A DNA stretch of 64,000 bases from Dethiobacter sp. (GTDB taxonomy: Bacteria; Bacillota; Dethiobacteria; Dethiobacterales; Dethiobacteraceae), in NCBI GenBank assembly GCA_018335875.1, contig JAGXRN010000079.1:62001-126000 (forward strand). The letters run 5' to 3'. Under the pieces are notes generated by a model. That model saw only the letters and a list, made by a program, of their open reading frames with translations, was not told the DNA's origin and did not search any database. Below are positions 1 to 64,000 of the stretch, one piece after another (the stretch's first letter is position 1; each line of letters starts with the position of its first letter). The position numbers and the translations under genes are program-made.

Positions 1-473
1 TATCTTATCCTCCGTTTTAGTATCTCTTCATAAGCCTCTATCACACCGCCAAGGTCGCGTCTGAAACGGTCTTTATCCAGCTTCTCCCCGGTCCGGTCAT
101 CCCAGAAGCGGCAGGTATCAGGAGAAATCTCATCACCCAACACTATATCACCTTTTAAGAGTCCAAACTCCAGTTTAAAGTCCACAAGGGTAACATTTTT
201 CTCTTTTAGGAAGTCCTGTAAAAGCTTTTTAGCCAGCATCTCAGTATCTGAAAGCTGTCTGACAAAATGGCTGGCCACTCCTTTTTCAGCGAGCAGTGTG
301 AAAAAAAAGGATGAGATTTTGTTGTTGAGCACACCTTTGCCGGCAACGGTCTCTTTTTTCAGTCCGTTAAAGGCCGTGGCATCGTCCCTGTATTCCACTA
401 CCACCAGGTCCGAATCAATTGTGGAATATATATTTTTGGCCTTTCCCCTGTAAAGAAGCTCCCCTTTTTCCAT
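1..473 (-). CDS. purC: SAICAR synthase, internally deleted, 3' end at or beyond the window edge
   Basis: Phosphoribosylaminoimidazole-succinocarboxamide synthase, the purine step joining CAIR and aspartate. The start is ATG behind AAAAGGAGCAACGTGTG. The N-terminal ATP-binding part is clear ([30 protein letters not shown]), as is the end ([45 protein letters not shown]). Between [10 protein letters not shown] and LQDFLKEKN about 75-80 residues normally present are absent without loss of frame, including the block with the first PurC signature (family pattern IIPLEVxVRN...GS). Only about 157 codons fit where the family has about 235-240; the last codon (TA.) is cut by the window edge. It follows purB by 31 bases, so it ends the purK-E-B-C run. 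The reading as purC is secure; activity is doubtful. Confidence 0.85.
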
Positions 474-504
474 CACACGTTGCTCCTTTTTATTTAAATT
501 AAAA

Positions 505-1806
505 TTAAATCCCCAATCTTTCCAGTATTTCATCTACCCTTCTCAGGTGGTAGGAATTGTCAAAACAGTCTTCCAGCTCTCCGGGCGTAAGCGCGCTCAT
601 GATTTCTTCATCTGCAGCCACTATATCTTTGAAAGGACGTTTGTCAGACCAGGCCTGCATGGCATAACGCTGTACCAGATCGTAGGCATCCTCTCTTTTC
701 ATCCCCTTTTCAACCAAAGCCAGCAGTAAGCGCTGGGAAAAAGTCAACCCCAGAGTCAGCTCCATATTGCGCCGCATGTTATCGGGGTAAACATGCAGGT
801 CGCTGATGATGTGCGTCATTCTCCTTAACATGTAGTTGACAAGGATGGTGCTATCGGGCACAGTGACCCGTTCTGCTGAGGAGTGGGAGATGTCGCGCTC
901 ATGCCAAAGCGGCATGTTTTCCAGCGCCACCAGGGCATTGGCACGCACAATCCGTGCCAGGCCGGTAATCTGCTCGCAGTTGACTGGGTTGCGTTTGTGA
1001 GGCATGGCCGATGAACCTTTCTGGCCTTTATAAAAAGGTTCCTCCACCTCGCGGGTTTCGGTTTTTTGCAGATTGCGTATTTCTGTGGCCAGTTTATCAA
1101 GCGTCCCGGACACTATGGCCAGGGTGGTCATATACTCGGCATGACGGTCGCGCTGCAGCACCTGTGTGGAGACAGGCGCAGGCTCCAATCCGAGCTTCGT
1201 GCAAACGTAGCTTTCCACAAACGGGTCTATATTAGCATAGGTACCCACTGCCCCCGACAACTTGCCGTAAGAAATATTTTCTTTTGCCCGCTTCAGGCGT
1301 TCATGATTGCGTTCCATTTCAGCCACAAACAAGGCCATCTTCAGGCCAAAGGTGGTGGGTTCGGCATGGACACCATGTGTTCTTCCCATTATTACAGTGT
1401 ACTTATATTGGCGTGCTTTGTCTCTAAGGACGTCAATTAAGGCGCGCAGATCGTCTATGATCAGGGAAATGGCATCTTTCATCACCGCTGCCAGCGCCGT
1501 ATCCACCACATCAGATGAGGTAAGACCGAAGTGTACATATTTGGATTCATCCCCCAGCGATTCGGCCACGCAGCGTGTAAAGGCCACAACGTCGTGTCTC
1601 GTTTCTTCTTCAATTTCAAGTATCCTCTCCACACTGAAGCTGGCCCTTTCCCGGATAGCATCCACAGCCTCGCGGGGTATCACACCTAGTTGTGCCCATG
1701 CTTCACAGGCGTAGATTTCTATTTCCAGCCATTTTTTAAATTTATTCTCCAGTGTCCAGATTCCACCCATCTCAGGTAGTGTGTATCTTTCAATCACCTG
1801 CTTCAC
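505..1806 (-). CDS. purB: Adenylosuccinate lyase
   Basis: Cytosolic fumarase/aspartase-superfamily enzyme that cleaves SAICAR to AICAR and adenylosuccinate to AMP, both releasing fumarate. At 433 residues it has full family length. Visible family motifs are [14 protein letters not shown], the signature loop [15 protein letters not shown] with the catalytic serine, and [13 protein letters not shown]. It lies between purE and purC on the same strand with 10-base spacing to purE, so it is surely co-transcribed and supplies the step directly after PurC. No damage is seen. Confidence 0.97.
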
Positions 1807-1816
1807 CCCGCTAGAA

Positions 1817-2341
1817 TTAACTTTCTATGGTCTCAAGGTAGTTCCTGTAACCGTCTTTCTCCAGCCTGGCAGCCTTTTTCTCCACAGTAGCACGCTGTTC
1901 TGCCTTAAAATCAATAATTTTTTTACGAAGTGACGGCTCTTTTATACCCAGCATCTGTACAGCGAGCAGCCCGGCATTCTTTGCCCCGTTGATAGCAACC
2001 ACAGCCACGGGGACGCCGGGAGGCATCTGGACTATGGAATAAAGCGAATCAACTCCGCCAAGTGCAGCAGTCTGCACAGGCACACCTATGACCGGCAGCT
2101 CAGTTACAGAGGCTGTCATACCCGGCAGGTGGGCAGCGCCTCCGGCGCCCGCTATTATCACTTCAATGCCGCGCGCAGCTGCTTCCTGTGCGTAGCTGTA
2201 AAGCCTGTCAGGCGTCCGGTGCGCGGAAACTATGGTCAGCTCAAAGGGCACCCCGAACTCCTCAAGCACATCAGCTGCCGCTCTCATAACAGCAAGATCC
2301 GAGTCACTCCCCATGATAATCCCGACAAGAGTTTTATTCAT
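1817..2341 (-). CDS. purE: N5-carboxyaminoimidazole ribonucleotide mutase
   Basis: PurE converts N5-CAIR to CAIR. The 174-residue protein starts [16 protein letters not shown], with the family's GSDSD phosphate-binding loop, followed by [14 protein letters not shown] (the catalytic SAHRTP motif) and [12 protein letters not shown]. Its ATG overlaps the last 8 bases of purK, the usual translationally coupled purK-purE arrangement; the two enzymes act in sequence. Length and motifs are normal for the class I (bacterial) form. Confidence 0.97.
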
Positions 2342-3518
2342 TAAGACTTTCTCCTTCCTGTGAAATCACACGCAGCGCCTGACCCGCTCTTGCTGCAACA
2401 TCTATAGCCTGCGCCAACTTCGGTGCAGTAACAGTGATATGACCCATTTTGCGCAGGGGCGAGGTGATGCTTTTCCCGTAAAGGTGCAAATGCACGCCAG
2501 GGAGTGAAAGGGCAAGAGCAGTTCCTTCCAGGACGGCAGGACCGTAAAAACCTTCTTCACCAAGCAGGTTTACCATCACCGCCGGCTGCACAAGAGTGGT
2601 GTCTCCAAGCGGCAGTCCCGCAATAGCCCTGATATGCTGCTCGAACTGGGATGTCACACAGGCCTCGATGGTGTAATGCCCCGAGTTATGCGGTCTTGGC
2701 GCTACCTCGTTCACCAGCACCTCCCCTTGGGCAGTGACAAACATTTCAACACAAAAGACACCAACACCTGAAAAGAGCGACATTACAGACTCGGCCACTT
2801 GCCGCGACTTTAACTCAACAGCAGGCGCAACCCTGGCCGGAACCACACTTTGACGCAGGATGTTGTCGGCATGCTCATTTTCACTGAGCGGATAACTCTT
2901 GATTTCGCCAAAACGTCCGCGCGCCACCATGACTGATACTTCGCACGTAAATGGGATAAATTCCTCCACCAGGATTTCACAGCCGCCAAGCGACTCAAAC
3001 TGCGCATCTAACTCCCCGGCATTCATGACAAGCGCGTTGCCCTTGCCGTCATACCCGCCGCGGCAGGCTTTGAGCAGTAAGGGGAATCCCAGCTTGGCAG
3101 CGGCTTCCCCGGCTTCTTTGCTGTCGGCAGCAGGCAGAAAAGACGGTACAGGTATATTGGCCTTTGCCAGGGCTTTTTTTTGAGTCAGCTTATTTTGTAT
3201 TATGCGCAGCAGTCTCGCTGTAGGGAAAACAGGATAGCCATCTTCCTCAAGCGCAAGCAGAGAACTGCAGTCGATATGTTCAAATTCATAAGTTATAACA
3301 TCTGCAGAAGCGGCAAGCGAACGAATGGCTTCCCCATCAGTAAAAGCCGCCACTACCTGCCGGTCGGCCACTTGGGCTGCGGGGCTCTCCGGTGTGGGGT
3401 CAAGCACTGTAACATGGAAACCCAGCTGCTTGGCTGCAACCGTCATCATCTTGCCAAGTTGGCCGCCACCCACTATAGCAATGCGAAAAGGCGGCCTGAC
3501 AGCAATTCTGTTTAGCAT
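2334..3518 (-). CDS. purK: N5-carboxyaminoimidazole ribonucleotide synthase
   Basis: ATP-grasp enzyme making N5-CAIR from AIR, bicarbonate and ATP. It has an N-terminal Rossmann-like start ([13 protein letters not shown]), the ATP-grasp core ([22 protein letters not shown]) and the metal-binding end ([19 protein letters not shown]). At 394 residues it is of normal length. Start is ATG with AAGGGG about 9 bases upstream. It lies 59 bases downstream of the purine permease, with a GC-rich hairpin in the gap (around 3545-3572) lacking a T-run, so partial read-through from the riboswitch-controlled permease is possible. Confidence 0.96.
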
Positions 3519-3577
3519 TATTCATTACCCCTTAAAGGAGGACAGGGGGCGCTGAAGCGTCCCCTATCCGTTACTGG

Positions 3578-4921
3578 TTAAAGTACAAAGTGAGCAAGAG
3601 AAATGGCGGCCAGGATGTACATAAACCAGTGTACTTCCTTGCCCCGGCCCGCAACCAGTTTTACAATGGGGTAGGCCAGGAAGCCGGCAGCGATACCGTG
3701 GGCGATGGAGAAAGCAAACGGCATAACAGCTATTGTCAGAAAAGCGGGGAAAGCTTCGGTGAAATCATCAAAGTCGATGTGTGTCACTGCGCCAAGCATC
3801 AAAACACCCACAATCACCAGTGCCGGTGCGGTAGCCTGACCGGGGATGATGGCAGCGAGTGGGGTGAAGAAGAGCGCCAGTAAAAACAGGGCGCCAACTA
3901 CCATGGATGTAAGTCCTGTGCGTCCACCTTCAGAAATTCCTGCCGTGGATTCAACATAAGTAGTCACAGTGCTTGTCCCAAGCAATGCTCCGCCCATGGT
4001 GCCCACAGCATCGGCAATCATAGCGTTTTTAACTTTGGGCAGGCGGCCATCCTTATCCAGGAAACCGGCACGGGCGCCTGTCCCCAGCAATGTGCCCATG
4101 GTGTCAAAAAGATCTACAAATACAAGGGCAAAGATAACCATGAAACCAAGGCTCATCGCACCGCGGAAATCAAGTTCAAAAGCGATGGGCCCCAGTCCTG
4201 CAGGTCTGCCCACAATATCGCCGATACCCGAGGGTATGGTTGTAACACCGGTAAACATACCGATAATTGTGGTTGCAAATATTCCAAGCAGGATGGCGCC
4301 CTTAACTTTAAGCCCCATTAAAACAGCCGTGATCAAGAGGCCGATGGCGGCCAGTCCCGGGCCACTCTCAGTCAGCGGCCCAAGCTGAACCAGCGTGGCA
4401 GGGCTGGCAATAATAATACCGGCATTCTTCAAACCAATGAGGGCGATAAAGAGACCGATACCGGCAGCCACAGCTCTTTTAAGGCTCACAGGCACCGCTT
4501 TGTCAATCTGGTCGATAAAGCCGGTTACGGCAAGCAGTAAAAAGACTACCCCGGAGATAAATACAGCAGCCAGAGCAGCCCGCCAGCCATACTGGGGAGC
4601 TACCACAAAAGCAAAAAATGCATTCAGGCCCATCCCCGGCGCCAGGGCAAACGGGTAATTGGTGAGAAGCCCCATCAGGATGGTTGTAAGAGCGGCCGCC
4701 AAAATGGTGGCAGTGACGAGGGCGCCCACATATGGGTCATTGACAGCGTTAAACTGCAGTGCATCGCCAAACAGCGCGCCTGCCTGGTTAATGCCTCCCT
4801 GCTGGAGTAAGAACGGATTAACAAAAATAATGTATGCCATTGTCATGAAGGTGGTTAATCCCGCTACGATTTCAGTACGGAAATCAGTCTTGTGCTCTTT
4901 TAGCTTAAAGAATTTTTCCAA
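3578..4921 (-). CDS. pbuG: NCS2-family (AzgA/PbuG-like) purine permease
   Basis: Inner-membrane proton-coupled importer, most like hypoxanthine/guanine/adenine permeases. It has 447 residues with about a dozen hydrophobic segments. Family motifs include RTEIVAGLTTFMTMAYIIFVNP near the N terminus, NYPFALAPGMGLNAFFAF, LFDTMGTLLG and the ESTAGISEGGRTGL loop. Translation probably begins at TTG (TTGGAAAAATTC) with AAGGAGG 8 bases upstream. A guanine-type riboswitch with a terminator precedes it, which supports guanine/hypoxanthine as substrate and repression when guanine is plentiful. Exact substrate is inference. Confidence 0.92.
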   Translation of the reverse strand: MEKFFKLKEHKTDFRTEIVAGLTTFMTMAYIIFVNPFLLQQGGINQAGALFGDALQFNAVNDPYVGALVTATILAAALTTILMGLLTNYPFALAPGMGLNAFFAFVVAPQYGWRAALAAVFISGVVFLLLAVTGFIDQIDKAVPVSLKRAVAAGIGLFIALIGLKNAGIIIASPATLVQLGPLTESGPGLAAIGLLITAVLMGLKVKGAILLGIFATTIIGMFTGVTTIPSGIGDIVGRPAGLGPIAFELDFRGAMSLGFMVIFALVFVDLFDTMGTLLGTGARAGFLDKDGRLPKVKNAMIADAVGTMGGALLGTSTVTTYVESTAGISEGGRTGLTSMVVGALFLLALFFTPLAAIIPGQATAPALVIVGVLMLGAVTHIDFDDFTEAFPAFLTIAVMPFAFSIAHGIAAGFLAYPIVKLVAGRGKEVHWFMYILAAISLAHFVL

Positions 4922-5085
4922 GTCTGCAACCTCCTTGTTTTTTAAAGTAGCCCCGGATTAGTATGCAACAACTTATCATCTTTTCTGCTTGACTGCTTAC
5001 ACCCCCTTTAACAGGGCGCCTGTCCAACCCTCTGACTGCCAGGGGCGCCGTTCCCGGATTTGGCACAGCAAAACAACCAAGAAAA

Positions 5086-5136
5086 CAAAAAGCCAAGACA
5101 GGTAGGTCAGCCGAGTGAAACCTACCCGTCTGGGCT
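5086..5136 (-). terminator. Riboswitch expression-platform terminator
   Basis: On the minus strand three stacked helices (GGCT/AGCC, GTCT/AGAC, ACCTACC/GGTAGGT) form a long hairpin ending in TTTTTGTTTTC. It lies between the guanine aptamer and the permease, so it is the likely off-switch when purine is bound. Confidence 0.8.
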
Positions 5137-5218
5137 TTTATCCCTCCGGTGTAGCGCTAGCGCCTGCGCCACTTGGACCAGCCCCGTCTGCACGGGCGGA
5201 ACCCTAGGCGCACTTCCC

Positions 5219-5285
5219 CTCGTAGTCAGATAATTTACGGTTATCTGGTAGAGACTTTCAGGCCATATTCCCGAAGCTATACGAG
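5219..5285 (-). promoter_or_regulatory. Guanine-type purine riboswitch aptamer
   Basis: Read on the minus strand, P1 is CTCGTA paired with TACGAG. The core contains GAATATGG, then AAGTCTCTACC, a P3 hairpin CAGATAA/TTATCTG with loop CCGTAAA, and closes with CTGACTACG. These are the conserved purine-riboswitch elements. The base of the specificity position (the C in GACTACG) is that of guanine rather than adenine aptamers. It precedes the NCS2 purine permease by about 300 bases with a terminator in between. Confidence 0.93.
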
Positions 5286-5301
5286 TTATTCAGTTACCTT
5301 T

Positions 5302-5330
5302 AAGGTAACAGATTCGACATGGCCTGTCAA
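5302..5330 (-). promoter_or_regulatory. Putative promoter of the riboswitch-permease transcript
   Basis: On the minus strand TTGACA is followed after 17 bases by TACCTT, placing a start just before the aptamer. The -10 half lies in a perfect palindrome GTTACCTTTAAGGTAAC (5293-5309), a possible operator. Confidence 0.6.
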
Positions 5331-5371
5331 TACTAGGAGGGAGTCCAATCGGGCTGATTGAGAAAATTGAA

Positions 5372-5799
5372 TTATTCCCACTCTATGGTGGAAGGGGGCT
5401 TTAATTTCCTGCTCAAGCCCGTCAAAAAGCGCCCCCTCTTTGAGGACAGTCAATTCAGTCTTGCCATATTCCCGCTTACCTGCCGCCCTCACCACACCGC
5501 CAAGATCCTTGGCCATCAGCTGCATGCCGTAGCAAATGCCCAGTATCGGCACCCCCAAGTGATAAATACGGGGGTCAACCGCCGGGGGCACTATCCCCAT
5601 ATACGCTAAAAGCACCGCCTGAAAAAATTAATGCCTTTGGCTTGTAGAACTTCACCCTCTCCTGTGAAACAGTGTAAGGTAAAATCTCACAGTAGACGTT
5701 AAGTTCACGTACGCGGCGGGCGATAAGCTGCGTATACTGCCCGCCAAAATCAAGCACCAGCACCAATTCCTGGTCCAAATTCCTCCTCCTCCCAAGCAT
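5372..5799 (-). pseudogene. guaA: GMP synthase remnant (both ends present, centre missing)
   Basis: The start of the glutamine amidotransferase domain is evident: [19 protein letters not shown], then LIFSGG. After about 80 codons one extra base (near GGCGGTTGACC, about 5575-5585) shifts the frame; the homology resumes as [18 protein letters not shown] with the nucleophile cysteine motif, through [12 protein letters not shown]. It then jumps at about 5400 straight to the C-terminal GuaA codons KPPSTIEWE plus TAA (5372-5401), in yet another frame. About 1 kb, including the amidotransferase His/Glu and the whole ATP-pyrophosphatase domain, is gone. It cannot make GMP synthase, so another guaA would be needed elsewhere. 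The exact start codon is uncertain. Confidence 0.85.
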
Positions 5800-5837
5800 A
5801 AGTTCGTTTTCAGTCGCTCTTTCTCCTGCCAAACACA

Positions 5838-6014
5838 TCAGGCTTCGACAAAAATTTCCTCCCGCACCGCTTTCTTGGTCTTAGTTTCCCCTTCCTTTAT
5901 GACAAGATACATGGCAGGGGTATACGGGTCATTGCCTTTGAACCTAAAGCCTGCCCACACTGACACGGGACAAATATGGTACGGCTTTGGATACACTGCC
6001 GCCCTTACCCCCAT
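5838..6014 (-). CDS. Unrecognised 58-residue ORF upstream of the guaA remnant
   Basis: An open frame beginning [20 protein letters not shown] and ending [12 protein letters not shown], closing just where the guaA remnant region begins. Composition (charged, aromatic, with one Cys) looks protein-like, but no convincing ribosome site precedes the ATG and I do not recognise a family. It may be a real small protein, the 3' remnant of a longer gene, or chance. Confidence 0.3.
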
Positions 6015-6191
6015 TGAATGTCGCGAAGCAGGTAAAAAATCATCGTAAACTACCTGTTTACATATGCTGCCATATATGCTATATTATGAATATAGAACAT
6101 ATGTTCCGGTGATGATTTTACGAAATAACACTTCTGTTTTTTTCTCCGCGTGGTATAATTAAATTGTCCAACAAAGATTTTGGAGGTTTGA

Positions 6192-6512
6192 GTGATGGAT
6201 AAAGTGTTAAATCTGATCCTCGAAAAGGTGACCGCCTTGGGGGAAGGGCTCCACAGAGTCGAGAATGGGCTGCACAAGCTTGAGCAGCGTATGGACAAGC
6301 TTGAGCAGCGTATGGACAAGCTTGAGGAAAACCAGGATAAAATGGCTGTTCAGGTCAGGGAACTTGATCGTAAGGTAAATATAATCTGTGAGCAGACAGC
6401 CGACCTGCTGGAATTTAAAACCGAGATGATACAGTTTAAAACCCGCATTGAAGAAAAAGTTAACCAGCATGACACTGATATTATGCTGCTAAAAAAAGTT
6501 GTTTGCAAATAG
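6192..6512 (+). CDS. Small coiled-coil protein with heptad repeats
   Basis: 106-residue protein, no signal peptide or membrane segment. Nearly the whole length is predicted-looking coiled coil: VENGLHK followed by two LEQRMDK heptads and LEENQDK, then a further leucine/isoleucine-periodic stretch to the end. The two central heptads are encoded by exact 21-base tandem copies (6276-6317). A good ribosome site (TTTGGAGGTTTGAGTG) precedes ATG, a TATAAT box lies at 6154-6159, and a strong terminator follows, so it is an independent transcription unit. Similar short proteins occur in Firmicutes with unknown role; function is not assignable. Confidence 0.75.
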   Translation: MMDKVLNLILEKVTALGEGLHRVENGLHKLEQRMDKLEQRMDKLEENQDKMAVQVRELDRKVNIICEQTADLLEFKTEMIQFKTRIEEKVNQHDTDIMLLKKVVCK

Positions 6513-6521
6513 ATAGCCGCA

Positions 6522-6560
6522 AAACGCCCCCGGTTTAATCTTAACCGGGGGCGTTTTTAT
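6522..6560 (+). terminator. Intrinsic terminator of the coiled-coil gene
   Basis: AACGCCCCCGGTT pairs perfectly with AACCGGGGGCGTT across the loop TAATCTT and is followed by TTTTTATTT on the plus strand. Confidence 0.92.
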
Positions 6561-6690
6561 TTACTTTCATTTGGGTAGCGGAAATGTCCGATGATCTCCC
6601 ACCTTAACAGCGCATCCTCTTCCACGGCGACCCAGGCGTTATGTATCACACTAATGTTTTAGACCGGACAGGCAGGGATTAGTTCCCGCC

Positions 6691-6734
6691 TTTTAAAATA
6701 ATAACTCCCCGGCATATACATTCAGGGAGTTATT
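6691..6734 (-). terminator. Terminator after the zinc-ribbon gene
   Basis: On the minus strand AATAACTCCC pairs with GGGAGTTATT, followed by ATTTTAAAA. It sits directly after the stop of the zinc-ribbon protein. Confidence 0.7.
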
Positions 6735-6738
6735 ATTG

Positions 6739-6981
6739 CTAATGTTTTATTCTCAGTCCGCAGGACGGGCACAACATGTCTTGCATGGAGACTTTCTTAC
6801 CACACCCCTCACATGCTCCATCGAGGATGTCAGAGAAATAGGCTATTTCTGTTTCTCTTTCCGCCTTGAGCACACTTATAATCTCATCAAGTGATTCCGC
6901 GATATGGCCTGTATTGATATTCAGAGAAATAAGAAGGTAAAGGACTACAATAGCAATAACTAACGCGATTACCAGTTCCAC
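6739..6981 (-). CDS. Small membrane-anchored zinc-ribbon protein
   Basis: 80 residues starting at GTG with GGGGGTG upstream. Residues 1-20 form one hydrophobic segment, followed by an amphipathic charged stretch (30-50) and a C-terminal zinc ribbon with C57xxC60 and C71xxC74 ending in GLRIKH. The arrangement suggests an N-terminal membrane anchor with a cytoplasmic metal-binding tail. No partner gene is evident; it is flanked by its own terminator. Function unknown; the family reading (zinc-ribbon domain) is from the cysteine pattern only. Confidence 0.7.
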   Translation of the reverse strand: MELVIALVIAIVVLYLLISLNINTGHIAESLDEIISVLKAERETEIAYFSDILDGACEGCGKKVSMQDMLCPSCGLRIKH

Positions 6982-7237
6982 TCTTTCACCCCCAGTGACG
7001 TCTTGCTTAGTTAGTCTTTTATTCTGTCCAGCTTACGTGATATATCTTTAAGAGTAGTATCGATGGAATGGATCTATACTTAATTCAACAAATTTTCATG
7101 TTTCCCTTCTTTACTCCCGCACGCAGTGTCAGGATAGTGACCTCACGTTTTGACAGGAATCTGACAGCCAAAGGGCCTCCCTGATCCGATTCCCCTGTTG
7201 ATATAAAGCCACCCATACCCTTCGCATTGCTCCTATT
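6982..7237. other. Stretch without a supported gene between the zinc-ribbon gene and groEL
   Basis: Only short open runs are visible on the minus strand: one ending in DISRKLDRIKD (about 7018-7070, no start codon) and one of 43 codons beginning MGGFISTGESDQGG (about 7087-7218). They may be gene fragments; neither has a recognisable domain or a convincing ribosome site. Confidence 0.4.
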
Positions 7238-7275
7238 AAGTGAAAGAGCACCTGCAGGCAGGTGCTCTTTCACTT
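7238..7275. terminator. Perfect 18-bp hairpin downstream of groEL
   Basis: AAGTGAAAGAGCACCTGC and its exact reverse complement are separated by only AG. It lies 8 bases past the groEL stop, so it is probably the groE terminator or an mRNA 3' stabilising hairpin, although no T-run follows on the minus strand. Confidence 0.6.
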
Positions 7276-7283
7276 GTATTAAA

Positions 7284-8957
<1,674 letters not shown>

Positions 8958-9245
8958 TTAAACGATTTTGCCAAGAATATCGTCTTGGCGCATAATTAAG
9001 TATTCCTGCCCTTCCAGCTTGACTTCAGTACCGGCATACTTGGAAAAAAGAACGCGGTCTCCCACTTTTAGGTCCATCTCCACGCGGGTACCGTTATCCA
9101 GCACTTTGCCGCTGCCTACAGCCATAACTTCCCCTTCCTGGGGCTTTTCTTTGGCCTTGTCAGGTAGGACGATGCCGCTGGCCGTTTTTTCCTCGGCTTC
9201 AAGCACCTTAATCACGACTCGGTCAGCTAGGGGTTTAATGTTCAT
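8958..9245 (-). CDS. groES: 10-kDa co-chaperonin GroES
   Basis: Lid of the GroEL chamber. The start chosen is the ATG of [16 protein letters not shown], preceded by AAAGGAGGTTATCAA; an upstream in-frame ATG would add 14 residues but would translate through the leader and has no ribosome site. 95 residues, with the mobile-loop region [20 protein letters not shown] and the end DILGKIV. First gene of the groES-groEL operon. Confidence 0.97.
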
Positions 9246-9280
9246 TTGATAACCTCCTTTGATTGAATGGTATATTGTTA

Positions 9281-9307
9281 TTAGCACTCACTGTCTGCGA
9301 GTGCTAA
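9281..9307 (-). promoter_or_regulatory. CIRCE operator (HrcA site)
   Basis: TTAGCACTC, nine bases, GAGTGCTAA: an exact match to the CIRCE inverted repeat. It is 36 bases upstream of the groES start and just downstream of the predicted promoter, so heat-shock control by HrcA is expected. hrcA is not in the window. Confidence 0.97.
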
Positions 9308-9321
9308 TTGTCCCACTTGTA

Positions 9322-9350
9322 ATGGTATATAAAATCCGAGCAGAACGCAA
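9322..9350 (-). promoter_or_regulatory. Putative sigma-A promoter of groES-groEL
   Basis: On the minus strand TTGCGT, 17 bases, TACCAT. The predicted start falls a few bases before the CIRCE element, the usual arrangement. Confidence 0.6.
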
Positions 9351-9482
9351 ACCGTTCCACAGGAACCTAGATGGAAATTTAGCCATTTATCCTGCATTAT
9401 CGTAGATTACTCTTTGTTTTCTTGGAATCTCTAATTTTTCCATTGGAAGAACAATGTTTATGATAACCATGGTGCAGGCATT

Positions 9483-9995
9483 TTATGCATCTGTTTTTCG
9501 CAAATCGGCACATTCTGCCGAGACTCCGCAGAGCACACCAAGAGCGTGCGGCAGTGCCGGCAGCACCACTTCCAGGTTTTCACGTACTGCGCGGGGACTT
9601 CCCGGCAGGTTGATTATCAGCGTCTGACGCCGCACGCCGCACACCGCCCGGGAGAGCATGGCGTGATGCGTCTTTTGCAGTCCGTATGAACGCATCGCCT
9701 CGGCAATACCCGGAACCTGCTTTTCTATCACCGCCAGTGTGGCTTCAGGAGTATTGTCGCGTGCTGAAAGGCCGGTCCCCCCTGTGGTTAAAACCAGGTT
9801 GACACGCAGATTGTCGCAGTATTCAATCAACCTGTCACGGAGAATTGTAAACTCGTCAGGAACCATCTCATAAGCCATTATGCTTCCGCCAATTGCCTCA
9901 ATCATTTCTTTTATTAGCTTTCCGCTTTCATCAACACGCTCTCCGCGCGCACCCTTATCGCTTGCCGTGAGTACAGCCGCACTGAACTTATTCAT
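9483..9995 (-). CDS. mog: Molybdopterin adenylyltransferase-type protein (MogA/MoaB)
   Basis: Activates molybdopterin by adenylylation ahead of metal insertion by MoeA. The protein from ATG (MNKFSAAVLTASDKGARG) is about 170 residues, with the family's TTGGTGLSARDNTPEAT loop and the later INLPGSPRAVREN motif. The start lies one base past the moeA2 stop, with GGGTGG in the end of that gene as ribosome site, so it is translationally coupled. It is the last gene of the moe cluster; the pterin product would serve the formate dehydrogenase at 54-59 kb and other Mo/W enzymes. Confidence 0.93.
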   Translation of the reverse strand: MNKFSAAVLTASDKGARGERVDESGKLIKEMIEAIGGSIMAYEMVPDEFTILRDRLIEYCDNLRVNLVLTTGGTGLSARDNTPEATLAVIEKQVPGIAEAMRSYGLQKTHHAMLSRAVCGVRRQTLIINLPGSPRAVRENLEVVLPALPHALGVLCGVSAECADLRKTDA

Positions 9996-9996
9996 C

Positions 9997-11940
9997 TTAA
10001 GCACCACCCTTTGTGCTGTATACTAACTCTCCAGTCTTTTCAGTATGATAGCCCCCCAGGGATTGCACCAGCTGTTTAAACTCAGCGGACCGCGCCGCCT
10101 CCAGCAGGAGAGCAACAGCAGAGTCCTCAAGGTAAGCCAGGGGGATGGCCAAATCGTAACGCTCTTTAGCAAGCGGCACAAAGTCCAGGCCCATGGAACG
10201 GGCGGCGGCCAGTACGCCAAGCCCGGTGTCTGCCGAACCGGCTGCAACTGCCGCGGCCACAGCAAGGTGAGTAAACTCTTCCCGTCCGTATCCGTTGATG
10301 GCAGCGGATTCAAGTCCTGACTCGTGCAGCCGAATGTCAAGCAATATCCTGGTCCCGGCGCCGCGCTGGCGGTTTATAAATGAAATATCAGGCCGCTCTA
10401 AATCAGCAAACCCGGTTATTTTTTTGGGATTGCCGGGTAGGACCATCAGTCCCTGCTCACGCTCCACAAGAGTAATAAGCGCCACCGGCAGGCTGGGAAG
10501 AAACCTTTCCAGAAAAGGCACATTATACTGCCCTGTCTCCTCATCAAGCAGGTGTACTCCGGCCAGGTGTGCTTCACTCCTCCGCAGGGCCATTAGTCCC
10601 CCGGTACTGCCCACGTGGGCAGAAGAGAGTGAGAAGCCCGGGTTGCGGCGGCGCAGCAGGTCGCCCAGCAAGTCAAGTGCTATGTCATGACTGCCGATGC
10701 AGACCAAACTGCGGTCAATTTCTTCACTTGGCCGCAAAAGCTCAACTTCAACCTGTTCCCCGGCCGTGAGTCCTTCCTTTTGCTGTGATATACGCACAAT
10801 ACCGTCGGCCCTGACCAAAGAGGTAATAATACCAGACCCGCGGGCAAGCGGCGTAGCCACATATCGCCCATTCACACGTCCTACTTTGACCCTGATCCAC
10901 TCTTCCGCAGAGAGAGGTGAAGTAACCTGGCGGGAAAAAACCGCCGGCAATATAAGCCTCTTTGGCTCTGGAAGCCCCTGCAGCCTGAAAAGAAGAGGTT
11001 TAAGAAACAATTCAAGAGCGACCACAGCTGAGACTGGATAGCCCGGCACTCCGATAACCGGCTTGCCTCGCACAATCCCCAGAATTACCGGTTTTCCCGG
11101 TCTTACTGCTACGCCGTGGACAAGCACCTCACCAAGCTCTGCCACCACGTCTGCAGTGTAGTCCCTACGCCCGGCGGAAGAACCGGCATTGACCAGGACC
11201 ACATCACAAAGGTCTGCGGCATCACTGACTGCCTGCCTGATCAAAAAATAATCATCTCTCACTATGCCTGTCCTCACTGCGCTGCCGCCCCACTCTTCCA
11301 CCATAGACGCAAAAACAGTGGAATTAAACTCGATTATTTCACCCGGCAGCGGCTCTTCGCCCGGCTCCACCAGCTCATTGCCGGTGGGAATTACAGCCAC
11401 CCGCGGGCGGCAGCGGACAGCGACTGAAGTCAGCCCCCCCGCCAGCATTGCCCCCGCATCCATACCTCTTATCTGGTGGCCGGCAGGAAGAAGCATTTCC
11501 GTAGCCACAATATCTTCCCCGATGGGACGCACATGCTGCCAAGGCGCCACAGGAGCATTTATTTCCACTTCATTTTCCAGTTCAAGCAAATCTTCAGCCA
11601 TGATGACTGCATCATAACCCTGCGGCAGTGCGTTCCCTGTATCCACCTGGACAGCCGCCTCACCAAGTTGCAGACGCCTGGGCGAGGTTTCGGAAGCACC
11701 CGCCGTGTCAATGGCGCGTACAGCCACGCCGTCCATAGCTGCGGCGTGATAATGGGGGGAGGAGGCACGGGCAAAGACCGCTCTGAATGTGACACGCCCC
11801 ACCGACTCAGTAACTGCTATTATTTCCTCGCCGCTTTGGCTCCATTCCCTGTCAAGAAAACGCCGCCTGGCTTCAGCGACAGGTATATTGTGCAGGTAAC
11901 GCCGCCGCCTGTCTTTCATCTTTGTATGCTCGCTCGTCAA
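9997..11940 (-). CDS. MoeA-type molybdopterin protein fused to a periplasmic-binding-like domain
   Basis: 647 residues in two parts. Residues about 15-405 are a MoeA molybdotransferase-like fold (YHAAAMDGVAVRA, VIPTGNELVEPGE, VNAGSSAGRRDYT, GVPGYPVSAVV). Residues about 415-640 are a PBP/LysR substrate-binding-like domain (CIGSHDIALDLL, SSAHVGSTGGLMAL, NRQRGAGTRILLD). This architecture is known in Clostridia and Deltaproteobacteria, where the added domain is thought to sense molybdate/tungstate or cofactor. Start is probably TTG overlapping the moeA TGA, with GGAGG 9 bases upstream. Two MoeA proteins side by side often suggests separate Mo and W insertion; that is inference. Confidence 0.93.
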   Translation of the reverse strand: MTSEHTKMKDRRRRYLHNIPVAEARRRFLDREWSQSGEEIIAVTESVGRVTFRAVFARASSPHYHAAAMDGVAVRAIDTAGASETSPRRLQLGEAAVQVDTGNALPQGYDAVIMAEDLLELENEVEINAPVAPWQHVRPIGEDIVATEMLLPAGHQIRGMDAGAMLAGGLTSVAVRCRPRVAVIPTGNELVEPGEEPLPGEIIEFNSTVFASMVEEWGGSAVRTGIVRDDYFLIRQAVSDAADLCDVVLVNAGSSAGRRDYTADVVAELGEVLVHGVAVRPGKPVILGIVRGKPVIGVPGYPVSAVVALELFLKPLLFRLQGLPEPKRLILPAVFSRQVTSPLSAEEWIRVKVGRVNGRYVATPLARGSGIITSLVRADGIVRISQQKEGLTAGEQVEVELLRPSEEIDRSLVCIGSHDIALDLLGDLLRRRNPGFSLSSAHVGSTGGLMALRRSEAHLAGVHLLDEETGQYNVPFLERFLPSLPVALITLVEREQGLMVLPGNPKKITGFADLERPDISFINRQRGAGTRILLDIRLHESGLESAAINGYGREEFTHLAVAAAVAAGSADTGLGVLAAARSMGLDFVPLAKERYDLAIPLAYLEDSAVALLLEAARSAEFKQLVQSLGGYHTEKTGELVYSTKGGA

Positions 11941-13151
11941 ATCTCTATCGCCTCCAACTTTTCTCCCGCTTCCACCCCTTCACAGTCCTGGGGAATACGC
12001 AGCAGGGCACTTCCGCGCACCACGGTGGAAATGAGGTTAGACTGCCCAAGCACGGGGGATGCCCACAGCTCCCTTTCTTTACTATAGAGGATTGCCCTCA
12101 CGTAGTCCTCCCGGCCGCCGGCTGATGACAGGCTCCTGTCAACCCTTGCCCACAACAGCTGCTGTAACTCCGAGGCTCCCTGCATCGCCAGCAGCAGTGG
12201 CCTCACAAACAACAAAAACCCAACCATGGCAGATGTGGGGTTGCCGGATAGCCCAAAATACGGCTTGTCCCCCGCCAGGCCATAAATCAGGGGTTTACCC
12301 GGCCGCATAGACACACCATGAAACAGTACTCCTGGCTTACCGAGGCTGTTTATGGCGTCTGCGGTCAGATCGCGGACGCCGGCTGAGCTGCCTCCCGATA
12401 TAATAGTGCAGTCACAATCTTTAGTCTTATGCAAAGCTGCTGCCAGCGCCTGGGGGCTGTCAGGAATTATACCAAGCGGTACAGGCACAGCGCCCGTCTG
12501 CTTGACCAGTGCCGACAGCAGATAAGTATTGATATCACGCACCTGGCCCGGGGCAGGTTCACACTCCGGCGATACAAGTTCGTCACCGGTGGATAGGACA
12601 GCTACCCGCGGCCGGGTTGCCACCTCTGCTCCGGTACAGCCCAATGCGGCCAATAGCCCTATATCCTGGGGACGTAGAATATGCCCGGGCGGCAGTGCAG
12701 CCACGCCCTGCCTCAGGTCCTCGCCGCGCGCTATGGTATTCTCGCCCGGGGCAGCGGCACGGTGCACAGACACAGTATATTCATCTAAAAGTTCGGTATG
12801 TTCCACCATCACCACAGCATCGGCACCGGCAGGCAGCATACCCCCGGTGGAAATACGCATTGCCTCACCTGACTTCAGGGGTGCAGGCGCAGTAGTGCCC
12901 ATCATTACTTCGCCAGTCACATCAAGCAGTGCCGGCATGGCCTCTGTTGCACCGAAAGAATCCCTCGCTGCTACCGCATAGCCGTCCATGGTGGAACGCG
13001 AAAATGCCGGCAAATCAGAAGGAGCGGTAATCTCCCCTGCCAGTACCCGGCCTGCCGCGTCGGCCAAAAGGACTCTTTCCGCCGGCAATCTGAACCCAAG
13101 CCCAGAGAGTATTTTCTCCCTGGCTTCTATCACTGTCAGTACTGTCAGCAT
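11937..13151 (-). CDS. moeA: Molybdopterin molybdenumtransferase MoeA
   Basis: Inserts molybdate (or tungstate) into adenylylated molybdopterin. It is 404 residues, standard length, with SRSTMDGYAVAARD, MISTGG-type loop (MRISTGGMLPAGADAVVMVE), VLSTGDELVSPE, IISGGSSAGVRDLT and GLSGNPTSAMVGF. It is preceded on the same strand by a 57-codon gene and overlaps the fused MoeA downstream by 4 bases, so the three make one translationally coupled unit. Confidence 0.95.
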   Translation of the reverse strand: MLTVLTVIEAREKILSGLGFRLPAERVLLADAAGRVLAGEITAPSDLPAFSRSTMDGYAVAARDSFGATEAMPALLDVTGEVMMGTTAPAPLKSGEAMRISTGGMLPAGADAVVMVEHTELLDEYTVSVHRAAAPGENTIARGEDLRQGVAALPPGHILRPQDIGLLAALGCTGAEVATRPRVAVLSTGDELVSPECEPAPGQVRDINTYLLSALVKQTGAVPVPLGIIPDSPQALAAALHKTKDCDCTIISGGSSAGVRDLTADAINSLGKPGVLFHGVSMRPGKPLIYGLAGDKPYFGLSGNPTSAMVGFLLFVRPLLLAMQGASELQQLLWARVDRSLSSAGGREDYVRAILYSKERELWASPVLGQSNLISTVVRGSALLRIPQDCEGVEAGEKLEAIEI

Positions 13152-13152
13152 A

Positions 13153-13326
13153 TTAAAAGCATCCCAACTGGCAGCCGCGTATTTTAATTTTCCCTTCGTC
13201 GCAAGCTTTTCCTATTTCCCACAACCTTACCCCGTACTGTGCAGCTATTGTGTGTGCTCGGTCGCATGAAAGCTTGCCGTCCTCCAGGTTAGCGCGGATA
13301 ATTTTTTGCAATTCATTGCTCTCCAT
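13153..13326 (-). CDS. Small conserved-looking protein at the head of the moe operon
   Basis: 57 residues from ATG (MESNELQKIIRANLEDGKLS) with GGAGGTGGTGTTA as ribosome site; the stop is one base before the moeA ATG. It has a short helical N-terminal half that resembles a DNA-binding-like helix pair (CDRAHTIAAQYGV.LWEIGKACDE) and ends CQLGCF. The tight spacing implies co-translation with moeA. I believe similar small ORFs precede moeA in Clostridia, but I cannot give a function. Confidence 0.7.
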   Translation of the reverse strand: MESNELQKIIRANLEDGKLSCDRAHTIAAQYGVRLWEIGKACDEGKIKIRGCQLGCF

Positions 13327-13401
13327 TAACACCACCTCCAGGATATATTACCACATGTTGCCTTAGATTAAAATGATACGCCCCTGTCTGCTAAGCAAAA
13401 T

Positions 13402-13430
13402 TTGACAGCGCTTTTTTACTCAGCCATAAT
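13402..13430 (+). promoter_or_regulatory. Sigma-A promoter of the UbiB-like gene
   Basis: TTGACA, 17 bases, CATAAT on the plus strand, 16 bases before the GTG start. The very short leader suggests translation from a near-leader transcript. Confidence 0.7.
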
Positions 13431-13445
13431 GTAGTTAGAGATGGG

Positions 13446-15134
13446 GTGAAACAAATAACACGTTACCGACACCTGGTTAGGTACCGCCGAATCGCCAATA
13501 GCGTCGTCAAACACGGCTTCGGCCATCTGCTTGCTCAGATTGGGCTCTCTAAACTGTTGCCGTCAGTACGGCGCGCCAGAAAAGAAGAACCGGAACTGCT
13601 CTCTTTCTCGCGCTCCCGCAGGCTCCGCCTGCTGCTGGAAGAACTGGGGCCTACCTTTGTTAAATTCGGGCAGCTCATCTCAACTCGTCCCGACCTGCTG
13701 CCGCGGGACATTGTGGAAGAGATGTCGCACTTACAAGACAATGTGCCCGCGCTGCCATATACCGAAGCAGAAACAATACTGGAGCGTGAACTTAAAAGGC
13801 CGCTGCCGGAAATCTTTTGCCACATTGAGCCACAGGCTCATGCTGCAGCATCCGTCGCCCAGGTCCACCGCGCAACCCTCCATAACGGGGAGCAGGTGGT
13901 AATTAAAATCCGCAGGCCGGGTATTGTTGAACAAATGAATACCGACCTGGAAATCCTGCTGGATATGGCTAAGCTGACTGAGCGGCATACGTCCTGGGGC
14001 AGGGTTTACCGCGTGCGCGAAGTGATCCTGGAACTGCAGCGCGCTGTCAGGGAAGAGTTGGACTTTCTCACCGAGGCTGAAAATGCAGACCAGTTCAGAG
14101 CAAATTTCAATGCCCGGCATGATATTGTGATTCCCCGCATCTACTGGGACTACACAACATCAGCTGTGCTGACTATGGAAATGATGTATGGCACCAAACT
14201 AAACGAGCCCGCAGTACTTGCCGCCGCCGGCCATGACCCCAGCCTTATCGCAAGGCTCCTGATAGATGCCACCTATCTGCAGATTTTTCGCCACGGGCTT
14301 TTCCATGCTGACCCCCATCCCGGCAACTTGGCAGTCTCCGCCGACGGCCGCCTGATTTTCATGGATTTTGGCATTGTAGGCAGGATAAAAGGTGAGCGCA
14401 GGCGCCAGTTCATCCTGTTTTTACTGGGAATGGTCAGCCGCAGCTCGCGTCAGATTGTACGCTCCCTCAGTGACATGGGCATGCTTTCACACAGGTTGGA
14501 CCGTAAGGCTTTGCGCCGTGATGTTGAACACCTGATGGATAAATATCTTGACGTACCACTGCACAAAATCCAGCTCGGCAAAGCGGTAAGGGAGATTTTC
14601 TCACTTTCCTTCGAACACAATATCAGGATACCGTCGGAGTTTACCATGCTTGGCAAGACCATAATGACACTTGAAGGCGTAATTGAAAAACTGGACGCAG
14701 AACTTAAGCTCATAGAACTACTGAAGCCCTACGCCAGCCGGCTGCTGCGTGAGCGCTATTCGCCGCTCTCGCTTAAAGAAACAATTTCAGAGCAGTTCTT
14801 TGAAGTTCATGATTTTCTTATCTCTTTGCCCCGCAGGTTGAGCGAAGTGTTTGACCGTTTTGAGGCGGACGGACTTCCGGTGCAGCTTAGCTACCCTGAC
14901 CTGGATAAAGCTTTCAATCACATAGACCGCATGGGCAACAGAATAACTTTCAGCATCGTTTTGCTCTCCTTCAGCATTATTATGGCCGGGTTGATTATTG
15001 GCTCGGGATTGGCCGCCTCTGTAACCGGCGAGTTAATGTTATGGCGCCTGCCTGTTTTGGAAATTGGCTTCATCATTGCCGGTTTTATGGTTGTCTGGCT
15101 GCTGCTGGCAATTCTGCGCAGCGGGAGGTTATAA
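13446..15134 (+). CDS. ABC1/UbiB-family atypical protein kinase
   Basis: 562 residues from GTG. An N-terminal ABC1 domain carries KxGQ-type motif (LGPTFVKFGQLISTRPDLLP), then QVHRATLHNGEQVVIKIRRP with the nucleotide-binding lysine, and the catalytic HGLFHADPHPGN and FMDFGIVG motifs. Two transmembrane helices end the protein (about 500-520 and 530-557). UbiB proteins support quinone biosynthesis or lipid homeostasis in other bacteria; in an anaerobe without ubiquinone the role is unknown. It stands alone, divergent from the moe cluster. Confidence 0.93.
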   Translation: MKQITRYRHLVRYRRIANSVVKHGFGHLLAQIGLSKLLPSVRRARKEEPELLSFSRSRRLRLLLEELGPTFVKFGQLISTRPDLLPRDIVEEMSHLQDNVPALPYTEAETILERELKRPLPEIFCHIEPQAHAAASVAQVHRATLHNGEQVVIKIRRPGIVEQMNTDLEILLDMAKLTERHTSWGRVYRVREVILELQRAVREELDFLTEAENADQFRANFNARHDIVIPRIYWDYTTSAVLTMEMMYGTKLNEPAVLAAAGHDPSLIARLLIDATYLQIFRHGLFHADPHPGNLAVSADGRLIFMDFGIVGRIKGERRRQFILFLLGMVSRSSRQIVRSLSDMGMLSHRLDRKALRRDVEHLMDKYLDVPLHKIQLGKAVREIFSLSFEHNIRIPSEFTMLGKTIMTLEGVIEKLDAELKLIELLKPYASRLLRERYSPLSLKETISEQFFEVHDFLISLPRRLSEVFDRFEADGLPVQLSYPDLDKAFNHIDRMGNRITFSIVLLSFSIIMAGLIIGSGLAASVTGELMLWRLPVLEIGFIIAGFMVVWLLLAILRSGRL

Positions 15135-15174
15135 AGATAAATGCGTCACGTGGCCCTTGCTCTTTTTTAATTTT

Positions 15175-15909
15175 CTAGGTGTTGCCGTTCTCCTGTTCTT
15201 CGCGCTCTTCCTCAAAATGAGTAATTTCATTGATTACAAAATTGAGATGGTTTATCATAACTTTACGTGCAGTGTCCGGTTCTCTTGATTTGATGGCGTT
15301 AAATATTTCTTTGTGCTGAGACAGCAGCTTTTCTTTATTTCCCGGCGTGAGAAACATGCGCTGCCTGCTGTAGCGCATTGTCTCCACTATCAGGTCTGAG
15401 ACAGTGTTCATGAGACGGGCCAGCACCTTATTGTCGGCAGCCTCAGCAATAGCCAGGTGGAACTGGGCATCTGATACCTCACCGATACTGCCGCTTAAAA
15501 CATCCTGCTCCATTTTATCAAGAATGCCACCGATCTTTTCAATATCTTCAGCCGTGGACCGCTTGGCAGCCAGTGCAGCGCTTTCACCCTCCAGAATGGC
15601 CCTGACCTCCATTACTTCGAAATTACTGTCTTTGTAGAGCATGAAGATGAGCGCCAGGGGCTTGATAATCGAATCCTGCGGCACCTCGCGTATAAAAGTC
15701 CCCTCACCTGGTTTACTCTCCAGGATACCAAACATATCAAGAGCGCTGAAAGCCTCCCGGATTGAGGCCCGGCTGACCTGCAGGCGATCGGCCAGTTCAC
15801 GTTCTGAAATTAAACGGTCTCCCGGCTTCAGCGCCCCCTCGGCTATTAACTGCCTGATCTGTTCCACAATTTCTTCGTATACTCTTTTTTGTTTTATTGG
15901 TTTAAACAT
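15175..15909 (-). CDS. FadR-subfamily GntR transcriptional regulator
   Basis: 244 residues: an N-terminal winged helix (about 8-75, with SERELADRLQVSRASIREAF and GILESKPGEGTFI) and an all-helical FCD effector domain (about 95-225) with the metal-ligand His/Asp pattern typical of organic-acid sensors. It is divergent from larA and shares with it an intergenic palindrome ATGGTCAGACCAT matching the FadR-type TGGTnnnACCA consensus. A near copy lies upstream of the FAD lactate dehydrogenase. Inference: it is the lactate-responsive regulator of this module (LldR-like). Confidence 0.9.
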   Translation of the reverse strand: MFKPIKQKRVYEEIVEQIRQLIAEGALKPGDRLISERELADRLQVSRASIREAFSALDMFGILESKPGEGTFIREVPQDSIIKPLALIFMLYKDSNFEVMEVRAILEGESAALAAKRSTAEDIEKIGGILDKMEQDVLSGSIGEVSDAQFHLAIAEAADNKVLARLMNTVSDLIVETMRYSRQRMFLTPGNKEKLLSQHKEIFNAIKSREPDTARKVMINHLNFVINEITHFEEEREEQENGNT

Positions 15910-15982
15910 TCTTAAATCATCCTCTTGTTAATATTTTTATATGGAGAAGGATTTAGCAAAAAAGTGCAGAATCATCCTCACA

Positions 15983-15995
15983 ATGGTCAGACCAT
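15983..15995. promoter_or_regulatory. FadR/LldR-type operator between the regulator and larA
   Basis: ATGGTCAGACCAT is a perfect inverted repeat about its centre and fits TGGTnnnACCA. It is placed to control both divergent genes. Confidence 0.75.
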
Positions 15996-16049
15996 CAGAT
16001 AAACAGCAGCCAATAACTGAGCTTAAGAATACAAGGAGGTAATAAGTAC

Positions 16050-17333
16050 ATGCTGATTAAACTCTTATGCGGCGACAGTGAGGTTATGTTGGAGCTGCCC
16101 GACAACAGGATAAAAGCGGTGCTTGAACCAAAGCCGCTCCCGGTACTCGCCTCTGAGGAGGATTTGGTACAGGAGGCCCTGTCGAACCCCATTGACAGCG
16201 CACCTCTGTGCGAACTGGTGCGGCCGGGGGAAACGGCCTGTATCATTGTCAGCGATATGACAAGGTCCTGGGCCAGGCACCATGTACTCCTTCCCCCTCT
16301 TCTCTTTGAACTGAACAAGGGAGGGATACAGGACAAGGACATTTATGTCGTGTTTGCCACCGGAGACCACAGGGAGCAGACGCCGGCAGAACACCGTGTG
16401 CTAATGGGCGAAGAGGCCTACGGGCGGGTGAAAGCTTATGACCACAACGCCCGCAGTGACAAAGATTTGGTTTACCTCGGCGCCACAACCAACGGCACAC
16501 CGGTGAAAATAAACAGGCGGGTGGCTGAAGCAGACCGCGTTATACTGACTGGAGGCATTGTTTACCACTTCCTGGCCGGTTGGGGAGGCGGGAAAAAAGC
16601 GCTCACACCCGGAGTATCCGGCTATGAAACCATTATGAAAAACCACTCATTGGCTTTTAATCCCGGCGGAGAGGGACTTAACCCCCTTGTCTGCTCCGGC
16701 AGGATAGATGGGAACCCCTGCTGCAATGATATGGAGCAGGCAGCAGGCCTGGCAGGTCCCGACTTTCTGGTCAACACGGTGATTAACGAAGATACACATA
16801 AAATCGCCAAGGTGGTGGCGGGCAACTTCATTACCGCCCACAGGGAGGGCTGCCTCTATGTTGACAGGCATTTTCGTGTAAATATAGACGAGCAGGCAGA
16901 AGTTGTAATAGCGTCTTGCGGCGGTTACCCCAAGGATATAAATTTCTATCAGAGCTACAAGACAATCTATAACGCCAATATCGCCCTCAGGAAAGGGGGA
17001 ACCATGGTTCTTTTAAGTGAAAGCAGGGAGGGCCTTGGCAGCGATGATTTTGCCTCAATCTTAACGGGTTACAGCACTGTTGCCGAACGGGAGGCAGCCG
17101 TGAGAGCAAAATATACAATTGGCGGTCAAATGGGCTACCATACCGCAGCAATTGCAGGAGAAAACGACGTTCTCGTTTTATCAGGACTGCCCGATGAAAC
17201 TGTCAGTGCCATGGGCATGATACCTGTCAAGACCACTGAAGAGGCGCTGTCTTTTATCAGAAAAAAACACGGCGACCTGCCTCCTGCCTACGTGCTCCCT
17301 CATGGAGGCACCACCTTTCCCTCTTTGGGGTAG
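16050..17333 (+). CDS. larA: Nickel-pincer lactate racemase LarA
   Basis: Interconverts D- and L-lactate (or a related 2-hydroxyacid). 427 residues, start ATG behind AAGGAGGTAATAAGTAC. The residues known in Lactiplantibacillus LarA are conserved with an offset of one: H107 (ATGDHREQ), H173 (GGIVYHF), K183 in the GGGKKALTPG loop that carries the pincer cofactor, and H199 (NHSL). The cofactor-making larB, larC and larE are not in the window. Some LarA homologues act on other hydroxyacids, but pairing with an FAD lactate dehydrogenase and a shared operator favours lactate. Confidence 0.92.
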   Translation: MLIKLLCGDSEVMLELPDNRIKAVLEPKPLPVLASEEDLVQEALSNPIDSAPLCELVRPGETACIIVSDMTRSWARHHVLLPPLLFELNKGGIQDKDIYVVFATGDHREQTPAEHRVLMGEEAYGRVKAYDHNARSDKDLVYLGATTNGTPVKINRRVAEADRVILTGGIVYHFLAGWGGGKKALTPGVSGYETIMKNHSLAFNPGGEGLNPLVCSGRIDGNPCCNDMEQAAGLAGPDFLVNTVINEDTHKIAKVVAGNFITAHREGCLYVDRHFRVNIDEQAEVVIASCGGYPKDINFYQSYKTIYNANIALRKGGTMVLLSESREGLGSDDFASILTGYSTVAEREAAVRAKYTIGGQMGYHTAAIAGENDVLVLSGLPDETVSAMGMIPVKTTEEALSFIRKKHGDLPPAYVLPHGGTTFPSLG

Positions 17334-17356
17334 CCTCTTAATTAGAAGCACTCATA

Positions 17357-17405
17357 AAAGTGCCACCGCTTGCCAGCACCGGCCAGCAAGGGTGGCACTA
17401 CCTTT
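17357..17405. terminator. Bidirectional terminator between larA and the FAD dehydrogenase
   Basis: AGTGCCACC...CTTGC pairs with GCAAG...GGTGGCACT; the minus-strand side ends in TTTTATG and the plus-strand side in ACCTTTT. It serves the convergent pair. Confidence 0.75.
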
Positions 17406-17422
17406 TATCCGGGATTTTAACA

Positions 17423-18841
17423 TCAGTCGAGGTCAAAGATTTTACCCGGATTAAGAATACCACCCGGATCAAAAGCCCGTTTGATTCTTTTCATCAGCTC
17501 TATCTCCGTACTGCTCATTACCAGCGGCAGATAGGCCTTGCGCTTATGTCCGATGCCGTGCTCGCCGCTTATGGTGCCACCAAGTGCGTAAACAGCCTGA
17601 TACAGGCCGACAAGCACAAGCGGCAGTGTTTTCTTCCAGTTTTCCATGGTATCCTCAGCCTTTTTAACTATGGTGGCATGGAGGTTGCCGTCGCCCGCAT
17701 GGCCGTAACAGGGAATAAGCACATTGTATTTTTCAGACAGCTCGGATAAGATAGGCAGGAGTTTGGGGATAGCGGCGATGGGGACAACGATATCCTCCAG
17801 GCTCTGCACAGGGTCGATGGCTTTGAATGCCTCGGCTATGTTGCGGCGTATCCTCCAGATCTTTTCCTGCATATCCGGAGTTTCGGCTGCATAGATTTCA
17901 AGCGCACCGTTTTCCTCTAAAAGCTCGGAAACAGCCATTGCTTCTTCCAACAGCTTTTCCTGGTTTGCTCCGTCCAATTCAATCAGCAGTACCGCACCCG
18001 TCTCCGGGTAAGCCATCTTTTCACCCAAGTACTTATGGGTAGTGGTTACCGACAGGCGGTCCATAAACTCTATTCCCGTAGGTATAATCCCGCCCTTGGT
18101 CATAATCAGCGGCACCACGTTAATAGCTGTTTCCACATCAGGGAAAAGGGCAAGCAGGTCAATTTTTGCTTTGGGCAGAGGCAAAAGCTTTATAATAATT
18201 TTGGTAAGGATGCCAAGGGTCCCTTCTGAGCCTACCATCAGCTGCACCATATTATAGCCGGTCACATCCTTGACCCGCTTTCCGCCAAACCACACTATCT
18301 CCCCGTCAGGGAGGACAACTTCCAGCCCCAGGATATACCGCCCGGTTACGCCATACTTTATGGCCCTGCCGCCGCCGGCATTTTCAGCCACATTGCCGCC
18401 GATGCAACAGGATTGCAGGCTCATCGGGTAGCCGGCAAAAAACAGTCCGTGTTCTTTTAATTTCTCATTAATATCGTTTGTTATGACCCCTGATTCCACA
18501 ACCACCACCAGGTTTTCCAGGTCCACTTCAAGGATGCGGTTCATGTTCTCCACAGAAAGCACAATGCCGCCGTGCGCCGGCACGGCGCCGCCCGACAGCC
18601 CCGTCCCTGCTCCCCTTGGTGTGACAGGGATCCTAAATTCATTGGCCAGTTTCATTATTTCCGCAATTTCTTCTGCAGAGTTAGGCTTTACTACCGCTTC
18701 CGGCAGTCTGGCATACTCTTTTTCTGCAATTTCATCATGGGAATAATTCTCCAGCTTCTCAGGATCAGCAAAGATAATATTTTTTTCACCCACAATTTGC
18801 TGCAGCCTGGCTGCAATGTCAGGTGTTACCGGCTGGTACAA
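17423..18841 (-). CDS. glcD: FAD-linked lactate/glycolate dehydrogenase (GlcD family)
   Basis: Oxidises D-lactate or glycolate, passing electrons from FAD to a partner. The best start is TTG (TTGTACCAGCCGG) with GGGAGGG upstream; an earlier in-frame ATG would run through the operator. About 472 residues: a PCMH-type FAD domain (TPRGAGTGLSGGAVPAHGG, SCCIGGNVAENAGGG, GSEGTLGILTKI) and the FAD-oxidase C-terminal domain (PCYGHAGDGNLHATI, GTISGEHGIGHKRK). An operator resembling the one at larA lies 32 bases upstream. D-lactate is likely because LarA could supply it; no Fe-S (GlcF) or Etf partner is adjacent. Confidence 0.92.
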   Translation of the reverse strand: MYQPVTPDIAARLQQIVGEKNIIFADPEKLENYSHDEIAEKEYARLPEAVVKPNSAEEIAEIMKLANEFRIPVTPRGAGTGLSGGAVPAHGGIVLSVENMNRILEVDLENLVVVVESGVITNDINEKLKEHGLFFAGYPMSLQSCCIGGNVAENAGGGRAIKYGVTGRYILGLEVVLPDGEIVWFGGKRVKDVTGYNMVQLMVGSEGTLGILTKIIIKLLPLPKAKIDLLALFPDVETAINVVPLIMTKGGIIPTGIEFMDRLSVTTTHKYLGEKMAYPETGAVLLIELDGANQEKLLEEAMAVSELLEENGALEIYAAETPDMQEKIWRIRRNIAEAFKAIDPVQSLEDIVVPIAAIPKLLPILSELSEKYNVLIPCYGHAGDGNLHATIVKKAEDTMENWKKTLPLVLVGLYQAVYALGGTISGEHGIGHKRKAYLPLVMSSTEIELMKRIKRAFDPGGILNPGKIFDLD

Positions 18842-18872
18842 TGCTATCCCTCCCCAAATCAGACTAGGCCTA

Positions 18873-18885
18873 ATGGCCTGACCAT
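18873..18885. promoter_or_regulatory. Second FadR/LldR-type operator, upstream of glcD
   Basis: On the minus strand ATGGTCAGGCCAT, differing from the larA operator at a single base. Its place just before the ribosome site of the dehydrogenase suggests repression. Confidence 0.65.
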
Positions 18886-18928
18886 CTGTCCTGAGCATAG
18901 TATTAGCTTTTTTTAGCAGAAATCCTGC

Positions 18929-19234
18929 TCAACTCAAAAATTGGCTCATGTGCCAGCTTTCTTTCCAATCAGCACCCGCATGAGCATTTTCTCCCCGACA
19001 CGCCCTGTTGGCAAGGTTCAGGGCAAAACGCAGATGATTTGTATGTCCGGCGATTGTAGAGCCTCCGGCGCCAACGTATCGACTGGCTTCTGCTGCAGAT
19101 ATGTATTTAACAGTTCCCAGGAATCCGCTGTCCTGTTCATTGCTGGTGAACCATGTTCCGCGCGGGTCTGACGGCCCGGCAAAAGCTTCTTCGCAAAGAA
19201 CAAGCAGTGCCTGTACTACATTAGTCATATTCAT
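18929..19234 (-). CDS. DinB-like protein, apparently C-terminally truncated
   Basis: 101 residues with ribosome site AAAGGAGATTTTAATTCA. The sequence resembles the first two thirds of DinB/YfiT-like four-helix proteins: TWFTSNEQDSGFLGTVKYIS, AAEASRYVGAGGSTIAGHTNHL (with the conserved helix-2 histidines) and DWKESW. Such proteins run to about 150-180 residues and include a further helix with a metal-ligand His; here the frame stops at MSQFLS soon after WKESW. It is probably a decayed gene, but a short variant cannot be excluded. Confidence 0.55.
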   Translation of the reverse strand: MNMTNVVQALLVLCEEAFAGPSDPRGTWFTSNEQDSGFLGTVKYISAAEASRYVGAGGSTIAGHTNHLRFALNLANRACRGENAHAGADWKESWHMSQFLS

Positions 19235-19375
19235 TGAATTAAAATCTCCTTTCCTGGCAGAGTCTATCTTGCTATAAGCAGGCGCCTTACATCTGTTAAG
19301 ATGAAGACGCCTTAATTACTGATACTATTGCTGCAGCTATTTTATCATATTCTGCAAATGAAAAAAAACCAATGT

Positions 19376-20767
19376 TCACTGTCGCTCCAATCGGCTCCGT
19401 GACAGTGCGCTGCGGGCAGCGGTTATCTGTATTTCCACAGCATCGCGGGCTGTGCCGCCGCGGGAACGCCGTGCTGCTATACAGGATTCGGGTGTGAGCT
19501 TTGCTTTGGCGTCTGGGCCAAAGAGGGCGCTGGCGTCCTTTAGTTCCTGCTCGGACAGGTCAACCAGGCGTCTTTTCTCTTCGATACATATACCCACCAG
19601 GCGCCCTACCACTGCGTGCGCATCGCGGAAGGGAAGCCCCTTCACCACCAGGTAGTCTGCCAGGTCTGTGGCGCTGGCAAAGTCTCCTGCCACCGCAGTA
19701 TACATCTTCTCGCTGTTGACTTTGACTGTGCGCAGCATGGCTGCATAAAGGGTAAGGCTTATCTTCACAGTGTCCACTGTGTCAAACAGGCCTTCTTTAT
19801 CTTCCTGCAAATCCTTGTTGTAGGTGAGGGGAAGGCCTTTGAGTACTGTAAAAAGCGCCACCAGGTTACCAAGCACCCTGCCAAACTTGCCGCGAACCAG
19901 CTCTGCCACGTCAGGATTCTTTTTCTGAGGCATAATGCTTGAGCCTGTGGTGAAGGCATCATCCAGTGTTATAAAGTTGAATTCCGCGGAATTCCAGAGG
20001 ATGATATCCTCACTCAGCCTGCTGAGGTGTGTCATGAGCAGCGCAGAATTGAAGAGAAATTCAACGGCAAAGTCACGGTCGCTTACGGCATCCATGCTGT
20101 TTTCGTAAATGCCGGCGAAACCCAGCTCGTCGGCTACCATTTCCCTGTCAATGGGGAAGGTGGTTCCGGCAAGGGCTCCTGCACCAAGCGGCATCAGGTC
20201 AGCTCTGGCGTAACTGTCCTGGAGGCGCTCCCTGTCGCGCTGGAGCATCCAGAAGTAGGCCAGCAGGTGGTGTGAGAACAGCACGGGTTGTGCCCGCTGC
20301 AGGTGTGTGTAGCCGGGCATTATTACATCAAGGTTGGCCTGGGCCACCTGAAGCAGCACAGACTGCAGGTTCTGCACAAGCGCCTCTGTGGCAAGTATTT
20401 CTGTTTTCACAAACATATGCATATCAAGTGCCACCTGGTCGTTGCGGGAACGCGCCGTATGCAGTTTGCCTCCTGCCGGGCCGATCTTTTCTATCAGGCG
20501 CTTTTCAACGTGCATATGGATATCTTCCAGAGCAGCGGAGAACTGCATCTCGCCGCGTGCAATTTCTTCACTAATTTCAGCCAGTGCTTCCAGGATGGAC
20601 TTTGCTTCATCACCACTTATTATCCCGCAGGCTGAGAGCATGCGGGAGTGAGCCATGCTGCCCCTGATGTCTTCTGCCGCCAGGCGCCTGTCAAAATCGA
20701 TGGAAGCAGTAAATTCCTCAACCAAGGAGTCTGTTTCTTTGCTAAAGCGGCCTCCCCACAGTTTCAT
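19376..20767 (-). CDS. argH: Argininosuccinate lyase
   Basis: Last arginine step, splitting argininosuccinate into arginine and fumarate. 463 residues with MKLWGGRFSKETDSLVEEF, HTARSRNDQVALDMH, GYTHLQRAQPV and the signature loop GSSIMPQKKNPDVAEL. It follows argG by 8 bases and ends the argCJBDFGH operon. A weak hairpin (GGCGTCTT...) lies at about 19280-19312 downstream but lacks a T-run. Confidence 0.97.
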   Translation of the reverse strand: MKLWGGRFSKETDSLVEEFTASIDFDRRLAAEDIRGSMAHSRMLSACGIISGDEAKSILEALAEISEEIARGEMQFSAALEDIHMHVEKRLIEKIGPAGGKLHTARSRNDQVALDMHMFVKTEILATEALVQNLQSVLLQVAQANLDVIMPGYTHLQRAQPVLFSHHLLAYFWMLQRDRERLQDSYARADLMPLGAGALAGTTFPIDREMVADELGFAGIYENSMDAVSDRDFAVEFLFNSALLMTHLSRLSEDIILWNSAEFNFITLDDAFTTGSSIMPQKKNPDVAELVRGKFGRVLGNLVALFTVLKGLPLTYNKDLQEDKEGLFDTVDTVKISLTLYAAMLRTVKVNSEKMYTAVAGDFASATDLADYLVVKGLPFRDAHAVVGRLVGICIEEKRRLVDLSEQELKDASALFGPDAKAKLTPESCIAARRSRGGTARDAVEIQITAARSALSRSRLERQ

Positions 20768-20775
20768 ATTACCAC

Positions 20776-21975
20776 CTACTTTGTTTTTTGCTCAAGCAGT
20801 CCGCGCACTTTAAGAGGCAGTCCAAACAAATTGATAAAACCTTCAGCATCACGCTGGTTATAGATAACATCGGCGCCAAAGGTGGCCAGGTCCTCACGGT
20901 AAAGGGAATATGGCGATTCCCTGCCGGCCACTGTCAGGTTTCCTTTAAACAGTTTCAGGCGTATAGTTCCTGTCACTGTCTTTTGGGTGCTGTCTATAAA
21001 AGCGTCAAGCGCCTCGCGGAGCGGGGTATACCACTGTCCATAGTAGACAAGCTCACCATATTTAACAGCAGCTATTTCTTTAAAATGCATGGTCTCCCTG
21101 TCTAAGGTAAGGGACTCCAACTCGCGGTGGGCAAAAAACAACAGCGTGCCGGCCGGAGTCTCATAAACACCGCGTGATTTCATACCTACCAGCCTGTTCT
21201 CCACCATATCCACACGCCCCACGCCGTGCTTACCGGCCAGGCCGTTCAGTTCAGTTAATAATTCCACCGGACCCAGCGTCCTGCCGTTGACACTGACCGG
21301 TTCTCCCTGCACGAAACCAATTTCTACGTATTCAGGAGTATCAGGTGCATCTGCAGGGTCAACAGTGAGCAGAAACATCCCCTTGTCGGGTTCCCGCGAT
21401 GGATCCTCCAGTATTCCGCCCTCGTAGCTCAGGTGCCAGATATTGCGATCCATGCTGTAGGGTTTATCCTTAGTCACAGGCAGTGGAATGCCCCGTTTTT
21501 CAGCATAGTCAAAAGCGTCACCACGGGAACGGATTTCCCACTCTCGCCAGGGAGCAACAATCTTAAGCTGGGGCGCCAGCGCTTTGACTGTAAGCTCAAA
21601 GCGCACCTGGTCGTTTCCTTTGCCTGTGGCGCCGTGGGCCACGGCGTCGGCGCCTTCCTTTAAAGCGACGTCAACCAGGCGCTTGGCAATGGCGGGGCGG
21701 GCGATGGCGGTGCCAAGCAGGTATTTCTCTTCATAAAGAGCGCCTGATTTCAGCATGGGGAAGATAAAATCGCGCACAAACTCTTCCCTGGCATCCTCTA
21801 TGTAAAGCTTGCTGGCGCCGGAAGCCAGCGCCTTTGCTTCCAGCGGTTCAAGCTCTTCGCCCTGCCCCACGTCAGCCGCCATGGCTACCACCTCGCAGCC
21901 ATATTTCTCCCGCAGCCAGCTGATGGCCACCGAAGTATCAAGTCCACCTGAATAGGCCAGTACTATTTTTTTCAT
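20776..21975 (-). CDS. argG: Argininosuccinate synthase
   Basis: Joins citrulline and aspartate using ATP. 399 residues, with the N-type ATP-pyrophosphatase loop [16 protein letters not shown] at the N terminus and [13 protein letters not shown] further on. Typical length and intact. Operon neighbour argF is 30 bases upstream, argH 8 bases downstream. Confidence 0.98.
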
Positions 21976-22005
21976 TGTCTCGCCTCCGTACTGATAATTA
22001 TCACG

Positions 22006-22935
22006 TTAAAGGAGCTTGGCCAGAATAGCCTTTTGTACATGCATCCTGTTTTCAGCCTGATCAAATACGACTGACTGCGGACCTTCAATAACCTCTTCAG
22101 TTATTTCTTCACCGCGATGGGCAGGCAGGCAGTGCATCACAATGGCTCCGGGAGCAGCTGCGGCAAGCAGCTCACTGTTCAACTGATAGGATTTAAATGC
22201 ACTTACCCTGGACTTGTGCTCCGCCTCCTGGCCCATACTGGCCCAAACGTCGGTGTAGACCACATCCGCACCGGCAACAGCTCTTTTCACGTCAGTAGTC
22301 ACTATTACCTCACTGCCGTTGTGTGAGGCATTAAAAATAGCCGCTGATAAAATCTCCGTTTTAGGCTCATAATCCTTTGGCGTGGCCACAGCCACGTCCA
22401 TAACCAGCTTGCTCGCCGCCAGGAGCAGGGAATGAGCAACATTGTTGCCGTCGCCTGTATAGGCGAGTTTTATCCCCTTCAGCCGGCCTTTTTTCTCCAG
22501 AATGGTCATCATGTCCGCCATGGCCTGGCAGGGGTGAAGCAGGTCTGTAAGACCGTTGATGATGGGAATATCGGCAAAAGCCGCCAGTTCTTCCACCTCG
22601 CCGTGGTCGAATGTGCGAATCATTATTCCGTCCAGGTAACGCGATAACGCGCGTGCGGTGTCTTTAACAGGCTCTCCGCGTCCTATTTGAAGGTCTTGAG
22701 CGCTTAAAAACAGTGCGTAGCCGCCAAGCTGCCACATGGCCACCTCAAAGGATACCCGTGTGCGGGTGGAAGCTTTCTGAAAAATCATGCCCAGTGTCTT
22801 CCCACGCAGCAAATGATGTTCCAGTCCCTTTTTGCTCTCTTTTTTAAGCTTTAAAGCCAGTTCAAGTATTTCAAGCAGTTCCCCTCCGGTAAAATCGTTC
22901 ACAGTTAAGAAGTCCCTACCGCGCAGTTCACCCAT
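22006..22935 (-). CDS. argF: Ornithine carbamoyltransferase
   Basis: Makes citrulline from ornithine and carbamoyl phosphate. The start chosen is the ATG of MGELRGRDFLTVNDF, with AGGGGTGA 8 bases upstream; an ATG six codons earlier has no site. About 309 residues with the carbamoyl-phosphate loop KASTRTRVSFEV, the HPCQAMADM motif and the ornithine-binding VMHCLPAHRGEEI. Lies between argD and argG. Confidence 0.97.
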   Translation of the reverse strand: MGELRGRDFLTVNDFTGGELLEILELALKLKKESKKGLEHHLLRGKTLGMIFQKASTRTRVSFEVAMWQLGGYALFLSAQDLQIGRGEPVKDTARALSRYLDGIMIRTFDHGEVEELAAFADIPIINGLTDLLHPCQAMADMMTILEKKGRLKGIKLAYTGDGNNVAHSLLLAASKLVMDVAVATPKDYEPKTEILSAAIFNASHNGSEVIVTTDVKRAVAGADVVYTDVWASMGQEAEHKSRVSAFKSYQLNSELLAAAAPGAIVMHCLPAHRGEEITEEVIEGPQSVVFDQAENRMHVQKAILAKLL

Positions 22936-22977
22936 CGGAGTCACCCCTAACATTATTTTTTAAATGCCCTGCTGCAA

Positions 22978-24189
22978 TTAGCTATTCTGAGTGTTCTGAG
23001 CCTGCTGCAGGGTTTCATACAGTATGTTTACGACTGCATCGATTTGTTCTTCTTCCACCATAAGCGGTGGCAGAAAACGGAGTATCTTGCCGCCGATGCA
23101 ATTCACCAGCAGGCCTTTCCCCTGGCAGAGCCTGGCAACCAGAGCAGCATCACCGTCAATTTCCAGGCCAAGCATCAAGCCCAGCCCCCTTACTTCTTTA
23201 ATATAAGGTAAATCAGCTTTCAACTCCAGCAGTTTTCCGGAGAAATAGTCGCCAAGTTTTCTTACCCGCTCCAGAAACCCATTATCCATGATAGTGTCCA
23301 TTACTGCCAGTGCCGCTGCACAGGTTACCGGGTTGCCTCCAAAGGTTGAGGCATGGTCACCGGGCACAAGCACATCCGCAGCCTCACCGCGCGCGCCCAG
23401 TGCCCCGATGGGCAGTCCGCCCCCCAGCGCCTTGGCCAGGGTAAACACGTCAGGTACCACTCCGTAGTGCTCAAAAGCCAGAAGCCTGCCGGTCCTTCCC
23501 ATGCCGCACTGCACCTCGTCAAAAATCAGCAGCAGATTATTGCTGTCACAAAGCTGGCGCAAACCGGACAAAAATTCCGCTGTTGCGGGGTAGATGCCAC
23601 CCTCACCCTGGACAGGCTCCACCATAATGGCACATGTATCCTCATCCACCAGGGCGGCAAATGAGTCAATATCATTGAAGCGCGCATAGCTGAAGCCGCT
23701 GACCATTGGTTCAAAACCCTTATGGTATTTTGGCTGGCCAGTAGCTGTAATCGCTGCCAGGGTACGGCCATGGAAGGAGTTTTCCGCAGTGATGATACGG
23801 TGTGCACCAGGCCCACGGCGCTGCTTGCCGATTTTACGTGCCATTTTAATAGCCGCTTCATTGGCTTCGGCCCCGCTGTTGCAAAAAAAGAATTTATCTG
23901 CAGTGGAATGACGAACCAGCGTCTGCGCCAACCTGGCCTGCGGCTCGCTATAGTATAGGTTGGAAGTATGAATAAGCTTCTCCGCCTGGTTGCGTATCGC
24001 TTCCACCACAGCAGGGTGGCAGTGGCCGAGGTTGTTGACTGACAGCCCGCTTACAAAGTCAAGGTAACGGTTGCCTTTTTCATCCCAGACATAAACTCCT
24101 TCGCCGCGCTTTATGAGCAGATTGGCTTCCGGCTGGCGGTTATAGGTATTAATGATATACTCTTTCTCCAACGCCTTGATATCCATCAT
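22978..24189 (-). CDS. argD: Acetylornithine aminotransferase
   Basis: PLP enzyme converting N-acetylglutamate semialdehyde to N-acetylornithine. The start is one of two adjacent ATGs (MMDIKALEKEYII) with GAGGAGGATA upstream. About 403 residues with NSGAEANEAAIKMAR, the LIFDEVQCGMGRTG motif and the PLP-lysine segment DVFTLAKALGGGLPIGA. argB ends 9 bases upstream, so translation is coupled. Confidence 0.97.
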   Translation of the reverse strand: MMDIKALEKEYIINTYNRQPEANLLIKRGEGVYVWDEKGNRYLDFVSGLSVNNLGHCHPAVVEAIRNQAEKLIHTSNLYYSEPQARLAQTLVRHSTADKFFFCNSGAEANEAAIKMARKIGKQRRGPGAHRIITAENSFHGRTLAAITATGQPKYHKGFEPMVSGFSYARFNDIDSFAALVDEDTCAIMVEPVQGEGGIYPATAEFLSGLRQLCDSNNLLLIFDEVQCGMGRTGRLLAFEHYGVVPDVFTLAKALGGGLPIGALGARGEAADVLVPGDHASTFGGNPVTCAAALAVMDTIMDNGFLERVRKLGDYFSGKLLELKADLPYIKEVRGLGLMLGLEIDGDAALVARLCQGKGLLVNCIGGKILRFLPPLMVEEEQIDAVVNILYETLQQAQNTQNS

Positions 24190-24197
24190 TATCCTCC

Positions 24198-25079
24198 TCA
24201 CCTGGTGACCATGGTGCCTATGCCATGGTCGGTAAAAATCTCAAGCAGCAGTGAATGCGGCAGGCGCCCGTCAATTATATGGGTGCGGTTTACTTCGTTC
24301 TCAAGTGCCATCAGGCAGGCCTCGACCTTGGGAATCATGCCCTTGTTTATCCTGCCCTGTTTGATCATTTCAGTTGCTTTAGCTTTGGGCAAAGAAGAGA
24401 TAAGTGACGATTTGTCGCCGTGTTCACCAAAAATCCCTTCCACATCTGTCAGCAGAATCAGTTTTTCAGCCGACAGTGCAGCAGCCAGTTCTCCTGCCAC
24501 ATGGTCAGCATTAATATTGAGGCTTTCCCCCTCAATCCCAACCGCAACTGAAGAGATCACAGGGATATACCCCTCTCTGCTGAGGGTAAAAATCACTTCG
24601 GGATTGACTTTAATAATATCCCCCACCAGCCCAAGGTCAACAACATCGCCGCTGCCGTTAATTTTCTCCGGCGGGCGCCGGCGGGCCACAAGAAGATCAG
24701 AGTCCTTGCCGGAAAGCCCCACCGCCTTGCCGCCAAAGCGATTGATCAGTGAAACAATCTCTTTGTTCACTTTGCCTACCAGCACCATCTCCACCACTTC
24801 CATGGTTTCCTCGTCGGTAACGCGCAATCCATTGGCAAAAACAGCCTTCTTGCCCAACCGTTCAAGCATCCTTGTCACTTCGGCTCCACCGCCGTGAACC
24901 ACGATAGGGTTGATGCCAATAAACTTAAGCAGGATAATATCCATCATCACCGATTTTTTAAATTCTTCAGAAATCATGGCCTGGCCGCCATACTTAATGA
25001 CAAAAGTTTTGTCGGTAAAAGTACGGATATATGGAAGTGCCTCGATGAGCACTTCAGCTTTGGCAATTAGTTCCTGCAC
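24198..25079 (-). CDS. argB: Acetylglutamate kinase
   Basis: Phosphorylates N-acetylglutamate. 293 residues from GTG (preceded by GGGGGAACAGAGA), with the amino-acid-kinase motifs FVIKYGGQAM, VVHGGGAEVTRML, LLTDVEGI and INKGMIPKVEAC. The N-terminal helix preceding the kinase core is the kind found in arginine-inhibited hexameric enzymes, so feedback by arginine is possible (inference). Between argJ and argD. Confidence 0.97.
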   Translation of the reverse strand: MQELIAKAEVLIEALPYIRTFTDKTFVIKYGGQAMISEEFKKSVMMDIILLKFIGINPIVVHGGGAEVTRMLERLGKKAVFANGLRVTDEETMEVVEMVLVGKVNKEIVSLINRFGGKAVGLSGKDSDLLVARRRPPEKINGSGDVVDLGLVGDIIKVNPEVIFTLSREGYIPVISSVAVGIEGESLNINADHVAGELAAALSAEKLILLTDVEGIFGEHGDKSSLISSLPKAKATEMIKQGRINKGMIPKVEACLMALENEVNRTHIIDGRLPHSLLLEIFTDHGIGTMVTR

Positions 25080-25156
25080 TCTCTGTTCCCCCTAAATATA
25101 CTATTTTATAAGTTTATAACTATGTTCAGTGATAACTGATTTCTGACATCCGACCT

Positions 25157-26362
25157 CTAACTGCGGTAGCTCGCATTTATTTTTACATAGTCAAAGCTGA
25201 GGTCACAGCCCCAGGCCGTAACATCCACATTACCCATTTTGAGATCCACCAGTATGTTAATATCTGTTTTAGAAATAATCTCTTTGGCCTGCAGTTCGTC
25301 AAAAACCAAGCCCCGCCCAGCCCTGGCAACCTGCAGGTCGTCAAGGAATACGTCGACCCGCTCAGGGTAAAATTCCACATCTGTCTGGCCCATGGCTGAT
25401 ACAATCCGTCCCCAGTTGGCATCTTCGCCAAAGAAGGCTGTTTTTACCAGGTTGGAGTTTAGGATACCCATGGCTAATTTCCGACCGTCATCAAAAGTGG
25501 CAGCATTTTTTACTGTCAGCTCCAGGAATTTGGTGGCGCCCTCGCCGTCGCGCACTATTTTCTGCGACAATTCTGTATTCACCTTTTGCAAAAGTTCTAT
25601 AAATAATTTATAGTCTTCACCTTCATTTTCAATCACTGCATTGCCGGCCATGCCGTTGGCCAGAATCAGGCACATATCGTTGGTGCTGGTGTCGCCGTCC
25701 ACGGTTATCAGGTTGTAAGAACGGTCCACAGAGTAATTAAGGGCCTGCTGCAGCATTTGCGGCGATATGGCTGCGTCTGTAGTCACGAAGGCCAGCATGG
25801 TTGCCATATTGGGGCAAATCATGCCTGAACCTTTGGCCATTCCGCCCACCGTCACCACCTTGCCGCCTATTTCGGCACTGTAAGCTGCCTCCTTGCTGAC
25901 AAGGTCAGTGGTCATAATGGCTTCGGCTGCGCCATGGCCGCCGTCTGCGGATACCTGAGCGGCGACGGTTTTGATGCCGGCCTCGACGGTTTCCATTGGC
26001 AGGTATTGTCCAATCACGCCGGTAGACGCTACGGCAACCTCTGTAGTGTCAAGGCCAAGCTCAAATGCTGTTACCTCCGCCATTTTGCGGGCGTCCTTTA
26101 TTCCCTGCTCACCTGAACAAGCATTGGCATTGCCGCTGTTGCAGATGATGGCCCGTGCAAAACCTCCGGCCAGGTGCTCTTTTGTCACCAGCACAGGGGC
26201 AGCCTGGAAACGGTTCTTGGTATATACTCCTGCCGCTGCTGCCTTTGTCTTTGAAACTACAAGCGCCAGGTCTTTTTTACATTTTTTAATACCGCAGAAA
26301 ATGCCTGCTGCCAGATATCCTTTTGCAGCGGTAATCCCGCCTTCAACTTTTTTATATTTCAT
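25157..26362 (-). CDS. argJ: Bifunctional ornithine acetyltransferase / N-acetylglutamate synthase
   Basis: Recycles the acetyl group from acetylornithine to glutamate and may also make acetylglutamate from acetyl-CoA. 401 residues, ATG with AGGAGGAAAAACATC. The autocleavage site is visible as GMAKGSGMICPNMATML, with T188 as the N-terminal nucleophile of the beta chain. No argA or argE lies in the operon, consistent with the cyclic pathway. Intact. Confidence 0.97.
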   Translation of the reverse strand: MKYKKVEGGITAAKGYLAAGIFCGIKKCKKDLALVVSKTKAAAAGVYTKNRFQAAPVLVTKEHLAGGFARAIICNSGNANACSGEQGIKDARKMAEVTAFELGLDTTEVAVASTGVIGQYLPMETVEAGIKTVAAQVSADGGHGAAEAIMTTDLVSKEAAYSAEIGGKVVTVGGMAKGSGMICPNMATMLAFVTTDAAISPQMLQQALNYSVDRSYNLITVDGDTSTNDMCLILANGMAGNAVIENEGEDYKLFIELLQKVNTELSQKIVRDGEGATKFLELTVKNAATFDDGRKLAMGILNSNLVKTAFFGEDANWGRIVSAMGQTDVEFYPERVDVFLDDLQVARAGRGLVFDELQAKEIISKTDINILVDLKMGNVDVTAWGCDLSFDYVKINASYRS

Positions 26363-26375
26363 GATGTTTTTCCTC

Positions 26376-27398
26376 CTATTTTAAGCCGGCGTCTTCCGGC
26401 AAGCCTTGCATGATGTTCATATTCTGTATCGCCTGCCCCGCTGCGCCTTTTATCAGGTTGTCGATGGCAGAAACCACAATCAATCGGTTTGTCCGCCGAT
26501 CCAGGCGGAAACTGATATCGCAGAAGTTGCTGCCGCTCACAAACTTGGTTTCAGGCAGCTCGGGCGGTTTGTTAAAGCGGATAAACGGCTCGCTGCCGTA
26601 GTGTTTTTCATATATTTCCCATAGCGTCCCCTCGTCGATACCACCCTTGACTCGCAGATAAATAGTGGACAGAATGCCGCGCACCATGGGGACCAGGTGA
26701 GGTGTGAAGGTTATGGCCATCTGCTGCCCGCACACACCTGACAGTTCCTGCTCTATTTCCGGTGTGTGCTGGTGCTCGGCTACTTTGTATGCCTTGAAGT
26801 TCTCAGTGCATTCGGGAAAGTGAAATGGCAGCTTGGGAGAGCGGCCCGCCCCGGACACACCGGACTTGGAGTCAACTATAATGTCTGCCGGGTCTATCAC
26901 ACCCTCTGACAGAAGCGGCTTCAGCGGCAGCAGTACGCTTGTGGGGTAGCAACCCGGGTTGGCTACCAGCTTTGCGCCCCTGATAGCGGCGCGGTGGAAT
27001 TCGGGAAGACCATAGACACTTCCTGCCAGCCAGTTTTCCTGCCGGTGCTCATAACCATACCACCTGGGATAAAGTGTGCTGTCCTTTAACCTGAAGTCTC
27101 CGCTTAAGTCAACCACTTTTTTACCAGTTGCCAGCAGTTTGGGTACTGCATCCATGGACAGTCCGTGTGGCAATGCACTGAAAATAAAATCGCACTGAGC
27201 AAGAGGATCCGTCTCTTCCATTTTGTGAAGCTGCAGTTCCAATACTGACCGGAACTGGGGATAGACCTGGTCAATGCGCAGCCCGGCGGAACTCTCCGAG
27301 GTAAGGTAGACAGGCCGGGCAAAGGGGTGTCGGACCAGAATCTCCAGCAGCTCCTTTCCGGTATATCCTGTGGCGCCAACAACAGCTACTTTTAACAT
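26376..27398 (-). CDS. argC: N-acetyl-gamma-glutamyl-phosphate reductase
   Basis: NADPH-dependent reduction of acetylglutamyl phosphate. The start is the ATG of MLKVAVVGATGYTGKELL, behind GGGAGGTTATGAGGAA; an upstream in-frame start lies in the T-box terminator region. About 340 residues with the dinucleotide loop GATGYTG, the catalytic-cysteine motif VANPGCYPTSV and the C-terminal half HLVPMVRGILST. First gene of the operon directly after the T-box leader. Confidence 0.97.
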   Translation of the reverse strand: MLKVAVVGATGYTGKELLEILVRHPFARPVYLTSESSAGLRIDQVYPQFRSVLELQLHKMEETDPLAQCDFIFSALPHGLSMDAVPKLLATGKKVVDLSGDFRLKDSTLYPRWYGYEHRQENWLAGSVYGLPEFHRAAIRGAKLVANPGCYPTSVLLPLKPLLSEGVIDPADIIVDSKSGVSGAGRSPKLPFHFPECTENFKAYKVAEHQHTPEIEQELSGVCGQQMAITFTPHLVPMVRGILSTIYLRVKGGIDEGTLWEIYEKHYGSEPFIRFNKPPELPETKFVSGSNFCDISFRLDRRTNRLIVVSAIDNLIKGAAGQAIQNMNIMQGLPEDAGLK

Positions 27399-27434
27399 TT
27401 CCTCATAACCTCCCTGCAACACGCTTAAAATTAA

Positions 27435-27690
27435 AAAACTCACGTCCCCTGTAAAGGACGAGAGTATCTCGCGGTACCACCTTTTTTGGCTAAAAAGCCC
27501 ACTCTGTCGTGCTTGGCACGTGGCGTTAACGGGCTGACCCGGCGTAACCTACTTAGCTTATTGCTGTTTGGTCCGCGGCTTAAGGGTGCGCTTCTGCCTG
27601 TCTTCCGTACCGGGCTTTCACCGCCCCCGGTTCGCTTTGACTTTATTCAGGCTTACTCTCCCCATCATGGCCTTCATTTCATATGTAACT
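27435..27690 (-). promoter_or_regulatory. T-box riboswitch for the arg operon, specifier probably CGC (arginine)
   Basis: The minus-strand leader of argC contains the conserved T-box sequence AAGGTGGTACCGCG (about 27469-27482), which pairs with the tRNA acceptor end. A competing terminator (CTCTCGTCC...GGGGACGTGAG then TTTTTT) follows at about 27435-27465. Upstream, the stem-I region shows AGTA and GGTGAAAGCCCGG segments. The specifier loop reads GAAGCGCACC, where CGC (27588-27590) is an arginine codon in the usual position before ACC. So uncharged tRNA-Arg should switch the operon on. Confidence 0.92.
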
Positions 27691-27697
27691 TTAACAT

Positions 27698-27726
27698 ATA
27701 GTAACACCAGTAAAAGGAAAAGTCAA
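27698..27726 (-). promoter_or_regulatory. Sigma-A promoter of the arg operon
   Basis: TTGACT, 17 bases, TACTAT on the minus strand, just upstream of the T-box leader. Confidence 0.75.
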
Positions 27727-27769
27727 GCCGGTTTTATATTTTTTTTTGGACTTACCTGTGAGATGATGA

Positions 27770-27807
27770 AAAGGTGTTTCCTGCCCGTGCGGACAGGAAA
27801 CACCTTT
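27770..27807 (-). terminator. Terminator after the acyl-CoA synthetase
   Basis: AAAGGTGTTTCCTG pairs with CAGGAAACACCTTT around a short CG-rich loop; the minus strand continues into TTTCATCATC. It lies 14 bases past the stop codon. Confidence 0.8.
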
Positions 27808-27820
27808 GTCTTTACTCTCT

Positions 27821-29431
27821 TTAGTTTACCCTCTTATCATGGCCTTTCCATTCTTTTTCACGCAGTACGAATTTCTTGATTTTGCCGGTGGATGTTTTGG
27901 GCAGTTCGCCAAATTCGACGGATTTGGGGCACTTGTAATGGGCAATGTTGTTGCGGCAGAACTGGATGATATCCTCTTCGGTAGGATTGGTGCCCGGTTT
28001 TGGCACCACAAAAGCTTTGGGTACCTCTCCCCATTTTTCGTGGGGAACAGCCACGATGGCCACTTCCAAAACATCGGGATGCTGGAAGATGAGGTTCTCA
28101 AGTTCCACTGTGGAGATGTTTTCACCGCCGGAGATGATGATATCCTTCTTGCGGTCCTTTATTTCAATATAGCCGTCCGGGTGCATTACAGCCAGGTCAC
28201 CGCTGTGGAACCAGCCGCCTGAGAATGCCTCCTCTGTGGCTTCGGGCTGCATGAAATAACCCTTCATCACGTTGTTGCCCCGCATCACCACTTCACCCAT
28301 TGACTGGCCGTCTGCCGGAACATCTTTCATACTGCCGTCCACAACGCGCATCTCCGCAGCCGTGATGTAGGGGACGCCCTGCCGGGATTTGATCTTGGCG
28401 CGCTCATCGGCAAGCAGTGAGTCCCATTTGGGCTGCCACTCACAGATGCTGTGCGGGCCGAATGTTTCAGTCAGTCCGTAAACATGTGTAATGTCGGCTC
28501 CGATAGCCTCCACATTTTTAATGATTGTGGGGGAAGGCGGCGCTCCGGCTGTGACAATGCGCAGCTTGCGCTTAAGTTTGAGTTCCTTGGCCGCGGGGTC
28601 GCCTGACATCATAATAAGCACTGTGGGCGCAGCGCAGAAATGAGATATCTCCTCTTCCTCGATTAAACGGTAAACTTCCTTGGCTACCACGGCCCGCAGG
28701 CAGATATGGGTACCGCCCACAGAGGTGACGCCCCAGGGGAAGCACCAGCCGTTACAGTGAAACATGGGGAGCGTCCACAGGTAGTTGGTGTAGACATTCA
28801 TCTGCATCTCCAGTGCTTCGCACAGGGAATTGAGGTAAGCATTGCGGTGCGAGTACATCACGCCTTTTGGCATGCCGGTAGTACCGCTTGTATAATTAAT
28901 GCTGATAGTATCATTTTCATCTTCCACAGGTATTGGAATATCGTCAGGGCTGCCTGTAGCCAAAAAATCTTCATAGAGAGGGCCGTCAAGCTCCTTGCCC
29001 TCACTGACATCGCGTATATTGACAATCAACTTCACAGTTTCAAGCTGGTCCAGTATAGGTTCAATTACATGGGCCAGGGTTGTTTCCACAACAAGTATTT
29101 TGGCGCCTGAGTGATTGAGAATATAACCGACCTCACGGGAAGACAACCGGGTGTTGATGGCCACCAGGACCGCACCGGAAAGCGGAACGCCAAAATGACC
29201 CTCCAGCATTTGAGGTATATTGGGCACCAAAAAAGCTACGCGGTCACCCTTTTCAATCCCGGCGCCCCGGAGCGCAGTGGCAAGCCTGTTTGCACGGGCG
29301 TTAAATTCAGCATATGTATAACGGGTCTTGCCATGAATGATGGCGGTCTTTTCGGGGAAAACAAAGGCACTGCGGCGCAGGAAAGTGAGCGGCGTCAGTG
29401 GAGTAAAATAGACATTTGAAGTGTCAACCAT
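27821..29431 (-). CDS. AMP-forming acyl-CoA synthetase
   Basis: ATP-dependent activation of a carboxylic acid to its CoA ester. The start is ATG of MVDTSNVYFTPLTPL with GGGAGGGACTTAT; about 536 residues. Motifs of the ANL superfamily are present: the phosphate loop ISINYTSGTTGMPKGVMYS, the YGLTETFG motif, GWFHSGDLAVMHPDGYIEI and the C-terminal lysine region ending TSTGKIKKFVL. Closest in look to medium-chain/aryl or FadD-like ligases; the substrate is not readable. It is divergent from the 4-hydroxybutyryl-CoA dehydratase, so activation of a hydroxy or unsaturated C4 acid is plausible (inference). Confidence 0.9.
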   Translation of the reverse strand: MVDTSNVYFTPLTPLTFLRRSAFVFPEKTAIIHGKTRYTYAEFNARANRLATALRGAGIEKGDRVAFLVPNIPQMLEGHFGVPLSGAVLVAINTRLSSREVGYILNHSGAKILVVETTLAHVIEPILDQLETVKLIVNIRDVSEGKELDGPLYEDFLATGSPDDIPIPVEDENDTISINYTSGTTGMPKGVMYSHRNAYLNSLCEALEMQMNVYTNYLWTLPMFHCNGWCFPWGVTSVGGTHICLRAVVAKEVYRLIEEEEISHFCAAPTVLIMMSGDPAAKELKLKRKLRIVTAGAPPSPTIIKNVEAIGADITHVYGLTETFGPHSICEWQPKWDSLLADERAKIKSRQGVPYITAAEMRVVDGSMKDVPADGQSMGEVVMRGNNVMKGYFMQPEATEEAFSGGWFHSGDLAVMHPDGYIEIKDRKKDIIISGGENISTVELENLIFQHPDVLEVAIVAVPHEKWGEVPKAFVVPKPGTNPTEEDIIQFCRNNIAHYKCPKSVEFGELPKTSTGKIKKFVLREKEWKGHDKRVN

Positions 29432-29584
29432 ATAAGTCCCTCCCAAATTTGTATTTACGCAAAGTAATAATGTTAAATTCTGCTCTCACCCTCTGGATTC
29501 CTGCCGCAGGAGATTAAACATTTAGAATATTTAATTTATAACTTCTTTTCACATATTTCTGTACCCTTAGAGAAAAAAAAGGTG

Positions 29585-29590
29585 TATAAT
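29585..29590 (+). promoter_or_regulatory. -10 box upstream of the 4HB-CoA dehydratase
   Basis: GTGTATAATTTATATAA contains an exact TATAAT about 43 bases before the ATG. No convincing -35 was found, so an activator may be needed. Confidence 0.45.
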
Positions 29591-29632
29591 TTATATAAAT
29601 CCTAATTTTTACTGTGGAAAGGGGTAATATCA

Positions 29633-31078
29633 ATGGCCTTGCGAAGCGCGCAAGAATACCGCCAGAGCGTGGCCGCGCAAAAACCGCGGCTGTTTCTCGG
29701 AGGCAAAAAAGTTGAGGACGTTTCCAGCGACCCTGTGATGAAAAGTGTTGTCGAATCTACAGCAAAGATCTATGAACTGGCCAAGGACCCGCGTTATACT
29801 GACATTATGACAGTACGCTCACACCTGACAGGTGAAATAATCAACCGCAACCTGCACGTGGCGGGAAGCATAGACGACCTGGAGAAAAGGGCGGAAATGG
29901 CACTTTTAACTTCACAGAAACTTGGCACCTGCAATTATCGTTGCGTAGGCGCTGATTGTCTCAACGCTTTAGCCAGCGTTACCTGGGAAATGGACAAGAC
30001 GAAGGGTTCCGACTACCACGGGCGGTTTAACCGTTTTCTTACTTACCTGCAGGAAAACGATCTGGCCTGCAGCGGCGCTGTTACTGACGCCAAGGGCGAC
30101 CGCAATAAAAAAATGAGCGAAGTAGACCCCGACATGTATGTACATATGTCAGACATGAACGACGACGGCATCTTTGTACGTGGAGCAAAACTTCACCAAA
30201 GCGGCGCTACCGTAGCCAATGAAACAATCGTTATACCCGGCGGCTTCCTGCGCCCCGGCGAGGAGAAGTTCGCCATAGCGTTTGCCGTGGCCAACAGCGC
30301 TCCGGGCATTACCTATATCGCCCAGCACAACGCCTTTAGCGCCGAGCGCGAGTCCTGCGAAGACATTTACGAACTTGGCAACCCTGTTTTCGGCCAGCGG
30401 GAAACCTGCATGATGATTTTTGAAGATGTGTTCATCCCCTGGGAGAGAGTCTTTCTCTGCGGCGAAACAGAATACACAGGCAAGCTGATTTCCCGCTTCG
30501 CCAAAATGCACCGTATGAACTGCGGCGGCGCCTGTAAGGTCGGCTTCGCAGATATTATCATCGGTGCATCTGTCTTAGCTTCTGAGTATTCAGGCACCGA
30601 TAAAGTCCCCCATATCCGTGAAATGCTCACAGAAATGGTGCGCCACTCCGAGGCAGCCCATGCCTGTACCATCGCCGCTGCAGTCAAAGGCAACGAGGAA
30701 CCGGCAGGCTCAGGCGTCTTTCTGCCAAACGACATGTTCGGCAATGTGGCAAAAATAACTACTGCTTACGGTTTCTGGCAGATAATGGCCTTAGCAGGAG
30801 ATATCGGCGGTGGCCTGATTGTAACTGCCCCCTCGCTGAAAGACCTGAAAAACGAAGAAACACGCCCCTACGTTGAAAAATATCTTGCGGCTGCTGAATC
30901 GGCTGAAAAAAGGCTGCGCATCTCCAAGGTACTGCAGAACTGGACAGCAGGCCTGCACGGCCCGGGTACCTGGCACGGCGCAGGCTCGCCGCAGGCGCAG
31001 AAGATCGCCCTTTACCGCGCGGCCAACTTAGAAGAGAAAAAAGCAATCGCCAGAGAAATAGCCGGCATAGAAGACTGA
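29633..31078 (+). CDS. abfD: 4-hydroxybutyryl-CoA dehydratase family protein
   Basis: Flavin and [4Fe-4S] enzyme family that dehydrates 4-hydroxybutyryl-CoA to crotonyl-CoA and isomerises vinylacetyl-CoA; related to 4-hydroxyphenylacetate 3-monooxygenases. 481 residues, normal length. The Fe-S ligands of the Clostridium aminobutyricum enzyme are matched by C100 and C104 (GTCNYRC), H293 (KMHRMN) and C301 followed by K302 (GGACKVG), with one extra residue between His and the last Cys. ATG with GGAAAGGGGTAATATCA. A damaged paralogue follows. Role probably in fermenting or oxidising 4-hydroxybutyrate/GABA-type substrates. Confidence 0.85.
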   Translation: MALRSAQEYRQSVAAQKPRLFLGGKKVEDVSSDPVMKSVVESTAKIYELAKDPRYTDIMTVRSHLTGEIINRNLHVAGSIDDLEKRAEMALLTSQKLGTCNYRCVGADCLNALASVTWEMDKTKGSDYHGRFNRFLTYLQENDLACSGAVTDAKGDRNKKMSEVDPDMYVHMSDMNDDGIFVRGAKLHQSGATVANETIVIPGGFLRPGEEKFAIAFAVANSAPGITYIAQHNAFSAERESCEDIYELGNPVFGQRETCMMIFEDVFIPWERVFLCGETEYTGKLISRFAKMHRMNCGGACKVGFADIIIGASVLASEYSGTDKVPHIREMLTEMVRHSEAAHACTIAAAVKGNEEPAGSGVFLPNDMFGNVAKITTAYGFWQIMALAGDIGGGLIVTAPSLKDLKNEETRPYVEKYLAAAESAEKRLRISKVLQNWTAGLHGPGTWHGAGSPQAQKIALYRAANLEEKKAIAREIAGIED

Positions 31079-31163
31079 AATAAAACGGGCCCGGGGCTGA
31101 AAACCCGGGTCCGACGACTCTTGATTTCTGCCAAAGAATGAGCAACCAGAGGAGGATGTTTCC

Positions 31164-32353
31164 ATGCCAGTTAAAACAAGGGAACAGTACCTGGAATCGT
31201 TGCGCGCAATGAGGACGAATGTATACAAGTTTGGTGAATTGATCACCGATGTGGCCTCACACCCCGCTACCCGGCGCGTGGTGGAAAGCCATGCCCGAGC
31301 CTTTGACAGCGTTCATGACCCCAAGAAAGAGAGTATTTTTACCACCGCTTCTTCATTCACCGGTGATAAAATCATGTCAAAACACCATCCCAGCAGGCCA
31401 ACCGCGACAGCAACGTCCATATGGTGGAAAAGCGGAAGGACGGCATAGTTGTGCGTGGTGCAAAAGCCATGATTGCCGGGGCGGCCGCCTCTAATGAAAT
31501 TTTTGTCCTGCCCGGCAGCGGCTACCGTGAACAGGACAGTGATTTTGCCGTGGCGTTCGTGGTGCCCCGGGATGCGCCGGGCCTGACACTGGTGGAATGC
31601 CGGCGCCCAAGTGACTGCCGCGAGCTGGAAGCAGGGTTTGACAGCCCGGTTGAAACCGGTACCACACAGTCATACCTTCTTTTTGACAATGTCTTCATCC
31701 CCGCCAAACGAGTGTTCATGGCCGGTGAGTACAGGTATACCGGCAATATCATCAAATATTTTACTGCCAACTACCGCGCCTGCATCGGAGGCTGCGTTAC
31801 CGGCCAGGGTGATGTGATGGTGGGTGCAGGTGTGCTGATGGCACGTGCCAACGGGTTATCGGCCAAGACATTCAAAGACAAATTTGTCCAGATGTCAGTT
31901 AACAACGAAACTACTTTCGGCATGGGTATCGGCGCCATTGCCATGGGATACGCCCACCCTTCAGGCGTTTGGTTCGCCAATGACCTGATGGCCCACGTCA
32001 ACAAGGTGCACGTAGCCACACTCCCCTACGAAACAAAAAGGCTTTTGCAGGAAATAAGCGGTGGCCTTGTTGAGACCGGTTGTTTCCCCTCAGCCGAAGA
32101 CTTTAACCATGAGGAGTATGGAGCTTTTGTCCAAGCGTGCCTCCAAGCCGGCAATGTATCCGCAAAATCACGGGCAAGAGCCGCGCGCCTCGCCGAATGG
32201 CTCACCATCGGCGCCGGCGTCCCCGGCTGCATGCACGGAGGCGGCTCACCCGACGGCGCTAAGCTGGTGGTCAGAGCCAACACGCCACTGGATGAATATG
32301 CGGCCCTGGCAAGGGAACTGGCAGGAATTCAGGAAGAAATAGCAGAACCATAG
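31164..32353 (+). pseudogene. Second 4HB-CoA dehydratase paralogue, central block deleted and frameshifted
   Basis: The N-terminal part reads well from ATG (ribosome site AGAGGAGGATGTTTCC): MPVKTREQYLESLRAM to SSFTGDKIMSKHH. The frame then switches near 31385-31395 and resumes as QQANRDSNVHMVEKRKDG and continues to the normal C terminus (GGGSPDGAKLVV, ARELAGIQEE). About 100 residues, including the two iron-sulfur cysteines of the GTCxxRC motif, are missing. In the surviving half NYRACIGGCVTG keeps the last Cys but lacks the His and Lys of the active site. It sits 85 bases behind abfD. A distinct, divergent family member before the damage. Confidence 0.85.
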
Positions 32354-32386
32354 ACAGTCTGCTATTACAACATAAGTTAAATTGAT

Positions 32387-32428
32387 GGAGCCCTGAAATG
32401 CCTGCGCATTGCCAGGGCTCCGTTTTTA
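32387..32428 (+). terminator. Terminator after the dehydratase pair
   Basis: GGAGCCCTG pairs with CAGGGCTCC and is followed by GTTTTTAAT on the plus strand, just before the convergent lipA stop. Confidence 0.85.
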
Positions 32429-32429
32429 A

Positions 32430-33278
32430 TCAATTGGTTCTAAAAAAATCCGAGGCATTGTATGAGCTTCTGACCAGTGGGGAAGAGGCCACGTATTTAA
32501 AGCCCAGCTTGCCGGCAACTGTTTTATATTCCCCGAAAATTTCCGGCTTGATAAAATCCTCTATCTCCAGATGCAGAGGTGAAGGCCTCAGGTATTGGCC
32601 AATTGTCAGAATATCACACCCAACTCCCCTTAAATCTTCCATCAGAGCTATAACTTCACCGGTTGTTTCTCCCAAACCAACCATAATGCCTGACTTGGTA
32701 TAGATAGCCGCATCGAGTTTTTTGACTTTCCCAAGCAGGCTCAATGACCGTGCATATTGTGCCTGTGGCCGGACTTTTTGATACAGCCTGGGCACGGTCT
32801 CCAGATTGTGGTTAACTATATCAGGCTTGGTTTCCACAACCTTTTCCAGTGACGCACAGCTGCCTTTAAAGTCGGGGATCAAAACCTCTACTGTAACAGC
32901 CGCGTTCTTCTGCTTTACCGCTTTTACTGTTTCAGCAAACTGTAGTGCGCCCCCGTCTTCCAGGTCGTCTCTTGTCACAGAAGTAATAACCACGTGCTTC
33001 AGGTCAAGCTTATTAACCATTGCGGCCACATTGGCAGGCTCATTGGGGTCGGGAGGATGAGGCAGGCCTTTGCCAACTGCGCAAAAACCGCAGCTCCTGG
33101 TGCACCTGTCTCCCATAATCATCACCGTTGCTGTGCCTTTGGCAAAGCACTCACCGAGATTGGGGCAATGGGCGCTCTCACAGACAGTATTCAGCCCAAG
33201 AGAATCAAGCATATTTTTCATCTGCTCCAGGACACCGGGTGCTGGGGCTCTTTGCTTTATCCATGGCGGAAGCTGCAT
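32430..33278 (-). CDS. lipA: Lipoyl synthase
   Basis: Radical-SAM enzyme inserting two sulfurs into octanoyl groups on carrier proteins. 282 residues. The auxiliary cluster ligands are C33, C38, C44 (CESAHCPNLGEC) and the radical-SAM cluster ligands C59, C63, C66 (CTRSCGFC). The C-terminal RSSYNA motif with the serine ligand of the auxiliary cluster is present (VRSSYNASDFF). It follows lipB by 21 bases. Products would be lipoylated GcvH or 2-oxoacid dehydrogenase E2, none of which is here. Confidence 0.97.
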   Translation of the reverse strand: MQLPPWIKQRAPAPGVLEQMKNMLDSLGLNTVCESAHCPNLGECFAKGTATVMIMGDRCTRSCGFCAVGKGLPHPPDPNEPANVAAMVNKLDLKHVVITSVTRDDLEDGGALQFAETVKAVKQKNAAVTVEVLIPDFKGSCASLEKVVETKPDIVNHNLETVPRLYQKVRPQAQYARSLSLLGKVKKLDAAIYTKSGIMVGLGETTGEVIALMEDLRGVGCDILTIGQYLRPSPLHLEIEDFIKPEIFGEYKTVAGKLGFKYVASSPLVRSSYNASDFFRTN

Positions 33279-33299
33279 TTTAAAACCTTCCTTTTTGCA

Positions 33300-33956
33300 T
33301 CACATTCCTGCGGCAAGGTGGACTTCAAAAACCTCTGCGAAGCATTCCGCAACTGACTTTTTTATCTCAAACATATCTATTTCATAACCGAGCAGCGTTT
33401 TCATGTTAGTAACTCCTTTGTCCGCTATCCCGCAGGGCACAATGTATGAGTAAGGCGTTAAATCATTATTTACATTAAGGGCAAAGCCGTGAAAGCTTAC
33501 CCATCTCTTAACACCCACACCGATGGCGGCAATCTTGTCCCTGCCTGCCCAGACGCCGGTTAACCCTTCAATGGTGTGCGTTTCTAAGCCATAACGCGAG
33601 AGAGCCCTGATTATAACCTCTTCGTATTTGCGTATAACAATGTGTAAGTCGCTGCCATGTCCTGTCAGATCAAGAATCGGGTATGCCACCAACTGGCCGG
33701 GGCAGTGGCAGGTTATATCCCCGCCGCGATTTGTTTCGAATAATTCTATATTTTTTTCTTTCAGGCTATCAGGAGACAAAAGCAGATTTTCGTATACTCC
33801 TGCCCTGCCCATTGTTATAACAGGATGGTGCTCGACAAAAAGCAAAGTATCGCTGATTGCTCCGTTTATCCTGTTTTCCAGCAGTTCCAGCTGTAACCTG
33901 AAGGTGTCGCCATAACTTTTTTTGCCCAAGTCAAGCAATTTTATCGTATTGTTCAT
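33300..33956 (-). CDS. lipB: Octanoyl transferase LipB
   Basis: Transfers octanoyl from acyl carrier protein to target lysines. 218 residues with VEHHPVITMGRAG, NRGGDITCHCPGQLVAYPI (GGxxTxHxPGQ motif), KIAAIGVGVKRWVSFHGFALNV with the catalytic lysine, and IVPCGIADKGVT containing the catalytic cysteine. Operon partner of lipA. Length is normal. Confidence 0.96.
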   Translation of the reverse strand: MNNTIKLLDLGKKSYGDTFRLQLELLENRINGAISDTLLFVEHHPVITMGRAGVYENLLLSPDSLKEKNIELFETNRGGDITCHCPGQLVAYPILDLTGHGSDLHIVIRKYEEVIIRALSRYGLETHTIEGLTGVWAGRDKIAAIGVGVKRWVSFHGFALNVNNDLTPYSYIVPCGIADKGVTNMKTLLGYEIDMFEIKKSVAECFAEVFEVHLAAGM

Positions 33957-34042
33957 ATTTCACCTGCTGTAAAATGTTAAGTAGAAGACATTACTTGTTT
34001 TATGTTAGCACCGTCCGGCTTTGATTTCAACATCCTGATGAC

Positions 34043-35281
34043 TTAATCTTTCACACTAAGCTTCCTGGCCAAAAACAGGACCAGGAGCAGTGAAACAGCG
34101 CCGATTACTATGTTAAAGGCAATATCCATTCTAAAGGGCGCCTGTTTCGCCTCCGGCTCTTCCCTTCTCACAAGCGCACCCAGAGTAAGAAAATTCTGCT
34201 CTTCCCTTTCCACATGGCTTTTATAGAGCTCAATTTCATAGTTTGGCTTTACAGCCTGCGGGTTGCCAAAGTACAGGCGGTATGCGCCGCTGCCTTTGTG
34301 CTCGAACACAGCTTTATCCAACAGGTAATCTACACGGATGCTGCTGATGTCAAGCGGGCGGTTGTCAAGGTTATTTATTTTTATAGTTATCTTTTCAGCG
34401 GAGACAGGGGTGTGCGCAAATCCGATGACAGTGTTTTTGATATTGTAGTCTTTAAACTGCAGATTGTGCAGTCCCCCGCTGTACAGTTGCAAGCCGTTAT
34501 CGTCGTATACTTCAAACTTGCGCTGGAAATTTTCATTTATTGACAGGTGAATGTTTTTAATTCTGAGGCGGCTGCTGTTATCCAGTGTAATATAAGTATA
34601 TTTATCTTCATGCCTGACATTGCTCTGCAGGACCCTGCTTCTTTGATAGTTTTCATACTCTCTCTCCCTGAAGCTGTGGACAAGCTGCAGTCCAAGCTGT
34701 ATTTTTTCCACGTTGTCAGGAATCTTTATTCTGTAATAACCATACTTTTTTGTCTCCGGCAGCATTAACTGATTTTTAATAAGGTTATCAACTCTATAGA
34801 CTGTGTCCCTTATTAAAAAATCCCACACTACACCGTCGTGGCTGCCATATACCTCGATATTTTTCAGGAAATTAAACGCGGGCAGGGAAAACACCAGCTT
34901 GTTGCCTAAAATATCCGCGTTTTGCTGCAGAGGAGATGCTTTAAAATCAAGGTATGTGGCGCCATCCTTTTTAAACTGGTCGGCAAGTGTGGTGACATAG
35001 AGAGTTTCAGTCAGCTTTTCAGCGGCGGAACCGGTGTGAATGTAGTACGGGAAAAGCTCTCCTTTTGCATCGGCCACTCTTAAGTCGGCAAGGTCTGTAC
35101 GTGCGTGTCTGTACACTTCCTCATCCAGAAATAAAGCTTTATACCCGCTCCCGGTGCTTAATTGGATCTCTTTATGAAATTCCCAATCAGCAGGGAAATT
35201 AATTCCGGCAAAGCCGCCTGCAGCGGGAAAAAGCAGCAGGGCAAGAAACAGCAGAAAGAAAAGCCTACATTTTTTCAGCAT
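34043..35281 (-). CDS. DUF3999-like exported/membrane protein
   Basis: About 412 residues from ATG (MLKKCRLFFLLFLALLL) with GGAGGGATTTAAAC as ribosome site inside the previous gene, which it overlaps by 17 bases. It has an N-terminal signal/anchor helix, a long extracytoplasmic beta-rich region with two jelly-roll-like repeats (DFLIRDTVYRVDN, IKINNLDNRPLDISSIRVDY) and a C-terminal membrane helix (MDIAFNIVIGAVSLLLVLFL) with a short basic tail. DUF3999 proteins are habitually found next to DUF2339 proteins, as here. Cell-envelope role, otherwise unknown. Confidence 0.75.
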   Translation of the reverse strand: MLKKCRLFFLLFLALLLFPAAGGFAGINFPADWEFHKEIQLSTGSGYKALFLDEEVYRHARTDLADLRVADAKGELFPYYIHTGSAAEKLTETLYVTTLADQFKKDGATYLDFKASPLQQNADILGNKLVFSLPAFNFLKNIEVYGSHDGVVWDFLIRDTVYRVDNLIKNQLMLPETKKYGYYRIKIPDNVEKIQLGLQLVHSFREREYENYQRSRVLQSNVRHEDKYTYITLDNSSRLRIKNIHLSINENFQRKFEVYDDNGLQLYSGGLHNLQFKDYNIKNTVIGFAHTPVSAEKITIKINNLDNRPLDISSIRVDYLLDKAVFEHKGSGAYRLYFGNPQAVKPNYEIELYKSHVEREEQNFLTLGALVRREEPEAKQAPFRMDIAFNIVIGAVSLLLVLFLARKLSVKD

Positions 35282-37781
35282 GTTTAAATCCCTCCACACT
35301 TTTTTCCAGTCTCTGATAGATATATGATATGCCCACCAGCATCAGGCCAAAGCAAAAGTAAGCAATTATCCTGCGCACCGAAGTGAGGTAGCTCAAGTCA
35401 AAAAGGAACAGTTTGGCCGTGGAAAAGAGGGATAGCCCAAGGCCAAGACGCCTGATACTGACATATTTTTGTTTAAAGCCAAAAAGTATGAACGAGACTG
35501 CCAGGAGAAGATAAGACAGGCTGAATGCGAGATTGGACAGTGAGAGCCTAAACTGAAAGAGCAGAAAGACCGAGGCGGTAACAAGCAGATATACTCCCAT
35601 AAACAGCGGGTAGATTTCAAGGCTTAAATTTCTGTCACGTATTACCGCCAATATTAACCTGCGCGCACAAAGAAGCACAAAAATATTGTAGGCAACAAGC
35701 ACGCCCATGGCCAGATACTCCGCCTTTCCGTTTGTGCCATACAGCCAGTGGAGCGGCCGCAGGACCGGAATATTAATGTTTATATGCAATGTAAACAAGC
35801 AGCCGGCCAGGTATAGGAACATGCTGAAGTACCTGACCACTCTGTCGTAGAACAGAGGCACTGATGACACCGCATACCCCGTGCCAAATGTCAGCAGCGC
35901 CACAATCAGCCAGCGGTATAAATCGCGATGGGAATTGACGGGCGTGGCATAATTGAAAAACCATGTGCCTGAGTAGAGCAGGTAGACCCAAAGATTAAAA
36001 AGTGACAAATATTTAAAGTAGGCAATATTTCTGCCAATGGCTCCGTCCCCTGGATATTTTTGCCCTTTTAGATAATTAAAAGTTATCAGCAGCATACCGG
36101 CTGTGACTGAAAAATATTTAAAATTGAAATATGGGACGTGGAAACCGGAGAGAGCCTGGAAGTCATAAAGGTAAAAAGCTGCCAGGCAGAGCAGAAAAAT
36201 GGCCCAGCCGGCCTGCTCCATTCTCTTTATTCTGTTTTTGAAGCCATAAATCACAAGGACTGCACCTTCCACCAGCCAGCCCAACGACAGCCAGCGGATA
36301 CCAAATTGCAGCGGAATCATCAGTACCGCAAAAGTTAAAGCAGTACTGTAAAAAAGAGTGGTAGCTGCCACTTCACCTTTTATCCTTTGCAGCGTGAAAC
36401 GGGCGAGGAACGCATAGCTCAGGCAGAAAACAAGGGCCATCAGGCCTCTCAGGTAGCCAAGCCCGGCATCGCCAAGCAAACCGTAGATAAGGACGCTGTT
36501 GAAAGAAGTGTTCAGCCCAAGCAGCACGATGTCGGCAGCATTCAGCTTTCTCCTGTATCGAAGCGGATAGCCAAGCGTAATGCCGAGATACATAAAAAAT
36601 GTCAGGATTGAGAACAGGATACCTATGATTTCACCCTGCAGGTTCATAATCAGGTAAGCCTGGGTGGGGATGTTTAGTATAAAGCTGATATAATTGACAA
36701 TACTCCAGCGCTTATAAAATGATATCAATAGGATGGACAGGTTCAGCACAAACAGGTAGCCCATGGCAGAGTTAAAATCAAGTGCGGGCAGGCCGTAGGA
36801 AAATACATAGAGCAGCAAAGGGAGATACCCGCCGGCAAGCCCCAAAGAGCAGATAGTTTTTGAATTATACCTGAGTGAAAGCACTACTGCGGTGGCAGTC
36901 ACCATCACCACAAGGCCAAAAGCAGTACTCATATTCATGATGTTGAGCAAAAAGTGGCTGTAGAAAATAGAACTGTAAAGCACTGCAATGCCGCCGCCGA
37001 TCAGGCCGGTGGAAAAAACGTCTTTCTCTTTCCTGTAAAACAACTCTCCCCCTGCCAGCATCAGCACACCCAGAATAAAAAAGACAATCCCTTTCATATA
37101 GTCGCTAAACCAGCCATAGGTGTACCTGAAGGCCGCAGCCACACCGAAAAGAATAAGGAGTATGCCTATCTTGTTGGCGATGTTAAGCCCTATCTTCATC
37201 TCCAGTTGGTTTTGCCTGACGCGTTCCTTCACCACTTCCTCGCTCAGTTCTTCCGCTGCCAGGACGTCAAATTTTGCCCTTGCCTCGCTCAGCACTTCTT
37301 TGTCTTCCCGGTACATGCGCTTACGCTGGTCGGCGATTTTTCCCTGCAGCTCTTCTGACAACTCGTTTAACCTTGCACTAAATTCACTTTTTTCCCGCTC
37401 CAGGTCCTGTGCTGCCAACTTCCTCAGCTGCTCAACCCTCTGCCTGGCCTTGCCGGCGATGGCCGAGAGGCTGTCTTCTTGCTGCCTGGCCTGGCTTTTA
37501 AAATATGTCTCAAGCTTCTTTTGCGACAATTTGATGATAGCCAGTTTCTCATCAAGAATCTGTTCCCTGAGGGTCAGCTTTAAATGGGTATTCTCACGGC
37601 TTGCTGCTTCATATTTTTTTTCCAGCTCAGCGATTGTTTTTTTGCTCATTTCAAGTTCTTGCTTCAAAGCGGCATTTTCGTTTACAAGAGATGAGGATTC
37701 ATACTCTTTTACGAACGATTCATACTCGTGTACAAACCTGTGGAGATTTTCCTTCATGTTTGTTAATTTTTTATCATCCAT
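35265..37781 (-). CDS. DUF2339 polytopic membrane protein with N-terminal coiled coil
   Basis: 838 residues from ATG (MDDKKLTNMKENLHRF) behind GGGAGG. Residues about 1-175 are a charged coiled coil rich in Glu/Lys/Gln; the remaining length consists of roughly two dozen hydrophobic helices in pairs with short loops, typical of DUF2339. The end overlaps the DUF3999 gene, so the two are translationally coupled and probably form a complex. Lone operon, unrelated to the flanking lip and mmd genes. Function not known for the family; envelope or polysaccharide roles are guesses. Confidence 0.8.
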   Translation of the reverse strand: MDDKKLTNMKENLHRFVHEYESFVKEYESSSLVNENAALKQELEMSKKTIAELEKKYEAASRENTHLKLTLREQILDEKLAIIKLSQKKLETYFKSQARQQEDSLSAIAGKARQRVEQLRKLAAQDLEREKSEFSARLNELSEELQGKIADQRKRMYREDKEVLSEARAKFDVLAAEELSEEVVKERVRQNQLEMKIGLNIANKIGILLILFGVAAAFRYTYGWFSDYMKGIVFFILGVLMLAGGELFYRKEKDVFSTGLIGGGIAVLYSSIFYSHFLLNIMNMSTAFGLVVMVTATAVVLSLRYNSKTICSLGLAGGYLPLLLYVFSYGLPALDFNSAMGYLFVLNLSILLISFYKRWSIVNYISFILNIPTQAYLIMNLQGEIIGILFSILTFFMYLGITLGYPLRYRRKLNAADIVLLGLNTSFNSVLIYGLLGDAGLGYLRGLMALVFCLSYAFLARFTLQRIKGEVAATTLFYSTALTFAVLMIPLQFGIRWLSLGWLVEGAVLVIYGFKNRIKRMEQAGWAIFLLCLAAFYLYDFQALSGFHVPYFNFKYFSVTAGMLLITFNYLKGQKYPGDGAIGRNIAYFKYLSLFNLWVYLLYSGTWFFNYATPVNSHRDLYRWLIVALLTFGTGYAVSSVPLFYDRVVRYFSMFLYLAGCLFTLHININIPVLRPLHWLYGTNGKAEYLAMGVLVAYNIFVLLCARRLILAVIRDRNLSLEIYPLFMGVYLLVTASVFLLFQFRLSLSNLAFSLSYLLLAVSFILFGFKQKYVSIRRLGLGLSLFSTAKLFLFDLSYLTSVRRIIAYFCFGLMLVGISYIYQRLEKSVEGFKHAEKM

Positions 37782-37813
37782 CGACACAGCCTCCCTTATA
37801 AAAATATGGGAAA

Positions 37814-37836
37814 AGGAGACTCAAAATGAGTCTCCT
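37814..37836 (-). terminator. Terminator of the methylmalonyl-CoA operon
   Basis: AGGAGACTC and GAGTCTCCT form a perfect 9-bp stem with loop ATTTT, followed by TTTTCCC on the minus strand, just past the carboxyltransferase stop. Confidence 0.85.
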
Positions 37837-37843
37837 GGTTTGT

Positions 37844-39385
37844 TTAGAGAGGAATATTACCGTGTTTCTTGCGGGGACGGTCCTCCTGCTTGTTGGCGAG
37901 CATCTCCAGCCCGCGCAAAAGGTAGCGGCGTGTTTCGCGGGGGTCGATAACATCATCGACCCAGCCGCGTGCCGCGGCAATATAGGGGTTGGAATACTTG
38001 TCCCTGTACTGCTGTACACGCTGGTTGCGCTCAGCCGCCGGGTCCTGGGCATTTTCAATCTCCCTGCGGTAAACTATGTTTGCTGCGCCTTCAGGCCCCA
38101 TGACAGCAATTTCTGCCGTTGGCCAGGCCAAAGCAAGGTCGCCGCGCAGGCAGCGTGAACTCATAGCAATGTAGGAACCACCGTAGGCCTTGCGCAGTAT
38201 AACCTGAATCTTGGGCACTGTTGCTTCCGAATAGGCGTAAAGAACTTTTGCGCCGTGACGGATAATGCCGCCGTACTCCTGAGTTACACCCGGCAGATAA
38301 CCGGGTACATCAACAAAAGTAACCAGCGGAATGTTGAAGCAATCGCAAAAACGCACAAAACGCGCAATCTTATCGGACGAATTAATATCAAGGCAGCCTG
38401 CCAGCACCTTCGCCTGGTTGGCGATAATTCCCACCGACTTGCCACCGAGGCGGGCAAACCCTACCACAGCGTTTTGGGCAAAATGCTCGTGGACTTCCAG
38501 GAACTTGCTGCCATCCACCACACGCTGTATAATTTCCCTCACATCGTAGGGCTTGTTGGGATTGTCAGGCACGATAGATGCCAGTTCTGAAGCATCAAGG
38601 GCGGGCTCCTCCGCTTGGGCAAAAGGAGGCTCATCGAGGTTGTTGGACGGCAGGTAAGACAGCAGCTGCCGGAGCTTGGACATGCAATCGGCCTCGTCCG
38701 CCGCTTTAAAGTGGGCAACGCCGCTTGTCTCGTTGTGCGTCCCGGCGCCGCCGAGGGCTTCGGCGGAAACCTCTTCACCCGTCACGGCTTTAATTACCTG
38801 GGGTCCGGTTATAAACATCTGGCTCGTCTTTTCCACCATAAAAATAAAGTCGGTGATGGCGGGAGAGTAAACAGCGCCGCCGGCGCTTGGACCCATAATT
38901 ACCGAAATCTGTGGAATTACACCGGAGGCGATCGTATTGCGGAAAAAAATCTCGCCGTAACCGTTTAGTGCCCTGACACCCTCCTGGATGCGCGCGCCTC
39001 CCGAGTCGTTTAAACCGATGCAGGGCGCACCTGTTTTTAGTGCCAGATCCATAACCTTGCAGATTTTCGCAGCATGCGCCTCCCCCAGGGAGCCACCGGC
39101 CACTGTGAAGTCCTGAGCGAAAACATATACAGACCGCCCGTCCACTGTGCCATAGCCCGTGACCACACCCTCACCCGGATTTGTTTTGCCTACTTCGTCG
39201 GCGTCTTCAAGCTCGGTCTGGACAAATACATCCATCTCTGAGAAACTGCCCGGGTCAAGCAGCATCTGCAGGCGCTCCCGCGCTGTCTGTTTACCTTTGC
39301 CATGCTGGTCGGCGATTCTTTTTTCGCCCCCCCCAAGCTCAACCAATTGCCTTCTTTCAAGGAGTAATTTCAGCTTATCTTCCAC
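37844..39385 (-). CDS. mmdA: Methylmalonyl-CoA decarboxylase alpha / propionyl-CoA carboxyltransferase subunit
   Basis: Moves the carboxyl group between methylmalonyl-CoA/propionyl-CoA and biotin. About 513 residues; the start is taken as GTG (VEDKLKLLLERR) with AGGAGG 8 bases away. Acyl-CoA carboxylase motifs: GSFSEMDVFVQTE, GGSLGEAHAAKI, GGARIQEGVRAL, GPSAGGAVYSPA, FVDVPGYLPGVTQEYGG. Biotin carrier and membrane subunits (mmdB-D) are not in the operon. It is the last gene after mce. Whether it acts as sodium-pump decarboxylase or as transcarboxylase subunit cannot be read from it alone. Confidence 0.92.
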   Translation of the reverse strand: MEDKLKLLLERRQLVELGGGEKRIADQHGKGKQTARERLQMLLDPGSFSEMDVFVQTELEDADEVGKTNPGEGVVTGYGTVDGRSVYVFAQDFTVAGGSLGEAHAAKICKVMDLALKTGAPCIGLNDSGGARIQEGVRALNGYGEIFFRNTIASGVIPQISVIMGPSAGGAVYSPAITDFIFMVEKTSQMFITGPQVIKAVTGEEVSAEALGGAGTHNETSGVAHFKAADEADCMSKLRQLLSYLPSNNLDEPPFAQAEEPALDASELASIVPDNPNKPYDVREIIQRVVDGSKFLEVHEHFAQNAVVGFARLGGKSVGIIANQAKVLAGCLDINSSDKIARFVRFCDCFNIPLVTFVDVPGYLPGVTQEYGGIIRHGAKVLYAYSEATVPKIQVILRKAYGGSYIAMSSRCLRGDLALAWPTAEIAVMGPEGAANIVYRREIENAQDPAAERNQRVQQYRDKYSNPYIAAARGWVDDVIDPRETRRYLLRGLEMLANKQEDRPRKKHGNIPL

Positions 39386-39397
39386 TGGCCACACCTC

Positions 39398-39799
39398 CTA
39401 TTCTTCGCGTTCACAAAGCTCAATCAATGTCCCAAATGTTTCCTTGGGGTGCAAAAATGCAATCCTGGCGCCGCCGGCGCCCGGCCGCGGTTTTTCGTCA
39501 ATTAAACGTATACCCGCATCTTTCAGGGTGGCCAGGGCTGTTTCAATATTATCGACACGGAAAGCAATATGCTGGATGCCCTCTCCCCTGGCGGCAATGA
39601 ATTTGGCTATGGGCCCCTCAGGATCAGTGGATTCAAGCAGCTCCACCTCGCTGTCACCCGTGGGCAGGAAAGCCACTCTCACTTTTTGTGACTCCACTTC
39701 TTCGGTCTCGCTGATTTTAAGCCCCAAACTTTCATAAAGCCTGGCTGCCTCGGCAATACTTTTTACAGCCACTCCAATGTGGTCTATTTTTTTAATCAA
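39398..39799 (-). CDS. mce: Methylmalonyl-CoA epimerase
   Basis: Interconverts (R)- and (S)-methylmalonyl-CoA. 133 residues of the VOC fold, with metal ligands in KKIDHIGVAVKS, IQHIAFRVDN and the terminal TLIELCE glutamate. Positioned between the mutase small subunit and the carboxyltransferase, which need opposite epimers; the order fits the pathway. Confidence 0.95.
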   Translation of the reverse strand: MIKKIDHIGVAVKSIAEAARLYESLGLKISETEEVESQKVRVAFLPTGDSEVELLESTDPEGPIAKFIAARGEGIQHIAFRVDNIETALATLKDAGIRLIDEKPRPGAGGARIAFLHPKETFGTLIELCEREE

Positions 39800-39820
39800 A
39801 CCTCTCTCCTCCTTGCGTTA

Positions 39821-40216
39821 CTAAGCACGCTCCCTGATATACCTCACTATGTCCTCGGTGGATGTACCCGGGGTAAAGACTTCTGAAATACCGGTTTCCT
39901 TCAGGTAAGGAATATCTTCGGCGGGAATAACACCGCCGCCGATTACCATTATATCAGACGCGCCCTGCTCCCGCAGCAGCTGAGCCACCGGCGGGAAAAG
40001 ATGCATATGAGCCCCGCTCAGGCTGCTCAGTCCCACCACCTGGACATCCTCCTGAATGGCCGCTTCAACAATCTGCTCCGGCGTCTGCCGCAGCCCGGTA
40101 TAGATTACTTCCATCCCCGCGTCACGCAGTGCCTGCGCGATGACTTTGGCGCCGCGGTCATGCCCGTCTAAGCCGGCCTTGGCAATCAAAACCCTGATGC
40201 GTTTATCTTTCTTCAT
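39821..40216 (-). CDS. mcmB: Methylmalonyl-CoA mutase, B12-binding subunit
   Basis: Cobalamin-binding chain. The start is ATG of [20 protein letters not shown] with GGAGGAGTAATAAA; about 131 residues. The base-off/His-on motif DxHxxG is present ([12 protein letters not shown]), followed by the SxL (GLSSLSGAH) and GG ([11 protein letters not shown]) motifs. Split two-chain mutases like this are usual in Firmicutes and archaea. Large subunit lies directly upstream. Confidence 0.96.
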
Positions 40217-40242
40217 TTTATTACTCCTCCTGTCAGGTTTCG

Positions 40243-41919
40243 CTATAGCATAACCTGCTGCTGATACTCGCCATATACTTCGCGCAAGATGCCGCAAATC
40301 TCCCCGAGTGTGGCATATGCCTTTACAGCCTCGATAACCGAGGGCATAATGTTTTCGTCGGTCTGAGCCACAAGACGCAGCCGCTGCAGCACATCAGCCA
40401 CCTGGCGCTGGTCTCTTTCTGCCTGTATTCTCTTCAGGCTCTCCACCTGGCGATCGGCCACCGCCGGGTTTACCCTGAGCAGATCCTTTGGCATTTCAGT
40501 ATCTGAGAGGAACTTATTGACACCAACCACAATACGCTCTTCTGTCTCTATCTGGCGCTGATAGGTATAGGCGCTCTGCTGAATTTCGCGCTGCATGAAC
40601 CCTTTTTCAATGGCAGCAACAGCGCCGCCCATTTCATCAATCTTGTTGATATAGTCCATTACATCTTTTTCCACGCAGTCGGTAAGTGCCTCAATGTAGT
40701 AGGAACCGCCAAGCGGGTCCACGGTGTCGGTGACACCGATTTCATAGCCGATGATCTGCTGGGTGCGAAGAGCAATCAGTACGGACTGTTCGCTCGGCAG
40801 CGCCAGCGCTTCGTCGCGGGAATTGGTATGCAGGGACTGGGTCCCGCCAAGCACTGCAGAAAGAGCCTGGAAGGCCACACGTACGACATTGTTGTCAGGC
40901 TGCTGGGCAGTGAGTGTACAGCCGGCAGTCTGCGTATGGAAGCGCAGCATCAGCGACCGCGGATCCCTGGCGCCAAAGCGCTCCTTCATAACCCTGGCCC
41001 AAATGCGCCTGGCCGCCCTGAATTTAGCCACTTCTTCAAAAAAGTTGAGATGGGCGTTAAAGAAAAACGACAGCCGCGGCGCAAAATTATCGACGTCAAG
41101 GCCGGCCTTAATCGCCGCTTCCACGTAAGCAATGCCGTCTGCCAGTGTAAAAGCGATTTCCTGCACAGCGGTGGAACCAGCCTCACGGATATGGTAACCT
41201 GAGATGGAAATTGTATTCCAGTTTGGCACATTTTGCGCACAGTAGGCAAATATGTCAGTAATCAGGCGCATGGATGGCTGTGGCGGGAAAATGTAGGTGC
41301 CCCGGGCCACATATTCTTTTAAAATATCGTTTTGGATGGTACCGTTAAGCTTCTCGGGAGATACACCCTGCTTCTGGGCCATAGCAACATACATGGCCAG
41401 GATTACTGCTGCCGGTGAGTTGATGGTCATAGATGTACTTACTTTATCCAGCGGTATGCCGTCAAAGAGGACTTCCATATCCTGCAGTGAATCAATGGCC
41501 ACGCCTACCTTGCCGACTTCGCCGCGAGCCAGTGTATGGTCTGAGTCGTAGCCAATCTGTGTCGGCAGGTCAAATGCTATGGAAAGTCCGGTCTGTCCCT
41601 GCTCCAATAAGTATTTAAAGCGTTTGTTTGTTTCCTCCGCTGAGCCAAATCCGGCATACTGACGCATTGTCCAATGCCGGCCGCGGTACATGGTAGGCTG
41701 CACACCACGTGTAAAGGGGTATTCACCGGGCAGGCCCAGGTCCTCTTCATAGGAATTGTCTGCAATCTCGGCAGGTGTGTATAGCCTTTCCACAATAATA
41801 TCCGAATCGGTCTTAAATACTTTCTTTCTTTCAGGTGAACGTTCCATTTTTGCTTCTATTTTATTCTGCCAGGCCTCTTTCCTGCTGCGCAGTAACTTTA
41901 TTTTCTCGCGATCATACAA
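40243..41919 (-). CDS. mcmA: Methylmalonyl-CoA mutase, large (catalytic) subunit
   Basis: TIM-barrel catalytic chain that rearranges succinyl-CoA and methylmalonyl-CoA. 558 residues, the length of stand-alone alpha chains. Recognisable parts: [60 protein letters not shown] and [19 protein letters not shown]. sucD lies 22 bases upstream and mcmB downstream. No meaB chaperone gene is seen. Confidence 0.97.
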
Positions 41920-41941
41920 AATTACATTCTCCTCCTTTAAA

Positions 41942-42811
41942 TTACTTCAGCGCCTCGGCAATCAGCCCCGGCACCTGAAAAGGAAGTTCGGCCACAGGGA
42001 CTCCGGCGCTGTTTAGCGCCTTTACCTTACCGTCAAATGTGCCTTTGCCCCGCTCAATTATGGCTCCCGCATGGCCCATCCTCTTGCCTGGGGGCGCACT
42101 TTTACCCGCAAGGTAGGCAACCACAGGCTTTGTTATATTTTCTTTAATAAAAAGCGACGCTTCTTCCTCGGCGCTGCCGCCGATTTCACCCAGCATGACA
42201 ATGGCCTTGGTTTCAGGGTCTTTTTCCATCTCAGCCAGAACTTCAATGAAATTCAGGCCCACAACCCTGTCTCCTCCCAGCCCCACAACAGTGGACGTGC
42301 CGTAACCGGCAGCTGTCAGATTGCCCACGATTTCATAGCATAGTGTGCCGCTGCGGGATATGACACCGATGTCACCGGGGACAAAGAATTGGTTCGGCAT
42401 AATGCCTATCTTGCATTTGCCCGATGAGACAACACCGAAGGTATTTGGCCCCACGATTACCGTGCCCCGGCTTCTGGCAAAAGCCATAATGGCCATGGCA
42501 TCATGGAGGGGGATATGCTCAGGTAAAAGCACAAGCACCTTTGCTCCGCCGTCTATGGCTTCAAAAGCGCTGTCCCTGGCAAAAGGCGCCGGGACAAAGA
42601 GAATGGAAGCATCAATCCTGTGCTTCTCCGCCGCAGCAGCCACTGTGTCATAGACCGGAATGCCGTCTAAATCCTGTCCGCCTTTACCCGGAGAAACACC
42701 GGCCACAATCTTTGTGCCGTAGTTAACCATTTGCCTGGTATGAAAAGACCCCTGGTTGCCTGTCATCCCCTGGACCAGAACATTAGTATTCTCATTGATG
42801 TAAATAGCCAT
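41942..42811 (-). CDS. sucD: Succinyl-CoA ligase, alpha subunit
   Basis: Carries the phosphohistidine. The start is ATG of [18 protein letters not shown], one base past the sucC stop, with GGGGGGAGGAATTAAC upstream. About 289 residues, with the CoA-binding N-terminal Rossmann fold ([11 protein letters not shown]), [13 protein letters not shown], and [16 protein letters not shown] containing the phospho-histidine. Coupled to sucC. Confidence 0.97.
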
Positions 42812-42812
42812 G

Positions 42813-43925
42813 TTAATTCCTCCCCCCGGCGATTTCCACCACTTTGGCCGCCGCATCCTGCATGAACTTGTAAGCCTCAACCCCGTTCTCGCGCAGGATT
42901 TCGCGCCCTCTGTCCTCGTTTGTGCCGGCGAGGCGAATAACCACGGGCACAGTGATATCCATATTCTTTTTCACGATGGCAAAGGCGTTGGCAACATCGT
43001 CGCAGCGGGTAATGCCGCCAAAGATATTGATAAGTATGGCCTTGGGATTCTTGGAAAGCAAAAGCTCCAGGGCCTTTGCAGTCTGCTCCACTCCTGCCCC
43101 GCCGCCTGCATCAAGAAAATTGGCTGCCTCGCCCCCGTAGTACTGTATCATGTCCAGAGTAGCCATGGTGATGCCGGCGCCGTTTGCCATCACAGCGATA
43201 TCACCATCCAGCTCCACGTAGGACAAGCCAAGCTCATGTGCCTTTTTCTCAGCTGAGGTGCGCTCTTCCACCACGGGCAGTTCTTTATGGCGAAAAAGTG
43301 AATCATCATCAATGGTTACCTTGGCGTCAGCTGCAATCACCTCTTCGCCGCTGATTACAAGCGGGTTAATCTCCACAAGCTCAGCGTCAAGCTCCACAAA
43401 CATCCGATAAAGGTTGCCAAGAATAGCTGCAATCTGCTTTGCCACCTGGCCTGAAACGCCAAGCCTGCGGGTGACCTCCCGTGCAACAAACGGCGACAGC
43501 CCGATAGTTACATCAAGCAGTGTTTTAACTATGTATTCTTCCGGCACCTCTTCAATGTCCATCCCGCCCTGAGACGAAGCCAGAATCACAGGCTTCCTGG
43601 CGGCGCCGTCCACGGTGATTGCCAGGTAAAACTCTTTGTCAATTTTAAGCTTCTTCTCTACCAGCACTTTCTCCACAGTAAAACCGCGCAGTTCGCTGCC
43701 CAGCATCCTGCCGGCCAGTTCCACCGCCTCTGCAGGGTTGTCAGTAAACCCAATCCCGCCGGCCTTACCGCGCTTGCCGCTTAATATCTGTGATTTTACA
43801 ACCACTGAGCCTATTTTTTCAGTAAGTCCCGCCGCCGCCTCCGGCGCAGAAACCACCCCACCTTCTGGTACGGGTATACCGTAGCTGGCAAACAGTTCCT
43901 TTCCCATGTATTCAAACAGCTTCAT
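42813..43925 (-). CDS. sucC: Succinyl-CoA ligase, beta subunit
   Basis: ATP-grasp chain that binds nucleotide and succinate. 370 residues with MKLFEYMGKELFASYGIPVP, VVVKSQILSGKRGKAGGI, VEINPLV, and the C-terminal FGGITRCDDVANA, LAGTNEDRGREIL. It opens the sucC-sucD-mcmA-mcmB-mce-mmdA operon, so succinate activation and methylmalonyl-CoA conversion are co-expressed: succinate to propionyl-CoA in fermentation, or propionate oxidation in the reverse direction. Confidence 0.97.
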   Translation of the reverse strand: MKLFEYMGKELFASYGIPVPEGGVVSAPEAAAGLTEKIGSVVVKSQILSGKRGKAGGIGFTDNPAEAVELAGRMLGSELRGFTVEKVLVEKKLKIDKEFYLAITVDGAARKPVILASSQGGMDIEEVPEEYIVKTLLDVTIGLSPFVAREVTRRLGVSGQVAKQIAAILGNLYRMFVELDAELVEINPLVISGEEVIAADAKVTIDDDSLFRHKELPVVEERTSAEKKAHELGLSYVELDGDIAVMANGAGITMATLDMIQYYGGEAANFLDAGGGAGVEQTAKALELLLSKNPKAILINIFGGITRCDDVANAFAIVKKNMDITVPVVIRLAGTNEDRGREILRENGVEAYKFMQDAAAKVVEIAGGRN

Positions 43926-43984
43926 GCTTCTTCCTCACTTTCTGTTGTAGTAAACCGGACAACCATTTGAGCAGTGCGGTCAAT

Positions 43985-44014
43985 ATTATAATACCCCTTT
44001 TAGAAGTTCGTAAA
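43985..44014 (-). promoter_or_regulatory. Putative promoter of the sucC-mmdA operon
   Basis: On the minus strand TTTACG, 18 bases, TATAAT, about 60 bases upstream of the sucC start. The rest of the intergenic stretch 43926-44171 is AT-rich with no gene or other element I can support. Confidence 0.4.
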
Positions 44015-44171
44015 AATTATAAAAAATCCTGCCTTGCTGAGAGCCTTTCTCATATCTGAATCTAATTTTAACGATTATTTACAATTAATAATAAATTTTT
44101 GAATCAAAAAAAGCCTTATTATCAACTTATCACTTATTTTAAATTAAAAAGACGGTTTTTAGAAGCATTAT

Positions 44172-44214
44172 TTTTTTAAAAAAAGACCTTGCTTTCCACA
44201 AGAAAGGCAAGGTC
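44172..44214 (-). terminator. Terminator after the multiheme cytochrome gene
   Basis: GACCTTGC pairs with GCAAGGTC and is followed by TTTTTTTAAAAAAA on the minus strand. Confidence 0.85.
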
Positions 44215-44272
44215 AATCCCAATTACCCAAAACGCAGTTTGTTACTGCGCGGCAATTATAAAAAACGCTTAT

Positions 44273-45589
44273 TCACTGAATAGGAGCACCGGGAGTGTTA
44301 TACCAAATATCCAGGTGACATTCCAGGCAAATGCCCATCCCTTCGCAGCGCTTGAGCATTGTGCTCCGCGTTAGAGGCGCACCGGTCTGGTCGTATTTAT
44401 CTCTTTCAAAGTCGTAATGATACCCCTGCATTATTGCCGTGCCATGGGCATAGTGGCAGGTCTTGCAGGTCATAAACTTGCCGCCCGTGCCGCGGTCCTC
44501 AAGCGGCAGACTGATGGGCACCTTAAGCCATTCTGCAATATTTATACCAGTGGGATGGCGGTAGTAGTCACCGCTTTTTTGAATACCCCCGCTGCTGCCT
44601 GTTCGCAGTGTATGTGTCGGGTAGTGGGGCAGCTTGGGATTAAGGTTCTGCCCGTAGTTGTATCTTTCATGACACTCGGAGCAAAATTCATTTATACCGC
44701 TTATGTAAACAGTCTCATAACTTGATGCTGTAATAAAAGAATAAGCAATTACAGGCGGCTGGTCATAAACACTGCCTCCAGGTATCATCTGGCGAAAATA
44801 CTTGAGCAGACGGAAACTGCTGGAACGCACCGGTTTGGTTTGATCCTGAAGCACGTGGGCGCTGTGGCAATCGGTGCATTTTAACCCTGTCTTCTCCCCG
44901 CCCGGCGCCAAGAGAACAGTATCAGTGCCTTCGCGGAAGACATTGTGGTAAGAAGTAGCCACAGCGCTGCTGTAAGGCCCTGCGGGCGCCGGCACAGCTG
45001 CGCCGCCGGGAACAATCACAGACCCTGCTAAGATATTATACTTGCTGTTTGAACCGTCATGGCAGGTCATACACAGTTCAAACACCAGACTGGAGTTAAG
45101 AAGCTGGGAAGTCTGGGCATAGTGAGTACTGTGGCAGTTCTTGCAGGTGTCGGTATTTTTCTGGTAGTTGGCATGGGCGTTTTCATTGGGCGGATAGACT
45201 CTGGCCTCCAGCCATGCACCGTTTTTCCCAAACCTGTAGATATAATCCTGGTAGTTTTGCGCACGCTCAATTATATATTTATAATACCCACCGTAAGAGC
45301 CGCCTGACTCCCTTGTCAGGCGCATAAGTCTGCCGTTTTCGTCTAAATTTGTCCAGTACCAGTAAAAACCGCCGCTGCTTTTTGTAACCACCTGGCGCTC
45401 AATGTTATAACCTTCCTCTTCCATATAAAAGGTGATGCGGGAGAAGCCCCTGTCCTCAGGACTGTCGCTTAACATATTAACCACCACCTCAACACGGCGC
45501 GGCACCTTTTGGGCAGAGGCCGGAAGGTACCAGGCGGTAAGGCCTGCCAGAAGCAGAAGGACTGCAAATACAAGAGTGAATCTTTTCAA
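44273..45589 (-). CDS. Exported hexaheme c-type cytochrome
   Basis: 438 residues from TTG with GGGGGTG. A Sec signal (LVFAVLLLLAGLTAWYLPASA) is followed by a non-heme N-terminal region (about 30-145) and six CxxCH sites: residues 149-153, 173-177, 238-242, 303-307, 375-379 and 421-425. Extra histidines (HSTHY, HSAHV, HYAHG) next to the motifs suit bis-His ligation. It would sit outside the membrane and shuttle electrons. It follows an NHL-repeat protein by 13 bases. Family-level homology is uncertain; the C-terminal pattern resembles doubled-CxxCH cytochromes. c-type cytochrome maturation genes are not in the window. Confidence 0.92.
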   Translation of the reverse strand: MKRFTLVFAVLLLLAGLTAWYLPASAQKVPRRVEVVVNMLSDSPEDRGFSRITFYMEEEGYNIERQVVTKSSGGFYWYWTNLDENGRLMRLTRESGGSYGGYYKYIIERAQNYQDYIYRFGKNGAWLEARVYPPNENAHANYQKNTDTCKNCHSTHYAQTSQLLNSSLVFELCMTCHDGSNSKYNILAGSVIVPGGAAVPAPAGPYSSAVATSYHNVFREGTDTVLLAPGGEKTGLKCTDCHSAHVLQDQTKPVRSSSFRLLKYFRQMIPGGSVYDQPPVIAYSFITASSYETVYISGINEFCSECHERYNYGQNLNPKLPHYPTHTLRTGSSGGIQKSGDYYRHPTGINIAEWLKVPISLPLEDRGTGGKFMTCKTCHYAHGTAIMQGYHYDFERDKYDQTGAPLTRSTMLKRCEGMGICLECHLDIWYNTPGAPIQ

Positions 45590-45602
45590 ATAAACACCCC
45601 CG

Positions 45603-46487
45603 CTAATTTTTAATCACGCCCCCCCTGTTCCCAAAGACAGAGATACGGCCAAGGCCCCTTTCAGCAACATAAAGACTGCCATCGCCTGCCAGAGCAACAC
45701 TGTTTGGAAAATAAAGCAAACCTTCGTCCGTCCCCAGACCGCCAAGCTCATATAACCTGTTCGCCCCATTAAAGACACTCACGGTGTGAGTCAGCACATC
45801 TGCCAGCCACAGTAACCCATTGTTATCCACCGCCAGGCCCCGGGGGACAGACAAGCTATCGCTTTTTCCCTTGCCGCCGATTATTCGTTCCACCCTGTCG
45901 CCATCAGGGCTAAAGACCTGGATACGGGCATTGCTTGAATCAGCTACGTAAATATTGCTTTTCTTATCAAGGGCCACCCCATTGGGGTAGCTCAGTTCAC
46001 CTGTGCCTCCGCCGCCGCTCCCCACGGAAAATAGAACTTTTCCCTGCTGGTCTGCAACCAGTACGCGGTGCCCATAGACATCGGCAATATAGAGATGGCC
46101 GTTGTCGAGGTTAACAGCAAGCGCCGTGGGAATAAATACATCAGCCTCACCTTCACCGCTGGCCAGGAAAACACCGAGGAACTCGCCTTTGCGGCTAAAC
46201 GTCAGCACTCTGCGTGCTATGTTATCAGCCACATAGACCCTGCCGCTGTAGTAGGCAAGCCCGTACGGCGTCTGCAGGTTGCCGGCGCCGTGCTCGCCGT
46301 AAGAATAAAGGTATTCTCCTTCTTTGCTGAATACCCTGACAGCGCCTGCCTCAAAATCACTGACATGCAGGCTGCCCAACCCATCAAACACAAGTGCCAT
46401 TGGCCTTTTAAGCTCATCGGGCCACGGCATCTCTCCGAAAGAAAAGAGAAAAACAGGTGCAGCGTACCGCTTTGGCACAAAAGGCAT
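45603..46487 (-). CDS. NHL-repeat beta-propeller protein
   Basis: 294 residues, ATG with GGAGGGTGTTAA. About six NHL repeats are visible, each with a P.GLA/V....YVAD...R..VF pattern (RPMALVFDGLGSLHVSDF, PYGLAYYSGRVYVADN, IPTALAVNLDNGHLYIADV, PNGVALDKKSNIYVADS, PRGLAVDNNGLLWLADV, PNSVALAGDGSLYVAER). No clear signal peptide, though the first 20 residues are fairly hydrophobic. It precedes and is probably co-transcribed with the hexaheme cytochrome; such propellers often accompany multiheme cytochromes in metal-reducing Firmicutes. Role as scaffold or surface partner is inferred. Confidence 0.85.
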   Translation of the reverse strand: MPFVPKRYAAPVFLFSFGEMPWPDELKRPMALVFDGLGSLHVSDFEAGAVRVFSKEGEYLYSYGEHGAGNLQTPYGLAYYSGRVYVADNIARRVLTFSRKGEFLGVFLASGEGEADVFIPTALAVNLDNGHLYIADVYGHRVLVADQQGKVLFSVGSGGGGTGELSYPNGVALDKKSNIYVADSSNARIQVFSPDGDRVERIIGGKGKSDSLSVPRGLAVDNNGLLWLADVLTHTVSVFNGANRLYELGGLGTDEGLLYFPNSVALAGDGSLYVAERGLGRISVFGNRGGVIKN

Positions 46488-46896
46488 TTAACACCCTCCA
46501 TCCGAGTGTGAAAATAGTAACAATAATCTTTAAAAAAATTGAGCATGTCTGCCGACCCATTGACCAACATATTACATGCACATATACCAGGGGGTTTCCG
46601 TACCATTCAGGACACTATATCCAATTTTTATGCCTATAAGTTATGCGCTTAATATTATTCAATGGCTCCTTAGTTAATCCTTCACACAACCACCCATAAA
46701 TAAAAAAAGATACCTATTATTCTAGGTATTGGAATAACGTTCTTTTATGGCAGTGCTGTCGATTTATGTTATTATGTGAATATATTTTCATTTTTTAAGG
46801 TGATTAAATAACAGAAATTATAAAAATCATCATTTTTTTTTATTTTTTTTAAATCTTCGACTGATAAAAAAATTTTTTTCGACGAATTAAAAATCA
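46488..46896. other. AT-rich gap between the CoA-transferase and the NHL gene
   Basis: No gene is supportable. It holds the CoA-transferase terminator (46702-46730) and long A/T homopolymer runs near 46830-46890. The promoter for the NHL-cytochrome pair should lie in 46500-46700 but no clear -35/-10 pair was found. Confidence 0.5.
46702..46730 (-). terminator. Terminator of the activator/CoA-transferase transcript
   Basis: ATACCTA pairs with TAGGTAT across a six-base loop, followed by CTTTTTTTATTT on the minus strand. It is about 170 bases past the CoA-transferase stop. Confidence 0.7.
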
Positions 46897-48081
46897 CTAT
46901 ATTGTTCCATTTATTTTCAATTCATCTATCTCCTGCTGAGATAAACCAAGAAAATTTTTTAGCACTTCTGTGTTGTCTTCTCCCAAAACCGGCGCTGCCT
47001 TCCTCACAGAACCAGGGGAGAGTGAAAACTTAATCGGTATGCCTGCCAGGCCTACCGTACCCGCTGCCGGGCTTTCTACGTCCACAATCATCTCGCGGGC
47101 TTTTACCTGTGGGTCGTTAATTATGTCCGGGACAGTATTAATCGGTCCGCAGGGAATCCCTGCCTCTGTCAGTGTCTCCACCCACTCCGTACTTGTTTTA
47201 ACCTTTAGCTGTTTTTGCAGTAACGGTTCCAGTTCTGTGTAGTTTTCCACACGCTGCACATTTGTGGCAAAGCGCGGGTCTTCAATAAGTTCAGGCACTC
47301 CCAAAGTATGGCAGAGTCCGCTCCAGAGCTTGTTGTTTCCTGCGGCGATAACTATGTAACCATCCTTTGTTTTAAAGGAACCAAACGGGGAAAGCGAGGC
47401 GTGCCTGTTCCCGATTGGCTCGGGAACATCGCCGCTTACCAGGTGCCTGGCAATATGATTTTCCAAAAGGGCGATTTGGCAATCCAGCATGGCCACGTCT
47501 ACTTTTTGCCCGTGACCGGCCTTCTCCCTGTGCAGCAGGGCGAGTATGATGCCAAATGCCAAATAAAGTCCGGCAGCAAGATCACCGATAGATACGCCGA
47601 CACGGGTCGGGCTGCCGCCTTTCTCACCTGTTACACTCATGATACCACCCATGGCCTGGATAACAACGTCATACGCAGGACGGGACCTGTACGGGCCGCT
47701 GTGGCCAAAGCCAGAGCATGAAGCGTAAATAAGGCGGGGATTGATTTTGCTTAGCTCCTCATAGCCAAGTCCCAGTTCTTCCATCACGCCAAAGCGGTAG
47801 TTTTCCAGGACAACATCTGCCCTAGCCACCATTTTTTTAAATATTTCCCTGCCCCCGGCGGTCTTCAGGTTGAGGGTGACACTTTTTTTATTGCGGTTGA
47901 TGCTCATAAAGTAGGCACTTTCACCGTTAACATGGGGTCCTATCTGCCGTGCATCATCTCCGCCGGTATGGGGGTTTTCAATTTTTATTACCTCTGCGCC
48001 AAAATCGGCAAGCTGCATGGCACAAAAAGGGCCGGCCAGCACCTTTGTCAGGTCAAGTACCACAATGCCGTCTAGAATCAT
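46897..48081 (-). CDS. Family III (CaiB/BaiF/Frc-type) CoA-transferase
   Basis: Moves CoA between carboxylic acids. 394 residues, ATG with AAAGGAGACAGCT. Family marks: LDGIVVLDLTKVLAGPFCAMQLADFGAEVIKIE with the catalytic aspartate region further on (ENYRFGVMEELG), SGFGHSGPYRSRPAYDVVIQAMGG and EAGIPCGPINTVPD. It is directly downstream of a sigma-54 activator gene (17-base gap) so the two are co-transcribed, an unusual order for control of its own pathway. Substrate not readable: candidates are formyl-, succinyl- or aryl-type CoA donors. Confidence 0.92.
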   Translation of the reverse strand: MILDGIVVLDLTKVLAGPFCAMQLADFGAEVIKIENPHTGGDDARQIGPHVNGESAYFMSINRNKKSVTLNLKTAGGREIFKKMVARADVVLENYRFGVMEELGLGYEELSKINPRLIYASCSGFGHSGPYRSRPAYDVVIQAMGGIMSVTGEKGGSPTRVGVSIGDLAAGLYLAFGIILALLHREKAGHGQKVDVAMLDCQIALLENHIARHLVSGDVPEPIGNRHASLSPFGSFKTKDGYIVIAAGNNKLWSGLCHTLGVPELIEDPRFATNVQRVENYTELEPLLQKQLKVKTSTEWVETLTEAGIPCGPINTVPDIINDPQVKAREMIVDVESPAAGTVGLAGIPIKFSLSPGSVRKAAPVLGEDNTEVLKNFLGLSQQEIDELKINGTI

Positions 48082-48098
48082 AGCTGTCTCCTTTGAGA

Positions 48099-49796
48099 TT
48101 AAATCGTATTATACTTCTTCAACTTGTTATAGAGAGTGGCCAAGGAAATATTCAGCGCCTGGGCTGCCTTCTTCTTTCCTTCCAGCGTCTCGCCATAGCG
48201 CATAAGAGCTGCCTTTAGCATGATTTGCTCCATCTTATCAAGCGCCATAATTTCAGTGGAGCTGATAGTCTGGGTGTTTGAAAACTGCCCGATATAAAGC
48301 GATAGATGCTGTTGCCCGATATGATCATTGTCTACTGATACCATTGCACGCTCTACCACACTCTCCAATTCGCGTATGTTGGCGGGCCAATCATAATTAG
48401 CGAGCAGTTGGAGAGCTTCCGGGGAAACCCCTTTTATTTTTTTGCCAAGTTTACGATTAAGCTTAGTAATTAAGTTGTCGACCAGCAGCGATATGTCTTC
48501 CTTACGCTGGCGGAGTGGTGGAAGATTTATTTCGATTACATTCAGGCGAAAATATAGTTCTTCCCGGAATCGTGCCCTACGCACAAGTGACTTCAAATCA
48601 ATATTGGTGGCTGCAATGATGCGAACGTCAGCTTTTGCGCCGTGGCTCCCGCCGACCCGCTCAAATTCACGGTCCTGCAGCAGGCGCAGCAGCTTGCCCT
48701 GCAGATAAGGATTCATCTCACTTATTTCATCAAGAAACAGCGTACCGCCGTTTGCCAGCTCCACTTTCCCCAGTTTTGTTTTTACCGCACCTGTAAAGGC
48801 ACCTTTTTCATGACCGAAAAGCTCACTCTCCAGCAGTTCCTCCGGCACTGAGGCGCAACTTACCTTAATAAACGGTTTCCCGCGGCGATTGCTGGCTTGG
48901 TGGATAGCATGGGCAAAAAGTTCCTTCCCGGTTCCTGTCTCCCCGGCCAGCAGTACAGGCGAGTCGTTCCTTGCCGCTTTTTTGGCCATTTCCAGAGAAG
49001 CCTGGAAGATCTTACTTGTACCTATAAGGTCATCAAAAGTAAATTTGCTCCCTGTAATCTGGTCTATTTTTGCATACAGGTTCTCGATAATTGTAGTGCT
49101 TTTCTGTAGTTCATCCATGAGTTTGAGGATATCGGTTATCGGCTGAAAAACTACAACGCCTCCTATGATTTCTCCCTCAACCACGATTGGAGAGGCATTG
49201 GAAATGACCTCGACCCCGGAGCCACCCACCTTGGAACGGTAGCCGACAACCGGTTTTTGTTTTACCAGTGAGTTGGCCAGTGCGCCATGAGGGGAAACTT
49301 CAAAAATGTTTTTCCCGACCCGCACTTCTTCAGGAATACCGGTGACCCTGGTAAAAGCAGGGTTAACATACTTGATAAGGCCGGTATTGTCGGCCATTTC
49401 AATTGCTTCCTGGACAGAATTGAGGATCGCCCAAAGCTCTCCTTTCAGCTTTTTTACATCCAGCAGCTCTTCCTTAGACTGCAAAATATCCATTAAAAGA
49501 CTGCCTGAGCGGGCTTCCAGGACAGTGGCGCCGGCACTCTTTACTTTTTGCACTCTCTCCAGAACTTCAGTGCCGCCCGTTGCAACAATGATGGTATCAA
49601 CTTCAGGCTTTACTACCAGCTCTTCATAATCTTCAGTTACAAAGACCCTGTCTCTGCGAACTAGCATCATGCCTGGCGTAGTCATATTCAAATCAGCGGC
49701 GCCGACAACATCCACACTTTCCATTATACGAAGTACGCGGTAAACTGAACTCCCTTTATTACCCATGCCCACAATTGCAACTTTGTTTTTAGCCAT
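48099..49796 (-). CDS. Sigma-54-dependent activator with N-terminal Rossmann-like domain and PAS
   Basis: 565 residues from ATG (MAKNKVAIVGMGNKGSS) with AGGAG 8 bases upstream. Residues 1-115 resemble an NAD-binding Rossmann fold (VAIVGMGNKGSSVYRVL, VDTIIVATGG). About 125-225 is a PAS domain (YVNPAFTRVTGI). About 255-480 is the AAA+ core: Walker A GETGTGKE, GAFTGA sigma-54 contact loop, Walker B GGTLFLDEIS. The C terminus is a Fis-like helix-turn-helix (KKAAQALNISLATLYNKL). It may sense a nucleotide or small ligand and redox state. Divergent from the Asp23 gene, upstream of the CoA-transferase. Confidence 0.94.
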   Translation of the reverse strand: MAKNKVAIVGMGNKGSSVYRVLRIMESVDVVGAADLNMTTPGMMLVRRDRVFVTEDYEELVVKPEVDTIIVATGGTEVLERVQKVKSAGATVLEARSGSLLMDILQSKEELLDVKKLKGELWAILNSVQEAIEMADNTGLIKYVNPAFTRVTGIPEEVRVGKNIFEVSPHGALANSLVKQKPVVGYRSKVGGSGVEVISNASPIVVEGEIIGGVVVFQPITDILKLMDELQKSTTIIENLYAKIDQITGSKFTFDDLIGTSKIFQASLEMAKKAARNDSPVLLAGETGTGKELFAHAIHQASNRRGKPFIKVSCASVPEELLESELFGHEKGAFTGAVKTKLGKVELANGGTLFLDEISEMNPYLQGKLLRLLQDREFERVGGSHGAKADVRIIAATNIDLKSLVRRARFREELYFRLNVIEINLPPLRQRKEDISLLVDNLITKLNRKLGKKIKGVSPEALQLLANYDWPANIRELESVVERAMVSVDNDHIGQQHLSLYIGQFSNTQTISSTEIMALDKMEQIMLKAALMRYGETLEGKKKAAQALNISLATLYNKLKKYNTI

Positions 49797-49909
49797 GTCA
49801 TCCACTCCTCATGCTCTCAAAATAAAATATTCTCTAAAATTTAGAAGAAATCCTGCAAGACTTTCGCAATTCCTTTTTTTTCATCAAGGAGTGCCGCATT
49901 ATCTATGGC

Positions 49910-49938
49910 TTGGTTAAACCAGGGTGCTGTGTTATAAT
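49910..49938 (+). promoter_or_regulatory. Sigma-A promoter of the P-loop/Asp23 gene
   Basis: TTGGTT, 17 bases, TATAAT on the plus strand, about 40 bases before the ATG. Confidence 0.7.
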
Positions 49939-49978
49939 TATTTAAGCTAACGAGTAAGTCTTTACCCGGAGGGAAACA

Positions 49979-50815
49979 ATGCAGGTCTTTGCCTTAGTAG
50001 GCTCAAGCGGTACAGGGAAATCCCACCGCGCTTCGTATCTGGCCTTTAAACATAATATTGACCTTATTATTGACGACGGACTGCTCATTCAGGGAAACTC
50101 CATCCTGGCAGGGAAATCAGCCAAGAGGGAGGCCACCAGGTTTGGGGCAGTTAAACGCGCGATCTTTCACGACCAGGAGCATGCAGCCGAAGTGAAAAAA
50201 AAGATATCAGAATCTGGAGCAGAAAACATACTGATTCTTGGCACCTCGGAAAAAATGACAAAAAGAATTGCCACAAAATTAGAGCTTCCTCCTCCGCAAG
50301 AGGTCATCAGGATTGAGGAGATAGCTTCGCCGCGCGCTATCGACAGAGCACTGGAGGAGCGCAAAAAGAAAAACAGCCATGTTATCCCCATACCCACTTT
50401 TGCTATTAAAAAAGATTTTCCCGGCTACCTGATTGATCCGCTGCGGTCTTTCTGGGGGAAAAGCAACCGTGAAGACGAGAAAAAGCTAATTATTGAAAGA
50501 TCTATCGTGCGGCCGATTTTTAACTCCTTTGGCACCTTTTTTATCTCTGAACAAGCCATAGTGCAGATGACAACCCATATAGCATCTCAAATTACGGGGG
50601 TAGCCCGTGTGATTAAAGTAGACGTGATATCAAGGCAGGATGGTGTCACTCTGGATATTGACGTAAATATATACTACGGCGATAATGTTCCATCCGTTCT
50701 CAGAAATATTCAGACTGCAATTAAGGAAACTATAGAGTTTTTGACCGGCCTAAATCTCGTCTCCATCCAAGTTACAGCCAGACGCATCGAACTGGGGTCA
50801 GGTTTGAACAATTGA
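49979..50815 (+). CDS. P-loop NTPase fused to an Asp23/Gls24-like domain
   Basis: 278 residues, ATG with CCGGAGGGAAACA. The N-terminal part (1-150) has a Walker A GSSGTGKS (8-15) and a Walker-B-like LIIDDGLLI, resembling a small kinase/ATPase. Residues about 165-272 match the Asp23/Gls24 (alkaline-shock protein) fold: ISEQAIVQMTTHIASQITGV, VTLDIDVNIYYGDNVPSVLRNIQ and IQVTARRI. Asp23 proteins act at the envelope in Firmicutes; the coupling to an NTPase is unusual. The stop codon TGA lies inside a short dispersed repeat (R1), so the last residues (GLNN) come from the repeat. Confidence 0.85.
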   Translation: MQVFALVGSSGTGKSHRASYLAFKHNIDLIIDDGLLIQGNSILAGKSAKREATRFGAVKRAIFHDQEHAAEVKKKISESGAENILILGTSEKMTKRIATKLELPPPQEVIRIEEIASPRAIDRALEERKKKNSHVIPIPTFAIKKDFPGYLIDPLRSFWGKSNREDEKKLIIERSIVRPIFNSFGTFFISEQAIVQMTTHIASQITGVARVIKVDVISRQDGVTLDIDVNIYYGDNVPSVLRNIQTAIKETIEFLTGLNLVSIQVTARRIELGSGLNN

Positions 50816-50817
50816 AC
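50794..50817 (+). repeat. GGGGTCAGGT-type repeat R1
   Basis: GGGGTCAGGTTTGAAC followed by AATTGAAC. It is the same as R3 except for one base and overlaps the 3' end and stop codon of the Asp23-type gene. Confidence 0.75.
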
Positions 50818-50829
50818 TAAGTCCAATAC

Positions 50830-50876
50830 AAACAGCAAATGAGCGTGGGCAAGTGCCTCACGCTCATTTGCTGTTT
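50830..50876. terminator. Bidirectional terminator between the Asp23-type gene and threonine aldolase
   Basis: AAACAGCAAATGAGCGTG pairs perfectly over 18 bases with its complement across an 11-base loop. It separates two convergent genes. Confidence 0.8.
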
Positions 50877-50884
50877 AAACCCCA

Positions 50885-51904
50885 CTAAAATACCTGTTTT
50901 ATTCTCTCAAGCGCCTCCTTGATATCTCCCATGGATACGTCCGAGTGCGTAACAAAACGGACCTCGCTGCGACCGGAAGCTCCGGCCAGCACACGTATTT
51001 CTGCTAACTTTTTTACCAATTGTGCTTTAGTCAGAATGGACTCATCAGCGGCGGCTAAAACCATATTAGTTTCTACGCGTGCGGTGTCTACCCGCAGGCC
51101 CGGCAGCAGAGAGAGCCCCTCTGCCAGGACCTTGGCTTTGTCGTGGTCCCCTTCCAGACGGGATGTGTTGCGCAGCGCAACAAGGCCGGCGGCCGCCAGG
51201 ACACCTGCCTGCCTCATGCCGCCACCCAGCAATTTACGCCAGCGTCTGGCATCGGCGATAAATTCTCTGTTCCCAACCAAAAGAGAGCCCACAGGTGCTC
51301 CCAGCCCTTTGGAAAGACAAAACATAACCGAGTCAGCAAAGCCGGCGAGCTCTTTTACTTCACACCGGAGAGCCAGAGCGGCGTTGAAGATACGTGCCCC
51401 GTCCAGGTGGACTTTTAGGGCGTTTTCTTTAGCCAGGCTGTAGACGGTCTTCATCTGCGCAAGACCCATTACCGAACCGCCTCCGCGGTTTAGTGTGTTT
51501 TCCAGGCAGACAAGCCTTGTGCGTGGCAGATAATAGATTTGCTCACGGAAATGGCTCGCCAGCACCCCTTCATCCTTGTGCAGATTTTCCACCAAATGCA
51601 GCTGCACCCCTGCCAACACCGCAGCGGCTCCCATTTCATAATGGAAAATATGTGCCTCGCTGTCGCAGATTACTTCCTCACCCCGCGCACAGTGGGCCAT
51701 AATTGCTATTTGGTTCCCCATGCTGCCGCTTGGAACAAATAATGCTGCTTCTTTTCCCATCAGTTCGCAAGCCTTGGCTTCCAGCCTGTTTACTGTAGGG
51801 TCTTCCCCATAAACATCGTCCCCGACTTCAGCTTCAGCCATGGCCTGTCTCATTTCCGGCGTGGGCCGGGTAACAGTGTCGCTGCGCAAGTCAATTACTT
51901 TCAT
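50885..51904 (-). CDS. ltaE: Low-specificity L-threonine aldolase
   Basis: PLP enzyme splitting threonine or allo-threonine to glycine and acetaldehyde. 339 residues, ATG with GGAGGGAAGAGCA. Recognisable parts: [33 protein letters not shown], the [12 protein letters not shown] loop, [15 protein letters not shown] and the PLP-lysine segment [13 protein letters not shown]. Same strand as fdhD, with 34 bases between; probably co-transcribed with it though functionally unrelated. Confidence 0.95.
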
Positions 51905-51938
51905 TGCTCTTCCCTCCGCTATGGTATCTGTTCTATAT

Positions 51939-52721
51939 TTAGCTAATTACCCTGTCTGTGCCGCTGTACACATTAAAGCGGCGGCCACGTACAAAACCGA
52001 TTAGTGTAATCCCCAGTTTTTCCGCAAGTTCAATACTGAGTGTAGTAGGCGCGGACCTTGAAACCAGGATAGGAATACCGATTTTTGCTGTCTTCACCAG
52101 GATTTCTGAGGAAATCCTGCCGCTTGTCACCAATATTTTATCATTCAGCGGCACATTCTCCTTAAGACAAAGACCCAGGATTTTGTCCACGGCGTTGTGT
52201 CTGCCGATATCCTCACAAAAATATAAAATTTTGTCCGGTATACACAACGCTGCACTGTGGATGCCGCCTGTCAGCCTGAACAGGTCAGCATTTTCCTGCA
52301 GTCCGCCCATGAGTTCCAAAACCTGTTTGTAAGTAACAGTGAGCGGTGAGGATACAGGCTTACTTTTAAGGGAGTCAAGGACACTGAAAAAAACCGTCCC
52401 TTTGCCGCAGCCAGAGGTAATAGTCCTCTTACCGTAAAGCTTCTCAGCCAGTTTTTCCCCGCCTGTCTCCACAAAAACAAAACCGTTTTCCCTGTCATCC
52501 TTAAGCGTTTTTATCTCACTAAAATCACCGATAATCCCCTCGGAACGCAAAAATCCCACAGCAAGCATATCTGTGAGCTCAGGAGTGCACAGCAATGTAA
52601 CAAACTCCTGCCCGTTCAGATAAATGGTAAGAGGAGCCTCCACCACCACAGCATCACTGATGTCACGGGCACCCTTATCATCCACCCTGCTTATTTCCTT
52701 TTCCCGTACTCTCTCGTCCAT
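51939..52721 (-). CDS. fdhD: Formate dehydrogenase accessory sulfurtransferase FdhD
   Basis: Transfers sulfur from a cysteine desulfurase to the molybdenum/tungsten cofactor of formate dehydrogenase. 260 residues, ATG with GGGAGGTTGTT. Motifs: [27 protein letters not shown], the cysteine loop TSGCGKGT (C105; only one cysteine rather than the C-x-x-C of the E. coli protein) and [13 protein letters not shown]. Repeat R2 abuts its ribosome site. Serves the fdhA gene about 1.2 kb upstream on the same strand. Confidence 0.95.
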
Positions 52722-52732
52722 AACAACCTCCC

Positions 52733-52760
52733 GGGGTCAGGTCCGAACATTCGAACATTT
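52733..52760 (+). repeat. GGGGTCAGGT-type repeat R2
   Basis: GGGGTCAGGTCCGAACATTC followed by GAACATTT. It is an exact 28-base inverted copy of R4. On the minus strand its end (CCTGACCCC) runs straight into GGGAGGT, the ribosome site of fdhD. Confidence 0.85.
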
Positions 52761-52851
52761 ACCATATATTACCTGATTAATAAAGCAACCAAAGATACTT
52801 TTCGACAAAGGCTCAGAATTTCCCTTTTCTTTTTTATAGCGACGTAAAATA

Positions 52852-53433
52852 CTACTCTGGCAAGTACCCTCTCTCAACCGCATCATTTAACATACTCAAC
52901 ACAAACTGCCAAAGCTTTTCGGATCCTTCGATAATAGACCCATTACGCTTAATTACCTGCTCTTTCTTTATACCGTGTATCTGCCATGAGCGGCCTTTGG
53001 TCAGATAGTTGCACAAAAGTGGTTGCAGCTTGTCCAGTGCGGCGACAAATCGAGCCTCTCCTGATTGGCACTCTTCAAACTCCTCCCACAGGCATCTCAG
53101 TTCCTGAGCCTGGCTTTGGGGCAGCATGCCAAACAACCTGTCGGCCGCTTTCTGTTCGCGCTCCGGCTTATCTTTTTCCGCCTCAATGTCATAACAGTAG
53201 GTGTCCCCCGCATCTATTTCCACTATGTCGTGAATCAGCGCCATCTTAATAGACTTTAACAAATTCAGATCTTGTTTTTTGGCATATTCCGATAATAAAA
53301 TGCACATCAAAGCCAGATGCCAGGAATGCTCCGCATCATTCTCATACCTTGACCCGTCCATTAGGAAGTTCTGCCTGTATACCTGTTTTAATTTATCCGC
53401 TTCGATTATAAAGCCAATCAGCTGCTCCAGCAT
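52852..53433 (-). CDS. HD-domain phosphohydrolase (YfbR/HDDC2-like 5'-nucleotidase)
   Basis: 193 residues, ATG with GGGAGGTATGAA. The HD-superfamily metal site is complete: H36 (ENDAEHSWH), H68-D69 (MALIHDIVEID) and D134 (AALDKLQPLL). Such proteins hydrolyse deoxynucleoside monophosphates. It lies between the RAYT remnant and fdhD, with repeats R3 and R2 touching either side, so it may be a passenger of that element. No obvious link to formate metabolism. Confidence 0.88.
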   Translation of the reverse strand: MLEQLIGFIIEADKLKQVYRQNFLMDGSRYENDAEHSWHLALMCILLSEYAKKQDLNLLKSIKMALIHDIVEIDAGDTYCYDIEAEKDKPEREQKAADRLFGMLPQSQAQELRCLWEEFEECQSGEARFVAALDKLQPLLCNYLTKGRSWQIHGIKKEQVIKRNGSIIEGSEKLWQFVLSMLNDAVERGYLPE

Positions 53434-53445
53434 TTCATACCTCCC

Positions 53446-53470
53446 GGGGTCAGGTTTGAACTATTGAACG
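53446..53470 (+). repeat. GGGGTCAGGT-type repeat R3
   Basis: GGGGTCAGGTTTGAAC followed by TATTGAACG. It supplies the stop codon TAG of the RAYT remnant and adjoins the ribosome site (GGGAGGT) of the HD gene. Confidence 0.8.
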
Positions 53471-53793
53471 TATTTTTGGATTATTGTCTCTATATCTTTT
53501 ATGGGCTGAATTAACTCCGGGAATCTTTTTAGCAAAATCCTCTGATAAACCTTTGGAACATATTCAGGCGAAACTGAAAGGTAGCTTGCGACAACACTTC
53601 CCGGTAAGTGCAAAAGGTGCCTTGCAATGAAAATATACACTTTTCGTGCATTAGAACACGTTAGATAATCTTTTAATATAAACAAATATTTACGGAAGTC
53701 CTCATTATCAACAAAAATATCTAACTGTTTATTCCCACGTACAATAACATGATAAATTGCTCCGGGGTAGTGAACCCTTCTTTTTCTTGGCAT
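53461..53793 (-). pseudogene. RAYT (IS200-like Y1) transposase remnant with central deletion
   Basis: About 110 residues from ATG (MPRKRRVHYPGAIYHVIVRG). The N-terminal 48 residues are the opening of REP-associated tyrosine transposases (YPGAIYHVIVRGNKQ.DIF, EDFRKYLFILKDYL). The family's HUH motif (HVH) and catalytic tyrosine that should follow are absent; instead, in frame, the C-terminal helical part appears (ARKVYIFIARHLLHLPGSVV to IIQKYVQ). Family length is roughly 200-330 residues. It cannot cut DNA. It is framed by repeats R3 and R4. Confidence 0.75.
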
Positions 53794-53875
53794 TTTCTCC
53801 ACTCCCAGATTAAATCTAAGAGCTTATTCGGCATAATTTATTATTTTCCTTTTTTTGTAATTAGCAAATTTATCC

Positions 53876-53903
53876 AAATGTTCGAATGTTCGGACCTGAC
53901 CCC
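53876..53903 (-). repeat. GGGGTCAGGT-type repeat R4 (inverted)
   Basis: AAATGTTCGAATGTTCGGAC followed by CTGACCCC: the exact reverse complement of R2. The internal TTCGAATGTTCG gives local dyad symmetry. R2 and R4 face each other across 1.1 kb holding the HD gene and RAYT remnant. Confidence 0.85.
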
Positions 53904-53931
53904 AAGTTAAACGGACCCCGTTTGGGATCCG
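53904..53931 (-). terminator. Possible terminator of the formate dehydrogenase operon
   Basis: On the minus strand CGGATCCC, loop AAAC, GGGGTCCG, then TTTAACTT: an 8-bp stem with one wobble and a weak T-run, 30 bases past fdhA. Confidence 0.45.
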
Positions 53932-53961
53932 CACCAACTTATCTGTGAAACATTTTAATGG

Positions 53962-56628
53962 TTATTCTGCTTTCTCAAGGCGGACGGCACAGACTTTGAG
54001 CTCAGGGGTTTTGGCAATGCGACAGAACTCTGAATTAGTGAGCAGGTTTGCCGCCGATTCGGCGAAGTGGAAGGTCATGAAGACGACGCCGCGCTGTACA
54101 CGCTCTGTGAGTCGGACGTTACACCTGACGGAACCGCGGCGTGAACTGACAATAACAGAGTCATTGGGGCCAATGCCGAGTTTTTCGGCGTCCAGCGGGT
54201 TGATTTCCATCAATTCTTCGCTGTGGAACTGATTCAGGCCCTCAGTTTTGCGTGTCATTGTCCCTGTATGATAATGGTAGAGGCTGCGCCCCGTTGTGAG
54301 GAGGAAGGGGTACTCCCCGTCAGCCTGTTCCGCGGAGAGCCTGTATTCAACTGCTGAGAATTTGCCGAGGCCGCGGCTGAATTTGCCGACATGGAGTATC
54401 GGTGTGCCCGGATGTTCGGTGTCAGGGCAGGGCCACTGAATGCCGCCGTCTTCGAGGCGCTGATAGTTGATGCCCGCATAACTTGGCGTCAACCGGCTGA
54501 TCTCCTCCATAACCTGCTCTGAATTCTCGTAGTTCCAGTCAAACCCTAATTTCCGGGCAAGCATTGTGATAATCTCCCAGTCAGGCTTGCTTTGCCCGCG
54601 CGGGTTCAGCGCCTTGCGCACCCGCTGGACACGCCGCTCTGTGTTGGCAAAGACGCCGTTCTTTTCAGCAAAGGTAGCCGCAGGCAGAACCACGTCAGCC
54701 AGTTGGGCGGTCTCTGTGAGGAAGATATCCTGAACTACCAGGAAGTCCATCTTCTCAAGGGTGTGGCAGATATGACTCCCGTCGGGGTCACTGAGGAACG
54801 GGTTCTCACCCATGATATACAGTGCGCGGATACGGTCCTCGCCCGCCGCCTGAAACATTTCCGTCATCGTCATGCCCGGCTTGTCGGGAAGTCGGACATT
54901 CCAAGCGTTTTCAAACTTCTCGCGGACGGTGGGATCGGCAACCGGCTGATAACCGGTAAAGACTACCGGCAGCGCGCCCATGTCACACGCCCCCTGCACG
55001 TTGTTCTGACCGCGAAGCGGGTTTAAGCCTGCCCCTGGTTTGCCAAAGTTTCCTGTAGCCAGGGTCAAATTGGCAAGTGAAAGCACATTTTCGGTTCCGC
55101 TCGTATGCTGCGTCACACCCATGGTGTAGAGGACGGTTGCGCTGTCAGCGCCGGCATAGAGCCTGGCAGCCTTAATAATATCCTCCGCCGGTACCCCGCT
55201 AAGCTGCGAGGCGTATTCAGGCGTATACTTGTCAACTGTGGCTTTCATGTCCTCAAAGCCTTCTGTGCGGTTGGCAATAAACTCGTTGTCAACGAGGCCT
55301 TCTTTAAGGATAACATGCAGCATGCCGTTAATCAGGGCGACGTCGGCGCCCGGTTTGAGCGGCAGGTAAACATCGCAAATTTCAGTCAGTGGAATACTGC
55401 GCGGGTCGGCGACAATTAGTTTGGCACCGTTTCTGACTGCTTTCCTGATCCTGTAACCTATAATGGGGTGATTTTCAGTGGTGTTGGAGCCGATAACAAA
55501 AATTGCCTGGGCATTTTCCACTTCACCAATGGTATTTGTCATTGCACCGCTACCAAGAACAGTGGCCAGACCGGCCACAGTGGGAGCGTGTCAGAGACGG
55601 GCGCAGTGGTCAATATTGTTTGTCCCCAGCTGGCGCATTATTTTCTGGAAAGCAAAGTTATCTTCATGAGTGCAGCGCGCGGAACTGATACCGCCGACTG
55701 CCCACGGGCCTGATTCTTCAATTATCTCCCTGAACTTCTCCGCTACCAGTTCAAGCGCCTCATCCCAGGAAGCTTCCTCGAATTTGCCGTCCCGTTTGAT
55801 AAGCGGCGTTTTGAGGCGGTCCGGGTGATTGATAAAATGATAGCCGAAGCGTCCTTTAACACAAAGCTGGCCGCGGTTTACCGGATTTTCTTTATCACCG
55901 CGGACTGAAACGACGCGGTCACCTCTGACACCAAGGTAGATGCCGCAGCCGACTCCGCAATAAGTGCATACTGTTTTGACTTCCCTTGACGGGCGTTCGT
56001 GTATTTTAAACGCCAGGGCGCCGGTCGGACAGCGGTCCGCGCACTCGCCGCAGGACTCACATTTTGACTCTACGAGCGGCATGCTGCCTAAAGTGCTGAC
56101 CCTGGTACCCGTGCCGCGGTGGCTGAAGTCAATGGCCGCTATACCGTTAATCTCCTGGCAGGTCCGCACGCAAATGCCGCAAAGAATACAACGTGAATGG
56201 TCCATATCGAAGAACGGATTCGATTTATCCGTGGGAACTTCACTCATGCCGCGCCGCAGGCTGGCAAGGTTCTCATCGGTAATGCCAACAAAAGCTGATA
56301 CCCGCTGCAGGTCGCAGTCGTGGTTGCGGATGCAGGACTGGCAGTCGGGATTGTGGTTGGAAAGAATCATTTCCACAGTAACCCTGCGCACCAGAGATAC
56401 TGCCGGCGAATCCGTCAGGACTACCATGCCCTCGGTAACCGGGGCACGGCAGGCAGTGACAAGCTTGCCGTTGATATCTACCATGCAAACACGGCAGCCA
56501 CCAAATGTGGAGAGGTCAGGGTGGTAGCAAAGAGAGGGAATATAGATTCCTGCTTCTTTGGCAGCTTGCAATACTGTGGCGTCTTCGGCAGCCATAATCT
56601 CCTGGCCGTCAATATAAATTCTTGGCAT
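53962..56628 (-). CDS. fdhA: NAD(P)-dependent formate dehydrogenase catalytic subunit, selenoprotein (TGA read as Sec346)
   Basis: Formate/CO2 interconversion at a Mo- or W-bis-pterin site. One 888-residue protein only if the in-frame TGA at 55591-55593 is selenocysteine (CARL-U-HAPTVAGLA, the FdhA active-site motif). Order: NuoG-like [2Fe-2S] (C34, C45, C48, C60), a His/Cys cluster (C96, C99, C105), two ferredoxin-type clusters (C147-C157, C190-C200), the FdhA [4Fe-4S] (C221, C224, C228, C256), then molybdopterin domains to about 760 and a C-terminal cap (GRSLYHYHTGTMTRKTEGLN). It starts in the NuoF stop (TAATG) and ends the nuoE-nuoF-fdhA operon. Length matches Moorella FdhA. Confidence 0.95.
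55553..55593 (-). promoter_or_regulatory. SECIS-like hairpin after the fdhA TGA
   Basis: On the minus strand the TGA is followed by 12 bases, a 6-bp stem GTGGCC/GGCCAC and the loop GGTCT. The loop begins 19 bases after the TGA, the same spacing and loop bases that I recall for the E. coli fdhF SECIS. This marks the codon for selenocysteine by SelB. selA-D are not in the window. Confidence 0.9.
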
Positions 56629-58556
56629 TACTTCACCCCCTGTTCAATCTCAATTTTTTGCTGGCCGGTTATTTTGGAAATTGCGCTAAACTTTGCCGGG
56701 CAGCAGTCAATACAGATACCGCACTTCGAACATTTGGACTGGTCTATAACATGGGGCATTTTCTTTTCGCCCGAAATTGCCTCGGTGGGGCACGCCTTCA
56801 CGCATATCCTGCAGGCTTTGCATTTTTCCGGGTCAATCCAGTAAGCGATTAATTCTTTGCAGTTAAGAGCTGTACAGACTTTTTCATTAATATGGGCGTC
56901 GTATTCATGCCGGAAATAACGCAGCGTGCTGAGAACCGGATTTGGCGCACTCTGGCCCAGGCCGCAGATTGACCCGGCCATAATTGCTTTACCCATCTCC
57001 TGCAGTTTGTCCAGGTCTTCCGGCCTGCCGTGTCCGGAAGTGATATCCTCAAGAATCTTCAGCATCTGGCTCATGCCGTCGCGGCAGGGAGCACACTGTC
57101 CGCATGATTCGTCTACTGTAAACTCCACAAAATATCTGGCGATGTCAACCATGCAGGAAGTTTCATCCATAATCACCATACCGCCTGAACCCATCATGGA
57201 TCCAGCGTTAACAAGCGAATCGAAATCGACTTCCAGGTCAAGCATATCAGCCCGCAGGCAACCGCCTGAGGGGCCGCCGGTCTGAACAGCCTTAAATTCC
57301 TTGCCGTCTGGCACACCGCCGCCGATATCATAAATAATTTCCCGCAGCTTGATACCCATCGGCACTTCAATCAGGCCGCTGTTGCGGATCTTGCCGGTCA
57401 GGGCAAACACAGCAGTACCCGGGCTTCTTTCGGTGCCCGTGGCGGCAAACCAGTCTGCTCCTCTCCTGATGATATCAGGGATAAAGGAAAAAGTTTTAAC
57501 ATTGTTAAGCAGCGTGGGCTTGCCCCACAGACCTTCCTCTGTTGTCCGGGCTCTGGGAAGTGGCTTGGGCATGCCACGGTAACCTTCAATGGAACGGACA
57601 AGCGCAGTCGATTCGCCGCAGACAAAAGCACCTGCGCCCTGGAAAACCTCCGGGTCAAAGCTAAACCCGGTACCCATGATATTATCGCCGAGCAGGCGCC
57701 ACTCTCTGGCCTGTTGAATCGCCTTTTGCAGTCGCGTAACGGCAAGGGGATATTCCGCACGCACATAAATATAGCCATAACTTGCGCCGATGGCATAGGC
57801 GGATATTATCATGCCTTCAATTACAGCATGCGGGTCTCCTTCAAGCACCGAGCGGTCCATAAAAGCACCCGGGTCGCCTTCGTCACCATTACAGACAACA
57901 TACTTGGGTTCACCCGGCGCTTTAAGACAGGACAGCCATTTCTTACCCACCGGGAAGCCGGCACCGCCGCGGCCGCGCAGACCCGATTTGGAAACAACAT
58001 CTATCACCTGTTCGGGGGTATAGCCCTGCAGAATCTGAGACAGCGCCTGATAACCGTCAACTGCAAAATATTCACGGATATCTTCCGGGTTAATAATGCC
58101 GCATTTTCCAAGGACAATCCTTTTTTGCCTGTTATAGAAAGGAACTTCGTGTTCGGTCAGGCAGCGGCTGCCGTCAGAATCTTCATAGAGCAAACGCTCA
58201 ACGACTGTATCCTTCTCCAGGGAGGCTTCAACGATTTCTGCCACATCGCCTGCTTTTACCTTAGTATAAAAGACCCCCTTAGGCTCAAAGCGCACCAGCG
58301 GCCCCATCTGGCAAAAACCGTGACAGCCGCTGACAGCCACTCCGGACTCGCTATCCTTCCCCTCAAAAAGCAGCTCGACGTCAGCATCGATACCTTTTTC
58401 ACTTAGCAGCCGTTTTAACTCCCCATAAACGGCCAAGGATCCACCTGCCACACAGCCGGTGCCGGCGCAGACGAGAAAACGTGTTTTCCGCCTGGCATAA
58501 GCTGCCTTGCACTCATCTCTGATTTCAGCAATTCTGGATGGTGAGTCTATCTGCAT
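56628..58556 (-). CDS. NuoF-like flavin/Fe-S subunit of the formate dehydrogenase complex
   Basis: NAD(P)H-binding diaphorase, 642 residues, ATG with GGAGGTTGGAGTTGTT. Residues about 25-115 are a thioredoxin-like [2Fe-2S] domain (CAGTGCVAGG...CHGFCQMG). The NADH/FMN core has GLRGRGGAGFPVGKKW and CNGDEGDPGAFMDRS; the [4Fe-4S] ligands are ESCGQCAPCRDG with a later SICGLG. The C-terminal 55 residues hold two ferredoxin clusters (CKACRICVKACP, CSKCGICIDCCP). This three-part layout is that of HydB/NfnB-type bifurcating partners. It lets formate oxidation be coupled to NAD(P) and perhaps ferredoxin. Confidence 0.94.
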   Translation of the reverse strand: MQIDSPSRIAEIRDECKAAYARRKTRFLVCAGTGCVAGGSLAVYGELKRLLSEKGIDADVELLFEGKDSESGVAVSGCHGFCQMGPLVRFEPKGVFYTKVKAGDVAEIVEASLEKDTVVERLLYEDSDGSRCLTEHEVPFYNRQKRIVLGKCGIINPEDIREYFAVDGYQALSQILQGYTPEQVIDVVSKSGLRGRGGAGFPVGKKWLSCLKAPGEPKYVVCNGDEGDPGAFMDRSVLEGDPHAVIEGMIISAYAIGASYGYIYVRAEYPLAVTRLQKAIQQAREWRLLGDNIMGTGFSFDPEVFQGAGAFVCGESTALVRSIEGYRGMPKPLPRARTTEEGLWGKPTLLNNVKTFSFIPDIIRRGADWFAATGTERSPGTAVFALTGKIRNSGLIEVPMGIKLREIIYDIGGGVPDGKEFKAVQTGGPSGGCLRADMLDLEVDFDSLVNAGSMMGSGGMVIMDETSCMVDIARYFVEFTVDESCGQCAPCRDGMSQMLKILEDITSGHGRPEDLDKLQEMGKAIMAGSICGLGQSAPNPVLSTLRYFRHEYDAHINEKVCTALNCKELIAYWIDPEKCKACRICVKACPTEAISGEKKMPHVIDQSKCSKCGICIDCCPAKFSAISKITGQQKIEIEQGVK

Positions 58557-58587
58557 AACAACTCCAACCTCCTCTCCAAAGCATAGA

Positions 58588-59040
58588 CTATTTCTTTACA
58601 ATGTTGGCAACTTTGCCCGGGTCAACCTGTCCGTAGGCTTCTTCATCTACCACAACAACCGGAGCCAGAGCACACGAACCAACACAGGCAACCCTCTCCA
58701 GGCTGTATTCGTAGTCCTCGGATGTACAGCCGCAGGCTATGCCAAGCTCGCGTTCAAAAGCTTCAAGAACACGTGTTGCGCCCTTCACATGGCAAGCCGT
58801 GCCATAACACACTTTAACCTGGTGTTTGCCACGCCGCGAAAAATAGAACTGGGCAAAAAAAGTAGCTACACCATAAACCTGGCTCTCAGGCATTGAAACA
58901 AACCTGGCTATCTGTTTCATAGAATCGGCCGGCAGATAACCCCGGACATTCTGGACAGCCTGCAGAATAGGGATTAATTCCTCCCGCTTCCCCTTAAACC
59001 TGGCAAATACGTCATTTATCCCGGCATCACTCTTACACAT
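58588..59040 (-). CDS. NuoE-like [2Fe-2S] subunit of the formate dehydrogenase complex
   Basis: 150 residues, ATG with AGGGGGGGATTTT. The thioredoxin-like [2Fe-2S] fold has ligands in KVCYGTACHVKGA and ERVACVGSCALAPVVVVDE. The N-terminal helical part (LIPILQAVQNVRGYLP...IARFVSMPESQVYGVATFF) is typical for NuoE/HydC. First gene of the operon, 31 bases before the NuoF-like gene. No promoter could be fixed in the 267-base stretch upstream. Confidence 0.95.
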   Translation of the reverse strand: MCKSDAGINDVFARFKGKREELIPILQAVQNVRGYLPADSMKQIARFVSMPESQVYGVATFFAQFYFSRRGKHQVKVCYGTACHVKGATRVLEAFERELGIACGCTSEDYEYSLERVACVGSCALAPVVVVDEEAYGQVDPGKVANIVKK

Positions 59041-59278
59041 AAAATCCCCCCCTTTTTCCTAGTTTTCAGCTGCATATCATTTGATTTCAATGTCAATACG
59101 ATAACAGACAAAAAGAAAGACGTGCAGAGACACAAACATATTTATAGTTCGCTCTTAAATCTGCCTTTTCCTTTTTTTCAGGCTTAAGTTTTTGCCCATT
59201 AAGCCACTGTCTCTCGCATTTATAAATCAGGTTCAGAAACAGCAGGTTCCCGCTCCCAACTAAAGAAATGAAGGATCT

Positions 59279-59301
59279 GGGGAGAGGGCAAGGGTGAGGG
59301 G
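59279..59301 (+). repeat. GA-rich dispersed-repeat-like segment
   Basis: GGGGAGAGGGCAAGGGTGAG and its flanks resemble a GGGAGAGGG-type element found dispersed in many bacterial genomes. Only one copy is in this window, so repeat status here is unproven. Confidence 0.35.
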
Positions 59302-59307
59302 ATACTG

Positions 59308-59886
59308 TCAGCGGCGGCAGTCAATAATCCTTTTTTCTGTAATGACAATGTCAACCCGCCTGTCCCAGGAGGCCACAGGGATGCCTGGCAGGATTTGCAG
59401 TTCAAAAGTTGCTGCCACCAGAGGCACGCATGCCCGGAGTTCCTCAAAAAACCTGTCATAATAGCCCCCGCCGTAGCCGAGCCTGTTCCCCTTTTCATCA
59501 AAGGCCACCCCGGGCACCAGCACAAAGTCTATGTCAGAGACATCTACGGGCCTTATTTTATCGGGTTTTGGTTCCGGGATACCCCACAGCCCCGGCGCCA
59601 CGTCTTCATCTATATTTAGGATTTCGGAGAGAATCATGCGCCTTTCCCTGTGCACCGTCTTTGGCGCCACCACCCTTTTACCGCACGCCAGGGCAGCGGG
59701 GACCATCTCAAGTGTCTGCACTTCTTTGTTAAAATTTAAAAAAAACATTACAGTAGCAGCCTGCACAAACTCTGGCAGGGAGTACAGCTGCAGGGCAATT
59801 TGGCGGCTGTGTGCCCTTACTTCGTCCCAGCTTAAAAGGTCGCGCCGGGTCAGGACTTCTTTGCGAATAAGCTTTTTATCTGTCAT
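59308..59886 (-). CDS. 5-formyltetrahydrofolate cyclo-ligase
   Basis: Turns 5-formyl-THF into 5,10-methenyl-THF with ATP. The start is ATG of MTDKKLIRKEVLTRRDLL, 7 bases past the proS stop; an earlier in-frame ATG would overlap proS by 146 bases and adds no family sequence. About 192 residues, with KVVAPKTVHRERRM-type phosphate residues, WGIPEPKP and the signature NRLGYGGGYYDRFF near 135-147. Likely translationally coupled to proS. Confidence 0.92.
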   Translation of the reverse strand: MTDKKLIRKEVLTRRDLLSWDEVRAHSRQIALQLYSLPEFVQAATVMFFLNFNKEVQTLEMVPAALACGKRVVAPKTVHRERRMILSEILNIDEDVAPGLWGIPEPKPDKIRPVDVSDIDFVLVPGVAFDEKGNRLGYGGGYYDRFFEELRACVPLVAATFELQILPGIPVASWDRRVDIVITEKRIIDCRR

Positions 59887-59893
59887 GGCGCAT

Positions 59894-61348
59894 TTAGTAT
59901 GCCCGCGCGAAATATACCAGCTTGTCCGACTCGCTGCCGCAGTGCAGGCATTTCCCCGGCAAACCTTCCGTATCAAAGGGGATGCAGCGGATAGTAGCTT
60001 TTGTCTCTTCCTTGATGGCCTGTTCACAGGCCGGGTCACCGCACCAGCGGGAAATCACAAAGCCGCGTTTTTCTTCAATAATTCGCTTAAACTCTTCGTA
60101 ATCATCAGTTCTTGAAGTATTTTCCTCACGGAAACGCCGCGCCTTCTTAAGCATATTGTCCTGTATTTCTTCAAGCATTGAGCGCACACGGGCCGCCAGG
60201 TCGTCAAGGGCCACTGTTTCCTTCTCCCCGTTATCGCGCCGCGCCAGCACCGCCTGCCCGTTCTCCAGGTCGCGCGGGCCGATTTCCAGGCGCAGAGGCA
60301 CACCCTTCATCTCCCACTCATTAAACTTCCAGCCGGGAGAGTATTCTTCACGGTCGTCCATCTCAATGCGGATGCCTTCCGCTTTAAGTTTTGCATAGAC
60401 TTCACCAGTTTTCGCCAGTACTTCGTCCCGCACTTTCTTTGGCGCAATGGGGACGAGAATCACCTGTACCGGAGCCACCTTTGGCGGCAGCACCAGCCCC
60501 CGGTCATCGCCGTGCACCATGATGATGGCGCCAACCAGGCGCGTGGAGACTCCCCATGATGTCTGCCACACATATTTAAGTGAGCCGTCGCTGTCCAGGT
60601 AGGAGATATCAAACACTTTTGCAAAATGTTCGCCCAGATTGTGCGAGGTTCCCGCCTGCAGCGCCTTGCCGTCGCTCATCAGCGCCTCAATACAGTAAGT
60701 ACGAAGCGCACCGGCAAACTTCTCGTTATCGGTCTTGCGCCCTTTAACCACAGGCACTGCCAGGTCATTTTCCACAAAGTCCCGGTAGACTTCAAGCATC
60801 TTCAGAGTCTCTTCTTCCGCTTCCTGCTCATTACGGTGGGCGGTATGCCCCTCCTGCCAGAGAAACTCCGACGTGCGCAGAAACGGCCGCGTCACTTTTT
60901 CCCAGCGTACCACATTGCACCACTGGTTAATTAAAACAGGCAAATCACGCCAGGACTGTATCCAGCGGCTGTACATCTCGCAGATGATTGTTTCCGATGT
61001 AGGCCTTACCACCAGCCTCTCAGCCAGTTTCTCGTTGCCGCCGTGGGTGACCCAGGCCACCTCAGGCGCGAAGCCTTCCACGTGTTCAGCTTCTTTCTGC
61101 AGCAGGCTCTCAGGGATAAAGAGGGGAAAGTAGGCGTTCTTATGCCCGGTATCCTTAATGCGCCTGTCCAGTCCCTGCTGCATGTTTTCCCACAGGCCAA
61201 AGCCGTACGGGCGGATAACCATGCACCCTTTAACCGGTGAATAATCAACCAATTGCGTCTTCAAAATCACATCTATGTACCACTGTGAGTAGTCCGTTGC
61301 CTGGGGCGTGATTTCTTTTACAAACTCTTTATCTTCTCTGCTCATCAT
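59894..61348 (-). CDS. proS: Prolyl-tRNA synthetase (archaeal/eukaryotic-like, ProS type 3)
   Basis: Class II synthetase charging tRNA-Pro. 484 residues, ATG with CAGAGGAGTGTATA. Class II motif 1 lies near VKGCMVIRPYGFGLWE, motif 2 near RFLRTSEFLWQEGHTAH, and motif 3 near MVHGDDRGLVLPP; the anticodon domain and the C-terminal extension with a zinc-type CxxC (LHCGSESDKLVYFARAY, ending in Tyr as usual for this type) follow. No editing insert, as expected for type 3. Confidence 0.96.
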   Translation of the reverse strand: MMSREDKEFVKEITPQATDYSQWYIDVILKTQLVDYSPVKGCMVIRPYGFGLWENMQQGLDRRIKDTGHKNAYFPLFIPESLLQKEAEHVEGFAPEVAWVTHGGNEKLAERLVVRPTSETIICEMYSRWIQSWRDLPVLINQWCNVVRWEKVTRPFLRTSEFLWQEGHTAHRNEQEAEEETLKMLEVYRDFVENDLAVPVVKGRKTDNEKFAGALRTYCIEALMSDGKALQAGTSHNLGEHFAKVFDISYLDSDGSLKYVWQTSWGVSTRLVGAIIMVHGDDRGLVLPPKVAPVQVILVPIAPKKVRDEVLAKTGEVYAKLKAEGIRIEMDDREEYSPGWKFNEWEMKGVPLRLEIGPRDLENGQAVLARRDNGEKETVALDDLAARVRSMLEEIQDNMLKKARRFREENTSRTDDYEEFKRIIEEKRGFVISRWCGDPACEQAIKEETKATIRCIPFDTEGLPGKCLHCGSESDKLVYFARAY

Positions 61349-61399
61349 TATACACTCCTCTGCACAGGGAAATCATGGAATTTCTTTAATTCTTAGAGG

Positions 61400-61429
61400 A
61401 TTATACCATATAGCACTTAATAGGGTCAA
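61400..61429 (-). promoter_or_regulatory. Sigma-A promoter of proS
   Basis: TTGACC, 18 bases, TATAAT on the minus strand, about 50 bases upstream of the proS ATG. Confidence 0.75.
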
Positions 61430-61432
61430 TTT

Positions 61433-61470
61433 TAACAAAAGGAGCGGCACGCCGCTCCACTTTTTTATCT
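61433..61470 (-). terminator. Terminator after cysK
   Basis: GGAGCGGC pairs with GCCGCTCC around GT, followed by TTTTGTTAAAATT on the minus strand; the opposite strand also has a T-run. Confidence 0.85.
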
Positions 61471-61485
61471 ATGTTGTTTGAGGTT

Positions 61486-62412
61486 TTAATCAGTCTTAAA
61501 TAATTCAGTGGTCAGGTAACGTTCACCGGTATCAGGTATAATTACAACCACCTGTTTGCCGCTGCCGAGCTGCTTGGCCACTTTCAGAGCGGCAAATACT
61601 GCTGCACCGCCTGAGATGCCGCACAGCACACCCTCCTGAGACGCCATTTTACGGGCTGTATCCATTGCTTCGTCATTATTGACAGTAATCACCTGGTCGA
61701 TGACACCGCGGTTTAGGATGGTGGGAATAAAACCGGCTCCGATGCCCTGAATCTTGTGCGGCCCCGGAGTTCCGCCGGATAGTACCGGCGAGCCGGCGGG
61801 TTCCACAGCGACTACAAGTACTGCCGGATTCTCCTTTTTTAACACTTCCCCCACTCCTGTAATTGTACCGCCGGTACCCACGCCGGCGACAAAAGCATCA
61901 AGCTTGCCGCCTGTCTGTTCCCATACCTCGCGGGCTGTAGTCTGGCGGTGGATTTCGGGATTAGCAGGATTGGCAAACTGCTGCGGCACAAAATACCCGG
62001 GATTTTGCTGAATAATCCTCTCGGCCTCTTCAATTGCTCCGGGCATACCTTTGGCGCCTGGAGTCAGGACATACTGAGCGCCGTAGGCTTTTAGCAGGTT
62101 GCGCCGCTCTACGGACATCGTTTCAGGCATAACCAAAATCAGTTTATAGCCCCGGGCGGCGGCCAGCATAGCAAGGCCGATACCGGTATTGCCGCTGGTC
62201 GGCTCCACGATTGTGTCACCAGGCTTCAGTTTGCCGGATTTTTCAGCGGCCAGAATCATACTCAGCGCAATACGGTCTTTAACACTTCCTGCCGGGTTAA
62301 AAGACTCCAGCTTGGCCAACACCTCAGCTGATTCAGGATTTACCAACCGGTTCAGCCTCACCATTGGTGTTTGGCCGATTAATTCCCCCACATCATTTGC
62401 AACCTTCATCAT
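61486..62412 (-). CDS. cysK: Cysteine synthase (O-acetylserine sulfhydrylase)
   Basis: PLP enzyme making cysteine from O-acetylserine and sulfide. 308 residues, start at one of two ATGs overlapping the upstream TGA. PLP lysine K45 in [12 protein letters not shown], the PTSGNTG loop (71-77), [16 protein letters not shown] and [13 protein letters not shown]. The sequence is closest to the standard CysK type. Translationally coupled to the HAD phosphatase before it. Confidence 0.95.
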
Positions 62413-63113
62413 TTTGCCTCCTCACAACTAACGGAAAATGTGTTATTACGCAATTTTTCAAGCAACCCGGAATTGCAGGTGCTTAATATGTCGTTAAAAT
62501 CAGTAAACGGTATGTATGCTGTACCCTTTTTCCGGCAATACTCCGCCAGGGCGTCTTTGGCAAATACGACATCTGCCACATCACTGGCGCAACGGTCAGA
62601 ATGGCCATCACCTATATAGATAATGCGTGACCCTTTACCCCTGACGCGCTCCACGTAGTTGAGCTTACAGTTGCCACAGGAGCCGCAATCTTCACTCTGA
62701 TAAGGAAAATCGGCTTGGAGACTGCAGTCAACAACACGCAGGTGGTTGGCCAGGTAGGGCACATCTACACGGAACTTTTTCAGCATCAGGTCAATATAGA
62801 AATCAAACCCGTCACTAAGCACGGTAACTTCTATATCCGAGCGCCGGCAAAATTCAATAAAATCTCCAAAAGCGGGATCCAGCCGAAAATGTTCTTCCAC
62901 AAAGCTGCGCAGTATGTGCTCAGGCACTTTTGTCAGTGAAAATATTTCTTCAAGTGCAACCCTTGAGCCTTTTTCTCCGCGTTGGTAGGCATCCTCAACT
63001 TCACGCCAGCCCGGACCGGCAAAAGTCTCTATAATTCTAAAACCAATATCATCACTGGCAATCGTCCCGTCAAAGTCACAGAGCACCTCTATTGCCTGTA
63101 CTTTTTTTTTCAT
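62409..63113 (-). CDS. HAD-IB phosphatase, MtnX-like
   Basis: About 234 residues from ATG ([20 protein letters not shown]) with GAGGAGGAAAG upstream. HAD motif I is DFDGT, motif II TVLSDG, motif III and IV come together in [21 protein letters not shown] zinc-type [13 protein letters not shown] cysteine cluster is like that of MtnX (methionine salvage) and related phosphoserine-phosphatase-like proteins. Overlap with cysK might point to phosphoserine or another sulfur/serine substrate, but no other methionine-salvage gene is nearby, so the substrate is open. Confidence 0.85.
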
Positions 63114-63190
63114 CTTTCCTCCTCTGGCTTGTCCGCAAAGAACTTTCTCTCTAATATAAAACATGTATGGACATAAACCGTCATCACATA

Positions 63191-63442
63191 TTATTCTTCC
63201 GGCATTACACCAAAGTGTGTTGACTGCAGCAGTTGGCTTGCCCTGGCGGCATTATTTTTGGGCACCTTTACCGCGACCTCGCTAAGCGGGCCCACAGAGA
63301 GCCTATAGATGGCGCCTACTGCTTCTCTTTCCAAAAAAACCGGGATATCTGAGGCTTCGAGCATGCCTTTGACAATATTTGCCTCATCAATATTTGATGC
63401 TTCGAAAACAGTAACCCAGCTCTCAAAATCTTGATTTTGCAT
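63191..63442 (-). CDS. DUF2007-type putative signal-transducing protein
   Basis: 83 residues from ATG (MQNQDFESWVTVFEASNIDE) with AGAGGAGGCGGCC as ribosome site; an upstream in-frame start lacks one. The ferredoxin-like pattern WVTVFEASN..EANIVKGMLE..DIPVFLE...V...A..LL is that of DUF2007 domains. Small soluble protein of unknown role, 77 bases ahead of the HAD gene on the same strand. Confidence 0.8.
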   Translation of the reverse strand: MQNQDFESWVTVFEASNIDEANIVKGMLEASDIPVFLEREAVGAIYRLSVGPLSEVAVKVPKNNAARASQLLQSTHFGVMPEE

Positions 63443-63534
63443 TGGCCGCCTCCTCTGGCTAAATTTATTTCCAAATCTATTATAACCCAATTAAAGGGAC
63501 GGCACAAACGCTGCCGGTATATTTTTGTCGCTGC

Positions 63535-64000
63535 CTACTGCGCTTTTTTGGGCAGGATTAACGAGCGAGCCTGATTATCGGCACTGAAATGGTCACTTAG
63601 CCTGTGGTTTGCCTCCTCCAACGTCAAATCAGCCAATACATCCAGGTAAGTAAAGAAGTTTATATTTCTGAAATGATAGGCCAAAAAATTATTGGCAATA
63701 AACTCCAGTGAGTTAAAACTCTTCAGGAAGCCGCCCATCATCTTGCGCCGGTGGTGCTCAAAGGTCTCAGCCGAAATTCCTTCCTTCTGGGCGCGTCCAA
63801 TCCCCTCCTGCAGGCGCTGGTAGAGGAGCTCAGGATCCTCAGTCTCACCTCCGATAATAGTATGGCCGTATTCTTTTTCCGACACTACTCCGGCGTCAAA
63901 TTCGTCGTCAATCAAGCCTTTTTCATAGAGCTCGTTATAAAGCCGCGAACTGGAGCCTAAGACAGCGTCCAGCACAACTTCAGTGACCAGTTCCCGCCTG
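63535..64000 (-). CDS. M16-family (insulinase/YfmH-like) peptidase, 3' part only
   Basis: The C-terminal about 154 residues of a zinc metallopeptidase-family protein; the start lies beyond the window. VVLDAVLGSSSRLYNELYEKGLIDDEF is the family's second-half motif where the R/Y pair contacts substrate, followed by EHHRRKMMGGFLKSFNSLEFIANNF. Such proteins, often in pairs, process peptides or modify the cell envelope. It ends 93 bases before the DUF2007 gene. Confidence 0.85.
   Translation of the reverse strand, partial: RRELVTEVVLDAVLGSSSRLYNELYEKGLIDDEFDAGVVSEKEYGHTIIGGETEDPELLYQRLQEGIGRAQKEGISAETFEHHRRKMMGGFLKSFNSLEFIANNFLAYHFRNINFFTYLDVLADLTLEEANHRLSDHFSADNQARSLILPKKAQ

What the first reader, a model, noticed from the sequence alone, without database searches (positions are those of the whole stretch)
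55553..55593. Selenocysteine codon and SECIS in fdhA
TGA at the active-site position, followed by a hairpin whose loop GGTCT starts 19 bases downstream as in E. coli fdhF. A gene finder would split this into two false genes. Predicts selABCD and tRNA-Sec elsewhere.
Basis: partly seen in the sequence, partly recalled or inferred. Interest (0 to 1): 0.75.

Follow-up and report, generated by a model that had tools for sequence, protein, structure and literature searches.

The report
Selenocysteine formate dehydrogenase with SECIS hairpin
An in-frame UGA 'stop' in a bacterial formate dehydrogenase gene is very probably read as selenocysteine with the help of an RNA hairpin just after it; the genome carries the complete machinery for this, and the arrangement is a textbook, already well-known one.

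Summary
Window 53962-56628 (-) is one 888-codon fdhA gene, interrupted only by TGA at codon 346 (55591-55593). That codon aligns with selenocysteine 140 of E. coli FdhF. A 6-bp hairpin with a GGUCU loop follows; the loop starts at nucleotide 22 counted from the U of UGA, exactly as in E. coli fdhF. All 46 TGA-bearing relatives keep the GGU loop codon, while Cys-bearing relatives mostly do not (Fisher p = 8e-13), and the stem shows compensatory changes. The genome encodes tRNA-Sec(UCA), selA, selB and selD, and selD is itself predicted to contain Sec. selB occurs in 39 of 44 genomes of TGA relatives and 8 of 34 of Cys relatives. fdhA lies next to nuoF- and nuoE-like genes and near fdhD: a cytoplasmic NAD(H)-linked formate dehydrogenase. 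It is a new sequence of a well-known kind; FdhA is among the most widespread bacterial selenoproteins (PMC1794560). Two minor oddities: Rfam's SECIS_3 scores this element below its cutoff, and the genome carries the wreck of a second, FDH-N-type Sec formate dehydrogenase whose SECIS is still recognisable.

The parts
53962..56628 (-). fdhA: 888-aa formate dehydrogenase alpha subunit; N-terminal NuoG-like 2Fe-2S/4Fe-4S region (1-210), molybdopterin catalytic region (215-885)
   Evidence: TIGR01591 893 bits (cutoff 666); Pfam domains; 44% identity to E. coli FdhF
55591..55593 (-). In-frame TGA, codon 346, selenocysteine position (HCARL-U-HAPTVAG)
   Evidence: aligns with Sec140 of E. coli FdhF; TGA in 46 and Cys in 34 of 80 relatives
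55562..55578 (-). SECIS hairpin: 6-bp stem (55573-55578 with 55562-55567)
   Evidence: 97.3% of cells paired in 44 sequences, G-C/A-U/C-G exchange at column 18/30
55568..55572 (-). SECIS apical loop GGUCU, nucleotides 22-26 counted from the U of UGA
55538..55596 (-). Rfam SECIS_3 (RF01989) match, 39.4 bits, below the gathering score of 63
56628..58556 (-). NuoF-like diaphorase subunit (FMN, 4Fe-4S), upstream partner gene
58588..59040 (-). NuoE-like thioredoxin-fold 2Fe-2S subunit
51939..52721 (-). fdhD: formate dehydrogenase accessory sulfurtransferase
   Evidence: TIGR00129 225 bits (cutoff 141)

Best explanation
fdhA encodes the catalytic subunit of a cytoplasmic NAD(H)-linked, Mo- or W-dependent formate dehydrogenase. 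SelB bound to the GGUCU-loop hairpin just downstream delivers Sec-tRNA(UCA) to UGA codon 346, so the ribosome inserts selenocysteine, the predicted ligand of the Mo/W centre, instead of terminating. [quoted passage not shown] Shown by sequence: gene, codon, conserved hairpin, complete Sec machinery. Inferred: actual Sec insertion, metal ligation, electron acceptor and metabolic direction.
For: One stop in 888 codons, at the catalytic position. The downstream 541 codons evolve as coding sequence: differences by codon position against the nearest relative are 63/43/254, 203 synonymous versus 88 nonsynonymous codons. Loop codon GGT in 46/46 TGA versus 7/28 Cys relatives; control Gly codons 13 and 15 show no significant difference (p = 0.08, 0.77). 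Compensatory stem pairs at 3 of 6 positions, 24 cells versus 4.1 in shuffles, 0/500 shuffles as high. tRNA-Sec, selA, selB and selD in the same genome. selB tracks TGA across genomes, 39/44 versus 8/34, p = 4.6e-9. fdhD nearby; NuoF/NuoE subunits adjacent.
Against: Rfam SECIS_3 scores below its gathering cutoff (39.4 versus 63). Single-sequence folding is only moderately better than shuffles (z = -1.76). The genome is a draft assembly with 6% estimated contamination, and the machinery lies on other contigs. There are no protein data.
Confidence: 0.97

Rival explanations
1. The TGA is a sequencing or assembly error in a Cys (TGC/TGT) codon.
For: Draft assembly; Cys is the alternative residue at this position in 34 relatives.
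Against: Independent relatives at 77% and 74% identity carry the same TGA; the full hairpin, which only two of 34 Cys genes keep, is present; Sec machinery present.
Confidence: 0.01
2. A real nonsense mutation: fdhA is a pseudogene truncated at codon 346.
For: A standard gene finder would see two ORFs; the same genome does hold a decayed FDH-N gene.
Against: Strong purifying selection after the TGA, no other stop or frameshift in 888 codons, conserved SECIS and full machinery.
Confidence: 0.01
3. TGA is read as another residue (for example Trp under code 4) throughout the genome.
For: The frame is open under any code reading TGA as sense.
Against: Other genes in the window give ordinary full-length ORFs under table 11; the residue aligns with Sec/Cys, never Trp; tRNA-Sec(UCA) present.
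Confidence: 0.01

Closest known systems
E. coli FdhF (formate dehydrogenase H) and its fdhF SECIS
   Same: Sec at the aligned position, 44% identity over the catalytic region; GGUCU starts at the same nucleotide 22
   Different: FdhF lacks the N-terminal NuoG-like region; the predicted E. coli hairpin bulges one of the two U at 17-18 (3 + 3 bp), whereas here U17 pairs with A31 in an unbroken 6-bp stem
NAD(P)-linked Sec formate dehydrogenases of acetogens, such as Moorella thermoacetica FdhAB, and bifurcating FDHs (PMC5736913)
   Same: Cytoplasmic catalytic subunit with NuoF/NuoE-like partners, Sec in the active site, Wood-Ljungdahl context (window also has 5-formyl-THF cyclo-ligase; a CODH-like ORF lies near tRNA-Sec)
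   Different: Which acceptor (NAD, NADP, ferredoxin or bifurcation) cannot be told here; not compared residue by residue with the Moorella protein
Formate dehydrogenase of the FdsABG type (PDB 6tg9, 6tga)
   Same: Full-length match including the N-terminal Fe-S region, 767.9 bits; NAD-linked with NuoF/NuoE-like subunits (own knowledge)
   Different: That enzyme uses Cys rather than Sec (own knowledge)

Membership tests
Selenocysteine-containing FdhA (formate dehydrogenase alpha subunit) | Formate dehydrogenase alpha family match above curated cutoff | tested here: met
   TIGR01591 893.2 bits versus cutoff 666.25
Selenocysteine-containing FdhA (formate dehydrogenase alpha subunit) | In-frame TGA at the catalytic residue, Sec/Cys in homologues | tested here: met
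Selenocysteine-containing FdhA (formate dehydrogenase alpha subunit) | Sec physically present in the enzyme | not testable with these tools
   Needs mass spectrometry or 75Se labelling
[quoted passage not shown]
   Loop GGUCU at nucleotide 22, same as E. coli fdhF; covariation; conserved loop G also described in PMC1794560
Bacterial SECIS element | Rfam SECIS_3 match above gathering score (a software threshold, not a biological defining feature) | tested here: not met
   39.4 bits versus 63, E = 2.1e-5 over the window, correct register over the full model. Read as a narrow model rather than a failed element, because the hairpin is conserved and covaries in this family
Sec-decoding trait | tRNA-Sec (selC), SelA, SelB, SelD in the genome | tested here: met
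Sec-decoding trait | SelB has the C-terminal winged-helix region that binds SECIS | tested here: met
   SelB aligns with the ribosome-bound SelB of PDB 5lzb over residues 5-627, including the C-terminal part
NAD-linked FdhA/NuoF/NuoE complex | Adjacent NuoF- and NuoE-like subunit genes | tested here: met
NAD-linked FdhA/NuoF/NuoE complex | Actual electron acceptor NAD(H), alone or by bifurcation with ferredoxin | not testable with these tools
   Needs enzyme assay

The most novel reading that the evidence does not exclude
Rfam's SECIS_3 misses a widespread subclass of FdhA SECIS elements (unbroken 6-bp stem, GGUCU loop, no bulged U), so a covariance model such as the one built here would recover unannotated selenoprotein genes in Dethiobacter-like Firmicutes and Chloroflexota.
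Probability: 0.35. Interest if true: 0.3.

Novelty: new member of a known kind. Interest (0 to 1): 0.15.

Why it matters
It fixes an annotation that automatic gene finders tend to break, and it indicates that this uncultivated, probably Dethiobacter-like bacterium depends on selenium for formate/CO2 conversion. It adds no new mechanism: FdhA was found in 67 of 75 Sec-using organisms surveyed in PMC1794560.

Tried and rejected
A genome-wide search with a model built from 44 FdhA SECIS elements found only this element (60.4 bits) and the FDH-N relic (36.3 bits); of the weaker hits (E 0.7 and above), the three checked show no selenoprotein-like frame. The model did not find selD's own SECIS, and I could not settle which hairpin serves selD. 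Single-sequence folding was set aside as weak evidence. A paper search for the Moorella SelB-SECIS structure returned nothing in the held library, so statements on that complex are left out. Sequencing error, pseudogene and genome-wide TGA reassignment were considered and rejected (see rivals).

Full report
The observation. On the minus strand, 53962-56628 is a single 888-codon frame with one in-frame stop, TGA at 55591-55593, codon 346. Counting from the T of TGA, GGTCT begins at base 22. The same count on fdhF of E. coli K-12 MG1655, fetched here, also gives 22.

The protein. FdhA scores 893 bits against TIGR01591 (cutoff 666). It has an N-terminal NuoG-like iron-sulfur region followed by the molybdopterin catalytic domains. 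Codon 346 aligns with Sec140 of E. coli FdhF within 44% identity over 686 columns. Directly upstream are a NuoF-like gene (56628-58556) and a NuoE-like gene (58588-59040); fdhD lies downstream (51939-52721). This is the layout of a cytoplasmic NAD(H)-linked formate dehydrogenase.

Is the downstream part translated? Against the nearest relative (L041, 77% identity) the 541 codons after the TGA differ at 63, 43 and 254 first, second and third positions, with 203 synonymous and 88 nonsynonymous codon changes. A dead tail would not show this bias.

The hairpin. Alone, the 49-nt stretch folds only moderately better than shuffles (z = -1.76). Comparison settles it. Eighty relatives from public genomes have TGA (46) or Cys codons (34) at this site, nothing else. 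In TGA genes the loop glycine codon is GGT in 46/46; in Cys genes with Gly there it is GGT in 7/28 (p = 7.8e-13). Control glycine codons 13 and 15 show no significant difference. All six stem pairs form in 39/46 TGA genes and 2/34 Cys genes. On 44 aligned TGA sequences the stem pairs in 97.3% of cells, with 24 double-sided changes against 4.1 expected from shuffles (0/500 as high); sliding the partner by 1-3 columns drops pairing to 19-55%. Column pair 18/30 switches among G-C, A-U and C-G. The sequences are related, so the shuffle counts are not probabilities; the slid controls and the TGA/Cys contrast carry the weight.

The machinery. The genome (a draft: 3.19 Mb, 85 contigs, 97.7% complete, 6.0% contamination) has tRNA-Sec with anticodon UCA (72.1 bits), selA (578.9 bits), selB (385 bits) and, just after selB, selD (388 bits) with its own in-frame TGA. 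The end of C15 with selA, selB and most of selD reappears at the start of C34 because the two contigs share a 7.9-kb end at 99.99% identity. SelB aligns with E. coli-type SelB on the ribosome over nearly its whole length, including the C-terminal part that binds SECIS. Across relatives, selB above cutoff occurs in 39/44 genomes with TGA fdhA and 8/34 with Cys fdhA (p = 4.6e-9). The five TGA genomes without it are draft assemblies, so gaps are a likely reason; one of them shows a SelB C-terminal half at a contig edge (G018).

Evolution. On a quick tree of 81 proteins Sec and Cys interchange at least 12 times; the window protein sits in a fully Sec clade with a Clostridiales MAG and a Dethiobacter MAG. 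Two Cys genes (L062, L072) nested beside Sec genes still keep the full hairpin, i.e. look like fossil SECIS elements. Sec-to-Cys conversion in FdhA with SECIS remnants is already described (PMC1794560).

Second formate dehydrogenase. C80 (L037) holds the first ~200 codons of an FDH-N alpha gene with TGA and a SECIS found by the model built here (36.3 bits). A large internal deletion follows, then fragments of the middle of the alpha subunit and the end of the beta subunit. Related genomes have intact ~1000-codon copies. It is a relic, or possibly an assembly artefact; not resolved.

Verdict. The finding is correct, ordinary and well precedented. The only mild surprise is that Rfam's SECIS_3 gives 39.4 bits, below its cutoff of 63, though in correct register over the full model. 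The stem here is unbroken, with U17 paired, whereas the predicted E. coli hairpin bulges one of the two U at 17-18. Selenocysteine insertion itself remains inferred until tested on the protein.

Noticed in passing
L037:4533-5769 (-), genome place about G000:C80:31532-32768: Wreck of a second Sec formate dehydrogenase operon (FDH-N type): alpha-subunit start with TGA and SECIS, then large deletions joining alpha-middle and beta-end fragments; intact copies exist in related genomes.
   Followed up: partly
L062 and L072 (fdhA homologues): Cys-encoding fdhA genes of Dehalococcoidia that still carry the complete CCGGTCTGG hairpin; they sit beside Sec genes in the tree, so they look like recent Sec-to-Cys conversions with fossil SECIS.
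   Followed up: partly
window 5125-5304 (-): A purine riboswitch (81.7 bits) directly adjoining and slightly overlapping a Guanidine-I/ykkC-like aptamer (62.4 bits, just under cutoff): looks like a tandem two-aptamer riboswitch, possibly guanine plus PRPP.
   Followed up: no
window 27451-27677 (-): T-box leader (113.9 bits) just upstream of the ORF ending its start at 27443.
   Followed up: no
L017:10475-18340 and L018:1-7866: Contigs C15 and C34 share a 7.9-kb end (one mismatch) holding selA, selB and most of selD: an unjoined assembly overlap that would inflate duplicate-marker contamination estimates.
   Followed up: partly
window 55538-55596 (-): Rfam SECIS_3 scores this well-supported element 39.4 bits against a gathering score of 63, so a default Rfam annotation misses it.
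   Followed up: partly
L029:1465-2526: selD has an in-frame TGA (SGG-U-ASK) and is predicted to be a selenoprotein itself; its SECIS hairpin was not resolved and is not found by the FdhA-derived model.
   Followed up: partly
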